Below, one piece after another: positions 1-64,000 of a DNA stretch of 64,000 nt (position 1 is the stretch's first letter; every line of letters starts with the position of its first letter). The translations under genes and the position numbers were made by a program. The stretch spans positions 1 to 64,000 of the forward strand of contig JAITSL010000050.1 of NCBI GenBank assembly GCA_031287855.1. Reading direction: 5' to 3'. This stretch comes from Candidatus Endomicrobiellum roisinitermitis. Lineage in GTDB: Bacteria; Elusimicrobiota; Endomicrobiia; Endomicrobiales; Endomicrobiaceae. Under the pieces are notes generated by a model. It was not told where the DNA came from. It made no database searches and saw only the letters and a list, made by a program, of their open reading frames with translations.

Positions 1-107
1 GGCTTGGAGGAAAATCCAGTCAGGGATTTTACCGAAAAGGAATCCCTCTCTCTCCGTACACTTTTAGGGTCAAAGTTAGTAGAAATAGTAAATTTAAGTT
101 TTAGGGT

Positions 108-141
108 CATAGGCAAAGCCAACGATTTGGCTTTGCCTATG
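108..141. repeat. Perfect inverted repeat CATAGGCAAAGCCAA-cgat-TTGGCTTTGCCTATG
   Basis: 15-bp perfect arms, 4-nt loop, read directly. Confidence 0.85.
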
Positions 142-204
142 GGATTTGAAGCTCGGAGCGTATTTTTTTTGAAAAGAACACGCTAGGATGCACTCCATAG
201 TTTA

Positions 205-450
205 CTACAACGCCAGTAGGCATATCAACATACGCACCATATAGTTTAACTTTTTTGCAAGTTTGTTAATTTGAGCTATTTTACAACCACCACACTCTGA
301 GCATATATAATAGCTATCTTTTTCAATAACAGTGCACGCAGCAGTGTTCTCATGTGGGGAACAAAAACAATAGAGGAGGTTATTTTGATTTGTTTTCGAA
401 GCTATTTTTGGAGTGGCTTCTGGCCGGAGGAATAATTTCTTTAATCTTTG
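205..450 (-). pseudogene. Remnant of a CHC2-type (DnaG/phage primase-like) zinc-finger protein
   Basis: Minus-strand translation LQRLKKLFLRPEATPKIASKTNQNNLLYCFCSPHENTAACTVIEKDSYYICSECGGCKIAQINKLAKKLNYM; CxC-PHE-N-TAA..Y.C..CG pattern typical of primase zinc fingers; no catalytic domain follows. Confidence 0.5.
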
Positions 451-751
451 AAGGTGATAAACCGTTTATAGTTGGAGTGGTAAAACTTCTTGATAAGAGT
501 ACTTTTTGAAACTACAAAGTAAGTTAGACATTAATAAGTTTTTTAAAAGCATACCATGATTTGCATTGATTGCGGTTGTTGTTTTAGCTTGTAAAATTTT
601 GCGTATAAATCTTAGTTTTATAGCTACTTGGAGATTATACCGATACCTGCTCTGTAAAATAGTTAATAAAGACACCCTAAATTTCCCATATATTTCCTTA
701 TACGGTTTTAATGGTTTAGAAAGAGCGATTGTAACTTTTTTGACCACGCTA

Positions 752-794
752 TTTTAAGGATAATTTGCAATGATATTGCAAATTATCCTTAAAA
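752..794. repeat. Perfect 19-bp inverted repeat upstream of DUF4143 ATPase
   Basis: TTTTAAGGATAATTTGCAA-TGATA-TTGCAAATTATCCTTAAAA; ends 33 nt before the GTG start at 828. Confidence 0.9.
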
Positions 795-827
795 TTATTA
801 TGATTGTAATTACAGGAGGTTAGACAA

Positions 828-2042
828 GTGTATTACAAAAGAACTCTTTCAAAAATCATTAAGAATGCATCCACCACATTCCCAGCAGTGCTTATTAATG
901 GGCCTCGTCAAGTAGGCAAAACAACACTTTTTGAGTATTTGATAAATGATAAAAGAACTTATGTATCACTTGATGACCCACGTGTTAGATCTATTGCAAA
1001 AAGTGATCCTGCCTTATTTTTTAAAACATATGCTCCTCCAATTTTAATAGATGAGATACAATATGTTCCAGAGCTGTTTCCTTATATAAAGATGATCATA
1101 GATAAAGAAAAAAAGAATGATTTGTTTTGGCTAACAGGTTCGCAAATGTTTTATTTAATGAAAAATATTACAGAGAGTTTAGCTGGACGAGTTGCAGTAT
1201 TAAATTTGCAAGGGTTATCTCAAAGAGAAAAGAATAAAAAACCAGATTGTTTACCATTTTTGCCTTCTTTTGAACTGAACAATAAAAAAAATACGCCAGC
1301 TTTAAATTTAGAAGAAATATATGCAATAATTTGGAAAGGGTCATATCCCCGCTTATTAACTGAAACTAAAATGAAGTGGGAACTGTTTTATGATTCTTAT
1401 ATAAATACGTATATTGAAAAAGACGTTAAAGCTCTTGTTAATATTATACAAGAACATAATTTTTTAAATTTTTTAAAAATTGTAGCTGCTAGAACAGGCC
1501 AACTATTAAATTATAATAGTATCGCTAGCGATATAGGAATAAGTGTAAATACAGTAAAATCTTGGGTATCAATTTTAGAAACATCTGGGTTAATTTTTCT
1601 TTTATATCCATATTCAACCAATGTTACTACAAGAGTTGTAAAAACTCCAAAACTTTATTTTTTTGATACTGGTCTTGTATGCTATTTGACTGGCTGGGAT
1701 ACTGTAAAAGTTTTGCAAAATGGAGCTATGAACGGAGCTATGTTAGAGACATATGTAATATCTGAAATTATAAAAAGCTATTGGCATAATGGCAAACGAG
1801 CCAGAGTCTATTTTTATAGAGATAAAAATCAAAAAGAAATCGATTTAATTATAGAACAAAATAATATGCTCTATCCTATTGAAATCAAGCGCACAGCTAA
1901 CCCTACGGCAAATGATGTAAAAAATTTTAATATTTTAAAATCTTTTAAAAAAAATATTGGAGCAGGCGCAATTGTTTGTTTAGTAGATTCACCACTGCCT
2001 ATAACGAAAAATACTTTGGCTATACCTTTGACATATTTATAA
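828..2042 (+). CDS. AAA ATPase with C-terminal DUF4143 (PD-(D/E)XK-like) domain
   Basis: Walker A GPRQVGKTT, Walker B ILIDEIQ, C-terminal KEIDLIIE...YPIEIKRTA; AGGAGG ribosome-binding site. Confidence 0.92.
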   Translation: MYYKRTLSKIIKNASTTFPAVLINGPRQVGKTTLFEYLINDKRTYVSLDDPRVRSIAKSDPALFFKTYAPPILIDEIQYVPELFPYIKMIIDKEKKNDLFWLTGSQMFYLMKNITESLAGRVAVLNLQGLSQREKNKKPDCLPFLPSFELNNKKNTPALNLEEIYAIIWKGSYPRLLTETKMKWELFYDSYINTYIEKDVKALVNIIQEHNFLNFLKIVAARTGQLLNYNSIASDIGISVNTVKSWVSILETSGLIFLLYPYSTNVTTRVVKTPKLYFFDTGLVCYLTGWDTVKVLQNGAMNGAMLETYVISEIIKSYWHNGKRARVYFYRDKNQKEIDLIIEQNNMLYPIEIKRTANPTANDVKNFNILKSFKKNIGAGAIVCLVDSPLPITKNTLAIPLTYL

Positions 2043-2049
2043 AACCGAT

Positions 2050-2310
2050 TTATCAACATGCTATCTAATTACTCCCACAAATAATTTACTGGAACTGTCC
2101 ATACATTTCCTCCAAACGGTACGAGTCCGTTTCCAGTAGTAAATTACAATTCCTTTTTTTAAGGAACAATGTTATGAAATTAAGGATAGATAACTCTGAT
2201 AAGATTTTAAACTAGATCAGACTTAAACTTTACCTTCCCATAATTACCACCATTTGTACTACCATTGCCTGCAACACTAAACGTGATATCATAATTGTTT
2301 GTCCTGCTAC
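2050..2310 (-). pseudogene. Degraded surface/adhesin-like protein fragments
   Basis: Minus-strand frames NNYDITFSVAGNGSTNGGNYGKVKFKSD and TGNGLVPFGGNVWTVPVNYLWE*; the AGTGTTGCAGG/GTAGCAGG(A/T)CAAACAATTA words recur near 38370. Confidence 0.4.
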
Positions 2311-2312
2311 AC

Positions 2313-2684
2313 TTATGTTTGTAGGTTAGAATTTTCTCTTCTTAATAGTATCCCTTTCATTGTATGATTGTTAAACATCATCATTGCAGTTTTTATGTTT
2401 TCTTCTGTGCAATTAAGGAGTACTTTCACTTCGGAATCTTTTTTAACCGGGTCAAGGCTACAAATTATACCCACAATTTTTAAACTTTCGTCATCACCTT
2501 TTACCAAATCTATGCCACTACCATCTTGGGATTTAGTACCATTAATATAACCATAATCTATAAGATAAATTAAGTTTGGAAATCGTGGATGCGGAGTATC
2601 TTTTGGTCTATCTATGGTTATTCCATTTTGTTCAACCCATTGTTCTAAAGTTTTAAAAAAATCTTCATTTTTTTCGTAAGACAT
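2313..2684 (-). CDS. Inorganic pyrophosphatase-like protein (short PPase-like family)
   Basis: IDRPKDTPHPRFPNLIYLIDYGYINGTKSQDGSGIDLVKG...IIC..D..KKDSEVKVLLNCTEE pattern. Confidence 0.65.
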   Translation of the reverse strand: MSYEKNEDFFKTLEQWVEQNGITIDRPKDTPHPRFPNLIYLIDYGYINGTKSQDGSGIDLVKGDDESLKIVGIICSLDPVKKDSEVKVLLNCTEENIKTAMMMFNNHTMKGILLRRENSNLQT

Positions 2685-2937
2685 ATAAAAATCCTCCGAT
2701 GTTAAAAGTACTATAAATTTAAGTTATTCCTTCACGCATATCTTCTATAGGAAATTTTGATTTTGCTCGTAACGACATTTATGCAATGCCAGCATACACA
2801 GCGTATGCCCATACAAAAACGCTATTTTTAACTTTGAAAGAGAGCCAGCAAGCAATAAAAGTTCTGGTTTTTTCATAACGCAATTATAGCAAATAAGCTA
2901 TCTACGCCAAAGCAACAACACACAATGCAGCAGATAT

Positions 2938-3293
2938 TGGTCTAGTTTAGAATCTTAACGGAGTTACCTCAAAGAGCAAGCTTATGAGCAATAAACATTT
3001 AATATTTCAAAAGGGGTTTCTCTAACAACCCTAATGCCTATGATTACTGTGAATTTTTTGGCAATGCAAGGCAAAAAACACAGACTTTATAGTGTAATAA
3101 ACACAAGTTTTTTAACGCAGCAGTGTAGAAAAAGGCATAGTAAGAATATGCTAAGGTTTTTAGACAGACCCAATTCATTGTGTGAAGCAAAATACATAAT
3201 ATAAGTCTTTCTTGTATTATTTTGCTAGTTTGCTAATTTGTTTAAATGTTTGTTGCGACTCTAGTAACCTAGGTAAGATACTAAGCTAGACCA
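2938..3293. mobile_element. MITE-like element copy 1 (outer element with nested inner element)
   Basis: TIRs TGGTCTAGTTTAGAATCTTA... / ...TAGTAACCTAGGTAAGATACTAAGCTAGACCA; same family as 5630, 25554, 38586; inner element about 3013-3171. Confidence 0.8.
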
Positions 3294-3424
3294 ACCAACA
3301 TATTTTCTATTTTTATGTGCATAACAAGTAAAAACATTGCACATATTTCAGTTGTTAGTAGATAAGATGAAAATATGAGCTTATTTTTGACAATCAACTT
3401 TTTTTCGTTTATAATTGCATAGGT

Positions 3425-4678
3425 ATGTCAAAATATCCGAAACAGAAAAGGGAAATTATGTTTAAACGAACAATACAGTCTGTAATTGAAAAAATAACAA
3501 AAGGGTTCCCTGTGATATTGTTAACTGGTATGAGACAAGTTGGTAAAAGTTGGTTGATGAATCATTTGGCAGAAAAAGGACGCAAGTATGTAACCCTTGA
3601 TGATTTAAAAGCTCGCAATCTTGCAAAAAATGATCCTGAAAGATTTATTCAAGAAAATGAGCCTCCTATTATAATAGACGAGGTACAATACGCTCTAGAA
3701 TTGTTCACTTATATTAAAATTTATTCTGACAAGGTAAATAAAGATGGACTATTTTGGCTTACAGGTTCTCAGAAATACAGGCTTATGCAAGGTGTTAGAG
3801 AATCGCTTGCGGGTCGTGTTGCTATACTTGATATGTTAGGACTATCGCATAAAGAAATTATTAAAAAACCTTTTGAGTCAAAACCATTTTTACCATCTAA
3901 AGAGCTGGCTTTAAAAAAAAGTTTGTCAAAACCTTTTACGTCACCTCAAATTTTTGAAAAAATATGGCAAGGGTCTTTTCCACGAATTATAGCTAACAAA
4001 AATACTGGCAGAAAAATTTTTTACGATTCTTATATTCAAACTTATATAGAGCGCGATGTTAGAGATTTTTATAATATAGAAAACGAGTTAGATTTTTACA
4101 ATTTTCTTATTGCTGTTGCTGCAAGAACAGGTCAACTGTTAAATTATTCTGACTTGAGCAAGGATGTGCATATTGATATAAGAACAGCAAAGTTGTGGCT
4201 TGAAATTTTAGAGCGGTCTGGCGTAGTACAGTTAATTTATCCGTACAGTTCAAACATTGCAAGTAGAGTTATAAAAACGCCAAAAATTTACTTTCTTGAT
4301 ACAGGGCTTGCATCGTTTTTATGTTCTTGGGATTCACCTGATTCTCTCAAAAATGGTGCCCAAAGTGGAAACATGCTTGAAACTTACGTATTTTCTGAAA
4401 TTTTAAAATCTTATTTGCACAATGGCGATAAACCAAATATATATTTTTATAGAGATAAAGATCAAAAAGAAATTGATTTTATAATTGAGAAAGATATGAC
4501 TTTGTATCCTATAGAAGTTAAAAAAACTGCAACCCCGGACTTTGGAGACTATAAAAATTTTAAGACTCTTTCTATATTAAAAAAAAAGGTTGGTACAGGG
4601 GCTGTAATTTGTCTGTATAAAAAAGTGATGTCTATACCAAACGAAAACATTATAATTGTACCAGTTTTAGAAATATAA
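3425..4678 (+). CDS. AAA ATPase with DUF4143 domain (likely start MFKRT at 3458)
   Basis: Walker A GMRQVGKSW, IIIDEVQ, KEIDFIIE...YPIEVKKTA; paralogue of 828-2042. Confidence 0.92.
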   Translation: MSKYPKQKREIMFKRTIQSVIEKITKGFPVILLTGMRQVGKSWLMNHLAEKGRKYVTLDDLKARNLAKNDPERFIQENEPPIIIDEVQYALELFTYIKIYSDKVNKDGLFWLTGSQKYRLMQGVRESLAGRVAILDMLGLSHKEIIKKPFESKPFLPSKELALKKSLSKPFTSPQIFEKIWQGSFPRIIANKNTGRKIFYDSYIQTYIERDVRDFYNIENELDFYNFLIAVAARTGQLLNYSDLSKDVHIDIRTAKLWLEILERSGVVQLIYPYSSNIASRVIKTPKIYFLDTGLASFLCSWDSPDSLKNGAQSGNMLETYVFSEILKSYLHNGDKPNIYFYRDKDQKEIDFIIEKDMTLYPIEVKKTATPDFGDYKNFKTLSILKKKVGTGAVICLYKKVMSIPNENIIIVPVLEI

Positions 4679-4801
4679 AGTTTTATTGTATATCTAACAC
4701 AGAATTCAAAATAAGGTTAGCATTGATTTTGTATTTATGATAATAAAAAAGTGAGTTTAGAATTCTTTTAATAATTTGTACTTGTTAAAAAAGGATAACA
4801 T

Positions 4802-5539
4802 ATGCAAGAAGCTTTACAAGATACTATAAATGTTTTAGGTAAATCAAAATACGTAATAGCTTTTACAGGTGCAGGCATTTCTGTTGCAAGTGGTATTCCT
4901 TCTTTTCGTGGAGAAAATGGTATTTGGAACAAGTATGAAGAAAAACTTTTTGATATAAACTATTTTATAAACCATACGCAAGAAACTTGGAGTATGCTTT
5001 GCGATGGGTTTTATGAAACTACTCTTAAGGCAACACCAAATGCAGCTCACGTTGCAATTGTCAAACTTGAGCAAAGCGGATTGTTAAAGTCTGTAGTTAC
5101 TCAAAATATTGATAACTTGCATACAAAAGCTGGAAATAAAAATGTCTATGAGCTTCACGGTAATGCGCAAAGACTGATTTGCATGAAAGACAATAGTAAG
5201 TACTCTATCACAGATTTTGATTTACAAGTTGCCCCTTGTTGCAAACTTTGTAATGCAATACTAAAGCCAGACTTTGTGTTTTTTGGAGAGATGTTGCCAG
5301 AATATGATCTGCAAATGTCTATAAAAGAGTGCTCTATATGTGATGTTATGCTTGTTATAGGTTCTACTGGCACTGTTTATCCTGCAGCTTCACTTCCATT
5401 TGAAGCGAAAAAACATAAGGCCACTATTATTGAAATTAACCCTTTGCCATCAACTTTTACAAACAATATTACAGACATTTTTATTTCATTAAAAGCTACA
5501 GAAGCAATGACTGAGATAATTAAACATTTCAACTTGTAA
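4802..5539 (+). CDS. cobB: Sir2-family NAD-dependent protein deacylase
   Basis: GAGISVASGIPSFRG, TQNIDNLHTKAG, ELHGN, KPDFVFFGEMLP motifs. Confidence 0.93.
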   Translation: MQEALQDTINVLGKSKYVIAFTGAGISVASGIPSFRGENGIWNKYEEKLFDINYFINHTQETWSMLCDGFYETTLKATPNAAHVAIVKLEQSGLLKSVVTQNIDNLHTKAGNKNVYELHGNAQRLICMKDNSKYSITDFDLQVAPCCKLCNAILKPDFVFFGEMLPEYDLQMSIKECSICDVMLVIGSTGTVYPAASLPFEAKKHKATIIEINPLPSTFTNNITDIFISLKATEAMTEIIKHFNL

Positions 5540-5629
5540 TGAGTTAATCGACCATTAGCGAAGATACGTTATTGTAAAAGTTCAAATTTATATTAACTTT
5601 TACATTCGCTTGACACATAAACAGTTAGC

Positions 5630-6004
5630 TGGTCTAGTTTAGTATCTTAACGGAGTTACCTCAAAGAGCAAGCTTATGAGCAATAAACATTTAATATTCC
5701 AAAAGGGCTGTGTCTAAAAACCCTAATGCATATAGTTGCTGTGAATTTTTTGACAATGCAAGGCAAAAAACGCAGGGCTTATAGTGATAAACACAAGTTT
5801 TTTAACGCAGCAGTGTAGAAAAAGGCACAGTAAGGATACGCACTAAGGTTTTTAGATAGACCCCATTCAGTGTTTGAAGCAAAATACATATAAGTCTTTC
5901 TTAGCTTATTATTTTGCAAGTTTGCTAATTTGATTAAATGTTTGTTGCGATTGCTCTGTGAGTGAGACACTCTAGTAACGTAGATAAGATTCTAAACTAG
6001 ACCA
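5630..6004. mobile_element. MITE-like element copy 2 (outer element with nested inner element)
   Basis: TGGTCTAGTTTAGTATCTTAACGGAG... / ...CTCTAGTAACGTAGATAAGATTCTAAACTAGACCA; inner element about 5705-5863 with GGG(C)TGTGTCTAAAAACCCTAATGC-like inverted ends. Confidence 0.85.
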
Positions 6005-6170
6005 AGCAAGCATACATTTATTTGCGAGTTTATATCTTTATATGATAATATTTGCTTTACATTTGTTAACGTTTCTAAAATGTTTTAATTTTTAAAGACT
6101 AGGTTATTAAAATGTATGGGTTGCGGGTTCATTTAACACAGTCTATAGTTTAGTAAAGGGTTAAGTAGTT

Positions 6171-6812
6171 ATGAAGAAGATAATGCCAAAAGGATTTTAT
6201 GCTATAACAGATGAAAAGTTGTCAAATGGGAAAGATAACATCGAAGTAGTTAAAGAGATGTTAGACAGCGGAGTAAAAATTTTACAATATAGAGAAAAAC
6301 ATAAACAAAAAATAGAAAAATTTAAACAATGTGAAATTATACGTAAATTGACGCAACAGTATAGCTGTCTTTTTATTGTAAACGATGATATAGACATAGC
6401 TTTAGCTGTAAAAAGTGATGGTCTTCATATAGGGCAAACCGATTTGCCTATAAGAAAAACAAGAGAACTTGTAGGACCTAACATGATTATAGGTTTATCA
6501 ACGCAATTCCAAAACCAAGCTTTACTTGCGCAAGAAGAGGGTGCAGATTATATAGGAGTAGGGCCGATATACCAAACTTTTACAAAAGATGATGCTTCGA
6601 GTCCTGTAGGCTTAGAATATTTAAAATTTTGTGTAGATAATATAAAAATTCCAAAAGTTGCAATTGGGGGTATTAAATTTTCAAATATTAAACAAGTCTT
6701 AAAATATAAGCCGGACAACGTTTGCATGATATCAGAAATTGTAATATCAAACAATATAAAGGGCACAATCAAAAAAGTAAAAGAGTTAATTAATGATCAA
6801 GATTATAACTAA
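6171..6812 (+). CDS. thiE: Thiamine phosphate synthase
   Basis: YAITDEKL, LQYREK, FIVNDDIDIALAVKSDGLHIGQ, YIGVGPIYQTFTK. Confidence 0.95.
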   Translation: MKKIMPKGFYAITDEKLSNGKDNIEVVKEMLDSGVKILQYREKHKQKIEKFKQCEIIRKLTQQYSCLFIVNDDIDIALAVKSDGLHIGQTDLPIRKTRELVGPNMIIGLSTQFQNQALLAQEEGADYIGVGPIYQTFTKDDASSPVGLEYLKFCVDNIKIPKVAIGGIKFSNIKQVLKYKPDNVCMISEIVISNNIKGTIKKVKELINDQDYN

Positions 6813-7118
6813 AAGGTTTAATATAAACACTAAACACACTGTAAATATTTACGATTTTTTACGATGTAGTAAATACTACCCATACACATTGCAAACAATT
6901 TCCCAATAAAATGTTTAACAAGTAAAGTTACGTATCGATCTTTTAGTATTTTAATACTTAAAAGAACTTGTAGTAAAAATTTTATAAGTTGTTTTGACTA
7001 TATGTGTCTATTTAAAGAGTTAACAAAGTTAATATTAAATAAATTCCCAAGTATACTTTGCAAAATTTATAACGTTTTGATATATAAAACGAGTTGTTAA
7101 TAAAAAAGGAGTTTAAGT

Positions 7119-8339
7119 ATGAGAAAATTTGTAAATAGTTTACCAGCAAAATTGATTCTAAGCATGATTGTTGGAAGCATAGCTGGCTGTTATGTTGAAA
7201 ATAATATTATGCAAGTTATTGTTACTATAGAGAAACTTTTAGGATCTTTTATTTTCTTTTGTGTTCCTCTTATTGTAATTGGTTTTATAACGCCCTCAAT
7301 TACTAAACTAGGACAAAGTGTTTCTAAAGTTTTAGGGCTTGCTTTTTTGTTAGCTTATATATCAAGCATTGGCGCAGCATTTATGTCTTTATTTGCAGGG
7401 TTTGAGCTTATTCCTCATTTAAACATTAGTTCACATGTTATGCAGGCAAAAGAGTTACCAAAAGTAATATTTGAGTTAAATGTCACCCCTATTATAAATG
7501 CTATGGGCGCTTTATTTATTTCTGTTATTATTGGGATAGCAGCTTGTTGGACAAAGTCTACAATAGCAATAAAATTATTAGAAGAATTTCACCAGATAGT
7601 TCTTTCTATAGTTACAAGGATATTAGTTCCAATATTACCTTTTTTTGTTGGTTGCACATTTTGTTCTTTATCTTATGAAGGCGTTATCGCAAAACAGTTA
7701 CCGATTTTTGCAGTCGTAGTGTTAATTGTAATTGTAGAGCATTATATATGGCTTACAGTTTTGTATGGTATTGCTGCTATATATTCTAAAAAAAGTCCTT
7801 TTAAAATTTTAAAATATTATGGACCTGCATATCTTATAGCAATTGGTACTATGAGCTCGGCTGCTACTTTGCCTATAGCCTTAGAATGTGCAAGAAAGTC
7901 AGAAGTGTTACGTGAGGATATGGTAGATTTTGGTATACCGCTCTTTTCAAATATACATGTTTGTGGGTCTGTTCTTACTGAAGTATTTTTTGTAATGGTT
8001 GTTTCTCAAATCTATTATGGTCACTTGCCTTCTGTAGGACTTATGGTTTTGTTTTGTTTGTTGTTAGGATTGTTTGCTGTAGGAGCTCCAGGTGTACCAG
8101 GTGGTACAGTAATAGCATCTTTAGGGCTTATCATCAGTGTGCTTGGGTTTGATAGCAGCGCAACAGCACTTATTCTTAGTATTTTCGCATTGCAAGACAG
8201 TTTTGGTACAGCTTGCAATATTACAGGAGATGGTGCTTTGACACTTATACTTACAAAGTTTGTTGAAAAGCTTAAACCAAACGCCAAATTTATAAATGAT
8301 AATTTAAATAATTCTTTAAGTTGTGCAGAAAAAATATAA
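7119..8339 (+). CDS. Dicarboxylate/amino acid:cation symporter (DAACS family)
   Basis: Multi-TM protein with SSAATLPIALECA and GVPGGTVIASLGLI...DSFGTACNITGDGALTLI. Confidence 0.92.
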   Translation: MRKFVNSLPAKLILSMIVGSIAGCYVENNIMQVIVTIEKLLGSFIFFCVPLIVIGFITPSITKLGQSVSKVLGLAFLLAYISSIGAAFMSLFAGFELIPHLNISSHVMQAKELPKVIFELNVTPIINAMGALFISVIIGIAACWTKSTIAIKLLEEFHQIVLSIVTRILVPILPFFVGCTFCSLSYEGVIAKQLPIFAVVVLIVIVEHYIWLTVLYGIAAIYSKKSPFKILKYYGPAYLIAIGTMSSAATLPIALECARKSEVLREDMVDFGIPLFSNIHVCGSVLTEVFFVMVVSQIYYGHLPSVGLMVLFCLLLGLFAVGAPGVPGGTVIASLGLIISVLGFDSSATALILSIFALQDSFGTACNITGDGALTLILTKFVEKLKPNAKFINDNLNNSLSCAEKI

Positions 8340-8675
8340 GCTTGGTTGTAAGGGTTAATATAGTTTAGTATCGTAATAGTGGTATCTTAAACTTGATTTT
8401 GTACTTTTTTGAAAATTTTAATGATTCTCTCATAAGAAGTTGAGTGTGGGAACTTAAAGGACAAAATTAGGGTATATCTGTTTGGTTCCCTTTACTTTTT
8501 AATGACATACTTTAAAAATTTATTGATATATTTTTCAAAAAAAAATAAAATATATTACGTTGCTTTCTTTATTAAGTAAAGCAACAAAATTGCTAAGAGA
8601 ATAGTTCTCTTTATGCTCTTTGTTTTTTTGAGCAAGATTTAGACAACAAGATAAAAAATATAGGAGAATTGCCAA

Positions 8676-9986
8676 ATGAGTTCGTCAAAAGATTCTTTTT
8701 CATCCAAATGGGGTTTGATTTTTGCTGCTGCCAGTACAGCAATTGGGCTGGGAAACATGTGGCTTTTCCCTTACCGTGTTGGCGAAAGAGGCGGAGCAGC
8801 ATTTGTAATTCCTTATGTTGCATGTGCAATCGCTTTAGGACTTATTGCTTTAATTGGCGAAGTGTCTGTTGGACGATTTACAGGTGGAGGTCCTGCAACA
8901 GCTTTCAAGAAAATTTTACAGTTACGCAGTAAAAACACAGCGCCAGGCGAAGCTTTTGGTTGGATATGTGTTCTTGTCGCTTTTTTGCAGGCTGTGGGGT
9001 ACACGTTAGTGTTTTCTTGGGTTATACGTTTTACTTTGGGTTCTTTAACAGGTTCTGCTTTTAACGCAGTTAGCAGCAATCAATATTATGTTGCAATATC
9101 AAGTAATGAACACATTCTTTTTTGGATGAGTATAACTTTACTTACAGCTATAGTAACTTTGGTTGGCGGTATTAGAAATGGCATAGAAAAGAGTTGTGCT
9201 GTAATGCTTCCTGCAATTTTTATACTTATTATAATTTTAGCCATAAGAGTAGCTTTCTTACCAAACGCAATTGCAGGATACAAGTATTTATTTTCTCCAG
9301 ATTGGAACTATATGTTTGATGTAAAAACTTGGATGATAGCTTTAGGGCAAGTCTTTTACTCTCTGTCTTTAAGGGGGTCAACAATGGTTACATACGGCTC
9401 TTATACGAAAAAAGACAGTGACATAATTTCTTCTGCAAAATACATTGTTTTTGCAGACACATTTGTTTCTGTATTGGCCACATTTATGATTATCCCAGCA
9501 GTATTTGCTTTTGGAAAAGATTTAAACAGTGGACCTGCTCTTTTATTTATAACCTTGCCTGATATATTTAAAGCTATTCCTTTTGGCCAATTTTTTATGT
9601 TTACTTTCTTTTTGGCAATATTTTTTGCAGCTTTGACTTCTTTTATAGGACAGCTTGAGGTAGTTGTACAGGCTTTGCATGATAAATTTAAAGTACCACG
9701 TCTTTTGGCTATATTTCTTGTCTCTACATCTACAGTCTTGCTGTGTAAAGTATTAGTCGTGGGGAACATAAGAAAGGTTATTGATGTATTGTCTTTACAT
9801 TTGATTCCTTTGTGCGCTTTAGGGAGTGCTATTTTCTTTTTCTGGCTTGTTCCAAAGCATCTTGTTTTGCAAGAAGTTCAAACTGGACGGTCAAAGCCTG
9901 TTGGAAAGAGAATAGTATCTATGGGACGCTATGCTTTGTGTGGAATGGTGTTATTTATATATGTTCTAACTATTTTAAAGATATAA
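8676..9986 (+). CDS. Sodium-dependent transporter, SNF/NSS family
   Basis: WGLIFAAASTAIGLGNMWLFPYRVGERGGAAFVIPYV N-terminal signature. Confidence 0.95.
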   Translation: MSSSKDSFSSKWGLIFAAASTAIGLGNMWLFPYRVGERGGAAFVIPYVACAIALGLIALIGEVSVGRFTGGGPATAFKKILQLRSKNTAPGEAFGWICVLVAFLQAVGYTLVFSWVIRFTLGSLTGSAFNAVSSNQYYVAISSNEHILFWMSITLLTAIVTLVGGIRNGIEKSCAVMLPAIFILIIILAIRVAFLPNAIAGYKYLFSPDWNYMFDVKTWMIALGQVFYSLSLRGSTMVTYGSYTKKDSDIISSAKYIVFADTFVSVLATFMIIPAVFAFGKDLNSGPALLFITLPDIFKAIPFGQFFMFTFFLAIFFAALTSFIGQLEVVVQALHDKFKVPRLLAIFLVSTSTVLLCKVLVVGNIRKVIDVLSLHLIPLCALGSAIFFFWLVPKHLVLQEVQTGRSKPVGKRIVSMGRYALCGMVLFIYVLTILKI

Positions 9987-10004
9987 ATTAATATAATAAG
10001 TTTT

Positions 10005-10044
10005 AAGCAGTTGTGCCAATATTCTTGGCACAACTGCTTTTTTT
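10005..10044. terminator. Intrinsic terminator after the SNF transporter
   Basis: AAGCAGTTGTGCCAA-tattc-TTGGCACAACTGCTT followed by a T-run. Confidence 0.93.
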
Positions 10045-10075
10045 GCTTTACGTTTTTATTAAAAACCATATTTTC

Positions 10076-10105
10076 TTGACATATTATCAACAAAATAGTT
10101 AAATA
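10076..10105 (+). promoter_or_regulatory. Putative sigma70 promoter for glutamine synthetase
   Basis: TTGACA then TTAAAT/TAAATA at 17-18 nt spacing upstream of 10150. Confidence 0.5.
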
Positions 10106-10149
10106 TCAGCATTAATTGATGAAGAAACTATTTTCTACAAGGAGTATCT

Positions 10150-12249
10150 ATGCAATCAATACGCAACTATTACGGTGAGTTGGTGTTTACAAAAAAAATT
10201 ATGGAACAAAAGCTAAGTAAAAATATCTATAAAAAGCTTATTGCTGCTATAGATAATGTAGAACCTTTAGACCAGTCAATAGCTGGAGAAGTTGCCCACG
10301 CTATGAAAGAATGGGCTTTAGAAAATGGTACAACACATTTTACTCATTGGTTCCAACCTCAAAGAGGTGGTACTGCGCAAAAACATGACTCTTTTATAGA
10401 TTATGGTGATAATGGTGAGATAATAGAAAGGTTTTCTGCATCTCAGCTTGTACAGTCAGAACCAGACGCATCTTCTTTTCCTTCAGGAGGCATAAGATCT
10501 ACATTTGAAGCAAGGGGATACACCGCTTGGGACCCAACTTCTCCAGTATTTCTTTTAGAATCTGGGAAAACAAAAACTTTAGTAATCCCTTCAGTTTTTC
10601 TTTCTTGGACAGGCGAAGTTTTAGATTTAAAAACACCTTTACTTAGGTCTCTTACAGTTTTAAATGAAAAAGTTATTGCTTTACAAAAACTGCTTGGCAA
10701 CAAGAATGCAAAACAAGTTAAAGTTTTTGCAGGGATAGAGCAAGAGTACTTTCTTTTATCAAAAGATTTAGTTGCTTCTAGGTCCGACATTATAGTTACA
10801 GGAAGAACGCTCTTTGGCACCAAACCGGCAAAAGGGCAACAAATGGAAGACCACTATTTTGGCACCATACGAGAAAATATTTTAGAATTTATGGAAGAAG
10901 TGGACAACACTTTATATCGTAAAGGAATACCAATCAAGACAAGACATAAGGAAGTTGCTCCTAATCAGTTTGAGCTTGCGCCTTTACATCAAGAAGTTAA
11001 CTTAGCTATAGACAACAATCTGCAGATTATGGAAGTGTTAAAAAAAGTTGCAGATAAGCACAATATGGTAGCGCTCCTTCACGAAAAGCCTTTTGCTGGA
11101 GTAAACGGTTCTGGCAAACATTTTAACTGGTCTATTGGTGATAATACTGGCGCAAACTATTTTGAACCTTCAAAATCTCCTCTTAAGAATATATCTTTTC
11201 TTATAGCAGTAAGTGCAGTATTATTTGGTGTAAAAAAGTTTGGTGGAATTTTAAGAGCTAGTGTTGCAGATGCTGGTAATGACCACAGACTTGGTGCAAA
11301 TGAAGCTCCTCCTGCGATAATGTCAGTGTACCTTGGGGAATATGTAAGTAACTTGTTAGATTCTATAGAAAAAGCAAAGACCATTGACGAGAAAGAAGTA
11401 AACGAAATTACTCTTGGCGTTCAAAATCTTCCAAAAGTTAACAAAGACTATTCTGATAGAAATAGGACTTCTCCTATAGCGTTTACAGGTAACAAATTTG
11501 AGTTTAGAGCTTTAGGTTCTTCTTCAAACCCATCAGAAGCTGGAACTGTACTAAATTTTATAGCATCTTATGGATTTAATGAGGTTTATAACAGGGTAGA
11601 ATCTAAAAAAGGTGATGCAGATGTCAAGCAAAAAGCTTTAGAAGTTATAAAAGAGGTAATTTCAGAAACAAAAGACATAAGATTTGAAAAAAATGGATAT
11701 TCAAAAGATTGGCATAAAGAAGCAGAAAAAAGGAGCCTTCCTAATGCTAAAAATACGCCTGAAGCTTTAAAACTTTTTTTAAATCAAGATACTGTTAATT
11801 CTCTTGCTAAATTTAACATATTAAATGAAAGAGAGCTAAAATCGAAAGTAGAAATAAAACTTGAAAATTATATTAAAACTAAAGAGATAGAATATAAGTA
11901 CGCTATAAAGATTGTAAACACATTAATTTTACCTGCAATTTTAAAACAAATAGACAAGCTTTCTAAAACTGCAAAAAATTTAGGAGAACTAAACTTGAAG
12001 TCAGATATATTTGTAAAAGAAATTAAAACGTTAGTTGGACTTTATGAGGATATAAGTAAATATAACTCGGAGTTAGATAAATTTGTTACAATTTCACATG
12101 GCCAGCTAGCAGAAACTGCAAAAGAGTTTGCATCTAAAGGTGTAGAAATTTTGGATGCTTTAAGGCAAAAAGTAGACGCTGTAGAAGACTTAGTTTCAAG
12201 TGAATTTTGGCCTCTGACAAGCTATCAAAAGCTTTTAAACACTTTTTAA
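10150..12249 (+). CDS. glnN: Type III glutamine synthetase
   Basis: 699 aa; FTHWFQPQRGGTAQKHDSF, KTRHKEVAPNQFELAP, VNGSGKHFNWS, DHRLGANEAPPAI. Confidence 0.95.
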   Translation: MQSIRNYYGELVFTKKIMEQKLSKNIYKKLIAAIDNVEPLDQSIAGEVAHAMKEWALENGTTHFTHWFQPQRGGTAQKHDSFIDYGDNGEIIERFSASQLVQSEPDASSFPSGGIRSTFEARGYTAWDPTSPVFLLESGKTKTLVIPSVFLSWTGEVLDLKTPLLRSLTVLNEKVIALQKLLGNKNAKQVKVFAGIEQEYFLLSKDLVASRSDIIVTGRTLFGTKPAKGQQMEDHYFGTIRENILEFMEEVDNTLYRKGIPIKTRHKEVAPNQFELAPLHQEVNLAIDNNLQIMEVLKKVADKHNMVALLHEKPFAGVNGSGKHFNWSIGDNTGANYFEPSKSPLKNISFLIAVSAVLFGVKKFGGILRASVADAGNDHRLGANEAPPAIMSVYLGEYVSNLLDSIEKAKTIDEKEVNEITLGVQNLPKVNKDYSDRNRTSPIAFTGNKFEFRALGSSSNPSEAGTVLNFIASYGFNEVYNRVESKKGDADVKQKALEVIKEVISETKDIRFEKNGYSKDWHKEAEKRSLPNAKNTPEALKLFLNQDTVNSLAKFNILNERELKSKVEIKLENYIKTKEIEYKYAIKIVNTLILPAILKQIDKLSKTAKNLGELNLKSDIFVKEIKTLVGLYEDISKYNSELDKFVTISHGQLAETAKEFASKGVEILDALRQKVDAVEDLVSSEFWPLTSYQKLLNTF

Positions 12250-12259
12250 CTTGGAATAT

Positions 12260-12860
12260 AAGCACAAAACCTTCTACATTAATTTTAAATTTACATATGA
12301 GCTCAGCTGGAAATTTATGCAACGTTATTGGAAATGAATAATCAAGTAGATAAAATAATTCCCAAAAAACAGTTGTTTAGAGAAGCTTTTGAAAATGGAT
12401 TAATAAAGGATCCTGAAAATTGGTTTAAATATCATGAAGCTGGCAATAAAACTTCTCATATGTATAGTTAAGAGCCATCAGGGGTTGTATATGCTTTATG
12501 TAAGTATTTTGTAAATGATGTAAAGAAACTTTTAAATAATTTGAGAAAAATAAATGAATAATAAAATAATAAATTTGGACCCAAAGTATTTATGTATGAT
12601 AAAAAATATTCTTACAGACCAAATAGGAGATTTAGGTATTAAGGTATATATTTTTGGGTCTCGTGTTCAAGTAAAGACAAAAAAACTTCTGATATAGATT
12701 TAGCATTAGATAACAATGAAATAAAGTAGATTATATTAATGTAATATGTAAAAAAAACTTTGTATAGCTTGTGATTTAGTAGAAATAATGTATTGAGTTG
12801 GATTATAAAATAAATATTTTCATTGGTGTTTTAGAGTTTATGCATATACGAATACTAGTA
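12260..12860 (+). pseudogene. Decayed HEPN (HI0074-like)/MNT nucleotidyltransferase pair
   Basis: Frames FKFTYELSWKFMQRYWK*, NNQVDKIIPKKQLFREAFENGLIKDPENWFKYHEAGNKTSHMYS*, then MNNKIINLDPKYLCMIKNILTDQIGDLGIKVYIFGSRVQ broken by frameshift and stops; matches the intact pair just downstream. Confidence 0.8.
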
Positions 12861-12898
12861 AGAAGTTGTTATATTTTTAGCAAAAGTCAGAAGGAGGG

Positions 12899-13318
12899 TT
12901 GTCTGTGCAAAAGGATATTCGCTGGAAACAACGTTTTGATAATTATAGAAAAGCGTTAGCGCGATTAAAAGAGAACGTTAACTATTTAAGTACTAAAAAA
13001 TTAAGTGATATGGAAGAACAAGGATTAATTAAATCTTTTGAATTTACATATGAGTTAGCATGGAAAACAATGAAAGATTATCTAGAATATATGGGCATTA
13101 ACGGAACAATTGGTAGTAAAGGTACATTTCGTGAAGCTTTTAAAGCGGAGTTAATCCTTAATGGACAAACGTGGATTGATATGATAAATGATAGAAATTT
13201 GTCAGCACATACTTATGATGATACAATTAAAAATGAATTGATAAAAAATATAGTTTATATGTATTATAACGAATTTCTTAATTTTGAGAAAAAAATGATA
13301 GAAATATCCGGAGACTAA
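12899..13318 (+). CDS. HEPN-domain nucleotidyltransferase substrate-binding protein, HI0074 family (likely GTG start about 12905)
   Basis: SFEFTYELAWKTMKDYLEYMG...TFREAFKAELI...WIDMINDRNLSAHTYDD; AGGAGG upstream. Confidence 0.9.
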   Translation: MSVQKDIRWKQRFDNYRKALARLKENVNYLSTKKLSDMEEQGLIKSFEFTYELAWKTMKDYLEYMGINGTIGSKGTFREAFKAELILNGQTWIDMINDRNLSAHTYDDTIKNELIKNIVYMYYNEFLNFEKKMIEISGD

Positions 13319-13319
13319 T

Positions 13320-13646
13320 GTGGTTAAGTCTAATTATGGCTTATCTGAACGAACACTTGTAACGTTAAATAGTGTATTTAAAAGATATAGTGGTTTAAAG
13401 GAAGTTATTTTATATGGCAGTCGTGCAAAGGGGAACTATAAAAATGGATCAGATATTGATATTGCAATAGAAGTAAATAATACATTTACGTACAAAGATT
13501 TAGCTAGAATGTACGGTGACTTTGAAGATTCAGATATACCTTACACTGTTGATATTTCATTGTATAAAGATTTAACCAATCAAGCACTAAAAGAACACAT
13601 CAAAAGAGTAGGACAAACTATTTATAAGTCAAGGGGTGGAGTATAA
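13320..13646 (+). CDS. MNT-type minimal nucleotidyltransferase (partner of HEPN protein)
   Basis: VILYGSRAKGNYKNGSDIDIAIE (GSRARG...SDxD motif). Confidence 0.92.
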   Translation: MVKSNYGLSERTLVTLNSVFKRYSGLKEVILYGSRAKGNYKNGSDIDIAIEVNNTFTYKDLARMYGDFEDSDIPYTVDISLYKDLTNQALKEHIKRVGQTIYKSRGGV

Positions 13647-13833
13647 ATTTTTATTGTGGGAATTGTGGTAAGTATTTTTATATTGGCTATTCCTGTTCAA
13701 GCAAAACCTCTATTTGTGAAATAAGTACAGAATTTTTATTACTATAAAATATTTGAAATTAAGATAGTATTAGTAATTCTACAAGAGACGCTCAACATTT
13801 GTGCTTGCTATTTCTAAAGTATTTATGATAATA

Positions 13834-13878
13834 TTTGCCTAGCAAATTTAAAATAGAACTTTAAATTTGCTAGGCAAA
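13834..13878. repeat. Perfect 19-bp inverted repeat upstream of DUF4143 ATPase pseudogene
   Basis: TTTGCCTAGCAAATTTAAA-(8 nt)-TTTAAATTTGCTAGGCAAA; ends 20 nt before the ATG at 13899. Confidence 0.9.
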
Positions 13879-13898
13879 ATTGTTTTAGAAGGATCAAA

Positions 13899-15004
13899 AT
13901 GATATATATTGATCGATTAATTACATCAGATATAATAAAAACTATACGAAATTTCCCTGCCACAGCTGTTGTAGGTCCGCGTCAATGCGGAAACAACGTT
14001 AGTTAAGCACATTCTTAAAGAAATTCCTAAAAGTACTTATTTGAATTTGGAACTTCCTTCGGATTTACAAAAATTGGATAATCCTGAATGGTTTCTTTTC
14101 TCACATAAAGAGAAACTTATTTGTATTGATGAAATTCAAAGAAAGCCAGAGCTGTTTCCTTTAATACGTAGTTTAGTAGATAAGTGGAATAGAGATGGCA
14201 GTTTTCTTATACTAGGTTCAGCTTCAAGAGACATGTTAAAACAAAGTTCAGAATCGTTAGCTGGCAGAATATCGTATAAAAGATTGACGCCTTTTTTGTT
14301 AAGAGAATTCAGTAAATATAGTATTGAAGAATATTTCTCTAAAGGTGCATTTCATCGTAGTTTATTGGCAAAAGATTCTTCTATTTCTTACCAGTGGCGT
14401 GAAAGTTTTATTTCAACTTTTCTAGAAAGAGACTTATTGCAATGGTCGGGGTTTACACTTGCAACTATGCGTCGTCTTTGGAAGATGATAGCCCATATAA
14501 ATGGTCAAGTTGTTAACTACTGTGCACTTACGACTTCTTTAGGGATTAGTTCTGTTACTGTGAAAAGTTACATTGATTTATTAGAAAGCACTTATATGGT
14601 GGAAACAGTTTTTCCATATTTCTCTCTCAGGAATAACAGCAACTTTACTTGAACTTCGTTCATTTGATCAGAAGTTAAACCATCCCTCTTTTGGTTATAT
14701 TTGGGAACAGATCGTTCTCTCAAATGTAAAGGGTTGGTATCCAAATGCAGAGGTGTTTTACTATAGAACTGCAAAAGGAGCTGAAGTTGATTTTGTTATT
14801 AAAATTACCAACAAAGTATTTGTGCTTGAGTGTAAAGCCTCCTATACTCCAGTTTTATCAAAAGGGAATTATCTTGCTATTGAAGATATTTCTCCAAAAT
14901 ATTCGTTTGTTGTTACTCCCCCTGATGAAAGCTGGAGCATGGATAAATATATTGATGTTGTTTCCTTACGTAAATTAAAGAAACTTTTTTCTGAAATGAT
15001 ATAA
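13899..15004 (+). pseudogene. AAA/DUF4143 ATPase pseudogene
   Basis: MIYIDRLITSDIIKTIRNFPATAVVGPRQCG, then 1-nt loss inside Walker A (GGAAACAACG), continuing TTLVKHILKEIPKSTYLNLELPSD...; second frame break near 14625; C-term GAEVDFVIK...VLECKAS. Confidence 0.9.
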
Positions 15005-15205
15005 TTATGTCAATACCAATAAACTCTAATGTTTTATGATTGTCATGAAGCTGTCTATACTAAAAGACAAAAAATGTAAGTAAATGGAAAAGCTATATTG
15101 ATAAGTTTTTTAACGTACTAAGATAGGTGAAGATGTGAGAAAGATAAGTGTTAAATTTTAGAGAGATTTTCAAATTATAAAATTTTAAAACAGTAGGTGT
15201 TTTTT

Positions 15206-18200
15206 ATGGCTCAAGAATTTGTGCATTTGCATAACCATACCGAATATTCTTTGCTGGATGGTGCGTGTAAACTTACTGACGATAAAGGAAATCCTGGGGA
15301 ACTATTTAATCTAATAGCTAATGAATATAAAATGTCTGCTCTTGCTATTACTGATCATGGTAATATGTACGGTGCTATGGAATTTTATTGGGCGGCAAAA
15401 CAAAGTGGTCTAAAACCAATTATAGGTTGCGAAATTTACGTTGCACCAAAATCGCGTTTTGATAAAAATATTGACACAACATCTGATGATGGTGGTAACT
15501 ACAATCATTTAATTTTACTTGCCAAAGATTTTCAAGGATATCAAAATATTATGCGCATAGTTAGTATAGGATTTACTGAGGGATTTTATTATAAGCCTCG
15601 TGTAGATAAAGAGGTTTTAAGAAAGTATAGTAAAGGTTTAATTGCCCTTTCTGGTTGTATTGCTGGAGAAGTTGCAAGTACATTGCTAAAAAACAACAAT
15701 GAGAAAGCTCAAAAGGTAGCTACGGAGTACCAAGACATTTTTGGGGAAGATAACTTTTATATAGAAATTATGGATAATGGGCTTGAAGAACAGCAAAGAA
15801 TAATACCTAGTCTGTTAGATTTATCAAAAAAAACAGGCATCCCTCTTGTTGCTACAAACGATTGCCATTTTTTAAAGAAAGAAGATTTTGAAATTCATGA
15901 TATTTTACTTTGCATAGGGACGAATAAAATGTTGGACGATCCTAAAAGACTAAGGTTTAATTCAGATCTTTTTTATTATCGAAGCCCAGAAGATATGATA
16001 AAAACATTTTCTTATGTTCCTGAAGCTATAAAAAATACTTTAGTAATTGCAGAAAAAACTAACCTTGAAATAAGTACAGATAAATTACTCTTACCACAAT
16101 TTCCCGTACCAAAAGAATACAAGTCTGATTCAGAGTATCTTGAATATTTATGTAATCAAGGTCTTAAAACAAAATATGTAAATATTCAACAAGAACATAG
16201 AGAAAGATTAAAACAAGAGCTTGATATTATAAACAGAATGGGATTTGCTTCATACTTTTTAATAGTGTCAGACTTTGTAAAATATTCTAAAGATCATGGA
16301 ATTTCTGTTGGACCTGGCAGAGGTTCTGGAGCAGGTTCAATGGTTGCCTATACTTTAGATATAACAGATATTTGCCCTTTAAAGTACGACTTGTTGTTTG
16401 AAAGGTTTTTAAATCCAGATAGGCGTTCAATGCCTGATTTAGATATAGATTTTGCAGATTCTGGTAGAGATGAAGTTATAAAATATGTGCGTCAAAAATA
16501 TGGTGAAGAAAAGTGTGCTCAAATTATAACATTTGGATCAATGCAGGCTAGGCTTGTTATAAAAGATGTGGCAAGAGTTTTGGGGTTTACGCCTACTGAA
16601 TCTAACAATATTGCAAAGCTTGTTCCTCACAATACAAGCATTAAGCAGGCTTTGGAGTCTTCAATAGATTTGTCTAAGCTTGTTAAATCAGATGAAAAAA
16701 TTGCAAGACTTATAACCATTTCCCAGAAGCTTGAAGGGTTAAAAAGACACACAGGTGTGCATGCTGCTGGGATGGTTATAGCAAATGAAGAAATTACAAA
16801 TTATTCTCCACTTGCAAAATCAAAGGAGATTGTTACAACTCAGTACGATGGTATTGTATTACCACAACTTGGCCTTTTAAAAGTTGACTTTTTAGGACTA
16901 AGGACTCTTACAATTATTGATGATTGTGTTAAATTTATACAACAAAATAACCCAAATTTTAATTTAGATGATATTACTTTAGATGATAATAAAACTTATC
17001 AGTTGTTAGAAGAAGCAAAAACAATGGGAGTTTTTCAACTTGAAGGTAGAGGAGTGCGTGACTTGATAAGAAAACTCAAACCAAGCTCTATAGACGATAT
17101 AATAGCTTTAATTGCCTTATACCGTCCTGGCCCTATGGGTGGGGCTGGTAGGTTAGACGATTTTGTAAACCGTAAACATGGAAAAACTAAGATTGTTTAT
17201 GACCATCCTCTACAAGAGCCAATATTAAAAAGTACCTATGGTGTTATTTTGTATCAAGAACAAGTAATGAAAATGTCTGTAGCTTTAGCAGGGTTTACTC
17301 CAGGGGAAGCAGATACTTTGCGTAAAGCTATGAGCAAAAAAATTCCAGAAGTTATTGAAAAGCAAAGAGAAAAATTTATAAGTGGAGCTAAAGAAAAGGG
17401 CATTGATAAAAAAATATCTGAAAAAATATTTCACAATATTGTAGCTTTTGGAGGGTACGGTTTTAATAAATCTCATTCTGCTGCTTACGGCTTAGTTTCT
17501 TATAGGACAGCTTATTTAAAAGCAAATTATTCTTTAGAGTATTTAACAGCGCTACTTAACAGTGAAATAGGGCGTTCTGCAATAAAAGATAACGAAGAAA
17601 GCAAGCTGATAATGTATTTAGACGATGCAAGTACTTTTGGCATTAGCGTATTGTCTCCTGATATACAATATTCTGATGGAAAATTTAAAATTGAAGGTAA
17701 AAATATAAGATTTGGTCTTCTTGCGATTAAAAATGTTGGAGAAGGTTTGACTGAATCTATAGAACAGGCAAGAATGGAAAATGGGGTTCCTCAAAAGTTT
17801 AAAGATTGGGACGACTTTTTAAAAAAAATTGATTTAAAATCTACAAATAAAAAAGCACTTGAAAGCCTTGCAAAGGCAGGAGCTTTTGACTCTTTTGGTA
17901 AAGAAAAATTACAAGTTAGGGCAGATTTGATTGCCAGTATAGATTCATCTGTAGATAAAGCTTCAAAAATAAAACAAGATGAAAATTCAGCACAAGGTTT
18001 TTTGTTTGACAGTTCAGACACTATGAATATATCTTCTATTCAAAAATCTAAACCTTTAGATCTTTTTGAAGCTTTAGATTTTGAAAAAGAAGTTTTAGGT
18101 TTTTATCTTTCCGGACATCCTCTTACACCTTTAAAAAGAGAACTTGTGGCCTATTCTAACTTTAGCTTAGACAAACTTCCTGAACCTAAAGAAAATGTTG

Positions 18201-18730
18201 ATTTTAAAACAGCGCAAACTGTGCGTGTAGCAGGCATGATAGTTTCTGTGAAAAAGCTTATTTCTAAAACAAAAAAAGAGCCTTATGCTAGGCTTAAAAT
18301 AGAAGATTTACACGGGAGTGTTGATGTTATAGTTTTTCCAAAAAATTTTGAGAAATTTAGCAGCTACCTTACTCCTAATAATGTTGTAGTAGTAAAAGGT
18401 AGTCTCATGGGATCTCAAGGCCAACCAGAAATTATAGTAGAAGATATTATGACTTTAGAAGAAGCAAAAAAGAAATTTCTTCCTAATAGTGGGGAAGTTC
18501 ATATAAAACTTTCAACTACAAGATATGACGATACTTTAAATGAAGAGTTAAAGAAAACTTTTGAAAATTATAAAGGTAAAGTAAAAGTTTTTATAGATTT
18601 AGAGGATTTGGTTCACGGAAAATTTTCCATTGAAACAGGATTTCTTGTGGAATGTTCAGATAAATTTATAAATGATGTTGAAACTTCTATAGGTACAACA
18701 GATTCTGTTGAACTTCACTATTCAAATTAA
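15206..18730 (+). CDS. dnaE: DNA polymerase III alpha subunit
   Basis: PHP domain FVHLHNHTEYSLLDGA, PGRGSGAGSMVAY, PDLDIDFAD, GGYGFNKSHSAAY. Confidence 0.98.
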   Translation: MAQEFVHLHNHTEYSLLDGACKLTDDKGNPGELFNLIANEYKMSALAITDHGNMYGAMEFYWAAKQSGLKPIIGCEIYVAPKSRFDKNIDTTSDDGGNYNHLILLAKDFQGYQNIMRIVSIGFTEGFYYKPRVDKEVLRKYSKGLIALSGCIAGEVASTLLKNNNEKAQKVATEYQDIFGEDNFYIEIMDNGLEEQQRIIPSLLDLSKKTGIPLVATNDCHFLKKEDFEIHDILLCIGTNKMLDDPKRLRFNSDLFYYRSPEDMIKTFSYVPEAIKNTLVIAEKTNLEISTDKLLLPQFPVPKEYKSDSEYLEYLCNQGLKTKYVNIQQEHRERLKQELDIINRMGFASYFLIVSDFVKYSKDHGISVGPGRGSGAGSMVAYTLDITDICPLKYDLLFERFLNPDRRSMPDLDIDFADSGRDEVIKYVRQKYGEEKCAQIITFGSMQARLVIKDVARVLGFTPTESNNIAKLVPHNTSIKQALESSIDLSKLVKSDEKIARLITISQKLEGLKRHTGVHAAGMVIANEEITNYSPLAKSKEIVTTQYDGIVLPQLGLLKVDFLGLRTLTIIDDCVKFIQQNNPNFNLDDITLDDNKTYQLLEEAKTMGVFQLEGRGVRDLIRKLKPSSIDDIIALIALYRPGPMGGAGRLDDFVNRKHGKTKIVYDHPLQEPILKSTYGVILYQEQVMKMSVALAGFTPGEADTLRKAMSKKIPEVIEKQREKFISGAKEKGIDKKISEKIFHNIVAFGGYGFNKSHSAAYGLVSYRTAYLKANYSLEYLTALLNSEIGRSAIKDNEESKLIMYLDDASTFGISVLSPDIQYSDGKFKIEGKNIRFGLLAIKNVGEGLTESIEQARMENGVPQKFKDWDDFLKKIDLKSTNKKALESLAKAGAFDSFGKEKLQVRADLIASIDSSVDKASKIKQDENSAQGFLFDSSDTMNISSIQKSKPLDLFEALDFEKEVLGFYLSGHPLTPLKRELVAYSNFSLDKLPEPKENVDFKTAQTVRVAGMIVSVKKLISKTKKEPYARLKIEDLHGSVDVIVFPKNFEKFSSYLTPNNVVVVKGSLMGSQGQPEIIVEDIMTLEEAKKKFLPNSGEVHIKLSTTRYDDTLNEELKKTFENYKGKVKVFIDLEDLVHGKFSIETGFLVECSDKFINDVETSIGTTDSVELHYSN

Positions 18731-18745
18731 ATCTAGGGAGATAAA

Positions 18746-20035
18746 ATGTTAGATATAAAGGTTATTAGAGAAAATGTTGAAGCTGTAAAACAAGCAATGC
18801 TTTCTAGAAATAAAGATATTGATTTTAAACAACTTTTAAAATGGGATCAGGAAAGGAAAGTTGTAATAAGCAGAATGGAATCTTTAAGACTTAAAAGAAA
18901 TGAAGAATCTGAAAAAATAGGCAATCTTAAAAGAGAAGGTAAAGAGCCGTCTTTAGACTTGCTTGAAGAGATAAACGAGTTAAGAGATGTGATACAACAA
19001 CAAGAAGGGCAGTTGTTAATGATAGGGAATCAAATAGAAGATTTTCTTCTTAGTCTGCCTAACATTCCTGACGAAAGTGTGCCTGTTGGAAAAGATGAAA
19101 AAGATAACAAAGTTATAAGGCTTGTTGGAAAACCAAAAGAATTTCCTTTTAAGCCTAAACAGCACTGGGAAATTGGCGAGAAGCTTGGGATTTTAGATTT
19201 TGAAGTAGCGTCAAAAATTTCTGGGGCGCGTTTTGTAGTGTTTAAAAATGAAGGCTGTGCTCTAGAAAGAGCAATTACTTCTTTTTTTCTTGATACACAC
19301 AAAGAAAAAGGTTATCAAGAAATAATGGCTCCTTATCTTGTCAATAGCGCTTCTATGAGAGGTACAGGGCAACTTCCAAAATTTGGGGAAGATGCATTCA
19401 AATGTATGAGCGATGATTTGTATTTAATACCAACTGCAGAGGTTTCTGTTACAAATATTTATAGGGACACTATACTTGATGAGCCTGCCCTTCCTCAAAA
19501 ATTTGTTTCTTATTCTGCCTGTTTTAGGAGAGAGGCAGGCACTTATGGTAGGGACACAAAGGGACTTATAAGGAATCATCAGTTTGAAAAAGTTGAACTT
19601 GTAAAGTTTGTAAGTCCTAAAGATTCAAACGAGCAATTAGAAAGTTTGGTCTCTGATGCGGGGCACGTTTTAGAACTTTTAGGACTCCCTTATAGAGTAG
19701 TTCTTTTATCTACTGGTGATATGGGCTTTTCTTCAGCAAAGACTTATGATTTAGAAGTATGGCTTTCAGGGGACTCGATGTATAGAGAAATTTCGTCATG
19801 TTCAAATTTTAAAGATTTTCAAGCAAGGAGAATGAATGCGAAAATAAAATACAAGGATAAGAAAAGAGAGCTTCTACATACTCTTAACGGATCCGGCGTT
19901 GCTGTGGGTAGGACTTTTGCTGCCATTTTAGAATATTACCAACAAGAAGATGGTTCAGTGGTCATTCCAGAAGTTTTGCGTAAATATGTAAATTTTGATG
20001 TTATCAGACCCAAAAAATCTCCTTTGACACAATGA
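18746..20035 (+). CDS. serS: Seryl-tRNA synthetase
   Basis: Class II motifs; [58 protein letters not shown]. Confidence 0.98.
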
Positions 20036-20120
20036 TAATGTTAGCTATTAATTTTAGGATAACCATGGAGAGATTATGGTCGAAAAAAGATTACGTAAAT
20101 ATACGTCTGAGTAAAAAATA

Positions 20121-20157
20121 AAAAACCCATCTAGTTTACTACTAGACGGGTTTTTTA
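20121..20157. terminator. Bidirectional intrinsic terminator between serS and the converging small basic protein
   Basis: AAAAACCCATCTAGT-ttact-ACTAGACGGGTTTTTT. Confidence 0.9.
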
Positions 20158-20166
20158 TTCTAGATT

Positions 20167-20274
20167 TTATCTTGCTTTCTTCTTCGTGGCCTTTTTCGCC
20201 TTAGATACTACTTTTTTTACAACCTTTTTCTTAGGAGTTGCCTTTTTTGTTTTGCATCCAGATCCACAAGCCAT
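20167..20274 (-). CDS. 35-aa lysine-rich small protein with N-terminal CGSGC motif
   Basis: MACGSGCKTKKATPKKKVVKKVVSKAKKATKKKAR*; AAGGAG ribosome-binding site, terminator immediately downstream; below the ORF-track length cut. Confidence 0.75.
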   Translation of the reverse strand: MACGSGCKTKKATPKKKVVKKVVSKAKKATKKKAR

Positions 20275-20380
20275 GTTTGACTCCTTTTGGGAAAAATTCC
20301 CTTATTTTTTCGCGCAAAGCGCAAGGAATTTTAAATAACATATGTTTAAATATTATATATAGTACAATAAATAAAAAAAA

Positions 20381-21199
20381 TCAAATTTTTTTCAAATCAT
20401 TAGGTATTTGGCGAGGAGGAAGTTTAATGCTTTTCATTTCAAAAAATCCAGAAATAATAGCACCAGTAAAATAAATGGTCCAAAGATAAGTATAGTAAAG
20501 TCCTGCAATAGCTGCGATTCCTGCTAAAATAAAAGAGACTGCAAAAATAATAAGACTTGCTTCAAGATATTTCCATTTTGTAGGCATTAGATTGTAAATA
20601 TTTGTAAGAGTATAATTATGTCTCCTATGTCTTACATAAGCTGCCGCAAGGAGTAGAAACCCTACCGGCGAAACAAATTGGCAAGTTAGATGTATCAACA
20701 CAAGTTGTATTGACGATTGAGAATGAAACCACATTGGATCGTAAATAGCAATATTACCCCAGATGGATATAATTTTTGACTCAGTTACAGCAATAGTATT
20801 TATAAGTACAAATATAATACCCATTAATACACCTATTGAGTAAGCTGCAAATTTGTTTGAACGCGGTGCTCCACTTGGTGTTGGTACCCAATGAAAAATA
20901 GCAACAAGAATAGAAGGAGAGATAAGGGCCATTAAAAAAAGCTGTCTTGTGCAATTAATTATTAGAGGCCAAGGATGAGTCCCTAAAATGTTTTGCAGAG
21001 GTCGTGTGATAAAATAAATACCAAACAATATAAAAGCAGTTTCAAGTTTTCTAAATCCAATTTCTCCAAACATTATAGAACGAAACTTACTTGTACGTTT
21101 TACTTGAAATGCCATTAAAAAGTACATAGACCCTGCAATTAATGGTAGTAAAAAAGTCACTATAAAACTAAAATTCATTGTTTCTCCAAAATAGATCAT
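20381..21199 (-). CDS. Polytopic (about 7 TM) membrane protein of unknown function
   Basis: Multiple hydrophobic helices; no recognised motif. Confidence 0.75.
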   Translation of the reverse strand: MIYFGETMNFSFIVTFLLPLIAGSMYFLMAFQVKRTSKFRSIMFGEIGFRKLETAFILFGIYFITRPLQNILGTHPWPLIINCTRQLFLMALISPSILVAIFHWVPTPSGAPRSNKFAAYSIGVLMGIIFVLINTIAVTESKIISIWGNIAIYDPMWFHSQSSIQLVLIHLTCQFVSPVGFLLLAAAYVRHRRHNYTLTNIYNLMPTKWKYLEASLIIFAVSFILAGIAAIAGLYYTYLWTIYFTGAIISGFFEMKSIKLPPRQIPNDLKKI

Positions 21200-21279
21200 T
21201 TGTAAGTAATACTTAAAAGCTATTTTTTATTAACTTATGAGTAGTTCAATTCCTGCAGTTGTCGGCTTGAAATAATTTT

Positions 21280-22194
21280 CTAATTATGATTTATTTTATT
21301 ATTAAATGCTTTTAAAGTGTTTTCTAAAAGCATTGTTATTGTCATAGGGCCAACACCACCAGGTACAGGTGTTATATTTATGTTCATATCTTTGACAGAA
21401 TCAAAATCCACATCGCCGCATAAACCGTCTGGCGTTCTATTAATTCCAACATCAATGACTACTGCACCATCTTTTATAAAGTCTTTATTTACAAATTTTG
21501 GTTTCCCAATAGCTGCAACTATTATATCTGCATTTTTACATAAGTTTTTTAAATTATTGGTTTTTGAGTGAGCCATTATTACAGTTGCGTTATTTGCTAG
21601 TAACAACATAGAGACAGGTTTGCCAACAAGGTTAGATCTTCCTATAACAACTGCGATTTTACCTGCCAAGTTTATATTAGATACGTGTAATATGTGTATA
21701 ATGCCGAGCGGTGTACAAGAAACTAAAATATTTTTTTCTATAATTTCATTCCAACTTTTTGAAAGGTTAAGTAACCCCGCATTAAAAGGATGTAGTCCAT
21801 CTACATCTTTTAAAGGGTTGATAGCGTTAATACAACCTTGTGCGTCTTGGTTGTTTGGTAAAGGTAATTGTAAGAGAATGCCGTCAACTTCTTGATCATT
21901 GTTTAAATTTTTTATTAAGGAAAGAATGTTTTCTATAGATGCGTTTTCATGCAAAGTATGATGAAAAGATTTAATACCAACATCTTCACAGGCTTTAATT
22001 TTAGATTTAATGTATACTTGACTTGCAGGATTATTTCCAACTAGAATTGTTGCTAACCCTGGAACTCTACTAGTTTGTTGCTTAATTTTTTCAATTCTAT
22101 TTTCAATTTCAATTCTTTTTTCATAAGATATCTTTTTACCATCAATTAAGTTCATCTTAGCCTCTTTTTGACAACCAATAAATATATTGTACAA
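21280..22194 (-). CDS. folD: Bifunctional methylenetetrahydrofolate dehydrogenase/cyclohydrolase
   Basis: GILLQLPLP, DVDGLHPFNAG, GRSNLVGKPVSMLL, PVPGGVGPMTITML. Confidence 0.97.
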   Translation of the reverse strand: MYNIFIGCQKEAKMNLIDGKKISYEKRIEIENRIEKIKQQTSRVPGLATILVGNNPASQVYIKSKIKACEDVGIKSFHHTLHENASIENILSLIKNLNNDQEVDGILLQLPLPNNQDAQGCINAINPLKDVDGLHPFNAGLLNLSKSWNEIIEKNILVSCTPLGIIHILHVSNINLAGKIAVVIGRSNLVGKPVSMLLLANNATVIMAHSKTNNLKNLCKNADIIVAAIGKPKFVNKDFIKDGAVVIDVGINRTPDGLCGDVDFDSVKDMNINITPVPGGVGPMTITMLLENTLKAFNNKINHN

Positions 22195-22209
22195 ATAATT
22201 GTGAAATTA

Positions 22210-22238
22210 TTGCAACGTGTAATATTTTTTAGTATAAT
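22210..22238 (+). promoter_or_regulatory. Putative sigma70 promoter for tRNA-Ser
   Basis: TTGCAA-N17-TATAAT about 20 nt upstream of tRNA. Confidence 0.65.
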
Positions 22239-22257
22239 CTCTGACAATGTAAAGTAT

Positions 22258-22349
22258 GGAGGGGTCGCATAGTTGGTCTAGTGCGCTGGTTTGCTAAACC
22301 GGTGTACGGATGAAGGTCCGTACCGAGAGTTCGAATCTCTCCCCCTCCG
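22258..22349 (+). tRNA. tRNA-Ser (anticodon GCU)
   Basis: GGAGGGG...CCCCTCC acceptor, CTGGTTTGCTAAACCGG anticodon arm, long variable arm GTACGGATGAAGGTCCGTAC, GAGAGTTCGAATCTCT T arm. Confidence 0.95.
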
Positions 22350-22526
22350 TTTTAATATATCGTAATGTGCACTTGCACAAATTGTGTAGATGTGTTATAG
22401 TTGTTTTCAAACGATAGGTTGGCAGATGAGAAGATAGTATAATCCTATCTTAATTCTACAACTAAACTATATAAGCTATATGTTAAGAGTTGTTATGTGT
22501 TGGTGGTATTTAGGAGGGTATTTAAG

Positions 22527-22778
22527 ATGGCAGTGCGTTTACGTTTGCAAAGAAGTGGCAAACCAAAAAGGCCTTATTATAAAATTGTAGCTATTGACCA
22601 AAGAACAAAAAGAGATGGTCAACCTATTGAAGTTTTAGGTCAATATGATCCGATAGCTAAAGATAGTAAGTGTAATGTTAATATGGATAGAGTTAATTAC
22701 TGGTTAAGTATAGGTGCAAAGGCATCTGAAACTGTTGCTGTATTAATAAAAAAGAAGCAAACAATAGAAACTAGATAA
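22527..22778 (+). CDS. rpsP: 30S ribosomal protein S16
   Basis: MAVRLRLQRSGKPKRPYYKIVAIDQRTKRDG. Confidence 0.97.
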   Translation: MAVRLRLQRSGKPKRPYYKIVAIDQRTKRDGQPIEVLGQYDPIAKDSKCNVNMDRVNYWLSIGAKASETVAVLIKKKQTIETR

Positions 22779-22813
22779 AAATTGGTCGAGGTTCGGCTTA
22801 AACAGGAGGATTT

Positions 22814-23044
22814 ATGAAGGATTTAGTACTTCTGATTGCGAAGGCTTTAGTTGACGATTCTAATCAAGTCGAAGTTAAAGAGGTTGCTGGAGAAAAAGCT
22901 ACTGTTTTAGAACTTAAAGTTGCACCTGGAGATAGGGGTAAGATTATTGGTAAAGAGGGACGGATTATTAAGGCAATAAGAGTTATTGTAAATTCGGCTT
23001 CTGCAAAGCTTGACAAGAGAGCAACTGTTGAAGTAGTAGAGTAA
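22814..23044 (+). CDS. khpA: KH-domain RNA-binding protein
   Basis: LKVAPGDRGKIIGKEGRIIKAIRVIV; operon position after rpsP. Confidence 0.95.
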   Translation: MKDLVLLIAKALVDDSNQVEVKEVAGEKATVLELKVAPGDRGKIIGKEGRIIKAIRVIVNSASAKLDKRATVEVVE

Positions 23045-23050
23045 AAGTAA

Positions 23051-23362
23051 ATGGATTTTAAAAAAAGTGATTTAAAGTGGAAAATTTCCGATATCTTAGG
23101 TTTTGAGGTTTTTAATCAAAATGGATATAGACTAGGAATTCTTTCTGATATTATAGCTACTGGTAGTAACGATATCTGGGTTGTTAAGTATTATAATGAA
23201 GAAGTTTTGATTCCTGCTTTGAAAAATGTAATAAAAGAAGTAAATATTACAAGAAAAAAAGTTTTTGTAGTTTTGCCAAAAGAATATGATGATATTTACG
23301 GTCAAGTAAAATCGGCTGATGACACTTTTGAGTATGACGGTTATTTTGTGTATGAGGATTGA
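23051..23362 (+). CDS. rimM: RimM-like PRC-barrel protein lacking the RimM N-terminal domain
   Basis: ILGFEVFNQNGYRLGILSDIIATGSNDIWVVKYYNEEVLIPALKNVIKEVNITRKKVFV; between khpA and trmD; only 103 aa. Confidence 0.8.
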   Translation: MDFKKSDLKWKISDILGFEVFNQNGYRLGILSDIIATGSNDIWVVKYYNEEVLIPALKNVIKEVNITRKKVFVVLPKEYDDIYGQVKSADDTFEYDGYFVYED

Positions 23363-24059
23363 TATTCTTACAATATTCCCAAAAATGTTTCAAGGACCTT
23401 TTACAGAAAGCTTGATAGGAAGAGCAATAAAAAATGGTATTTTACACATAAAAGTTACAAATATAAGGTCTTTTTGTAAAGATAAGCATAAAAAAGTTGA
23501 CGATAAGCCATTTGGTGGTGGTGTAGGAATGGTTTTAAAGCCAGAACCTTTATATGATGCTATAAAGAGTGTAGGTGTAAAAAAAAAGAACAATCTTTAT
23601 AAGAAGTATTATTCTAAACCTTACGTTATTTACATGTCACCACAAGGTAAAACTTTAAATAATGAAATCATAAAAAAATTTTCAAAGTTTAAACATTTAG
23701 TTTTTGTTTGTGGACATTATGAGGGCATAGATGAACGTATTATTAACTATGTTGATGAAGAAATATCTATAGGTGATTATATTCTTACAGGTGGGGAAAT
23801 TCCTGCCATGGTGGTAGTAGACAGTCTTGCAAGGCTGCTTCCTGGAGTTGTAAAAGAAGAATCTTCAGTTAAAAATGATTCGTTTTATAACGGGATTCTA
23901 GATTACGCACATTATACAAGGCCGGCTGTATTTAAAGGGAACAAAGTTCCTGATGTTTTGTTGTCTGGAGATCATAAAAAGATTGATCTATGGCGAAAAA
24001 AAGAAGCATACGAACGTACAAAGATACGGCGACCAGATTTGTTAAAAAGTAAGTTTTAG
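23352..24059 (+). CDS. trmD: tRNA (guanine-N1)-methyltransferase
   Basis: [65 protein letters not shown]. Confidence 0.97.
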
Positions 24060-24078
24060 TTTAAATAGGAGAATATCA

Positions 24079-24474
24079 ATGTCGTCATTATTAGATTATA
24101 TCCAAGCAGCGCAAAAGAAAGACTTAGGCGTATCTTTTAGACCTGGTGATCAAGTAAAAGTATATTTTAAAGTAGTTGAAGGTTCAAATGAAAGAATCCA
24201 AGTTATTGAAGGCACAGTAATACGCATAAAAGGTAGCGGGCTTTCAAAGACTTTTACGCTAAGAAAAGTTTCTTTTGGTGTAGGTGTAGAAGCGATTTTT
24301 CCTATTAATTCACCTCGTATTGAAAAAGTTGAAGTTGTAAGACATGGGAAAGTGCGTAGAGCAAAACTATACTATTTAAGAGATCTTTCGGGTAAAGCTG
24401 CAAGAATTTCTGAAGATTCTTCAAGAAGGGTTACAAGTACTAATAAAGCAAAGTCAGCTCAAATATCTTCGTAG
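24079..24474 (+). CDS. rplS: 50S ribosomal protein L19
   Basis: [16 protein letters not shown]...[42 protein letters not shown]. Confidence 0.98.
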
Positions 24475-24487
24475 CAACTAAAAAAAG

Positions 24488-25102
24488 ATGGAATTATTTG
24501 CTTTTGATAAAGTTTTTTATGATAAAGGACCTAAGCTCGTTGCTGGTGTTGATGAGGCTGGGAGGGGTCCTTTAGCAGGACCTGTAGTAGCTTCAGCTGT
24601 TGTTCTTCCCAAAAGCTGCGTAATTGACAATTTAAACGATTCAAAAAAATTATCACCCAAAAAAAGAGAAATCCTTTTTAAAATAATAAAAGAAAAAGCT
24701 TTGTTTTATGCTATTTCTGTTGTAGACAGCAACACAATAGACAAAATAAATATTTTGCAAGCTACGCTTCTTGCAATGAAAAATAGTATTTTACAGTTAG
24801 AAAAAAAACCGGACATTTGTTTAATAGATGGTAATTGTAAAGTAAAAGAATTAGATATTGTTCAAAAAACGATAGTTGGAGGAGATGCAAAAAGTGCTGT
24901 TATTGCAGCTGCTTCAATACTTGCAAAGGTTACAAGAGACACTTTAATGGATAAATATGCAAAAAAATATCCTTTATATGGGTTTGAGAAACACAAAGGG
25001 TATGGTACTAAAAAGCATATTGAGGCTATAAAAGGATATGGTATTTGTCCAATACATAGAAAATCTTTTGCGCCGATATGTAATATAAGCCAACTAAACT
25101 GA
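24488..25102 (+). CDS. rnhB: Ribonuclease HII
   Basis: VAGVDEAGRGPLAGPVVASAVVL, HKGYGTKKH. Confidence 0.97.
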   Translation: MELFAFDKVFYDKGPKLVAGVDEAGRGPLAGPVVASAVVLPKSCVIDNLNDSKKLSPKKREILFKIIKEKALFYAISVVDSNTIDKINILQATLLAMKNSILQLEKKPDICLIDGNCKVKELDIVQKTIVGGDAKSAVIAAASILAKVTRDTLMDKYAKKYPLYGFEKHKGYGTKKHIEAIKGYGICPIHRKSFAPICNISQLN

Positions 25103-25118
25103 CTATAGGATAAATTTT

Positions 25119-25496
25119 GTGTTTTTAAAACCAATAACAGCAAGAGAAGTGGGTTTTGATAAAGAAAAAGAAGCGTTATCGTATATAAAGAAACTCAAGT
25201 ATAAAATTTTAACAACAAACTTTACTACTAAGTTTGGTGAAATAGACATAGTTGCAAAAGATAAAGACACACTGGTTTTTATAGAGGTAAAATATAGAAA
25301 GTCTTTATATGCTGGCACTCCCCAAGAAGCTGTAACATTTGCTAAACAACAAAAAATTATTAAGTCTGCTATTGTCTACGTAAAGAAAAACGATATAAAA
25401 AGTGATATACGTTTTGACATAATAGCAATATATAATAATAAACTTGAATTAATTCAATCTGCGTTTATCCTTAAGTGTGACCAATTTTATATTTAA
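25119..25496 (+). CDS. YraN/UPF0102 family protein
   Basis: TTKFGEIDIVAKDKDTLVFIEVKYR. Confidence 0.92.
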   Translation: MFLKPITAREVGFDKEKEALSYIKKLKYKILTTNFTTKFGEIDIVAKDKDTLVFIEVKYRKSLYAGTPQEAVTFAKQQKIIKSAIVYVKKNDIKSDIRFDIIAIYNNKLELIQSAFILKCDQFYI

Positions 25497-25553
25497 CAAT
25501 TGTTGTGCCTGACAGTAATCTTTTGTTGCTCAGATGGTTCGGTTCGATTAGTT

Positions 25554-25774
25554 TGACTTAGTTTAGAACCTTACCTATGTTACTAGAGTGATCCACTAAA
25601 GTAATCACAAGTAAACACTTAATACAAATTAGCAAACTTGCTAAATGCTAAGACAAGAAATACTTAAATGTATTTAGCTTCACTTCATACAATGCTAATT
25701 TTGTATTAACATTAAATGTTTATTGCTCATATACAGCTCTTTAAGATAACTTCGCTAAGATTCTAAACTAGACC
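25554..25774. mobile_element. MITE-like element copy 3 (inverted; lacks the inner element)
   Basis: TTGACTTAGTTTAGAACCTTACCTATGTTACTAGAG... / ...TTCGCTAAGATTCTAAACTAGACC; shares CTCATA..., ATTAGCAAACTTGC and TTAAATGTTTATTGCTCATA with other copies. Confidence 0.75.
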
Positions 25775-25883
25775 TCTCTACTTGGCTCACAAACTAACAA
25801 TTTCTTAAAGCCAGTCAAGTCAGATATTTATAATGTTATAATAAAATAGTCTATCAAAATATATAGGTTGAATGCAGTTTTAA

Positions 25884-25912
25884 TTGACTGTAAAGTAATG
25901 CTTTGTTATAAT
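25884..25912 (+). promoter_or_regulatory. Strong sigma70-type promoter upstream of the TPR gene
   Basis: TTGACT-N17-TATAAT, followed by ATAATTTC-caagtt-GAAATTAT inverted repeat. Confidence 0.65.
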
Positions 25913-26001
25913 TTCCAAGTTGAAATTATTTACTGCACGGAAGTTTTTCATAACTAAGTTCTATAGAGAAATAAATAATAATAATAAAGAGGATCAGATA
26001 A

Positions 26002-26634
26002 ATGAAAGTTAACTTAAAAACAATGATCTCAAAACTCTTAAAAAAACAAAAAGAGGATAAAAGGATTAAATTTTTTACTTTTATAAGCATTGGTTTAGCA
26101 GTTGTTGTTACAACTATTTTTGTTGTATGTTTCAAACATCACCAAAACAATGTAGCTTCTACAAAACTAGCTTCAGCTTATGTTGCTTTTTCTCAAGGAA
26201 ACCAAAAGCAAGGAGTAGAACTATTAGATGAAACAATATCTAAGTACACTAAAATGCCTGCAGCATACCAGGCAAGACTTTTAAAGGCAGACATATTTAC
26301 TCAAATAGGCGCGTATGAAGAGGCATTAAAGCTTTTAAATGATACTGTAAAAGATGCAAAACCTGAAAAAATAAAACCTTTAGCTCAAGTTAGAATAATT
26401 TATGTCTTTGATACAAAACAAGATTACTTTAATGCTATAAACGCTTCAAGGGAGTTTATAGATAAGTATCATAGCCACTTTTTAGTAAAGGATGTTTATT
26501 TAAACTTAGCTGAATATTATCTTCTTTCAGGTTCTAAAGATGAGGCACTAAAAACGTTTAACGAAATTTTGATCAATTTCCCTGCAACTTTAGAAGCAGA
26601 AAAAGCTCAAAATAGAATTAATGAAATAAAATAA
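26002..26634 (+). CDS. TPR/YfgM-like membrane-anchored protein
   Basis: N-terminal TM then TPR-like helices; ends FNEILINFPATLEAEKAQNRINEI. Confidence 0.75.
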   Translation: MKVNLKTMISKLLKKQKEDKRIKFFTFISIGLAVVVTTIFVVCFKHHQNNVASTKLASAYVAFSQGNQKQGVELLDETISKYTKMPAAYQARLLKADIFTQIGAYEEALKLLNDTVKDAKPEKIKPLAQVRIIYVFDTKQDYFNAINASREFIDKYHSHFLVKDVYLNLAEYYLLSGSKDEALKTFNEILINFPATLEAEKAQNRINEIK

Positions 26635-26652
26635 ACAAGAGAGGAAAAGTTA

Positions 26653-27153
26653 ATGAAAAAATTGATTTTGTCTATTATTTTTATATTTCTATTAAATGTT
26701 TGTGTTTTTGCTCAGGAAGGAATAGTTAATAGTTTTAAAGGCAAGTTTGCAATAGGTACAAATACTACATGGATAGGAAATACAGCGTTAGCTGTAAGGT
26801 ATTATTTAACAAATATAGTTGGGCTTGAAGGTTTTTTTAGTTTTAGAACAGTTAGTGGTGGTTATAGTGGTAGGTTTGGTAATACCTATGCTGTTGGTGT
26901 AAAAGCATTAAGAATAATTAAAACATATAAAAAGTTGAATATATATGCGTCGCCTACAATAGGGGTACATTCAGGCAAGGCTTCTAACCAAGATGTAACT
27001 TTAATTGGAGGGCTTGGTGTAGAGTGGTTTGTTTTAGATAAGTTATCTCTTTCCTCAGAGTGTGGACTAAGGTTAACTTTAGGTGACAACTTTACCAGAT
27101 TTGCAAGTGATGTAGACGATATTCCAAATGTAAGTGTAAGACTTTATTTATAA
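26653..27153 (+). CDS. Outer-membrane beta-barrel-like protein
   Basis: Signal peptide and alternating aromatic/glycine beta pattern ending VSVRLYL. Confidence 0.65.
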   Translation: MKKLILSIIFIFLLNVCVFAQEGIVNSFKGKFAIGTNTTWIGNTALAVRYYLTNIVGLEGFFSFRTVSGGYSGRFGNTYAVGVKALRIIKTYKKLNIYASPTIGVHSGKASNQDVTLIGGLGVEWFVLDKLSLSSECGLRLTLGDNFTRFASDVDDIPNVSVRLYL

Positions 27154-27179
27154 AAGATAATTTGTTAAAAGGAACAATA

Positions 27180-27554
27180 ATGAACATACCACAAAATTTA
27201 AAGTATACAAAAACACATGAATGGATAAGAATAGAGGGCAATAAAGCTATAGTTGGCATAACAGATTTTGCTCAACACGAAATAACAGATATTGTGCATG
27301 TTGAACTTCCAGAAATTGGTAGAACTGTAGAAAAAGATTCTCCAGCTGCAGTGATAGAGTCTGTCAAATCTGCTTTTGATATATATGCTCCTGTTAGTGG
27401 TAAAGTTGTTGCTGTAAATGATAATGTTTTATCTAATCCTGAACTTGTAAACCAATCACCATATGAGCAAGGTTACTTGTTTACGATTGAACTATCAGAC
27501 AAGACAGAGCTCAATGGGCTATTAGATGCGCAAGCATATCAAAGAATAGTTTAA
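27180..27554 (+). CDS. gcvH: Glycine cleavage system H protein
   Basis: YTKTHEWIRIEGNKAIVGITDFAQHE..., VIESVKSAFDIYAPVSGKV. Confidence 0.97.
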   Translation: MNIPQNLKYTKTHEWIRIEGNKAIVGITDFAQHEITDIVHVELPEIGRTVEKDSPAAVIESVKSAFDIYAPVSGKVVAVNDNVLSNPELVNQSPYEQGYLFTIELSDKTELNGLLDAQAYQRIV

Positions 27555-27565
27555 AATAGGGTACT

Positions 27566-28897
27566 ATGGACTATACACAACAAAATTACAAAGCAAAAAA
27601 ACAGATGTTAGATTCTATAGGTGTTACAAGTATAGACGAGCTTTTTAGTGAGATCCCTAAAGATTTAAGAGTTAAAGAGCTAAACATTTCTAATGGACAA
27701 ACAGAACAAGAGCTTTTGAATTCTTTTAAGAGGTTAGCTTTAAAAAATAAAATTTTTACCACTTTTAGAGGTGCAGGAATTTACGATCATTATATACCTT
27801 CTTTAGTTTGTGAAGTTATTGGTAGGTCAGAATTTTTAACGGCTTATACTCCATATCAGGCAGAAGCAAGCCAAGGTACGCTACAAGCTATTTTTGAGTA
27901 TCAAAGTTTAATTTGTACTTTAACGGGATTAGATGCTGCAAACGCATCTTTATATGACGGCTCTACATCAGTAGCAGAGGCTGTTCTTTTAGCTTTAAGA
28001 ATAAGTGGGAAAAACAAAATATTAATTTCTTCTTTACTTCATCCAGAATATATACAAATAGTTAAAACTTATTTGGAAAACTCTAAAGCAGAACTAGTTG
28101 TTTTACCTCAAGGAATCAATGGTGCAATAGAGAGAACTGTTTTAGAAGCTAATATAGATGACAACACTGCAGCTGTTGTAATGCAGTCTCCAAATTATTT
28201 AGGCATAATTGAAGATATGCAAATGTTGTCTGCTGCTACAAAATCTAAAAATGCTTTATTTATTACTGTAGTTAACCCTTTATCTCTTGGACTTTTTCAA
28301 GCTCCTGGAGAATATAATGCAGATATTGCTGTTGGTGAAGGGCAAGTTTTAGGTTCTCCAATGGCTGTAGGCGGGTCGACTTTTGGTTTTATGGCTGTAA
28401 AAAAATCTTTAGAATGGAAAATGCCTGGCAGAATTGTAGGGCAAACTACAGACAAAGATCATAAAAGAGGTTTTGTTTTAACTTTGCAGTCTAGAGAACA
28501 ACATATAAGAAGAGAAAAAGCTACATCTAACATATGTACAAACGCGTCTTTAAATGCTTTAGCAGGTTGCGTGTTTTTAGCTGGTTGGGGAGCCGAAGGC
28601 TTTGTTAACCTTGCTAAAACTAACATCTCAAAAGCTAGGTATGCGTTTAACAAAATTAAGTCTTTAGAGGGTTTTAAAGTAAAGTTTGAAAACAAAACTT
28701 TTTTTAACGAGTTTGTAATAGAAACTCAAAAAAATATAAAAAAGATAAACAAAGTTTTATTGAAAAATAATATTTTAGGCCCGTTAGATTTATCTAACTT
28801 TAATGAGAACTTAACAAACTGTTTATTGTTTTGTGTAACAGAACAGAGAACCAAAAAAGAGATAGATAAATTAGTAGAACTCCTTGCAAAAATATAA
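27566..28897 (+). CDS. gcvPA: Glycine dehydrogenase (decarboxylating) subunit 1
   Basis: FRGAGIYDHYIPSLV, FLTAYTPYQAEASQGTLQAIFEYQ, REQHIRREKATSNICTN. Confidence 0.97.
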   Translation: MDYTQQNYKAKKQMLDSIGVTSIDELFSEIPKDLRVKELNISNGQTEQELLNSFKRLALKNKIFTTFRGAGIYDHYIPSLVCEVIGRSEFLTAYTPYQAEASQGTLQAIFEYQSLICTLTGLDAANASLYDGSTSVAEAVLLALRISGKNKILISSLLHPEYIQIVKTYLENSKAELVVLPQGINGAIERTVLEANIDDNTAAVVMQSPNYLGIIEDMQMLSAATKSKNALFITVVNPLSLGLFQAPGEYNADIAVGEGQVLGSPMAVGGSTFGFMAVKKSLEWKMPGRIVGQTTDKDHKRGFVLTLQSREQHIRREKATSNICTNASLNALAGCVFLAGWGAEGFVNLAKTNISKARYAFNKIKSLEGFKVKFENKTFFNEFVIETQKNIKKINKVLLKNNILGPLDLSNFNENLTNCLLFCVTEQRTKKEIDKLVELLAKI

Positions 28898-30362
28898 AAA
28901 TAAAATTTGTGTTTTTAATGTAGAAGGGGGTCAAGTGGAAAAACTATTAAATGAGATGTCTAGCCAATGTAAACCCGCTTATAGTGTAAATTTAGATGTA
29001 GAATGTGATTACCAAATCCCAGAAAGCTTGAAAAGAAATTCTCATTTAGGTCTTCCAAATATTGCTGAAAGTGACTTGCTTAGACATTTTATAAACCTTT
29101 CAAGGCAAAACTATGCTTTAAGTACAACATTTTATCCTCTTGGTTCATGTACTATGAAATACAATCCCTTAATCAATGAGCGTATTGCAAAGTTTAACGA
29201 GTTTAATGCTGTTCATCCTTATCAAGCACAAGAGACTATGCAAGGTATTTTAGAAATAATTTATAAACTAGAAAAAGATTTATGTGAAATTTCTGGGTTA
29301 GATTACTTTTCAGTACAACCTGCAGCTGGAGCTCATGGAGAATTTTCAGGCCTTTTAGTGATTTCAAAATATTTTAAATCTATAAAACAAAAAAGAGCCA
29401 AAATAATTATTCCTGACTCTGCTCACGGTACAAACCCTGCCTCTGCAGCGCTTGCTGGTTTTGACATTATTCCTTTCAAGTCTGAACTTGATGGTAGTTT
29501 ATCTATAGAAAAATTAAAAGAAATTTTAACGCCAGAAGTCGCGGTTGTTATGCTTACAGTTCCTAACACTTTAGGAGTATTTGAAAAATCAGTAGTAGAA
29601 GTTTCAAAAATAGTTCACGACAATGGAAGCCTTTTGTATTACGATGGAGCAAACCTTAATGCTGTTATGGGAATAATAAGGCCAGGTGATATAGGCTTTG
29701 ACGTTATGCATATAAATTTACATAAAACATTTTCTACGCCTCATGGTGGTGGTGGGCCAGGGGCAGGCCCTATTGGCGTAAAAGCTTTTTTGGAACCTTT
29801 TTTGCCAGTTCCAAGAGTAGAACTTAAAAAGTCAAAATATATTTTAAATTATAAAAAATCAAAAAGCATTGGCAAAGTTAAATCTTTTTTTGGGAATTTT
29901 TCTGTCCTTTTAAAGGCATATGTTTATATAAAATCATTAGGAAGTGTTGGTTTAAAAAATGTGTCAGAACAAGCAGTGTTAAATGCAAATTATATGCTTG
30001 CAAAATTAAAAAATATAATTGATGTGCCTGCAGGGGAAAAATGCATGCACGAATTTGTACTTTCACCAAAATCTGTTTTGAAAAATACTGTAAGAACATT
30101 AGATGTTGCTAAAAGACTTTTAGATTATGGCTATTATGCTCCAACAGTATATTTCCCTGCTATTGTAGAAGAAGCAATAATGATAGAACCAACAGAGACA
30201 GAATCTAAAGAAACATTAGACAAATTTATTGAAGTACTTATTAAAATTATATTAGAAGAATCTAATAAATGCCCTCAAAAAGTAAAAGATGCCCCGGTTA
30301 ATACTCCTGTTAAAAGGTTAAACGAAGTTGAAGCAGCAAGAAATCCAATTTTAAAATGGTAA
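28884..30362 (+). CDS. gcvPB: Glycine dehydrogenase (decarboxylating) subunit 2
   Basis: YPLGSCTMKYNP, GAHGEF, HGTNPASAALAGF, NLHKTFSTPHGGGGPGAGPIGV. Confidence 0.97.
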   Translation: MQKYKNKICVFNVEGGQVEKLLNEMSSQCKPAYSVNLDVECDYQIPESLKRNSHLGLPNIAESDLLRHFINLSRQNYALSTTFYPLGSCTMKYNPLINERIAKFNEFNAVHPYQAQETMQGILEIIYKLEKDLCEISGLDYFSVQPAAGAHGEFSGLLVISKYFKSIKQKRAKIIIPDSAHGTNPASAALAGFDIIPFKSELDGSLSIEKLKEILTPEVAVVMLTVPNTLGVFEKSVVEVSKIVHDNGSLLYYDGANLNAVMGIIRPGDIGFDVMHINLHKTFSTPHGGGGPGAGPIGVKAFLEPFLPVPRVELKKSKYILNYKKSKSIGKVKSFFGNFSVLLKAYVYIKSLGSVGLKNVSEQAVLNANYMLAKLKNIIDVPAGEKCMHEFVLSPKSVLKNTVRTLDVAKRLLDYGYYAPTVYFPAIVEEAIMIEPTETESKETLDKFIEVLIKIILEESNKCPQKVKDAPVNTPVKRLNEVEAARNPILKW

Positions 30363-30369
30363 TAAAAAC

Positions 30370-30864
30370 ATGAAAAATTTACAAAATATTAAAAGAGCGT
30401 TAACAAGAAGAGAAATGAAGCAAGAAATTTTAAAGCTTCAAAAAGATGGTAAAAAAGTAGTTTTCACAAACGGATGTTTTGATTTATTGCATTTAGGTCA
30501 TATTAGTCTTTTTAATAAAGCTAAAAGCTTAGGTGATATTTTGATAGTTGCAATAAATTCAGATAAATCGTTAAATTGTCTTAAAGGGACTAAAAGACCA
30601 TTAGTAAACCAAAAAGATAGAGCTAAACTAGTACTTACTTTAAAGCCTGTAGACTATGTTGTTGTTTTTGGAGAACAAAGTCCGAAGAAAATTCTAAGCG
30701 AACTTCGCCCGGACATTTTAGTTAAAGGTGGCGATTATAAATTATCAGAAATTGTTGGCAGAGAATACGTAAAAAAAGTGTACAGGTTTCCTATTGTAAA
30801 AGGTAGATCTACAACAAATTTAATAAACTTAATAGTAGAAAGATATGCTTCTAAAAAAACATAA
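30370..30864 (+). CDS. rfaE2: D-glycero-beta-D-manno-heptose 1-phosphate adenylyltransferase
   Basis: KVVFTNGCFDLLHLGHISLFNKAKSLGDILIVAINSDKS...GRSTTNLI. Confidence 0.93.
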   Translation: MKNLQNIKRALTRREMKQEILKLQKDGKKVVFTNGCFDLLHLGHISLFNKAKSLGDILIVAINSDKSLNCLKGTKRPLVNQKDRAKLVLTLKPVDYVVVFGEQSPKKILSELRPDILVKGGDYKLSEIVGREYVKKVYRFPIVKGRSTTNLINLIVERYASKKT

Positions 30865-31384
30865 AAATAAAGTTGGCAACAAATTTAACAATCAAAAAAC
30901 AAACATATCTTTTTCTTCTTGTATAAATTCTCTAAACATTTCTGCCCAAAAAGCTGTTTTAAGGATTATTGATGCTAATTTAAACCGTTGCCGAGAAGGA
31001 CTGAGAGTTGTAGAAGATAGTTTAAGGTTTGTTTTAAACGATGGAAAGCTTTATAAAAAAGTTCGCACAGTCCGCCACAATACAGACAAAATTTTAAGAA
31101 ATGTTTATGATACCATTATAAAAGAAAGGGATTCTTTTGGCGATTCAGGTAGACAAATGTCTGAAACTTCAAAAAAAGATTTACGTTCTATACTTGTTGC
31201 TAACTTTAAAAGAGCACAAGAATCTTTGAGAGTTTTAGAAGAATATTCAAAAAATTTTTACCCTGAATTTCCATCAGAATTTAAAAAACAAAGATACGAA
31301 ACTTATATGATAGAAAAAGAAGTTTATTTGAAATATGAAGATTTTTTTGTAGCAAGATATACTAACCGGAAAACTTTTAAATGA
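30845..31384 (+). CDS. thiD2: Stand-alone ThiD2-type domain protein (putative HMP-P kinase)
   Basis: RIIDANLNRCREGLRVVEDSLRFVLND...HNTDKIL...LRSILVANFKRAQESLRVLEEYSK; overlaps rfaE2 by 20 nt. Confidence 0.75.
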   Translation: MLLKKHKNKVGNKFNNQKTNISFSSCINSLNISAQKAVLRIIDANLNRCREGLRVVEDSLRFVLNDGKLYKKVRTVRHNTDKILRNVYDTIIKERDSFGDSGRQMSETSKKDLRSILVANFKRAQESLRVLEEYSKNFYPEFPSEFKKQRYETYMIEKEVYLKYEDFFVARYTNRKTFK

Positions 31385-32757
31385 ATAAAGAAACAATAAA
31401 AATACTTTCACAAGGTGAAAGTATAAATAGAGAATTTAAGGAATGTTATAATAAAATAGGGAACAGTGTTTATGAAACAGTTTGTGCTTTTTTAAATACA
31501 AAAGGTGGAGATATTTTTCTTGGTGCTAAGGATAATAAAGAAATTGTTGGAATTAATAAAGAATATATTACTTTAATCAAACAAGACTTTGTCAATTCTG
31601 TAAATAATCAATCAAAATTATCTACAGCGTTTTGCCTGTCTGTTGAAGAAGTTTATATATGAGATAAAGTTATTTTACATATTTTTGTTCCAGAAGGTTC
31701 GCAAATATATAGATGTGGTTCAAGAATTTTTATACGTAATAATTCAGGTGATTTTGATATTACAAATAATAATCAAGAAGTTGCAAATTTATATATAAGA
31801 AAACAAAGTTCTTATTCTGAAAATAGAATATTCCCTGCCGTTAAAATGAGCGATTTGCTAAAAGACTTAATAGATTAAAGTTAGGAAGTTAGCAAACATT
31901 CAAAACAATGACAATCAATGGAAAGGTATGTCGGATAAAGATATATGTCCTGCTACAGGGAAAGAAGGTTTTACATTAGCTGGCATACTTTTGTTTGGCA
32001 GAGATGATGTTATCGCTGTTGCAGCTCCTGGATTTAGTATAGATTTAATTAAAAGAGTTGATAATCCTGACAGATACGATGACAGAGTTGATTTAAGAAC
32101 AAATCTTATAGATTCTTACGAACAAGCGATGGAATTTGTCGTAAAACATTACCAGATCCTTTTTATATGGAAGAAACTGGCCAAAGAATAAGTTTAAGAA
32201 GCAATATTTTTCGTGAATTGATAGCCAACATTATTGTACATAAAGAGTATTTCGGTGGAGAACCTACAAGATTTATAATAGAAAAAGATAGAATTTTAAC
32301 AGAAAACAGCAATAGATCATATATAAATGGTATCATGAACCTTTCTAATTTAGTGCCACACCCTAAAAATCCTAATATTGCCAGGCTATTTAGACAAATT
32401 GGTAGGGTAGAAAAACTTGGATCAGGGGTTAGAAAGTTGTATGAACTTTGTAAATTATATTCAGGTTATGATCCAGTAATTTGTGACGAAAATGTATTTA
32501 AATTTAGTCTTCGTATAGATTTTTTAAATAGAAATTTACATCAAGATACCATGCATGATAATGAAAAAGGAGTTCTTTTATTTTGTAAAGTTCCAAAGAC
32601 AAGACGTCAAATACAAAGCCACATTAAAATGAGAAATAGAGATTATTTTAGGAAATCTATTTTAAATCCACTTGTTAAATCTGTGAGACTACCCTTGACA
32701 ATGCCAGATAAACCTAAAAGTAAAAATCAAAAGTATGTTACAAAAAGAGGAAAATAA
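31381..32757 (+). pseudogene. AlbA_2/Schlafen-type ATP-binding transcriptional regulator pseudogene
   Basis: EFKECYNKIGNSVYETVCAFLNTKGGDIFLGAKDN...; stop TGA about 31660, frameshifts near 31875 and 32155; later frames LAGILLFG and NIFRELIANIIVHKEYFGG...FRQIGRVEKLGSGVRKL. Confidence 0.9.
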
Positions 32758-32758
32758 A

Positions 32759-34024
32759 ATGACGTTAATTGAAACTGCACAAAATAAACAAGAAAATGAC
32801 TTAATAAAAAAAGTGGCGCAATTAGAAAATTTAAGTGAAGAGTTTGTCAGAGAAGGTGTTGCATCAGGGAGCATTGTTATACCCAAAAATATTAATAGAA
32901 ATTTTAAGAAAATTGTCGGCATTGGTACAGGACTAAAAACCAAAATTAATGCTAATATTGGCACTTCTCCAGATCATATAGATATTAAAGAAGAACTTGA
33001 AAAACTTGATGTTGCAGTCAAAGCCGGGGCAGATGCTGTTATGGATTTGTCTACAGGTGGCAACTTAACTCAAATAAGAAAAGAAATTCTTGCAATTTCG
33101 CCTGTTCAAATAGGCACTGTTCCTATCTATGAAGCAGCTTGTAAAACAGTTGCAAAGGGTAAAAAAGTATCTCAGATAGATGAGGAACTTTTATTTGACA
33201 TTATAGAAGAGCAAGCGCAACAAGGGGTAGATTTTATTACAGTTCATTGTGGTATTAACAGAGCTAGTGTAGAAATATTAAATAGACAAGGACGTTTAGC
33301 AGGAGTGGTAAGCAGAGGAGGCTCTTTCCTAGTTAAGTATATTAATGCAACTGGTAAAGAAAACCCTCTGTACGAGCAGTATGATAGACTTTTAACAATT
33401 GCAAAAAAGTATGACATTACATTAAGTTTAGGTGACGGGTTTAGGCCTGGATGCATATATGATGCTTCAGATGGGCCTCAAATGGCAGAACTTTCAGTTT
33501 TAGGAGAGCTTGTTATAAGGGCAAGACAAGAGGGAGTTCAGTCTATGATAGAAGGTCCAGGGCACATACCTTTAAACCAAATAGAAGCAAATGTTACCCT
33601 TGCAAAAAGGATGGGACATAATGCTCCTTTGTATTTTTTAGGGCCTTTAGTTACAGACATAGCTCCAGGATATGACCATATAACATCGGCAATAGGTGGA
33701 GCGTTAGCTGCTTCTTATGGTGTTGATTTTATTTGTTATGTTACTCCTGCTGAACACCTAAGGCTTCCTGAGGTTTGCGATGTCCATGAAGGGGTGATTT
33801 CTGCAAAAATAGCGGGCCATGCTGCAGATATTGTTAAAGGTGTTAAAGGTGCAAAGGAACGTGATAACGAAATGTCTAAATGGCGTAAAGCAAGAAATTG
33901 GGGTAAACAAAAAGAATTTTGTTTAGATCCAGAAAAATTTGCAAAAGAAAGGGCAAAATTGCTTCCGCGGCAAGAAGATGTATGTACAATGTGCGGAAAA
34001 TTTTGTTCTATGAAAGACGAGTAA
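32759..34024 (+). CDS. thiC: Phosphomethylpyrimidine synthase
   Basis: TVHCGINRASVEIL, SRGGSFLVKYI, MIEGPGHIPLNQIEANV, terminal CTMCGKFCSMK. Confidence 0.97.
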   Translation: MTLIETAQNKQENDLIKKVAQLENLSEEFVREGVASGSIVIPKNINRNFKKIVGIGTGLKTKINANIGTSPDHIDIKEELEKLDVAVKAGADAVMDLSTGGNLTQIRKEILAISPVQIGTVPIYEAACKTVAKGKKVSQIDEELLFDIIEEQAQQGVDFITVHCGINRASVEILNRQGRLAGVVSRGGSFLVKYINATGKENPLYEQYDRLLTIAKKYDITLSLGDGFRPGCIYDASDGPQMAELSVLGELVIRARQEGVQSMIEGPGHIPLNQIEANVTLAKRMGHNAPLYFLGPLVTDIAPGYDHITSAIGGALAASYGVDFICYVTPAEHLRLPEVCDVHEGVISAKIAGHAADIVKGVKGAKERDNEMSKWRKARNWGKQKEFCLDPEKFAKERAKLLPRQEDVCTMCGKFCSMKDE

Positions 34025-34028
34025 GTTG

Positions 34029-34484
34029 TTATTGGGTATGTTTTTTAAAGTTTTTCTTTAAAAAAGCCATATATCTTGGGAAAGTGACGATTGTTTTTGT
34101 TTTCCCAACCCAAACGTAGGTGCCAAGATCTTTTTGAAATTTAATTTTTATAGGATTTGCCGGGTCTAGTTCGTTTACATACCAAGCAGAACCAATAATA
34201 TTTTTGTAACGTTTTTTTGCTTTTATAGTAGAGATAAAATGGCTATTTTGTGTAATTAAATTGCCATACTTTTTTAATTGCTGTTTTACTATTTCTTCAG
34301 CTTGGTCAACATCTGGGAAAACGCTTATAAAATTTATATGTAAAATTGCTGCCATGTTTGTTGTTTGTTCTTGAAAATCTACAAAATAGTCTGTATTTTC
34401 AATTAGGTTAGCAAAACAGGCATTACTTAAAAACATAAAAGAAGCTGAAAATAAAAACACAATAAAATATTTTTTCACATACAA
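34029..34484 (-). CDS. Secreted protein of unknown function
   Basis: Signal peptide MYVKKYFIVFLFSASFMFLSNACFA; no recognised domain. Confidence 0.65.
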   Translation of the reverse strand: MYVKKYFIVFLFSASFMFLSNACFANLIENTDYFVDFQEQTTNMAAILHINFISVFPDVDQAEEIVKQQLKKYGNLITQNSHFISTIKAKKRYKNIIGSAWYVNELDPANPIKIKFQKDLGTYVWVGKTKTIVTFPRYMAFLKKNFKKHTQ

Positions 34485-34572
34485 CGCCTAAACAGTAAAT
34501 TTATATAAATTATATTTTACAATTTTAATATTTTATAGTAAACTAAAAAATTATAACAATAAAGAGGACAAA

Positions 34573-35100
34573 GTGGGGATTATTGGAACTTCAAAAAAAG
34601 TGAGATTGTTTTGTGGAATAATTTTTTCAGATGAAAAAATAAAGCAAAACACATTTACTATTTTAGAAAACAAATTTGGGAGAATAGAGTTTGTTAGTGA
34701 TATTATGCCTTTTGATTTTTCAAGTTATTACAATCCGGAAATGGGAGAGAATTTAAAACGTTTATGGATTTCTTTTGAAAAGTTAATTTTATCCTCACAA
34801 CTTGCTAGTATAAAAGTTTTTACAAACTCTCTAGAGGATTCATTTGCAATAAATTCTAAAAGACAAATAAATGTAGATCCTGGGTATATTACTCCGGCAA
34901 ACGTTATTCTTGCTACAACAAAAGATTATAGTCATAGAATTTATTTAGATAATGGCATCTATGGAGAAGTTACAACTATATATAAAAAAAGAGGGTACAT
35001 TAAACTCCCTTGGTCGTATCCAGACTATCTTTCTGATACAGCTACAAAATTTCTACTTAAGGTTAGGCAAAGTCTTATAATGTGTCTTAAAGAGGAATAA
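34573..35100 (+). CDS. DUF4416 family protein
   Basis: [13 protein letters not shown]...[25 protein letters not shown]. Confidence 0.85.
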
Positions 35101-36179
35101 TGTTTATTGTTATAATTGTATATTGTTTAAGTTTTATTTATATTGCTTGGCGTATAAATTTTGGGTTGAACATAAGATATCCATACAAAAGATATTTATA
35201 TGGTTTGTTAGCGTTTATTGCTACTTTAAGTGTTCTATCTTTTATTAATAATAGGGGTACTATTCCTTTAATTTATTATATTGCTCCGTTTGGTTTTATG
35301 TGTATGGGTATAGGACAAATAATGCTTACATTTTTTATTGCAAATGATGCTGCTAATCTTATTAACTGCATATTAAAAATTAAAAACTTTAGATATTATT
35401 CAACCATGATAACGTCCTTTTTAAGTATTATAGCTTGTCTTATATCTTTGATAGATTTTGTTTTTGTGTTAAATATAAGAGATATAAAAATAAAAGTACC
35501 GACCTTACCTGTAAATTCTCTAAAAGTAGTTTTACTTTCAGATATTCATATTAATAAATACACAAGTCCAAAAGTTATAAACAAAATTTTTGATAAGGTT
35601 ATTTCTCTAAAGCCTGACATGATAGCTATTACTGGTGACGTTATAGATTTAGATATTAATAAAAATGATAAGTATCTTGAGTATGGGTTCCAAAAATTAA
35701 AAGCCAAGTACGGAACATTTGCTGTAACAGGCAATCACGAGTATTACACAGGCGTGCAATCTTATTTAGATATGTTTGCAAAGCTTGGCATCAAAGTTTT
35801 AGAAAATGATAGTGTTTTGGCAAACAACGTTATCAACGTTGCAGGTATTAAAGATAAAGATTATAAAAGCCAAGAAAATATTATTAAGACTTTATCTAAC
35901 ATAGATAAAACTTACCCAGTACTGTTTTTAAGTCATAGACCAGAGTCTTTTGATTATTCTTCTAATAATGATGTTAAAATAGTGCAGTTTTCGGGCCACA
36001 CGCATGCTGGCCAAATTCCACCTGCAACAATAGTTATAAAATATTTTATGAAATATTATTATGGGCTATATTTTAATAACGGGTCAACTATGTACATAAC
36101 CTCAGGGACTAGGGTTTGGGGCCCACCAATGAGACTTTTTAACGTAAGCGAAATAGCTGTGGTTAGTTTAGAAAAGTAG
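35100..36179 (+). CDS. Membrane-anchored metallophosphoesterase
   Basis: [43 protein letters not shown]. Confidence 0.93.
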
Positions 36180-36189
36180 GCCTGTAAGA

Positions 36190-36840
36190 CTATATATTTT
36201 TAGCTACAATAATAGTAGTTTGTCCTATTTGCCAAACTTTTTTTACATTTCTAAAACCAGCTTTTATAAGAAGAGCAATTTCGTTTTCTGTCGTTAAGGG
36301 TGTGTCATAATGATATACTGATATTCTTGAATATTGTTTTTAATGTAAAATTGATCACGTTGTATAAAATTAAAATTTTCTTCTAATTGATTTATAGCAA
36401 AATAGTCGCACTCTATAATAAGCTCCGGTTGAGATAAGCGATTCATAAATTTTTTTATAAATTGTTAATTTTTGCTGATGCTTAAAATGATGTAATGTTT
36501 CAAATGAAATGGTAACGCCAAATATTCTTTTACCCAAATCAATATTAAAATAATTGTCGCAGATTAAGTCTAAATTTTTATTAGGATATTTCTTTTTAGG
36601 TTCGTTTAGCATAGCCTGTGTTAAATCTATTCCTGTAACATTTATATCAGGATAAACTTTAAAAATTTCGTCAAGCTCTAATCCTGTACCACATCCTAAG
36701 TCAAGTAAATTTTTTGTGTGTGGTGGAATGAGTGATGCCATTTTTTTATAACTTTGACGACAACCATCAACATTTAACATGTACTCGTCGTAGATCTTAA
36801 CGCGCTTTGTAAAAAACTCATCCATTTTTTCTATATTCAT
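36190..36840 (-). pseudogene. Class I SAM-dependent methyltransferase, frameshifted
   Basis: LLDLGCGTGLELDEIFKVYPDINVTGIDLTQAML...TISFETLHHF; C-terminus HYDTPLTTENEIALLIKAGFRNVKKVWQIGQTTIIVAKNI* is in another frame. Confidence 0.85.
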
Positions 36841-36895
36841 TTTTATATTCCTTTGATTAAAATTTTTCTCAGTATAATTATATTTAGAATGCAGA

Positions 36896-38302
36896 TTATT
36901 TAAAATATTTTCTTCCAGGCCTAATTATAAGAGTTTGTCCAGGTTTTAAGTATTTGTGTTTTAATAAGAATGGATTGTCTTTATAAATTTCTTTTTGCGA
37001 AGTTTTGTATTTAGAGGCAATTTTTTCTAAATATTCACCTTTTACAACTTTATGTTTTACAAACCCTGGAGAAGGGTTTAAATCTTTAACTTTAGAAAGA
37101 TTTTCTAAGAATAGGTCTTTGCTACCAGAAGGTATTTTTAGTGCAAAGTTTGAATACCCTAAAGGAGTACTCCAAGCTTGTAGTGCAGGGTTTAATTTTT
37201 TTACCTCTTCTAATGTTGTATTTGCGCAACTTGCAACAATTTTTAAGTCTATAACTTTGTCAGTATAATATACATCATATTTTAAAGGGGGGTCATATTT
37301 AAGATCACTAAAACCGTATAACTTTAAATCTTTAGCGATTGTTGCAGCGGCTATAAATTGAGGCACATAGTTTTGTGTTTCTTTTGGTATAGCATTTCTA
37401 TTAATCATTTCAGAAATACTTGAAGCGTTAGAAAACCTCATATCTCTAATAAGCCCATATTCCCCTCTATTATATGCAGCTAGCGCTAAGTGCCAGTCAT
37501 TTAGCATAAGATATAGTTGTTTTAAGTATAAACACGCAGCTTTTGTAGATTTTTCTGGATCTTTTCTTTCATCTACCCAATAGTTGATTTGCAATCCAAG
37601 CGCTCTCCCTCTATGGGCCATAATTTGCCAAAGCCCTACTGCTCCTGCACGGGATACGGTATTAATATTGTATAAACTTTCAACTATAGGTAAATATAAC
37701 AGCTCTTCTGGCAAATTCATTCCTCTTAAAGTTTCCAAGATAATATCTTTGTATGCTCCACTACGTTCGAAAGCAAGTTGTATCCTTTCTTTTGCAGATT
37801 TAGATGAATATATAGTAATATACTTTTCTACAAGAGAATTATCTTCAGAAGACATAGCAATTGAATAATCTTTAGTGATTGGCGTTATAGTAGTTGCAGT
37901 AGAAAAATATATAGTATTTAATTGTTTTAATATTTCATTTAAATTGTCGAAAATAACAAAATATAAAGCAGAGTCAATATCTGCAGATTTTAAGGTGTCT
38001 AAAAACAAATTAAAGTTTTTCTTTGCGCGTTTAAGGTTATTATCTTTAAACGCATTATAAGATTTTTGATAATAAACTTGCGCTAAAGTAATTTTAGATT
38101 TCGTTTTGGAATCATTAGCAGCTTCTTGTAAAGCTTTTGCTGCTTTAGATATGCTTGAGTCTTCTACAGTATTTGAGGATATAGTTAGGTCTGCCTGAGT
38201 TGTAACATTTTGTTCGTTTATGATTGTGTTTTCTTCTTGAGCTTTTAAAGTATGGCATGTAAAAAGTAGCAGACTAATAAGTAGAATTTTATAATTGCTC
38301 AT
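36896..38302 (-). CDS. Lytic murein transglycosylase with LysM domains (MltD-like)
   Basis: LPIVESLYNINTVSRAGAVGLWQIM, ALAAYNRGEYG; C-term VKGEYLEKIASKYKTSQKEIYKDN. Confidence 0.92.
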   Translation of the reverse strand: MSNYKILLISLLLFTCHTLKAQEENTIINEQNVTTQADLTISSNTVEDSSISKAAKALQEAANDSKTKSKITLAQVYYQKSYNAFKDNNLKRAKKNFNLFLDTLKSADIDSALYFVIFDNLNEILKQLNTIYFSTATTITPITKDYSIAMSSEDNSLVEKYITIYSSKSAKERIQLAFERSGAYKDIILETLRGMNLPEELLYLPIVESLYNINTVSRAGAVGLWQIMAHRGRALGLQINYWVDERKDPEKSTKAACLYLKQLYLMLNDWHLALAAYNRGEYGLIRDMRFSNASSISEMINRNAIPKETQNYVPQFIAAATIAKDLKLYGFSDLKYDPPLKYDVYYTDKVIDLKIVASCANTTLEEVKKLNPALQAWSTPLGYSNFALKIPSGSKDLFLENLSKVKDLNPSPGFVKHKVVKGEYLEKIASKYKTSQKEIYKDNPFLLKHKYLKPGQTLIIRPGRKYFK

Positions 38303-38329
38303 AAAATATTATAGCATACTTTTGTACAT

Positions 38330-38515
38330 AGTATCCCTGAATTGACAGGTTTTAAGGAGACAAGTGTAAGTGTAGCAGGTCAAACAATTAATCTAGTAAC
38401 TCACAGCACGTTTAGTGTTAAATATGTTTATGGAGCGTACTTAAGTCTTGATCCAAAGGATAATGCATCCTATATCTGTGGACTTTTGTCCTATCAATAT
38501 GGATAATAATACTCT
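38330..38515 (+). pseudogene. Surface/adhesin-like protein fragment left of the MITE
   Basis: PELTGFKETSVSVAGQTINLVTHSTFSVKYVYGAYLSLDPKDNASYICGLLSYQYG*. Confidence 0.4.
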
Positions 38516-38585
38516 TAAATATTAATAGTAGCGTTGTAGGAGGGTAGGCTGTACGGCTTTATGTATATTTGCTTAATGAGTAAGT

Positions 38586-38910
38586 GGTTGGTGTGGTTTA
38601 GAGCTTTATCTACGTTACTAGAGCAATCGCAAGAAACATTTAATCAAATTAGCAAACTTGCAAAATGATAAGACAACAAAGACTTACTATAACGCATATT
38701 CTTACTATGCCATTTTCTACACTGCTGCGTTAAAAAACTTGTGTTTATGGTACGATAAACCCTGTGTTTTTTGCCTTGCATTGTCAAAAAACTCACAGCA
38801 ATTATAAGCATTAGGGTTTTTAGACAGACCCCTTTTGAAATATTAAATGTTTATTGCTCATAAGTCGCTCTTTGAGGTAACTCCGTTAAGGTTCTAAACT
38901 ACACCAACCA
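38586..38910. mobile_element. MITE-like element copy 4 (one inner end lost)
   Basis: GGTTGGTGTGGTTTAGAGCTTTATCTACGTTACTAGAG... / ...CTCCGTTAAGGTTCTAAACTACACCAACC; inner right end ...TTAGGGTTTTTAGACAGACCCC. Confidence 0.8.
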
Positions 38911-39163
38911 AGTTATATCTGTGTCAGGAAATACCATCAATATCAGTAGTGATGTGGGTAGAAATGATGAGGGAAGTTTGAATGTTTATGCGGTGCGGGT
39001 GTGGGAATGGGAATGGGAATGGAACTAATGCTGGGAGTAGTAATATCTCTACGATTACTGCTGCTAATAACAATATATTCTTAATCTAAAAGTAACCTAA
39101 GTTTGCCTGATGTTAATCTGTATGGCGTGCATGTTGATGTGCAGGGGACTGTTTTTTAAATCC
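38911..39163 (+). pseudogene. Surface/autotransporter-like protein fragment right of the MITE
   Basis: VISVSGNTINISSDVGRNDEGSLNVYA... then shifted frames ...GMGTNAGSSNISTITAANNN..., DVNLYGVHVDVQGTVF*. Confidence 0.45.
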
Positions 39164-39232
39164 GCTCAAGTCAGGTATTGTTTGATCAAAACTCAAGACA
39201 TACGCCTGTGGTTAGTAGATAGTTGTATTTTG

Positions 39233-40349
39233 TTATCTTTTTAAATATTCTTGGATATCTGATTGGGCTATGTAAGTTTTTATTGTACTAAGAACATGTT
39301 TAGCTCTATTTAAATTTAAACCTACTTTTTCTGCAACATTAATTATGTCTGGTTCATTTGGTTTTTTGCCTTTGCCATTAATTGTAGTGGTATGCTCTCC
39401 ACTCATTCCTTCTGCATATACAAGATCATAAGCAGGGGACACAATCCAACTGTTATTATCGTACAAAAATGAAAAATTTTTAGAATGGTCATCCCGATTA
39501 TGAGCAAAAACATTAAAGCACATAATTCTAAACATTTTTTCCACTTCTGCATAGCTTTTTGTTAATTTTAAAGTTGCATTGAGCAAATCAACATAATCAA
39601 GTGAAGGATAACGGTGTGAAGATTCAAGCAGTGCACTTACTGAGAGCACAAAAATTCTTTCTCCATTTGGTTTACGGTCAACCCGGGTTACACCAAAGTA
39701 TTTATTTTTAAAGAGGCGTGTTTTAGGCATATTTATACCGCATTGCTTTGCTAGTATAGAATACTCATATTCTTGCTTTCCCATGTTTTTAGGATCGCTC
39801 AACGCACAAAATTTGATAAGTCAATTTTCATTATCTATTCTCAACAAAACTTTGGGCCGTGCACCACCTGAGGCTCCTCCTAGTTTTAAAAGATCAGCAA
39901 GGGCGTTTTCTGTACATGCGTTCTCGTTTAACATATTATGCGCTTCTTCTGCTAGTTTATTTATATCATTTGTTGTTACAGATGTTGTAGAAATAATAGT
40001 TTCAGATTTATATTCTAAGGCTCCCATTCCACTGGCCCCTACAATTGCAAGTCTGTCTAAAATCGATACTTGTGCAGGGGTAAATCCCTTTTTTTACAAG
40101 CATACGATCTATAAGCATTCTGCCCCAACCGTCAGGCAAGCTATCATTAAATACACCAAAGTTTCCATCAAAAGGGTCTGGATTTGCTATAAAGACTTTT
40201 TTCTCAAGAGGAAGTTTAAAAGGAGATATAGAAAAACCATCAGACAACCAAGATTTATCATATTCAAAAGCGCAGCAATGCATGTCTGTCATAGCAACAC
40301 GCCCGACTTTCTTTCCATGATAAAACACATTTATAACTTTATTTTGCAT
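39233..40349 (-). pseudogene. HipA-like Ser/Thr kinase toxin pseudogene
   Basis: N-term VFYHGKKVGRVAM...FGVFNDSLPDGWGRMLIDRMLVKKG; frameshift in homopolymer about 40090; in-frame TGA about 39819 (NEN*LIKF); C-term MCFNVFAHNRDDHSKNFSFLYD. Confidence 0.9.
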
Positions 40350-40599
40350 TTATAATTTCATCTAAGCTTTGATAATTTATACGTGTAAAAAGTTGATTAA
40401 AGTCTGCTCCATGGTCAAGAACAACAGCAATACGCAAAAGAGAAGACAATGATATCTCTCCACTTCGCTCAAAGCGTTTTATAGATCCAAGAGATACCTG
40501 TGATTTACATGACAGCATAAGTTGTGACAGTTTAATTTCTTTGCGTCGTTTGCGAACACGATTTGCTAAGTTTTGTTTAATAGTTAGTATATTATCCAT
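40339..40599 (-). CDS. HipB-like HTH antitoxin
   Basis: LANRVRKRRKEIKLSQLMLSCKSQVSLGSIKRFERSGEISLSSLLRIAVVL; overlaps hipA. Confidence 0.85.
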   Translation of the reverse strand: MDNILTIKQNLANRVRKRRKEIKLSQLMLSCKSQVSLGSIKRFERSGEISLSSLLRIAVVLDHGADFNQLFTRINYQSLDEIINAK

Positions 40600-40730
40600 T
40601 GCATGTTACTTTTATCAAAATTGTATATTATATTATCTTATTTTCCATATAAATACAACTAGTCATATGCATAAAAATTTGAATTTATCTTTTATATTTT
40701 TGCTTCTTGTAGAGTCAACATAAAAATGAC

Positions 40731-42068
40731 TTAACTGTTAAAAACTGCTTCCCATATATTACTATCTTCCATACATAGGTAAATAATGGCCTTTGATTTT
40801 TTAGATTTAATATATTGTAGTAAATATTTGTAAATTTCAATTCTTAAAATGCTGGCATACCTTAACTTAAAATCTTTATCCAGAAGTAGTTCTCCATTAA
40901 GAATATCAGTTTGAGGAAAACGATTTTCAATAACTGTTTTTTGTGTTGTAGGCATTCTAAGTGTTCCAATACTTATCCATTTAATACTAGTGTTTGGTAC
41001 AATATCAAAAATCATATCAATTGTTTCTTTATATCCTTGTTTCCAACTATCATAATAAATTACTGGGTCAAAATGAAATGCCGTGCTAAAACCAGCTAGT
41101 GCACACTTTTTTGCAGCAAATAACCTTTCTTGAATTAGGGGTGTTTTAAACTCGTTTTCAACAGTCATTTTTTTTGAGTTTACACTCCAAGCTATAACAA
41201 TGTTTTCTCTACCACCACAAGATAAAAGAGTGTGTATATTAGTACTTTTTGTTTTAAATTCAAAAAAAATATTTTTCTTGTGTTTAAAATAGTTGATAAT
41301 TTTTTTAGAAAAGTTTGTAATGTCATCAAAAATTAAAGAGTCTGTAAACTCCCCGCTCCCAATTCGGTTATAATTAAAAAAGCCTTTTGTAGATGCTATT
41401 ATTTTGTCGTTAGCTAAATAATCATCTATGTTGTAAGGGATAATAATTCCGTACACATTTTGGTATCTTTGTAAAAAACAGTAAGTGCAGTCATAAATAC
41501 AGCCCATACCTAAATTCATAATAGAGTATCCACAGCTTACTACGTTTTGTGAACAAGGACATTTCTTAAAAAAATCGTGCTTTTCTTTTACTAAAAGTAA
41601 ATTGTCACATCTATTATTATAGTCTGTTAATGTAAAAGAGTTTTCTTTTGTAAAATCTTTTAAACAACTTATTTCTTTAAAAGTAGCATTTTTAAATAAA
41701 GCCTTTGTTTTTGTAAACAGTTCGTTGTTAGTTGCATCTTTTTCATAGTAAATATTTTTTGGATAAAACTTTTTTTGTAAAACGTCTGCTTTCTTGTACA
41801 GATCAATTTCGTATTTTGGCAAATAATATGCATTTAAAGAGTTTTTGTGAAAAGTTTTAGGATATCTGCGTTGTAAAAGTGCGTTTTTAATTTTTTGGTA
41901 ATTTGTTGGTTCTAAAAGGCTTAAAATCTTGTTAAATGATACTTTTTCAATTTTAGAAATTTCGTTAATAAGTCTAAATATTTCTCTAGATTTATTTGTT
42001 CCAAAATTTGGGAATCGTTTTTGGAATACTTCTAATAATTTTAAAGTACTTGTACTATTGTTCATCAC
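40731..42068 (-). CDS. Spore photoproduct lyase-like radical SAM protein
   Basis: GMGCIYDCTYCFLQRYQN; SPL-type layout with GSGEFTDSL. Confidence 0.88.
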   Translation of the reverse strand: MMNNSTSTLKLLEVFQKRFPNFGTNKSREIFRLINEISKIEKVSFNKILSLLEPTNYQKIKNALLQRRYPKTFHKNSLNAYYLPKYEIDLYKKADVLQKKFYPKNIYYEKDATNNELFTKTKALFKNATFKEISCLKDFTKENSFTLTDYNNRCDNLLLVKEKHDFFKKCPCSQNVVSCGYSIMNLGMGCIYDCTYCFLQRYQNVYGIIIPYNIDDYLANDKIIASTKGFFNYNRIGSGEFTDSLIFDDITNFSKKIINYFKHKKNIFFEFKTKSTNIHTLLSCGGRENIVIAWSVNSKKMTVENEFKTPLIQERLFAAKKCALAGFSTAFHFDPVIYYDSWKQGYKETIDMIFDIVPNTSIKWISIGTLRMPTTQKTVIENRFPQTDILNGELLLDKDFKLRYASILRIEIYKYLLQYIKSKKSKAIIYLCMEDSNIWEAVFNS

Positions 42069-42088
42069 AAAACCTTAAAATCATTTCT
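42047..42088. repeat. 42-bp perfect direct repeat, copy A
   Basis: TACTTGTACTATTGTTCATCACAAAACCTTAAAATCATTTCT. Confidence 0.97.
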
Positions 42089-42278
42089 TTTTGTTTTTTA
42101 TTTTTTTTATTTTTATGCTACCATCTGGCATTTCATAGATAATTCTACCGTTTCTATAAAAAACATTTGGTAACCCTAAACGATGATTTTCTTCTTGCGC
42201 TTTAGCAACAGCTCTATTATAAATTCTTGTTATATCGTCTATCAATTTGTAATCATCAACAGTCATTTTTGACTCCAT
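42081..42278 (-). CDS. Small protein paired with zeta-like kinase (candidate antitoxin)
   Basis: MESKMTVDDYKLIDDITRIYNRAVAKAQEENHRLGLPNVFYRNGRIIYEMPDGSIKIKK; overlaps kinase ORF. Confidence 0.75.
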   Translation of the reverse strand: MESKMTVDDYKLIDDITRIYNRAVAKAQEENHRLGLPNVFYRNGRIIYEMPDGSIKIKKIKNKKK

Positions 42279-42838
42279 TTTTCTAATTGGTTATATTTCT
42301 GCTCATCCAATATTTCTATTTCCTTGTTTACATACTTTGCAACTACAACACCATTTTCCATATTGTAATATAAAATCCAGGCGTTTACTATTTTTTGATA
42401 TATATTTATGAAATTTACTATACTTCTATAAAATCTTCTATTGACATCTTCATCAGGGACAAAATGTCCTCCTTTATTTACTCTATCTTTGATTCTTTCT
42501 ATACATATATCAGGCGTATCTACAAAAGTGTAAATTAATATAACTTTGTATCTTAGTTTTTTAGCTTGTTTAATAATTTTAATAAGAAATTTTCCTGATA
42601 GAGTAGATTCAATGACAATACTAGAGCCTTTATTTAGTAACATTTCTAGATTTTTAAGAACTTCTTTGCCCGCTTCTATTCTTATTTGTTGTAAACTTTC
42701 AGAACTTATATTTTTTGCTGTTTCATCTGCGTTAAGAAAAAACAACTCTTTGTATTTTTTCAAAAATTCTCTAGAAACGGTAGTTTTACCAACCCCATTT
42801 GCGCCTGCAAGAATAAAAAACAATTTTTGTTTTTTCAT
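42263..42838 (-). CDS. Zeta-toxin-like/COG4185-type P-loop kinase
   Basis: FFILAGANGVGKTTVSREFLKKY, FLNADETAK, SIVIESTLSGKFL, RRFYRSIVNF. Confidence 0.88.
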   Translation of the reverse strand: MKKQKLFFILAGANGVGKTTVSREFLKKYKELFFLNADETAKNISSESLQQIRIEAGKEVLKNLEMLLNKGSSIVIESTLSGKFLIKIIKQAKKLRYKVILIYTFVDTPDICIERIKDRVNKGGHFVPDEDVNRRFYRSIVNFINIYQKIVNAWILYYNMENGVVVAKYVNKEIEILDEQKYNQLEKWSQK

Positions 42839-42967
42839 TTAACTTTTAACCAAAAAACTCCACATTAGTTTTTGATATTTGCATTCTATCATATTATTTT
42901 ACCTTACATAAATGTTGTTGTAGAGCTTTTCTCATAGTCTTGAAAGGTTATAAACAGTGTAAATTAA

Positions 42968-43009
42968 TACTTGTACTATTGTTCATCACAAAACCTTAAA
43001 ATCATTTCT
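42968..43009. repeat. 42-bp perfect direct repeat, copy B
   Basis: Identical to 42047-42088. Confidence 0.97.
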
Positions 43010-43656
43010 GCTAACTTTTTTCTTGAGTTAGACACTTTTTGTTTTATAGAATTTTCCTTCAAAAAAATGGCAGCATTTGTTTTTACAATGTCTGAAACAT
43101 ACATTAAACAAATTGCGTTACATCCTATATTACTAGAGGCTGACAAAATTATTGACGATTCCATGTCTATAGCAGAAATTTCTTTTTCTTTAAACCAATC
43201 TAAAAATTTTGCTTCTAGGTATAAAGAGCTAACACAAGCACTGTTGGTTTTTATTAAGTTTTTATGTATATTTTTTTTGTAAAAACAATTTAACAGATTT
43301 GTAGATGATCTATAATAATCAACTTGATTTTTGCAATTTAACATAGTAGAAAAACTTTCTAAGTTGTAAGCTTTATCTATTATAACTAAATCCCCATAGG
43401 TAACTTTACTATAGCCTCCACAACTACCAAAAACAAAAATATTTTCACAAGGAGAACCTTTTAAATATAAAATAGCATCTCCTGAAAGAAAATTATTTTT
43501 TAAAGCTATAATAGTTGCAGGTTTTATATTAGTAGATTTGACAAAAAGTCCATTTGAAAGTTCTCTAGAGAAAAGTGAAGTATCAAAATTTTGACATAGT
43601 ATACAGTTCTTTTTTATATTTTTTTTGTCAATTCCAAAAAAACTTTTAAAGTTCAT
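42976..43656 (-). CDS. Phosphorylase-superfamily nucleosidase (MTA/SAH- or futalosine-nucleosidase-like)
   Basis: VFGSCGGYSKVTYGDLVII, ISAIDMESSIILSAS. Confidence 0.75.
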   Translation of the reverse strand: MNFKSFFGIDKKNIKKNCILCQNFDTSLFSRELSNGLFVKSTNIKPATIIALKNNFLSGDAILYLKGSPCENIFVFGSCGGYSKVTYGDLVIIDKAYNLESFSTMLNCKNQVDYYRSSTNLLNCFYKKNIHKNLIKTNSACVSSLYLEAKFLDWFKEKEISAIDMESSIILSASSNIGCNAICLMYVSDIVKTNAAIFLKENSIKQKVSNSRKKLAEMILRFCDEQ

Positions 43657-43757
43657 TTTATTTTAATAAAATATATTTAAATTACACAATCTACACTATT
43701 ACCCATTGTATAAAATTATTCAAATTTTATACAATGACTTTATACTTGGAGGGGAAT

Positions 43758-44015
43758 ATGCAAGATAAAAACAAGATATATCTTATGGTAATTCTTTTAA
43801 TTGTAGTGGTAATTCTTATAATTAGTTCAATATTTAAAGCACCTAAAAAAGTTTCTAATATGTTAGAAAATAAGAAAAATATGCAAGTAAAGTATGATGC
43901 TACTTCTCCTGAGCAGATAGTTGTAGAAGAGAATAAACTTATAGGTGAAGAAAAAAACGATGTTAAAAGTGAGCAAGACTTAAGCGAAGAAATAGCTACT
44001 CAGTCAAATGCTTAG
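43758..44015 (+). CDS. Small single-TM protein of unknown function
   Basis: MQDKNKIYLMVILLIVVVILIISSIFKAPKK... with GGAGGGG upstream. Confidence 0.65.
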   Translation: MQDKNKIYLMVILLIVVVILIISSIFKAPKKVSNMLENKKNMQVKYDATSPEQIVVEENKLIGEEKNDVKSEQDLSEEIATQSNA

Positions 44016-44046
44016 GTAAGTTCAAAAAGTTTAGTTTTAATTTTAT

Positions 44047-46323
44047 TTATTCAATTACAGTAATATTTATTGCTTTTGCTAACAATTTTTTCCACTTTCC
44101 AGAATCAAATAGTATTACAAGTTTTAACTCGTCATCTACACCAATTTTGTCTATAATTTTCCCTTTACCGAAAACAGGGTGCAAAACTTTAGAACCAATT
44201 TTATAAGAGTCATCATTTTTTTGAGAAGTGTAAAGAGGTTTATCATTTGGGACTTCATTATCAGATGGAATGTAATCATAGCTATCATCATCTCGATATT
44301 TTAGTTGAGCATGATTTTTATTATAGTGAATTGTATATTTATTCCACTTTGATTTATTAAAAGTTCTAAAATTATGTTCTGGGATAAAATTCCTTTTGTC
44401 AAACTCTTCTTTAAACCCAGCTTCACTTATAAATCTAGAAGGCATATTCCATTTAGTTTTACCAAAAATAGTTCTTTCTGTTGCCCAGCAAAGATATAAA
44501 TGTTTTTTTGCTCTTGTCATACCTACATACATAAGTCTTCTTTCTTCTGATAAGTTTTCTGGGTCATAAGCAGATTCCCCTATTGGAAAAAGCCCTTCTT
44601 CAAGTCCGCACAAAAAAACATTATTAAATTCCAAACCTTTTGCTAGATGAAAAGTCATCAAAGTAATTTTCCCATTAGAGCTGTCTAAACTATCTATGTC
44701 GCTTACTAGTGCAATTTGTGTTAAGTAGCCTGATAAACTTTTGTCTGGAGAACGGTTTTCAAAGTCTGTTATTGCTGAAATGAGTTCTTGAATATTTTAT
44801 ATTTTTGTTTTGGATTCCTGAGTATTTTCACCTTCTAGTTCTTTAATATAACCAGAATGAACAACTATTTTTTGAGCTATCTCTTTTACAGATATTTTAC
44901 CTTTTAAGTTAATAAAAGCTGTAATCAGTTGATGAAAAGAGTTTAATGCATTTACTGCGTTTTTTCCAAGACCTACATCTTTTGCCAACACAATGGCATC
45001 CCAAATTGATATACCTTTTAATAAAGCAAACTTTTCAAGAGCTTCTAAAGAAGTTTTTCCTATTGCTCTTCTTGGAACATTTATTATTCTTTTTAAACTT
45101 ATATTGTCGTTTGTATTGTGTATAAGCTTTAAATAAGCCATAATATCTTTAATCTCTGCTCTGTCATAAAATCGTAATGTGCCTATAACCATATAAGGCA
45201 TACCGTTCCTTCTGAAAGCATCTTCAAATGTACGGGATTGTGCGTTTGTCCTATAAAATACCGCAAAATCTGAAAAATTATATTGATATTGTCTAATTTT
45301 TGTTGCAATAAGACTTGTAACTCTTTCAGCTTCATCATTTTCATTAAGGGATCTTATTGTGGATACACAACCTTCATTAGGGTTTTGCGTCCACAATTGT
45401 TTTGGGACTCTATTGTTATTATTTTTTACAACTTGCCAAGCAGCTGCTAAAATTTTTGGTGTTGATCTATAATTTTGTTCTAATTTAACAGCTTTTGCTT
45501 TAGGATAATCTTTTTTAAAATCTAAGATATTTTTTATATCAGCTCCTCTCCAGGAATAAACAGACTGATCGTCATCACCACAAACACATAAATTTTCATG
45601 TTTTTGTGAAAGTAGTTTTACAAAAACATATTGGGCATGGTTTGTGTCTTGATATTCGTCAACCAAAACATACATGTATTTTAGTTGATATTTTTCAAGT
45701 ATTTCAGGATAATGTTGTAACGTTAAAACTGTACGCATTATTAAATCGCCAAAATCTAAAGCTTGTGCCATGTCGAGCTTTTTTTGATAAAGTTGATATA
45801 TTTTTGCTGTTATTGCCTTATTGAGGTCATTGTTTTGTTCTGCTTCGTATGCCATGTCTGATGGGGATTTTAAATCATCTTTTGCACGACTTATCTTGTC
45901 TACAATGCTAGATATTTTGAATTTTTTTTCATCTATATTTAATTCTTTTAAGCAGTCTTTGATTACATTTTTTTGGTCTGCAAAATCATATATTAAAAAG
46001 TCAGGTGCAAGCGCTATATTTTTTGCTTCAATCTTTAAAAAGTAAGCACAAAAAGCATGGAATGTCGACACCCATACGTTATGTCCTGTTTCTGGCATAA
46101 GGTCTACTATACGTTGTTTCATCTCTAAAGCAGCTTTATTTGTAAAAGTAACAGCAAGTATAGACCATGGGTTAACTCCTATGGAAAGCAAATAAGCGAT
46201 CCTATGGGTTATAACTCTAGTTTTACCTGTTCCTGCTCCTGCAAATATTATTAAAGGTCCTTGTGTGCAAAGCACAGCTTCTTTTTGGGCATGATTTAAA
46301 TTTTTTGTTAGTAACTCTTTCAT
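44047..46323 (-). pseudogene. pcrA: UvrD/PcrA-type ATP-dependent helicase interrupted by one in-frame TAA
   Basis: LNHAQKEAVLCTQGPLIIFAGAGTGKTR...; stop at 44797 in ESKTKI*NIQELISAITDF; same frame continues to MTFHLAKGLEFNNVFLCGLEEGLFP. Confidence 0.9.
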
Positions 46324-46406
46324 TCTTATAATTATAACATATCTTTTGTTAGCTATAAAAAATTGGTATAATTTTTGCCAGTAAGATTTGCATATATGGA
46401 GGGGAA

Positions 46407-46907
46407 ATGGATTTTTTGCTTGCAAGAAAAAGTGTTCGTAAATACACAAATGAAGATGTAAAACAAGAAGATTTGGAATATATTTTACGTGCAGCAATGT
46501 CTGCGCCCACAGCAAGAAACACAAGATGTTATTATTTTATAGTTGTAAAGGATAAACAGATGCATAAAAAAATTGCATCTATACATCAATCAGCTCAAAT
46601 GGTATTGAGCGCTCCTCTTGCGATTTTAGTTGTTGGCGATCAATCTTTAGCTTATGGTGGATATTTGCCTCAGGACTGTGCTGCTTCAACTCAAAACATT
46701 CTGCTTGCTGCTACTGCAAAAGGTTATGGTTCTGTTTGGTGTGGAATATATTCTAATGAAGAAAGGTCAAATGCCATATCAGAATTATTTAATTTGCCAA
46801 ACAACATAAAACCGTTTTCTCTTGTTGTGCTTGGTAAATCTAAAGATGATAATTTACCAAAAGATAGATGGCAACCAGAAAAAATAAAGTATGAGACTTG
46901 GCAATGA
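46407..46907 (+). CDS. Nitroreductase family protein
   Basis: RKSVRKYTNEDVKQEDLEYILRAAMSAPTARNTR. Confidence 0.93.
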   Translation: MDFLLARKSVRKYTNEDVKQEDLEYILRAAMSAPTARNTRCYYFIVVKDKQMHKKIASIHQSAQMVLSAPLAILVVGDQSLAYGGYLPQDCAASTQNILLAATAKGYGSVWCGIYSNEERSNAISELFNLPNNIKPFSLVVLGKSKDDNLPKDRWQPEKIKYETWQ

Positions 46908-48559
46908 TAAAACAAAATATGGCAAAAAAGTTAAACAATTTAGTTTGTAACTATTTAAAAAGTAAAAACATAAAGGAGAATTTAAAATTTAGTATAGAAG
47001 TCCCACCTAAAAATATTAATGCCGATTTTGCAATTAATGCTGCAATGGTCATAGCAAAAAAAAACAAAACAACCCCAAGATTAATAGCTCAGGAGTTAAT
47101 AGATAAAATACTCAAAGAAATGTCTGACTTAGTAGATAAAGCAGAAATTGCTGGTGCTGGTTTTGTAAATTTGTATATAAAAAATAGTGTTCTCTATAAA
47201 GAGCTTGTTACTATTCTTGCAGAAAAAGAGAACTATGGTAAGGTTCTAAACAATAACGAAAAAGCTATTGTCGAGTTTGTTTCTGCAAATCCTACAGGTC
47301 CATTACATGTTGGGCATGGCAGGGGTGCTGCTATAGGTGACTCTCTTGCTAGGATTTTAAAACACTTAGGGTACAATGTAACAAAAGAGTATTATTTAAA
47401 TGATGTTGGTAATCAAATGCGTGTTTTGGCAGAATCTACAGAAATTAGATATAGGCAGCTTAAAGGTGAGCAAGTTGAAGTTCCACAAGATCACTATCAA
47501 GGTAGTTACATTACTGATATAGCAAAGCGTTTAATTTTGGAAGGCAAGAATATTAAAGATATAGATTTTAAAGCTGAATCAGTGAAAGATATTTTAGAAA
47601 CAATAAAAAATGATTTAAAAGATTTTGCAGTAGAGTTTGATAACTGGTTTTCAGAAGGAGATATAGCATCTGTTAAAGATAATTTAGGCCAAACAGAGGT
47701 GGAGAAAGCTTGCCAATATTTTCTTTCAAAAGGACATGCGTATATGAAAGATAATGCGTTATGGCTTGCTTCAACAAAATTTGGCGATGATAAAGATAGA
47801 GTTTTAAAAAAAAGTGATGGGGGATATACATACCTTGCTTCAGATGTTGCTTATCATAAAAACAAATTTGAAAGAGACTTTTCTAAACTTGTAAACCTTT
47901 GGGGGGCAGATCATCACGGGTATGTAGCAAGAATCAAAGCTTGTATCCAAATGTTAGGTTTTAATAAAGATAAATTAACCATAATTTTGTACCAACTTGT
48001 TTCTTTGTTAAGAGGTGGTGTTCCTGTTGCTATGTCGACGCGAACAGGAGACTTTGTAACTTTAAAAGAAGTTGTAGATGAAGTTGGAAAAGATGCTTGT
48101 AGATTTTTCTTTTTACTTAGGGCTCCAGATTCTCCGTTAGAGTTTGATTTAGAGCTTGCTAAAAAGCACAATAGTGAAAATCCAGTTTTTTATGTCCAAT
48201 ATGTCAATGCTAGGTGCACTTCTATTGCTAAAGAAAGCAAAAATAGAAATGATATTATTAGGGATATTAATAACATAGACTTGGCATTGCTTAACACAAA
48301 AGAAGAAAGAGATTTAATAAAACAACTTTCTGCATTTTGTGATACGCTATTATTATCTGAAAAATTAATGAGTCCCCATTGTTTTACTGCATACTTAATA
48401 GAACTTGCAGATAAATATCACTCATTCTATGAAAGATGTCGTGTCTTAAACGAAGACTCAGGACTTACATCTGCTCGTTTAAAGCTTGTTGAAAGTGTTA
48501 TAATAATAATACAAAATGGACTTACCCTTCTAGGAGTTTCTAGCCCAGAAAAAATGTAA
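46898..48559 (+). CDS. argS: Arginyl-tRNA synthetase
   Basis: VEFVSANPTGPLHVGHGRGAAIGDSLARIL; ADHHGYVARIKA. Confidence 0.98.
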   Translation: MAMIKQNMAKKLNNLVCNYLKSKNIKENLKFSIEVPPKNINADFAINAAMVIAKKNKTTPRLIAQELIDKILKEMSDLVDKAEIAGAGFVNLYIKNSVLYKELVTILAEKENYGKVLNNNEKAIVEFVSANPTGPLHVGHGRGAAIGDSLARILKHLGYNVTKEYYLNDVGNQMRVLAESTEIRYRQLKGEQVEVPQDHYQGSYITDIAKRLILEGKNIKDIDFKAESVKDILETIKNDLKDFAVEFDNWFSEGDIASVKDNLGQTEVEKACQYFLSKGHAYMKDNALWLASTKFGDDKDRVLKKSDGGYTYLASDVAYHKNKFERDFSKLVNLWGADHHGYVARIKACIQMLGFNKDKLTIILYQLVSLLRGGVPVAMSTRTGDFVTLKEVVDEVGKDACRFFFLLRAPDSPLEFDLELAKKHNSENPVFYVQYVNARCTSIAKESKNRNDIIRDINNIDLALLNTKEERDLIKQLSAFCDTLLLSEKLMSPHCFTAYLIELADKYHSFYERCRVLNEDSGLTSARLKLVESVIIIIQNGLTLLGVSSPEKM

Positions 48560-48834
48560 GTTACTGTAGTATTTAAGCAGTGGTATAAACAGATATTCTG
48601 CACAAAAGTTTGCAAAATACAGATTTGCATAAAGACCGTCACTTTAAACAACAAAATATAAAATTTAGTTTTTTCCTCAACCGAAAATAATAAAAGTGTA
48701 TTTATCAAAGGGGATTACTCAAATTTTGCAAAAATGCTTTCAAATATAATAAATACGCTATTGAAGAAATAAAAGATAACCCCGAGGAAACTTATGTTTT
48801 GTATTATATACTCATAACTCATAGGTATGTTTAA

Positions 48835-50373
48835 ATGAAAAAAGTAATATTGGCATTTTTTAGCTTAATATTTTTTATAAAGTTTGCTTATACAACTGTT
48901 TCTGTTACTCCTTATGGCGCAGCAGAAACAGTTTCTGGGAGTTGTTTCCTTTTAAGAGACGAAAATTTTAGTGTTGTTGTTGACTGTGGGATTTTTATGT
49001 CTGAAGGTTTAGAGAGTGTAGAAGATAAAAATAGAAATATAGATCCTAAACTTGTTAGAGCTAAAGTTCTTTGTTTGACGCACGCTCATTTAGACCATAG
49101 TGGTAAAATTCCACTTTTAATAAGCAGTGGTTTTAATGGTAAAATTTATTCTACAGATGCCACAAAAGAGATAGTGTTAGAGCTTTTTAAAAATAGGAAC
49201 GGATTTGACTTAATAAAAAGGAACTGGTTTTGGTCTTTAAGTCAAAAAGAAAATGCTAAGCGTAGAAAAAATTTTGTTGTTGCTCATTGGAGACCAGAGT
49301 GTAAAAAAAATATAAAATCTTTAGAATATTCTAAAGATTTAGGTTATTTAACTGATTTGGAAAAACAAGAAGGAATGAAGTTTTTGTTATGTAGGAACTG
49401 TTGCGAGTTAGAAACTCAAGAGATAGAAAAATATTTTGTTACAGTAGACTATAATTTAGAAAATAAGTTATTCGAAAACTTAACTGTAAAATTCATAAAT
49501 GCTGGGCATATTCCAGGTTCTGCAAGTTTAATGTTTAGTCTAGGGAATAAAAAAATTTTATTTTCTGGAGATTTAGGTAGTGGTTATTCTAGATTTAACG
49601 GGATGTTTGATATTCCAGAAAGTGCAGACTTAATTTTTATGGAAGCAACTTATGGTTCTAGTAATAAGAAAAGCTCTAATAAACAATATGACTCTTTTAG
49701 AAAAGATTTAGTTAAAGCACTTTCTAAAAACAAAGTTGTTTGGATTCCAGCTTTGTCGCTTAATAGAACACAAAAAGTTTTGTACGAATTAAAGCTCATG
49801 CAGCAAGAAGGTTTACTTTCAAAACAGGTACCAATTTATTCTATATCTCCAAGTGCAAATTATGTTAGTACTTTGTATCAAAAAGAGTTGCTTTACAGTC
49901 AAGGGGAAAGAGATTGGTTTTTAGAAGATGTTTATCAGGAAGGTTCAATTTTGCCAACAGACACAAAACTTCAAACTGTAAGAAGTTATGACAAACAAAT
50001 GATATTATTTTCGTCAAGCGGTGATTTGGATAAAGGGAAATCTTATCAAATTGTTCCTAAAATGCTATCAAATAAAAATGTTTTTGTTATGCTAGTAAAT
50101 TATGTTAGCCCATTAAGTAATGCAGGTTTGGCACTTAAAGGCAAAAAACTACATGATAGTACAAAGTGTGTTGCAAGTCTAAAACAGTATGATATTTTTT
50201 CTGATCATGCAGATTTTGGTATGTTACAAAAATGGTTATTAAAACAAAATAAAAACGTAAAAATTTATATTGTTCATTCGACTAAACAACATTCTCAAGG
50301 TATTATAAAAGCTTTAAAAAAGTCTGGTTGGCAAAATGTAAATAGTGCAAAAATAGGAGTAACTATAAACTAG
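48835..50373 (+). CDS. Predicted exported MBL-fold/beta-CASP metallohydrolase
   Basis: Signal-peptide-like MKKVILAFFSLIFFIKFAYT; LTHAHLDHSG, NAGHIPGSA, FSGDLG, MEATYG, SDHADF motifs. Confidence 0.88.
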   Translation: MKKVILAFFSLIFFIKFAYTTVSVTPYGAAETVSGSCFLLRDENFSVVVDCGIFMSEGLESVEDKNRNIDPKLVRAKVLCLTHAHLDHSGKIPLLISSGFNGKIYSTDATKEIVLELFKNRNGFDLIKRNWFWSLSQKENAKRRKNFVVAHWRPECKKNIKSLEYSKDLGYLTDLEKQEGMKFLLCRNCCELETQEIEKYFVTVDYNLENKLFENLTVKFINAGHIPGSASLMFSLGNKKILFSGDLGSGYSRFNGMFDIPESADLIFMEATYGSSNKKSSNKQYDSFRKDLVKALSKNKVVWIPALSLNRTQKVLYELKLMQQEGLLSKQVPIYSISPSANYVSTLYQKELLYSQGERDWFLEDVYQEGSILPTDTKLQTVRSYDKQMILFSSSGDLDKGKSYQIVPKMLSNKNVFVMLVNYVSPLSNAGLALKGKKLHDSTKCVASLKQYDIFSDHADFGMLQKWLLKQNKNVKIYIVHSTKQHSQGIIKALKKSGWQNVNSAKIGVTIN

Positions 50374-51360
50374 ATGAGATTAAGAAAAAAAACAGATATT
50401 AACTTGAGAAATAGCATAATATTTACATTGTCTTTTTTAATTTTATGTGTATGCGTATACGTTGTTAGAGGTTTTTGTTATTCTAAAAATTATATATTGG
50501 AAAAAGCAAGCTATTATTTTTTTGATGAAAGCTATTTTCTTGCAGCCAGATATTTTGAAAAAGCTCTAAACTTAAGAACTCTAGACTTAGATGTAGATGT
50601 CTATAGAGATTATGCGAAATCTTTATTTAATTTAGAAAATTATGACTTAGCAATAAAATATTTTAAACTTGTCGCTGAACTTGATCCTTTTGATTTTGAA
50701 AATTTTTATACATTGGGAAACGCACTCTATATTAAAGCTAATAATACAGGGGACAAAAACACCTTTTTACAAGCTTGCAAATACCTTAAAACAGCTATTA
50801 GTTTAAATCCAAATTCTGAAAAGTTATACTTGCTTATAGGTTTATGTTATAGGAAATGTGCTCTTTATAATGAAGCAAGATTATTTTATAATAAAGCTTT
50901 AATGTCGCAAAAGTTTAGTAAAGCAGGTTTTTATAACCTTATTGGTAATACGTATAGGCAGGAGGGGTTAAATCAAAATGCTTTAGAGTATTATGAGAGA
51001 GCAAAGTACAGCGATCCTTACTTTTTTATTGCTTATTACAATATGGGTGATATGTATTTTTATTTTAAAGATTTTGAACAAGCTTTATTTTATTATAAAA
51101 GATCTGTAGAAATTAATAAAGAGTTTGTCGCAGGTTACATAAAAATTGCGGATATGTACTATAAAAATAATGATTTTGAAAATTCTAAAAATTGGGCGTT
51201 AGAAGCTTTAAAAATTAATCCTAACAATAGTAAGATAAATTATATTTTAGGAATGTCTTTACTGAGCCTTGATCAAAAAGAAGAAAGCTTAAAATATTTA
51301 AGATATGCAGCAAATTGGGGTGATTGTGAAGCTGCCTTGAGCTTAAAAACATTTTTTTAA
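50374..51360 (+). CDS. Membrane-anchored TPR protein
   Basis: N-terminal TM then TPR repeats (ALEYYERAKYSDPYFFIAYYNMGDMYF...). Confidence 0.9.
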   Translation: MRLRKKTDINLRNSIIFTLSFLILCVCVYVVRGFCYSKNYILEKASYYFFDESYFLAARYFEKALNLRTLDLDVDVYRDYAKSLFNLENYDLAIKYFKLVAELDPFDFENFYTLGNALYIKANNTGDKNTFLQACKYLKTAISLNPNSEKLYLLIGLCYRKCALYNEARLFYNKALMSQKFSKAGFYNLIGNTYRQEGLNQNALEYYERAKYSDPYFFIAYYNMGDMYFYFKDFEQALFYYKRSVEINKEFVAGYIKIADMYYKNNDFENSKNWALEALKINPNNSKINYILGMSLLSLDQKEESLKYLRYAANWGDCEAALSLKTFF

Positions 51361-51372
51361 TTTGGAGTAAAA

Positions 51373-51699
51373 ATGTTTTATATTAAAAAGTATTTATTTT
51401 TTATAGTAGCTGCTGTAATGGTTATTTCTCTTTATAGTTTTATTGACAATTTTTTTGAACTTGTTGGGATAAATTTTAATTTTATTTTAGGTTTTTTTAC
51501 TTTTTATTTCGCTATTTTATTTAGTTGTTTTTTAGTTTCTTTGATGGTGTTTATGTTGTTTAAATATGTTTACAAGTTAACTTTATTTATTTTAAAAAAG
51601 AGAAATAAAGATTTAAATTTAAAAGTATTGTGGCATTGTTTTACATATTTTACTTACATTGTAATTTTTATTATTTTTTTGAAGGTTACAGAATATTGA
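51373..51699 (+). CDS. Hypothetical multi-TM protein
   Basis: Hydrophobic throughout; contiguous operon spacing. Confidence 0.6.
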   Translation: MFYIKKYLFFIVAAVMVISLYSFIDNFFELVGINFNFILGFFTFYFAILFSCFLVSLMVFMLFKYVYKLTLFILKKRNKDLNLKVLWHCFTYFTYIVIFIIFLKVTEY

Positions 51700-52304
51700 T
51701 GAAATATAATATAGAAACTTTACTACATCAACAACCTACACAATCTTTAGACAATTTAGTTTTTTTAGATATAGAAACAACTGGTCTAAACCCATCAAAT
51801 GGTGCAAAAATAATTGAAATTGCTATGCTAAAAATATTAAATGGAAAGCAGCAACAGTATCAAACTCTTGTAAATCCTGAAAGCTTAATTCCTAAAGAAT
51901 GTTCAAGAATACATCATATCTATGACAATATGGTTAAAACTGCTCCATATTTTAGACATATAGCAAAAAATGTAATATCTTTTTTAAGTGGTAGTGTAGT
52001 TGTGTGTCATAATGCTTCTTTTGATTTGTTATTTGTGCATAAAGAACTACATGATGCAGGATACTTTTTAAAAAATATTTATTATATAGACACTTTGCAT
52101 ATTGCAAGACGATACTTCAGTTTTAAGTCTAACAAGCTTTGTAATATAGCAAAAACGCTAGGTATTAATGTAAAGCAAAATCACAGAGCTATGGCCGATG
52201 TTTTAACAACCTTATCTGTAGCAAATTGTTTATTTAAAGATATGTATGAAAGAGAGATAAAACTGATTTTACCAAATAGTTATCAATACACACCTAACAA
52301 ATAA
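51699..52304 (+). CDS. DnaQ-like 3'-5' exonuclease
   Basis: FLDIETTGLNPSNGAKIIEIAM, VVCHNASFDLLFV, HRAMADVLTT; likely internal start MKYNIETL. Confidence 0.9.
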   Translation: MKYNIETLLHQQPTQSLDNLVFLDIETTGLNPSNGAKIIEIAMLKILNGKQQQYQTLVNPESLIPKECSRIHHIYDNMVKTAPYFRHIAKNVISFLSGSVVVCHNASFDLLFVHKELHDAGYFLKNIYYIDTLHIARRYFSFKSNKLCNIAKTLGINVKQNHRAMADVLTTLSVANCLFKDMYEREIKLILPNSYQYTPNK

Positions 52305-52451
52305 ATTGTATGGCCTGAGGTCCCTTCAAATTGGTACTTTTATAAGAAAAATCCATTCAAACTGGACAAATCTGATGCTAATCAACAAAAGATAATAATA
52401 AATGATATTTGTTATTATCTTTTAATATTTAAAATAATTAGAAGATAGTTG

Positions 52452-52480
52452 TTGACAAAATATGATAAAATTTGTATTGT
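52452..52480 (+). promoter_or_regulatory. Putative sigma70 promoter for the HTH/basic-protein unit
   Basis: TTGACA-N17-TATTGT. Confidence 0.6.
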
Positions 52481-52523
52481 TTTAATATAAATTAAAAAAT
52501 AATGGTAAAAAAGAGAAAAAAAA

Positions 52524-52766
52524 ATGGAAAAAACACAAAATAAGCAAATCATGGACATTAAAGAAGTATCAGAGTATTTAGGAATAGGCAAGTCCAAGAT
52601 ATATAGTCTTATTAAAATGAAAAAAATTCCAGCCTCTAAGATTGGAAGACAATATAGATTTTCAAAGGAAATTGTGGATGGTTGGTTAAGGGATAAAATT
52701 ATTACAAAAAAAGACAATACTGCTATTCAAAATACAGTTTCTGTTAAGTCTGGTGAAGAAAAATAA
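52524..52766 (+). CDS. Excisionase-family (MerR-like HTH) DNA-binding protein
   Basis: MDIKEVSEYLGIGKSKIYSLIKMKKIPASKIGRQYRFSKEIVDGWL. Confidence 0.93.
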   Translation: MEKTQNKQIMDIKEVSEYLGIGKSKIYSLIKMKKIPASKIGRQYRFSKEIVDGWLRDKIITKKDNTAIQNTVSVKSGEEK

Positions 52767-52793
52767 AAAATTTACAACTAAAGGAGGTGTAAA

Positions 52794-53138
52794 ATGGCTG
52801 AAAAAGTAGAGAAGGTTGGTGTAAAAAGAGAGGCAGGGTACCTTTATTTTATTGACAAAAATGGTGATGTCTCAAGAGCTTTAATGGCAAGAGGTGGTAA
52901 AAAAGGTGGAAAACCTACAAAGGTAGCAAAAGTTGGCTTGAAGAAAGAGTCGGGCTATCTTTACTTTATTGACAAAAATGGTGATATTTCCAGGTCAGTA
53001 ATGAGTAGGGGTGGTAAAAAGAAAAAATCTAAGAAAAAACTTGCAAAGAAACCAGTAAAAAAGGCTGTAAAAAAAATGGCAAAAAAAGTAGTTAAAAAAG
53101 TTGCAAAGAAAGCAACTAGGAAAAGTAAAAAGAAATAA
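52794..53138 (+). CDS. Lysine-rich histone H1-like protein with duplicated GYLYFIDKNGD motif
   Basis: Two copies of VG(V/L)K(R/K)E(A/S)GYLYFIDKNGD(V/I)SR..M(A/S)RGGKK followed by K/A/V-rich tail; AGGAGG upstream. Confidence 0.9.
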   Translation: MAEKVEKVGVKREAGYLYFIDKNGDVSRALMARGGKKGGKPTKVAKVGLKKESGYLYFIDKNGDISRSVMSRGGKKKKSKKKLAKKPVKKAVKKMAKKVVKKVAKKATRKSKKK

Positions 53139-53153
53139 AATTAATAAGTTAAG

Positions 53154-53205
53154 AAAAGGCTTTAGTAGTTTTTAAGTTTTACTGCTAAGGCCTTTTTCTT
53201 TTTTT
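53154..53205 (+). terminator. Intrinsic terminator after the H1-like gene
   Basis: AAAAGGCTTTAGTAGT-loop-ACTGCTAAGGCCTTTTTCTTTTTTT. Confidence 0.88.
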
Positions 53206-53292
53206 CTTTTTTTGTTATACTTGATATATGTATGTACTTCGTTGTGAGGTTAAGTTTATCCTTACAAGTGTTTTTTTGTTTTGGATTTATAT

Positions 53293-54651
53293 ATGAAAAA
53301 TTTTTCAGTTATAATACTTGCTGCAGGTTTAGGGATAAGAATGAAGTCTTATTTACCTAAAGCTATGCACAGTCTTTCTGGCAAATCTTTAGTTAAGTGG
53401 GTCATAGATTCAGTGTCTCCTTTACGTCCAGACAATATAGTTGTAGTTGTTGGGTATAAACATGAAATAGTTGAAGAATATTTATCTAAAAGTAATGTAA
53501 ATGTAAAATTTGTTTGTCAGGAAAACCAATTTGGCACAGCACATGCTGTAATGCAAGCAAAAGAAATTTTAAAAAATTATAATGGCAATATTGTAGTTAT
53601 AAGTGGAGATGTTCCTTTAATAAAAACAACTACAATATCAAACTTAATAAAGAAGAACCAAAAAAGCGCGTCTGCGGTTACGGTTTTATCAGCAGAAGTC
53701 AAGGATCCTTATGGGTATGGAAGAATTGTAAGAAAAGATGGCTTTTTAGAAAAGATAGTAGAAGAAAAAGACGCAAATTTAAATGAAAAACAAATAAAAG
53801 AAATAAATTCTGGTATTTATTGCTTTGATAAAAATCTATGGAAAGCTCTTTTGAAAGTTGAACCAAATAACTCAAAGAAAGAATATTATATAACAGACAC
53901 AATTGCAATATTAAAGCAGTTAAACCATAAAATATCTGTACTTCTTGCAAAGGATGAAATTGAGATTAAAGGTATAAATAGTAAACTAGAACTTTCTCAA
54001 ACAGAGACTCTTTTAAAAAACAAAAAAATAGAAAATTTGCTAAATAGTGGTGTAAGTATTATAGATGTAAATAATGTGTATATATCTTATGATGCGACAA
54101 TAAAGCCTGATACTGTTATATATCCTGGAGTTTTTATTGATGTGGGTGTTACCATTGGCAGAAATTGTGTTTTAAAAGGGTCAAGTTATATAGTAAATTC
54201 TAAAATTGATGATGAAAGTATAGTGTCTTATTCGTATGTGGATGGTGCAACTATAGGTAAAAAAGTGAAAATAGGACCATTTGCTCATTTAAGGCCAGAC
54301 TCTGTTTTAAAAGAAAACGTTAAAATTGGAAATTTTTCAGAGACTAAAAAATCTTTTATAGGAAAAAATTCAAAAGTTAAGCATCTATCTTATGTAGGTG
54401 ATGCTCAGATTGGTGCCAATGTAAATATAGGGGCAGGGACAATAACTTGCAATTATGACGGTAGGCATAAACATCAAACAATAATTGAACAAGACGTTTT
54501 TGTTGGATCTAACGCAAATATTGTTGCTCCTGTAAAAATAGGTAAAGGTGCTTTAATTGCTGCTGGTTCTACAATAACTCATGATGTGCCAAAAGGAAAG
54601 CTTGCAATAGCAAGGGCAAGGCAAGAACTAAAACGTAGAATAAAAAAGTAA
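53293..54651 (+). CDS. glmU: UDP-N-acetylglucosamine diphosphorylase/glucosamine-1-P acetyltransferase
   Basis: VIILAAGLGIRMKS, hexapeptide repeats, GAGTITCNYDGRHKHQT. Confidence 0.97.
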   Translation: MKNFSVIILAAGLGIRMKSYLPKAMHSLSGKSLVKWVIDSVSPLRPDNIVVVVGYKHEIVEEYLSKSNVNVKFVCQENQFGTAHAVMQAKEILKNYNGNIVVISGDVPLIKTTTISNLIKKNQKSASAVTVLSAEVKDPYGYGRIVRKDGFLEKIVEEKDANLNEKQIKEINSGIYCFDKNLWKALLKVEPNNSKKEYYITDTIAILKQLNHKISVLLAKDEIEIKGINSKLELSQTETLLKNKKIENLLNSGVSIIDVNNVYISYDATIKPDTVIYPGVFIDVGVTIGRNCVLKGSSYIVNSKIDDESIVSYSYVDGATIGKKVKIGPFAHLRPDSVLKENVKIGNFSETKKSFIGKNSKVKHLSYVGDAQIGANVNIGAGTITCNYDGRHKHQTIIEQDVFVGSNANIVAPVKIGKGALIAAGSTITHDVPKGKLAIARARQELKRRIKK

Positions 54652-54701
54652 AGTTATATTAAAAATTTTTTAGCTGTTACTAAGTATAAACAAGAGGATT
54701 T

Positions 54702-55634
54702 ATGAAGATTAAAATTATTTCAGGTAATGCTAATGTTGAACTTGCAAAGCAAATTACAAAACATTTAGGGATACCTTTAAGTGATGCAAAGGTTAGCAGG
54801 TTTAGTGATGGAGAAGTTCAAGTAAAAATAGTTGAAAATATTAGAGGTGCAGATTGTTATATAATTCAACCAACGAATATGCCTGTTAATGAACATCTAA
54901 TGGAACTTTTAATTATTGCAGATGCTTTAAGAAGGGCTTCTGCTAGAAGAATTATTGCTGTTATGCCTTACTATGGTTATGCAAGGCAGGATAGAAAATC
55001 AGAGCCAAGAGTCCCAATTACTGCAAGGTTAGTTGCAGATTTGCTTGCAACGGCAGGCATTACAAGAGTTTTAACAATGGACTTGCATGCTGGGCAAATA
55101 CAGGGTTTTTTTGATATTCCTGTTGACCATCTTTATGCCATGCCAGTACTTGTAAATTATTTTAAAGAAAAAAAGTTAAACGATCTTGTTATAGTTTCGC
55201 CTGATACGGGTGGGGCAGAAAGGGCAAGAGCTTTTGCAAAGCATTTTAATGCGGAACTTGCTATTATAGATAAAAGAAGACCTTGCTCGAACGAAGCCTC
55301 TGTTATGAATATTATTGGTGAAGTTAAAAATAAAACCTGTATAATTTTAGATGATATGATTGATACTGCCGGAACTTTAACAAAAGTTGCAGACGCAATA
55401 AAAATAAAAGGTGCATCTAGAATTTTTTCAGCGGCTTCTCATGGAGTTCTTTCTGGCCATGCAAAGCAAAAAATTCAAGACTCTTCAATAGAAAAGGTTG
55501 TTATAACAGACTCTATACCTCTTTTAAATGATGGTCCTGTAGAAAAGATTGTTGTTTTAAGTATAGCTCCTCTTTTGGCAGAAGCTATAATGAGAATTTC
55601 AAATGACGAATCTATAAGCGCATTATTTCTGTAA
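54702..55634 (+). CDS. prs: Ribose-phosphate pyrophosphokinase
   Basis: RFSDGEVQVKI, PYYGYARQDRK, CIILDDMIDTAGTL. Confidence 0.98.
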   Translation: MKIKIISGNANVELAKQITKHLGIPLSDAKVSRFSDGEVQVKIVENIRGADCYIIQPTNMPVNEHLMELLIIADALRRASARRIIAVMPYYGYARQDRKSEPRVPITARLVADLLATAGITRVLTMDLHAGQIQGFFDIPVDHLYAMPVLVNYFKEKKLNDLVIVSPDTGGAERARAFAKHFNAELAIIDKRRPCSNEASVMNIIGEVKNKTCIILDDMIDTAGTLTKVADAIKIKGASRIFSAASHGVLSGHAKQKIQDSSIEKVVITDSIPLLNDGPVEKIVVLSIAPLLAEAIMRISNDESISALFL

Positions 55635-55679
55635 GCGTTAAACAAAGAATATATTGTGCAATGACAATGGGGGATTTAA

Positions 55680-56363
55680 ATGAAGGAAGTTATTTTAGAC
55701 GTACAGACAAGAGAGGTAGGGGCAAAAAGTAAGTTGTCTACTTTAAGAAAAAAAGAAAAAATACCAGCTGTATTTTATGGAAAAAATATAAAGCCGGAAT
55801 CTATAACAGTAGATGCAAAAAGTTTTATGTCTATAATAGAAAAAAATGGTGCAAATGTTATTGTTGATTTAAATTTTAAAAGTGGTAAAAAACCAGCTAT
55901 TGTAAAATCTTTACAACGAGATGTTTTAATGCAAAATCCTATACATATAGATTTTCAGTCTATTTCTTTGGAAGACAAAGTTGAAGTTTTGGTTCCTATA
56001 CATGTTGAGGGAGTTGCAGACGGCGTTAAGAATTTTGGTGGGGTTATGGAATTTATTGTTAGGGAAGTTAAAGTCAAAGCCCTTCCTAAGAGCATACCTC
56101 AGATGATTGCTGTTGATGTAAGCTCTCTTGGGTTAGGGCAAGGTTTAACAATTGCAGACTTGCCAAAAACTGAAGGCCTAGAGTATATTCAAGATCCTAC
56201 CACTTTGATAGTTAATGTTATAGCGGTTGCTGCAGAGGAAGAAAAACCTAAAGAGGAAAGTACTGAAACTGCTCAACCAGAAGTAATAAGTAAAGGTAAG
56301 AAAGATAAAGAAGAAGGTGCTGAAGCTTCTTCTACAAGTGGAGTAAAAAAAGTAAATATATAA
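55680..56363 (+). CDS. rplY: 50S ribosomal protein L25/CTC family
   Basis: TREVGAKSKLSTLRKKEKIPAVFYGKNIKPESI...VLVPIHVEGVADGVKNFGGVMEF. Confidence 0.95.
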   Translation: MKEVILDVQTREVGAKSKLSTLRKKEKIPAVFYGKNIKPESITVDAKSFMSIIEKNGANVIVDLNFKSGKKPAIVKSLQRDVLMQNPIHIDFQSISLEDKVEVLVPIHVEGVADGVKNFGGVMEFIVREVKVKALPKSIPQMIAVDVSSLGLGQGLTIADLPKTEGLEYIQDPTTLIVNVIAVAAEEEKPKEESTETAQPEVISKGKKDKEEGAEASSTSGVKKVNI

Positions 56364-56394
56364 AATTTTTTTGCACACGCGGAACCTTGTAACT

Positions 56395-56991
56395 ATGAAT
56401 GTGGATATTAAACTTTTTGTAGGACTTGGTAATCCGGGACATAAGTACATAAATACTCGCCATAATCTAGGGTTTGTAATTTTAGATGCAATAACAAGAA
56501 AATTGTATTTAGAATTTAAATCTTGGGATAATATGGCAGATATTTCTTTTTGTGATAAATTTAGCAGGAAAATATGGTTTTTAAAACCAAGCACATTTAT
56601 GAATCTTTCTGGTCTTGCTATAGCATCTTTTGCAAGATATTATAAGATTAAACCTACAGAAATTTTTGTTTTTTATGATGACTTTTCAATTGCTTTAGGA
56701 GACTGTAGAATAAGGATGTCAGGCTCTTCCGGTGGGCATAACGGTATAAAATCTATTATAGAACATTTAAATACAGAAAAATTTCCAAGAATGAAGTTGG
56801 GTATAGGCTCTTTGCCAAAAGATGTAGACGTTTCTAGTTTTGTTCTATCTAAATTTTTAAAAGAAGATGAAGAGAAGATAAATTTAATAAAAGAAAAAGC
56901 AATTTTAGTTTTTAATGAAGTAATTAATTCTGGAGTAGATAAAGCAGCATCAACATTAGCAAACATAAAAAGTGGGAATATAGTATATTAA
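56395..56991 (+). CDS. pth: Peptidyl-tRNA hydrolase
   Basis: FVGLGNPGHKYINTRHNLGF, PSTFMNLSGLAI, SGSSGGHNGIKSI. Confidence 0.97.
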   Translation: MNVDIKLFVGLGNPGHKYINTRHNLGFVILDAITRKLYLEFKSWDNMADISFCDKFSRKIWFLKPSTFMNLSGLAIASFARYYKIKPTEIFVFYDDFSIALGDCRIRMSGSSGGHNGIKSIIEHLNTEKFPRMKLGIGSLPKDVDVSSFVLSKFLKEDEEKINLIKEKAILVFNEVINSGVDKAASTLANIKSGNIVY

Positions 56992-57101
56992 AATGTACAA
57001 ATAAAATAATTAATGCTAAAATTCTAATATATCTATCAAAATAAAAGTATTGTAAGGAACACGAAAAGTAATTTATAATTTTAAAAAAAGGAATATTTGT
57101 T

Positions 57102-58007
57102 ATGAACAAAAAAAGGATTTTTAGTAGTTTGGTTCTTTTGATTTTTGTGTCGAACAATCTTTTTGCAGCTGCAGGTACAACAGTTTTTGATTTTTTAAAG
57201 CTGCCAAAGAATGCAGAGCAAGCTGCTTTAGCAAATTTGACAACTTTTAATACAAACCTTTCTTTTGTAAATCCTGCAGTTTTAGGATTTGCAGATCACT
57301 ACAACATTCAGGCATCAAAAGCAATTCATTTCCAAAACACAGGATACAATTCTTTTAATTTTGCAATGCCTTATAATGATTTTGGTTTTAGTTTATATTA
57401 TTTTGGTTTTGACTATGGCAAATTTGACGGATACCTTGAAGATTCTGGCGGTGACTATATTGAAAATAGTACATTTGGAGCAGCTGATTCTTGTATACAG
57501 ATAAGTGCGGGGTATCGTATAATAAATATTTTATCTTTAGGGACAGATGTTAAGTATATATTTACAAATATTGATAATATAAAAATGAACGGTCTTGCTT
57601 TTGATTTGTCTGCATTTTTATTGTTAAGTGATAAGTGGTCATTAGCTTTAGGTTTAGAAAATTTGGGTGCTAAAGTAGATGGATATATGCTTCCTTCTAA
57701 TGTATATTTATCTTATACAAATAAAATTATTAAACCTTGCCAACTTGGTGTTGAGTTAAAATCTTTTTTTGATAATACGATGTGGCTTAAGACCGCTATA
57801 GAAGTTGGAGTTGGTGAAAATCTTGTTTTAAGAGGAGGTTATAAGTTGGCGCTAACAAACAGCAACTCTTCTTTAGGTAGTTGGTACCAAAGAAACTTAT
57901 CTTTAGGGTTTGGTTTAAAAATTAATGTTATTTCCATAGATTATGCGTGGTTACCGTACGGAGATTTAGGAAACTCTAACATAATTTCATTAAAGGTGGC
58001 GTTCTAA
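57102..58007 (+). CDS. PorV/PorQ-like outer-membrane beta-barrel protein
   Basis: Signal peptide, FLKLPKNAEQAALANLTTFNTNLSFVNPAVLGF, beta-barrel pattern to FGLKINVISIDYAWLPYGDLGNSNIISLKVAF. Confidence 0.8.
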   Translation: MNKKRIFSSLVLLIFVSNNLFAAAGTTVFDFLKLPKNAEQAALANLTTFNTNLSFVNPAVLGFADHYNIQASKAIHFQNTGYNSFNFAMPYNDFGFSLYYFGFDYGKFDGYLEDSGGDYIENSTFGAADSCIQISAGYRIINILSLGTDVKYIFTNIDNIKMNGLAFDLSAFLLLSDKWSLALGLENLGAKVDGYMLPSNVYLSYTNKIIKPCQLGVELKSFFDNTMWLKTAIEVGVGENLVLRGGYKLALTNSNSSLGSWYQRNLSLGFGLKINVISIDYAWLPYGDLGNSNIISLKVAF

Positions 58008-59954
58008 ATGAAAAATAAATTGTTAGAAAAAAATGTTGGTATAGTACTTATACTAATCTTTTTTTGTTGTTTTTCCTTTGCTAAAACAGACCCAGATGCT
58101 AAAAAAGCTTCAATGAGTTATAACTTGGGAATGGAAGTTAAGGAATTGCAAGCTAAAATTTCTGACCCAAACGCTCCAAAAACAATAAAAATTGTTTTTT
58201 ATGCAATAGACGGAGATTCGAGAAACATAGATTTAAGTTTTTTCATTAAAAATAATATATGGTACCAGAGAGCAGAAGGTATAGTAGTTCATAATTACGT
58301 GTATGCAGATGTTCCAATTAAATTGATTTCACAAGCGCAAGAAATTAGCGGTGTAGAGTACTTAGACACAGATTCTTCTATTATAGCTCATCCATTAGAA
58401 GTTATTTCTGAGGGTAGAGATGCAATAGATGCTACTAAGTTTGTTATAAACGGCATTGATGGCAAAGGTGTGAAACTTGCAGTTATTGATACTGGCTTTA
58501 AAAATTTCGATGTATTGCAAAAACAAGGAGAGCTTCCGCAAACGCTTATAGCAAAAGATTTTGTATACAAGAGTATCTCTACAGTTACAGATTTAAATCC
58601 TAGCTCAGAAACAGAACCGCATGGATCAGGGTGTGCAGAAATAATTTGTGATATTGCTCCTTGTGTGGAAATGTACTTACTAAAAATAAAAAATAATAGA
58701 GACTTAGAGAATGCTTACACTTATTGTGTAAATAGTGGGATAAACATTGTAAGCTGTTCTTTAGGTTTTGATGGTGAATGTTTTATGGATGGGACAGGCT
58801 CTAGTGCAATAGTAGTTGATACGTGTACTAACCACAATATTTTATCTATTATAGCAGCTGGCAATGGAGCTCAAAAGTCTTGGTTTGGGAAGTATCAGGA
58901 AACAACTCCAAATTTTATGAGATTTGCAAACGGTACTGATTTTTTAGACATTCAAATTAGCTCAAATGCTACGATTAACCTTATATGGAACGATTTTGCT
59001 GCTAGGACTACAAAGTACGATTTACACATTTGTGAACAGAACGGAATACTTATATCTTCAACTGAGTATGTGATTGGTAATCTTCCTAGTGTTTGTATCA
59101 AAAATCCACGTGGGCACACTCTTTACAAGTTAAAGGTTCAAAAAGGTAGGGATCATCAGGTTAATAGAGAATTAAGATTGTATATTTCAGATGATGAAAC
59201 AAATGTAAATACTGTTGTAAACCCAATAGATGTAAACCCAGAGTCTAGTATTAGCTCTCCTGGAGACGCTAAAACTGCATTAACAGTGGGTGCAGTAAAC
59301 ATTTCCAAATATGCTTCTGGCGATGGTATAGACTATTATAGCGCTAGAGGACCTAGGAGAAATCAAATTTCTCCTACTGACAGCATAAAGCCTGACGTAA
59401 CTGCTCCTTCAGGTGTTACAACTATATCTTATGGCCCTTGTTCTTTTAACGGAACTTCTTCTGCTTGTCCCCATGTTGCTGGAGCTGCTGCACTTTTTTT
59501 AAGTTTAGATCCTACACTTTCAACAAATACCGCAAATGGTGCATTTAAGAAAAAAGTTTTAGAAAATGTAAACCCGGTATATGCGCCTGACTCCACCAAT
59601 ACTTACGGGTACGGTAAGCTTATTTTAAATAATAGCATTATCCCGTTTAATAATATTGGAAAATTTGTATGTTATCCAAACCCTGTTAGTTTAAGTGAAA
59701 AAGGGTATATAAAAATAACAAATTTTCCTTTTCATACATCTATGATAGACGTTGTGGTTTATACAGTGACTGGAGAGTTTGTAAAATCTTTTAATTCAGA
59801 AGATTTAATAAATGATGTTACTTTAAATAAAAGAATGATTAAGTGGGACTTAAGAAACCAAAATGGTGACATAGTTGCTCCTGGTGTGTACTTTATAAGC
59901 ATAAAAACCTTGATAGGCACTAATCAGGTTAAAAAAGTTGCTATTTCAAGGTGA
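58008..59954 (+). CDS. S8 subtilisin-like serine peptidase with FlgD/T9SS-like C-terminal domain
   Basis: VKLAVIDTGF, HGSGCAEII, GTSSACPHVAGAAALFL; C-term CYPNPVSLSEKGYIKI...VTGEFVKSF...WDLRNQNGDIVAPGVYFISI. Confidence 0.92.
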   Translation: MKNKLLEKNVGIVLILIFFCCFSFAKTDPDAKKASMSYNLGMEVKELQAKISDPNAPKTIKIVFYAIDGDSRNIDLSFFIKNNIWYQRAEGIVVHNYVYADVPIKLISQAQEISGVEYLDTDSSIIAHPLEVISEGRDAIDATKFVINGIDGKGVKLAVIDTGFKNFDVLQKQGELPQTLIAKDFVYKSISTVTDLNPSSETEPHGSGCAEIICDIAPCVEMYLLKIKNNRDLENAYTYCVNSGINIVSCSLGFDGECFMDGTGSSAIVVDTCTNHNILSIIAAGNGAQKSWFGKYQETTPNFMRFANGTDFLDIQISSNATINLIWNDFAARTTKYDLHICEQNGILISSTEYVIGNLPSVCIKNPRGHTLYKLKVQKGRDHQVNRELRLYISDDETNVNTVVNPIDVNPESSISSPGDAKTALTVGAVNISKYASGDGIDYYSARGPRRNQISPTDSIKPDVTAPSGVTTISYGPCSFNGTSSACPHVAGAAALFLSLDPTLSTNTANGAFKKKVLENVNPVYAPDSTNTYGYGKLILNNSIIPFNNIGKFVCYPNPVSLSEKGYIKITNFPFHTSMIDVVVYTVTGEFVKSFNSEDLINDVTLNKRMIKWDLRNQNGDIVAPGVYFISIKTLIGTNQVKKVAISR

Positions 59955-60052
59955 TATAACAACGATAAGATTTAGCTTAGATAATAATTAGTGCATACTA
60001 TATCTGCTTGTTACTACAGAAATTTGCAAATAAAACAAAGAGAATTATAACA

Positions 60053-61579
60053 ATGTTTTCTCTAATTTACTCTGCGACACTTAATGGAATAGAAGCAAGT
60101 ATAGTAGAAGTGGAAACTTATATTTCCTCAGGGATGCCAGTTTTTTCTATTGTTGGCTTGCCTGATGCTACAGTTAAAGAATCTCGCAATAGGGTTATTG
60201 CTGCAATAAAAAACTCAAGCTTTGCTTTTCCTACAAAAAAAATTACTATTAATTTAGCTCCGGCTGATATAAAAAAAGAAGGTGGTATTTTTGATTTACC
60301 AATAGCTTTGTGCATATTAGCGGCTATTGGTAAAATAAAAAAAGAAAATCTTAAAAAATTTTGTGCAGTTGGAGAATTATCTTTAGATGGTAAAATAAGG
60401 GAAATTAAAGGATCGTTACCTATTTCTTTGGCTTTACCAAAAAACAATATAAAAAATTTTATAGTTCCATTTGAAAATAGGCAAGAAGCATCTGTAGCAG
60501 GAATGGTAAATGTTTTTCCATTTAAAACTTTATCGGAAGTTGTTCAGTTTATTAACGATGAAACGCTTGTTAGCCCATATATGTACAACGAAAACGAAGT
60601 TGTTAGTAGTCTTTTAAATCATGAATATGATTTTTCAGACGTTAAAGGTCAAAAAAGTGCAATACGAGCTGCAGAAATTGCTGCTTCAGGTGGCCATAAT
60701 TTGTTGATGTATGGTCCACCTGGGGCAGGAAAAACTATGATAGCAAAACGTATCCCAAGTATTCTTCCTCCAATGACTTTTAATGAGTCTATAGAAACTA
60801 CAAAGGTATGGTCTGTTATAGGTAACAATTTTTGTAAAGGACTTATTAAAACCCGCACGTTTAGGAGTCCACATCATACTACTTCTGCGATTGCCTTAGC
60901 TGGTGGCGGAACTTATCCTAAACCTGGTGAGGTAAGTCTTGCACATAATGGTGTTTTGTTTTTAGATGAATTTGCAGAATTTAAAAGAGATTCTTTAGAG
61001 ATTTTAAGACAACCTTTAGAAGATAAAAGAATAACAGTTTCTAGGGCGAAAAATAGTTTTACGTTTCCTGCTTCATTTATGCTGGTTGCTGCTATGAACC
61101 CTTGCCCTTGTGGCAATTTGGGCCATAGAGAAAAAGATTGTGTTTGCACACCTCTACAAATAAACAAATATAAAAGTAAAATTTCAGGGCCTTTAATGGA
61201 CAGAATAGATATTCATGTTGAAGTGTTAGCATTAAAATTATCTGAACTTACAGAACTAAATGCTGTTTCGGAAAATTCTGCAGAGATTAGAGAAAGAGTA
61301 ATAAAGGCAAGACAAATACAAAATGAAAGGTTTTGTAAAAGTAAAACACATGCAAATGCTCAAATGCAATCAAAAGAGATAAAAAAACATTGTATTTTAA
61401 ATAAAGATGCTTATGATATATTAAAAATGTCTATGGAAAAACTGAAGTTTTCAGCTAGATCCTACGATAAAATTTTAAAAGTTTCACGCACTATTGCAGA
61501 TTTAGATAGAGTTGAAAAAATTGGTCCTAGCCATATAGCAGAGGCTGTAAAGTATAGATTTTCTGATAGAAATTTGTAA
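60053..61579 (+). CDS. comM: YifB/ComM family Mg-chelatase-like AAA ATPase
   Basis: MFSLIYSATLNGIEASIVEVE, GLPDATVKESRNRV, MYGPPGAGKTMIAKRIPSILPP, AAMNPCPCGNLGH. Confidence 0.96.
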   Translation: MFSLIYSATLNGIEASIVEVETYISSGMPVFSIVGLPDATVKESRNRVIAAIKNSSFAFPTKKITINLAPADIKKEGGIFDLPIALCILAAIGKIKKENLKKFCAVGELSLDGKIREIKGSLPISLALPKNNIKNFIVPFENRQEASVAGMVNVFPFKTLSEVVQFINDETLVSPYMYNENEVVSSLLNHEYDFSDVKGQKSAIRAAEIAASGGHNLLMYGPPGAGKTMIAKRIPSILPPMTFNESIETTKVWSVIGNNFCKGLIKTRTFRSPHHTTSAIALAGGGTYPKPGEVSLAHNGVLFLDEFAEFKRDSLEILRQPLEDKRITVSRAKNSFTFPASFMLVAAMNPCPCGNLGHREKDCVCTPLQINKYKSKISGPLMDRIDIHVEVLALKLSELTELNAVSENSAEIRERVIKARQIQNERFCKSKTHANAQMQSKEIKKHCILNKDAYDILKMSMEKLKFSARSYDKILKVSRTIADLDRVEKIGPSHIAEAVKYRFSDRNL

Positions 61580-61802
61580 AGAGAAAAAAATGATAAATCT
61601 TTTAGGGTTATGTAAAAAACTTTGTGGAAAGCTCCCTTTTGGCATTGTTTAATTTTTGTCAGAAATAATAAGCAATTGATTGTAAATTTGCCCTCTATTG
61701 TAAACTTTTGAACATCACTTCGTTTCTAGCCGTTGGATCCTTAAATATAACCATTTAAGCAAAGCCTTTGGACTTGGAAACATTCCTCTTGTTTTTGTTA
61801 CT

Positions 61803-63098
61803 TTATACTTCTATACATTCTTTACCTTTTACTGCTCCTATTGCCTCTTCTACTCCCCTACCTGCTATAAATCCTATCCCCTGTCCTACAAGCACTATCC
61901 CTGCACTTGCTACCTCATTTATCACTTGTGCTTGTGGTATCAGTCTCGAATTTTTTAGCACTAATGCCAGCACATTAGGGTTTTTTTCCACCATTTTGTA
62001 CTCATATACAACAAGCCCTTTATACAAGTTGAGAGAGTTCACTATGCTAACTATTCCCTGCGACTCTATTAGAGTTACTGTGTCTCCCTCTTTTGCCTCT
62101 CCTTCTAGTTTCACTTCAACTTTTGAGCTCCATAAATTTACACCGTCTACTACTTGTAGCACTGCTGGCGCATTCACAGTTACTTTCTCAAAATTATAGT
62201 GCTCAAAGTTTTCTACTCCTTTTAATACTACTGGGTTTTCTGTTTCCAAATTCAATGTGTTTCCTGTAAATACTTTTGCTGCCTCATTTGTTGTAACATG
62301 TCCTCCATATATTACCGTATTACTTGAAAATTTTGGGGCGCCACTAATTTTTACTGTATTGCCAACTGCTTCTCCTTTCTCAGATTTGCCACCATAAACA
62401 TTTGCCAAAAACTCTCCTCCACTAATTATTACTTTATTATTATTTGCATTTACTAAACTCTTGCCACCCATCACGTTACCTTTAATAGTTCCACTGGAAA
62501 CATTCAACGTGTTACTTATCGCATCGCCATCACCATATCCCCCGAACGCATCTTTATTAATTGTTCCTCCTGTCATCTCCAAAATGTTGTTTAGCACTAT
62601 TCCCTTATTTGACTTTCCTCCATATGCTTTGCCTACAATATTTCCATTTGTTATCGTTAACTTGTTCGTTAGCGCATTAGTGTCACCATATCCCCCGAAC
62701 GCATCGTTGTTAATTATTCCTCCTGTCATCTCCAAAATATTACCTTGCACTATTCCCTTATTTGACTTTCCTCCATATGCTTCTCCTGCAATATTCCCAT
62801 TTGTTATCGTTACCTTGTTACTTATCACCTCACCATAACCCACAGACATCGCTCCGAATACATCATTCTTAACTTCTGCTCCACCCTGAATAGTTACTAT
62901 ATTATTAGAAATGTATTTTACTACAGGGTATCCAGTAAGGATAGGAGTGCCATCTGGATCTGTTCCGTTTCCATAAACAGCATGATTAACCACTCCGCCA
63001 TTTATTACTATCTCTTGAGCCATAATAGAATAACTACATATATTCAAAATCACGCACGACATTAGTAATAATTTTACTGCTCTATATTTTTTTATCAT
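61803..63098 (-). CDS. Autotransporter-passenger-like repetitive surface protein without a beta-barrel
   Basis: Signal peptide MIKKYRAVKLLLMSCVILNICSYSIMAQ; tandem (T)ITNGNI.G.AYGGKSNKGIV..NILEMTGG.IN.DAFGGYGD repeats. Confidence 0.8.
   Translation of the reverse strand: MIKKYRAVKLLLMSCVILNICSYSIMAQEIVINGGVVNHAVYGNGTDPDGTPILTGYPVVKYISNNIVTIQGGAEVKNDVFGAMSVGYGEVISNKVTITNGNIAGEAYGGKSNKGIVQGNILEMTGGIINNDAFGGYGDTNALTNKLTITNGNIVGKAYGGKSNKGIVLNNILEMTGGTINKDAFGGYGDGDAISNTLNVSSGTIKGNVMGGKSLVNANNNKVIISGGEFLANVYGGKSEKGEAVGNTVKISGAPKFSSNTVIYGGHVTTNEAAKVFTGNTLNLETENPVVLKGVENFEHYNFEKVTVNAPAVLQVVDGVNLWSSKVEVKLEGEAKEGDTVTLIESQGIVSIVNSLNLYKGLVVYEYKMVEKNPNVLALVLKNSRLIPQAQVINEVASAGIVLVGQGIGFIAGRGVEEAIGAVKGKECIEV
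62527..62830. repeat. Two tandem ~153-bp repeat units inside the surface protein gene
   Basis: CCATATCCCCCGAACGCATC...TCCTCCTGTCATCTCCAAAAT...TATTCCCTTATTTGACTTTCCTCCATATGCTT occurs twice, near-identical. Confidence 0.9.
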
Positions 63099-63138
63099 TT
63101 TCTAAACTTCCATCTCTTTAATAGAATAACTTTAAATT

Positions 63139-63390
63139 TCAAACTATTTTTGTTCCCATCGGTAAATATTTAACAATGCTTTTTCCCTCACCTTTAATAA
63201 ACTTCTCCCCACAACGTAGCTTAATAGACGCTAAAAAACTGTGTGTCCAGTCTGCATCTTGCCCTGACAATATCCCTTTTTCTTGACCATATAAAGCATA
63301 TTCTAGTCTTTCTTTTTCACTAATACATTCTTTCCAGTCTTTACAAACGAATGCTTTTGGCAACTCTGGGTGGCACCTTTTCTTTTCCTC
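63139..63390 (-). pseudogene. C-terminal fragment of a protein of unknown family
   Basis: EEKKRCHPELPKAFVCKDWKECISEKERLEYALYGQEKGILSGQDADWTHSFLASIKLRCGEKF; upstream frame contains stops. Confidence 0.4.
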
Positions 63391-63931
63391 TTCATATCCT
63401 CATTTTTATTGATTCTTATATCTCTTGATAACACATTTGCTCAAAATCTTTGGACATATAATTCCTTCTGCTTAAATAACCTGTACGAAGCTCATATTTT
63501 TCATACTGGCTCAACTCAATTTCATACCTATGCAAGAAGTTAGCTGTACTCCGAATATAAGATTTCTCATAAACGCTTTTGTTATGACTTTCACAGAAAT
63601 ATATAACTCCACCGTGTACTTATTTATCTTCTTGCTGTGGAAAATTATTTTACATTGGAAATCTCATTTAAAAGCTTTGGAACAAGCACACTTTCTTGTG
63701 CAATTTTACTATTTAACGCATTAATAGCTGTTACCATCTAACTCCCACATATTAATTTATTAAAATTTAATAGTATTTTTATTAAACTTAAGTATAGCTT
63801 TCTGCGTAACTTAACCTTTTGCGATTCAATATAAACGCAAATAAAAGTTATACTTAAAGCAACTAATTATAGCATAAAGACTACAATAATAAAATAACTT
63901 TGCATATGTTTGAGAAAAACAAATGGTTACT

Positions 63932-63977
63932 TGCGACTGCTCTAGTAACGTAGATAACTAAACTAAACCTTAAACTA
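63932..63977. mobile_element. Degenerate solo end of the MITE-like family
   Basis: TTGCGACTGCTCTAGTAACGTAGATAACTAAACTAAACC resembles the right end of copies 1-2. Confidence 0.5.
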
Positions 63978-64000
63978 TTTTTGTATTATGTTTCAAAATG

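What the first reader, a model, noticed from the sequence alone, without database searches (positions are those of the whole stretch)
42047..43009. Zeta-kinase cassette bounded by a 42-bp perfect direct repeat inserted at an overlapping gene junction
TACTTGTACTATTGTTCATCACAAAACCTTAAAATCATTTCT is identical at 42047-42088 and 42968-43009. It spans the end of the nucleosidase gene (...EMILRFCDEQ*) and the start of the SPL-like radical SAM gene (MNNSTST), which overlap as TGATGAACAATAG. The ancestral state was probably a translationally overlapping pair. The roughly 880-bp cassette (zeta-like P-loop kinase plus small partner) sits between two copies of that junction, so both neighbours stay intact; the small partner's stop codon lies inside the repeat. 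This suggests a scarless, site-specific or homology-mediated integration of a toxin-antitoxin-like unit with no visible transposase or integrase.
Basis: partly seen in the sequence, partly recalled or inferred. Interest (0 to 1): 0.72.

Follow-up and report, generated by a model that had tools for sequence, protein, structure and literature searches.

The report
Zeta-kinase pair inserted with gene-end duplication
A small foreign two-gene unit, which looks like a toxin kinase with its partner, has recently landed between two overlapping bacterial genes and duplicated 42 bases of their junction so that both still work; similar units in unrelated bacteria show the same kind of gene-end duplication, which points to a transposase-free way for such selfish genes to spread.

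Summary
Two same-genus relatives, about 95-96% identical, carry the empty site with one 42-bp copy. More distant relatives also have the two genes adjacent without the insert, so the insertion is derived. The kinase model matches AvrRxo1, PezT and zeta toxins; the partner is conserved across phyla but has no known fold. Of 138 related kinase units, 20 have similarity between their flanks (E<1e-7) against 13 of 466 control placements. Several are duplicated gene ends: gyrA, rplA, guaB, gatB, a hypE-like gene, and porB in a sister genome. In gyrA and gatB the two copies differ as two functional alleles would, pointing to recombination with a related donor rather than plain target duplication; the window's perfect copies cannot decide. 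No transposase, integrase, terminal inverted repeat or conserved cassette end was found. Best reading: integrase-independent acquisition of a TA-like unit, like the 'insertion with long target duplication' known for restriction-modification genes. I did not find its recurrence for zeta units, with allelic gene ends, described. Toxicity is untested.

The parts
42976..43656 (-). upstream host gene: phosphorylase-superfamily nucleosidase; its last 34 bases lie in repeat copy A
   Evidence: PF01048 E=1.2e-11; intact ORF
42968..43009 (-). repeat copy A: end of the nucleosidase gene plus the first 19 bases of the SPL-like gene
   Evidence: single copy in relatives
42839..42967 (-). 129 bp of insert upstream of the kinase; no related sequence found in own genome or fetched loci; one weak promoter-like match (42924-42896)
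42263..42838 (-). zeta-type P-loop kinase, 191 aa (GANGVGKTT Walker A)
   Evidence: PF06414 E=9.6e-10; model pLDDT 94.5; Foldseek top hits AvrRxo1-ORF1, PezT, zeta
42081..42278 (-). small partner, 65 aa, overlaps the kinase 3' end; conserved downstream of kinase homologues; stop codon supplied by repeat copy B
   Evidence: model helix + 3 strands, pLDDT 89, no PDB fold match
42047..42088 (-). repeat copy B: carries the likely Shine-Dalgarno (AAGG) and start of the SPL-like gene
40731..42065 (-). downstream host gene: SPL-like radical SAM protein
   Evidence: PF20903 E=1.1e-23; intact ORF

Best explanation
A horizontally acquired two-gene unit (zeta-type kinase plus small partner, probably toxin and antitoxin) entered the overlapping nucleosidase/SPL junction in one event after this lineage split from its close relatives. 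Entry needed no transposase or integrase of its own. An incoming DNA piece was joined to the chromosome by homologous or microhomology-assisted recombination, most likely a single crossover of a circularised fragment, or homology-facilitated illegitimate recombination or template switching that re-copied the junction, so the junction now stands on both sides of the insert. Duplication is what made the insertion viable: the genes overlap and the downstream start signals lie inside the upstream gene, so at least about 22 bp (AAGG to TAG) had to be duplicated to keep both genes whole. Co-directional placement keeps the unit in the operon; if it is a TA pair, addiction would hold it although the 42-bp repeat could delete it. 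Shown: the insertion, its polarity, the duplication, the conserved pair, the predicted kinase fold, recurrence. Inferred: the recombination route, toxicity, addiction.
For: Empty site with one 42-bp copy in two close relatives, and adjacent genes without the insert in more distant ones. A second, decayed kinase unit in sister genome G030 follows porB and is followed by a decayed second copy of the porB 3' end (36 bp, 83%); porB in G000 and G019 lacks the unit. Across bacteria 20/138 units have flanking similarity at E<1e-7 versus 13/466 offset placements in the same loci (Fisher p=1.7e-6); with at least 39 bp and 85% identity, counted by hand from the listed hits, 13 versus 1. Gene 3' ends duplicated: gyrA 195 bp, rplA 110 bp, guaB 58 bp, hypE-like 110 bp, gatB about 92 bp. 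The gyrA copies keep frame with different tail lengths, are each about 84-85% identical to the nearest relatives and 90% to each other; in gatB 8 of 10 differences lie in synonymous codons where 21% would be expected. No conserved cassette ends. An E. coli experiment found gene-end duplications of 109-950 bp from single crossover of circles carrying a gene end (PMC3240628).
Against: 42 bp is short for efficient RecA exchange, and the donor is unknown. The two copies here are identical and the same 42 bp is also identical in both relatives, so donor-derived and target-derived copies cannot be told apart. About 85% of related units show no flanking repeat at this sensitivity, so other routes or decay are common. 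A trans-acting integrase or transposase is not excluded. Flanking repeats are also seen around 10-18% of small variable segments in general, mostly under 30 bp (PMC2884548). Control placements within a locus are not independent, and thresholds were chosen after a first look at the data.
Confidence: 0.62

Rival explanations
1. True target duplication: the incoming unit was inserted through widely spaced nicks or replicative re-copying at the target, so both 42-bp copies come from the recipient itself (the original sense of insertion with long target duplication).
For: Perfect identity of the copies; abrupt ends at both sides; no need for a donor already carrying the junction.
Against: In gyrA and gatB loci the copies look like different functional alleles, which target duplication does not produce.
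Confidence: 0.25
2. Site-specific integration by an integrase or Cas1-like enzyme acting in trans, the 42 bp being an att-like core.
For: Many integrative elements enter gene 3' ends and carry a replacement end (general knowledge).
Against: No integrase in the insert; related units sit at unrelated genes; cassette homology stops at the coding regions; repeat lengths vary from 42 to 195 bp.
Confidence: 0.08
3. The unit is ancestral and was lost precisely in the relatives by recombination between the repeats.
For: Repeats of this kind can mediate deletion (PMC2884548).
Against: Two close relatives and more distant ones lack it; the repeat is made of host gene sequence and itself needs an insertion to explain it.
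Confidence: 0.03
4. Assembly or binning artefact in a draft contig.
For: The genome is in 57 contigs; reads were not available.
Against: Both junctions lie inside a 77-kb contig with gap-free colinear flanks; a similar unit with a gene-end copy exists elsewhere in the genus.
Confidence: 0.02

Closest known systems
Insertion with long target duplication of restriction-modification genes (Nobusato et al. 2000, cited in PMC3874152, PMC1643837, PMC3031569)
   Same: An addictive-type gene unit with long, variable direct duplication of the target, found by comparing related genomes, without a transposase.
   Different: Here the cargo is a zeta-type kinase pair; repeats are often gene 3' ends, and in some loci the two copies look like different alleles. 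Among the 19 held papers that use the phrase I saw no zeta or other TA case, but I did not read them all and the primary paper is not held.
Single-crossover integration of circularised DNA and homology-facilitated illegitimate recombination (PMC3240628)
   Same: Foreign DNA linked to a gene end; single crossover of circles produced gene-end duplications of 109-950 bp.
   Different: Experimental plasmids with 1 kb of homology; HFIR itself usually gives deletions.
Zeta / PezT / AvrRxo1 toxin kinases
   Same: Fold of the predicted model, Walker A, Pfam Zeta_toxin.
   Different: Shorter (191 aa); the partner is downstream, 65 aa, and matched no solved structure at E<=0.001.
Small variable segments of bacterial genomes (PMC2884548)
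   Same: Small segments between conserved genes, 10-18% flanked by direct repeats.
   Different: Those repeats are mostly under 30 bp; here 42-195 bp and often gene ends.

Membership tests
Zeta-type toxin kinase (PF06414) | Zeta fold and P-loop | tested here: met
   PF06414 above its cutoff; Foldseek top hits AvrRxo1-ORF1, PezT, zeta, E 1e-9 to 1e-7; Walker A residues N14, G15, G17, K18 invariant in 54 sequences
Zeta-type toxin kinase (PF06414) | Kinase activity that poisons the cell | not testable with these tools
   needs an expression assay
epsilon/zeta, PezAT or AvrRxo1 system | Cognate antitoxin of the epsilon, PezA or AvrRxo1-ORF2 type | tested here: not met
   partner has no significant family and no PDB fold match at E<=0.001; it lies downstream of the kinase
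Toxin-antitoxin pair in general | Conserved adjacent small partner | tested here: met
   small downstream ORF with a shared pattern beside kinase homologues in several phyla; a crude motif filter found one in 92 of 148 loci
Toxin-antitoxin pair in general | Neutralisation of the toxin by the partner | not testable with these tools
   needs co-expression
Insertion with long target duplication | Empty site with one copy in a related genome | tested here: met
Insertion with long target duplication | Both copies derive from the recipient's own target | tested here: inconclusive
   copies identical to each other and to both relatives
Insertion sequence or DNA transposon | Transposase and terminal inverted repeats | tested here: not met
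   only two genes in the insert; no inverted repeat pairs the two ends of the insert
Integron cassette or integrative element | Integrase or conserved attachment site | tested here: not met
   no integrase ORF in the insert; no conserved cassette end against the nearest relative; an enzyme acting in trans was not tested

The most novel reading that the evidence does not exclude
Zeta-kinase/partner units form a class of transposase-free mobile units that spread between species by travelling with the 3' end of a conserved housekeeping gene, which serves as the homology arm; the recipient's own gene end is displaced downstream and addiction fixes the event.
Probability: 0.25. Interest if true: 0.75.

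Novelty: new variant of a known kind. Interest (0 to 1): 0.5.

Why it matters
How small selfish gene pairs without transposases reach new chromosomal sites is poorly explained. A young, clean insertion with its empty sites, together with parallel cases at essential genes in which the two gene-end copies look like different alleles, makes a recombination-based route testable, and would link the spread of toxin-antitoxin-like genes to the long-known behaviour of restriction-modification genes.

Tried and rejected
In the 77-kb contig compared with G030 and G022, outside tandem repeats, the kinase insert was the only gap over 100 bp with an overlap of more than 3 bp in the relative; the other large indels I inspected looked like decay. 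The 29-bp flanking repeat in L033 contains a hairpin and may be a terminator or dispersed element; not counted as a gene-end case. L078, L081, L095 and L109 repeats look like intergenic repeats rather than gene ends, although they are in the count of 20. Viral and phage collections gave few, distant kinase relatives; plasmids 502 records, all below 60% identity. Comparing gatB and gyrA copies with relatives did not show which copy is the donor's. No source for the 129-bp upstream stretch was found in 77 family genomes. VakA (PADLOC hit) could not be traced in the literature. Organism identity was not established.

Full report
Observation. The repeat is real and exact, far beyond chance, and a search of the window's own assembly with the 1.1-kb stretch that holds both copies found only this place. 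Read on the coding (minus) strand the order is nucleosidase, copy A, 129 bp, kinase, partner, copy B, SPL-like gene. The 42 bp hold the last 34 bases of the nucleosidase gene, stop included, and the first 19 bases of the SPL-like gene; the two genes overlap by 11 bases.

Insertion. Relatives of the same genus were searched with the SPL-like protein. G030 and G022 have both genes overlapping with a single 42-bp junction; the alignment to the window breaks exactly at the repeat, with 879 bp extra in the window and a 42-bp overlap in the relative. Flanks are about 94-96% identical over long stretches, while all 42 bases are unchanged. A more distant relative (G006) also has the genes adjacent without the insert, and so does G026 by spacing. 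Empty is therefore the ancestral state.

Why a duplication. The genes overlap, and the likely Shine-Dalgarno sequence of the SPL-like gene (AAGG, read by eye) lies inside the nucleosidase gene. An insertion that keeps both genes whole must duplicate at least the stretch from AAGG to the nucleosidase stop, 22 bp by the sequence. So survival selects for a duplication here; its mere presence does not prove a special enzyme. The partner's last codons and stop lie in duplicated nucleosidase sequence, which suggests an unspecific fragment end rather than a defined cassette end. The partner's stop now stands 15 bases before the SPL-like start codon, so the order can still work as an operon (inference).

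Cargo. The kinase matches Pfam Zeta_toxin; its model matches AvrRxo1-ORF1, PezT and zeta in the PDB. By sequence profile the only PDB match below E=1e-5 was Pnkp1, so the substrate is open. The partner has no significant family or solved-fold match, but a recognisable relative stands directly downstream of kinase homologues in several phyla. A TA pair is the natural reading; nothing here tests toxicity.

Recurrence. Kinase relatives were collected from named genomes, viral contigs and the window's phylum (at E<=0.001, weak matches included, 76 of 190 good genomes have one), with larger stretches fetched. Comparing 400 bp before with 900 bp after each unit, 20 of 138 have a match at E<1e-7 against 13 of 466 shifted placements in the same loci; a first run with 700 bp after gave 14 of 86 against 5 of 314 at that cutoff, counted from its list. 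The control hits are mostly low-identity repeats. Among the unit hits are gene 3' ends with Pfam-confirmed genes: gyrA (L210), rplA (L245), guaB (L127), gatB (L132), an AIRS-family hypE-like gene (L096) and a DUF2924 gene (L244), and an unnamed ORF (L112); L113 duplicates the 5' end of the downstream gene. In the window's own genus, G030 has a decayed unit after porB with a decayed porB end behind it, while porB of G000 and G019 has none.

Alleles. In L210 the two gyrA ends are 90% identical, keep frame despite different tail lengths, and stand about equally far from sister species; the proximal copy is followed by a terminator-like hairpin, as in several relatives. In L132 most gatB differences are synonymous; in L112 14 of 21 fall at third positions; L127 has too few to judge. 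The L096 count included unaligned bases and is not used. A dead gene fragment would not be expected to drift this way, so these copies probably come from two functional genes, which favours recombination with related DNA. This does not carry over automatically to the window, where all copies are identical.

Known background. Long target duplication is described for restriction-modification genes (PMC3874152, PMC1643837, PMC3031569). Furuta et al. 2010 is not held, and the primary paper of 2000 was seen only as a citation. Single crossover of circles gave gene-end duplications in E. coli (PMC3240628). Small variable segments are flanked by repeats in 10-18% of cases, mostly under 30 bp (PMC2884548), so part of the signal is generic; the lengths here are larger.

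Verdict. Confirmed insertion; new cargo and allelic gene ends for a known kind of event. Limits: thresholds for the enrichment were set after a first look, placements within one locus are not independent, several of the 20 hits are intergenic repeats rather than gene ends, and the 13-versus-1 strict count was made by reading the hit lists.

Noticed in passing
window 25549-25774 (also 5630-6003, 38839-38905 and elsewhere): A dispersed repeat of about 226 bp; a search of the window's own assembly lists 53 matching pieces, some of them parts of one copy. Nature unknown.
   Followed up: partly
window 39233-40599: A hipBA-type toxin-antitoxin locus next to the SPL-like gene with hipA split into two ORFs (HipA N-terminal and C-terminal domains), so probably broken.
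   Followed up: no
window 62476-62781: Tandem 153-bp repeat; the matching region of G030 holds more copies.
   Followed up: no
L210:104-1114: A DUF1016/YhcG nuclease gene follows directly after the distal gyrA end in G174; gyrA ends may be a recurrent landing place.
   Followed up: no
L033 1217-1245 and 2184-2212: 29-bp flanking repeat TGAACAACTCGCACCACTGGTGCGAGAAA with an internal hairpin around another kinase unit.
   Followed up: no
contig C19 75497-76793 (L047 11497-12793): G030 lacks about 1.3 kb here with a 3-bp overlap, inside a gene that looks like serine dehydratase; looks like a deletion in G030.
   Followed up: no
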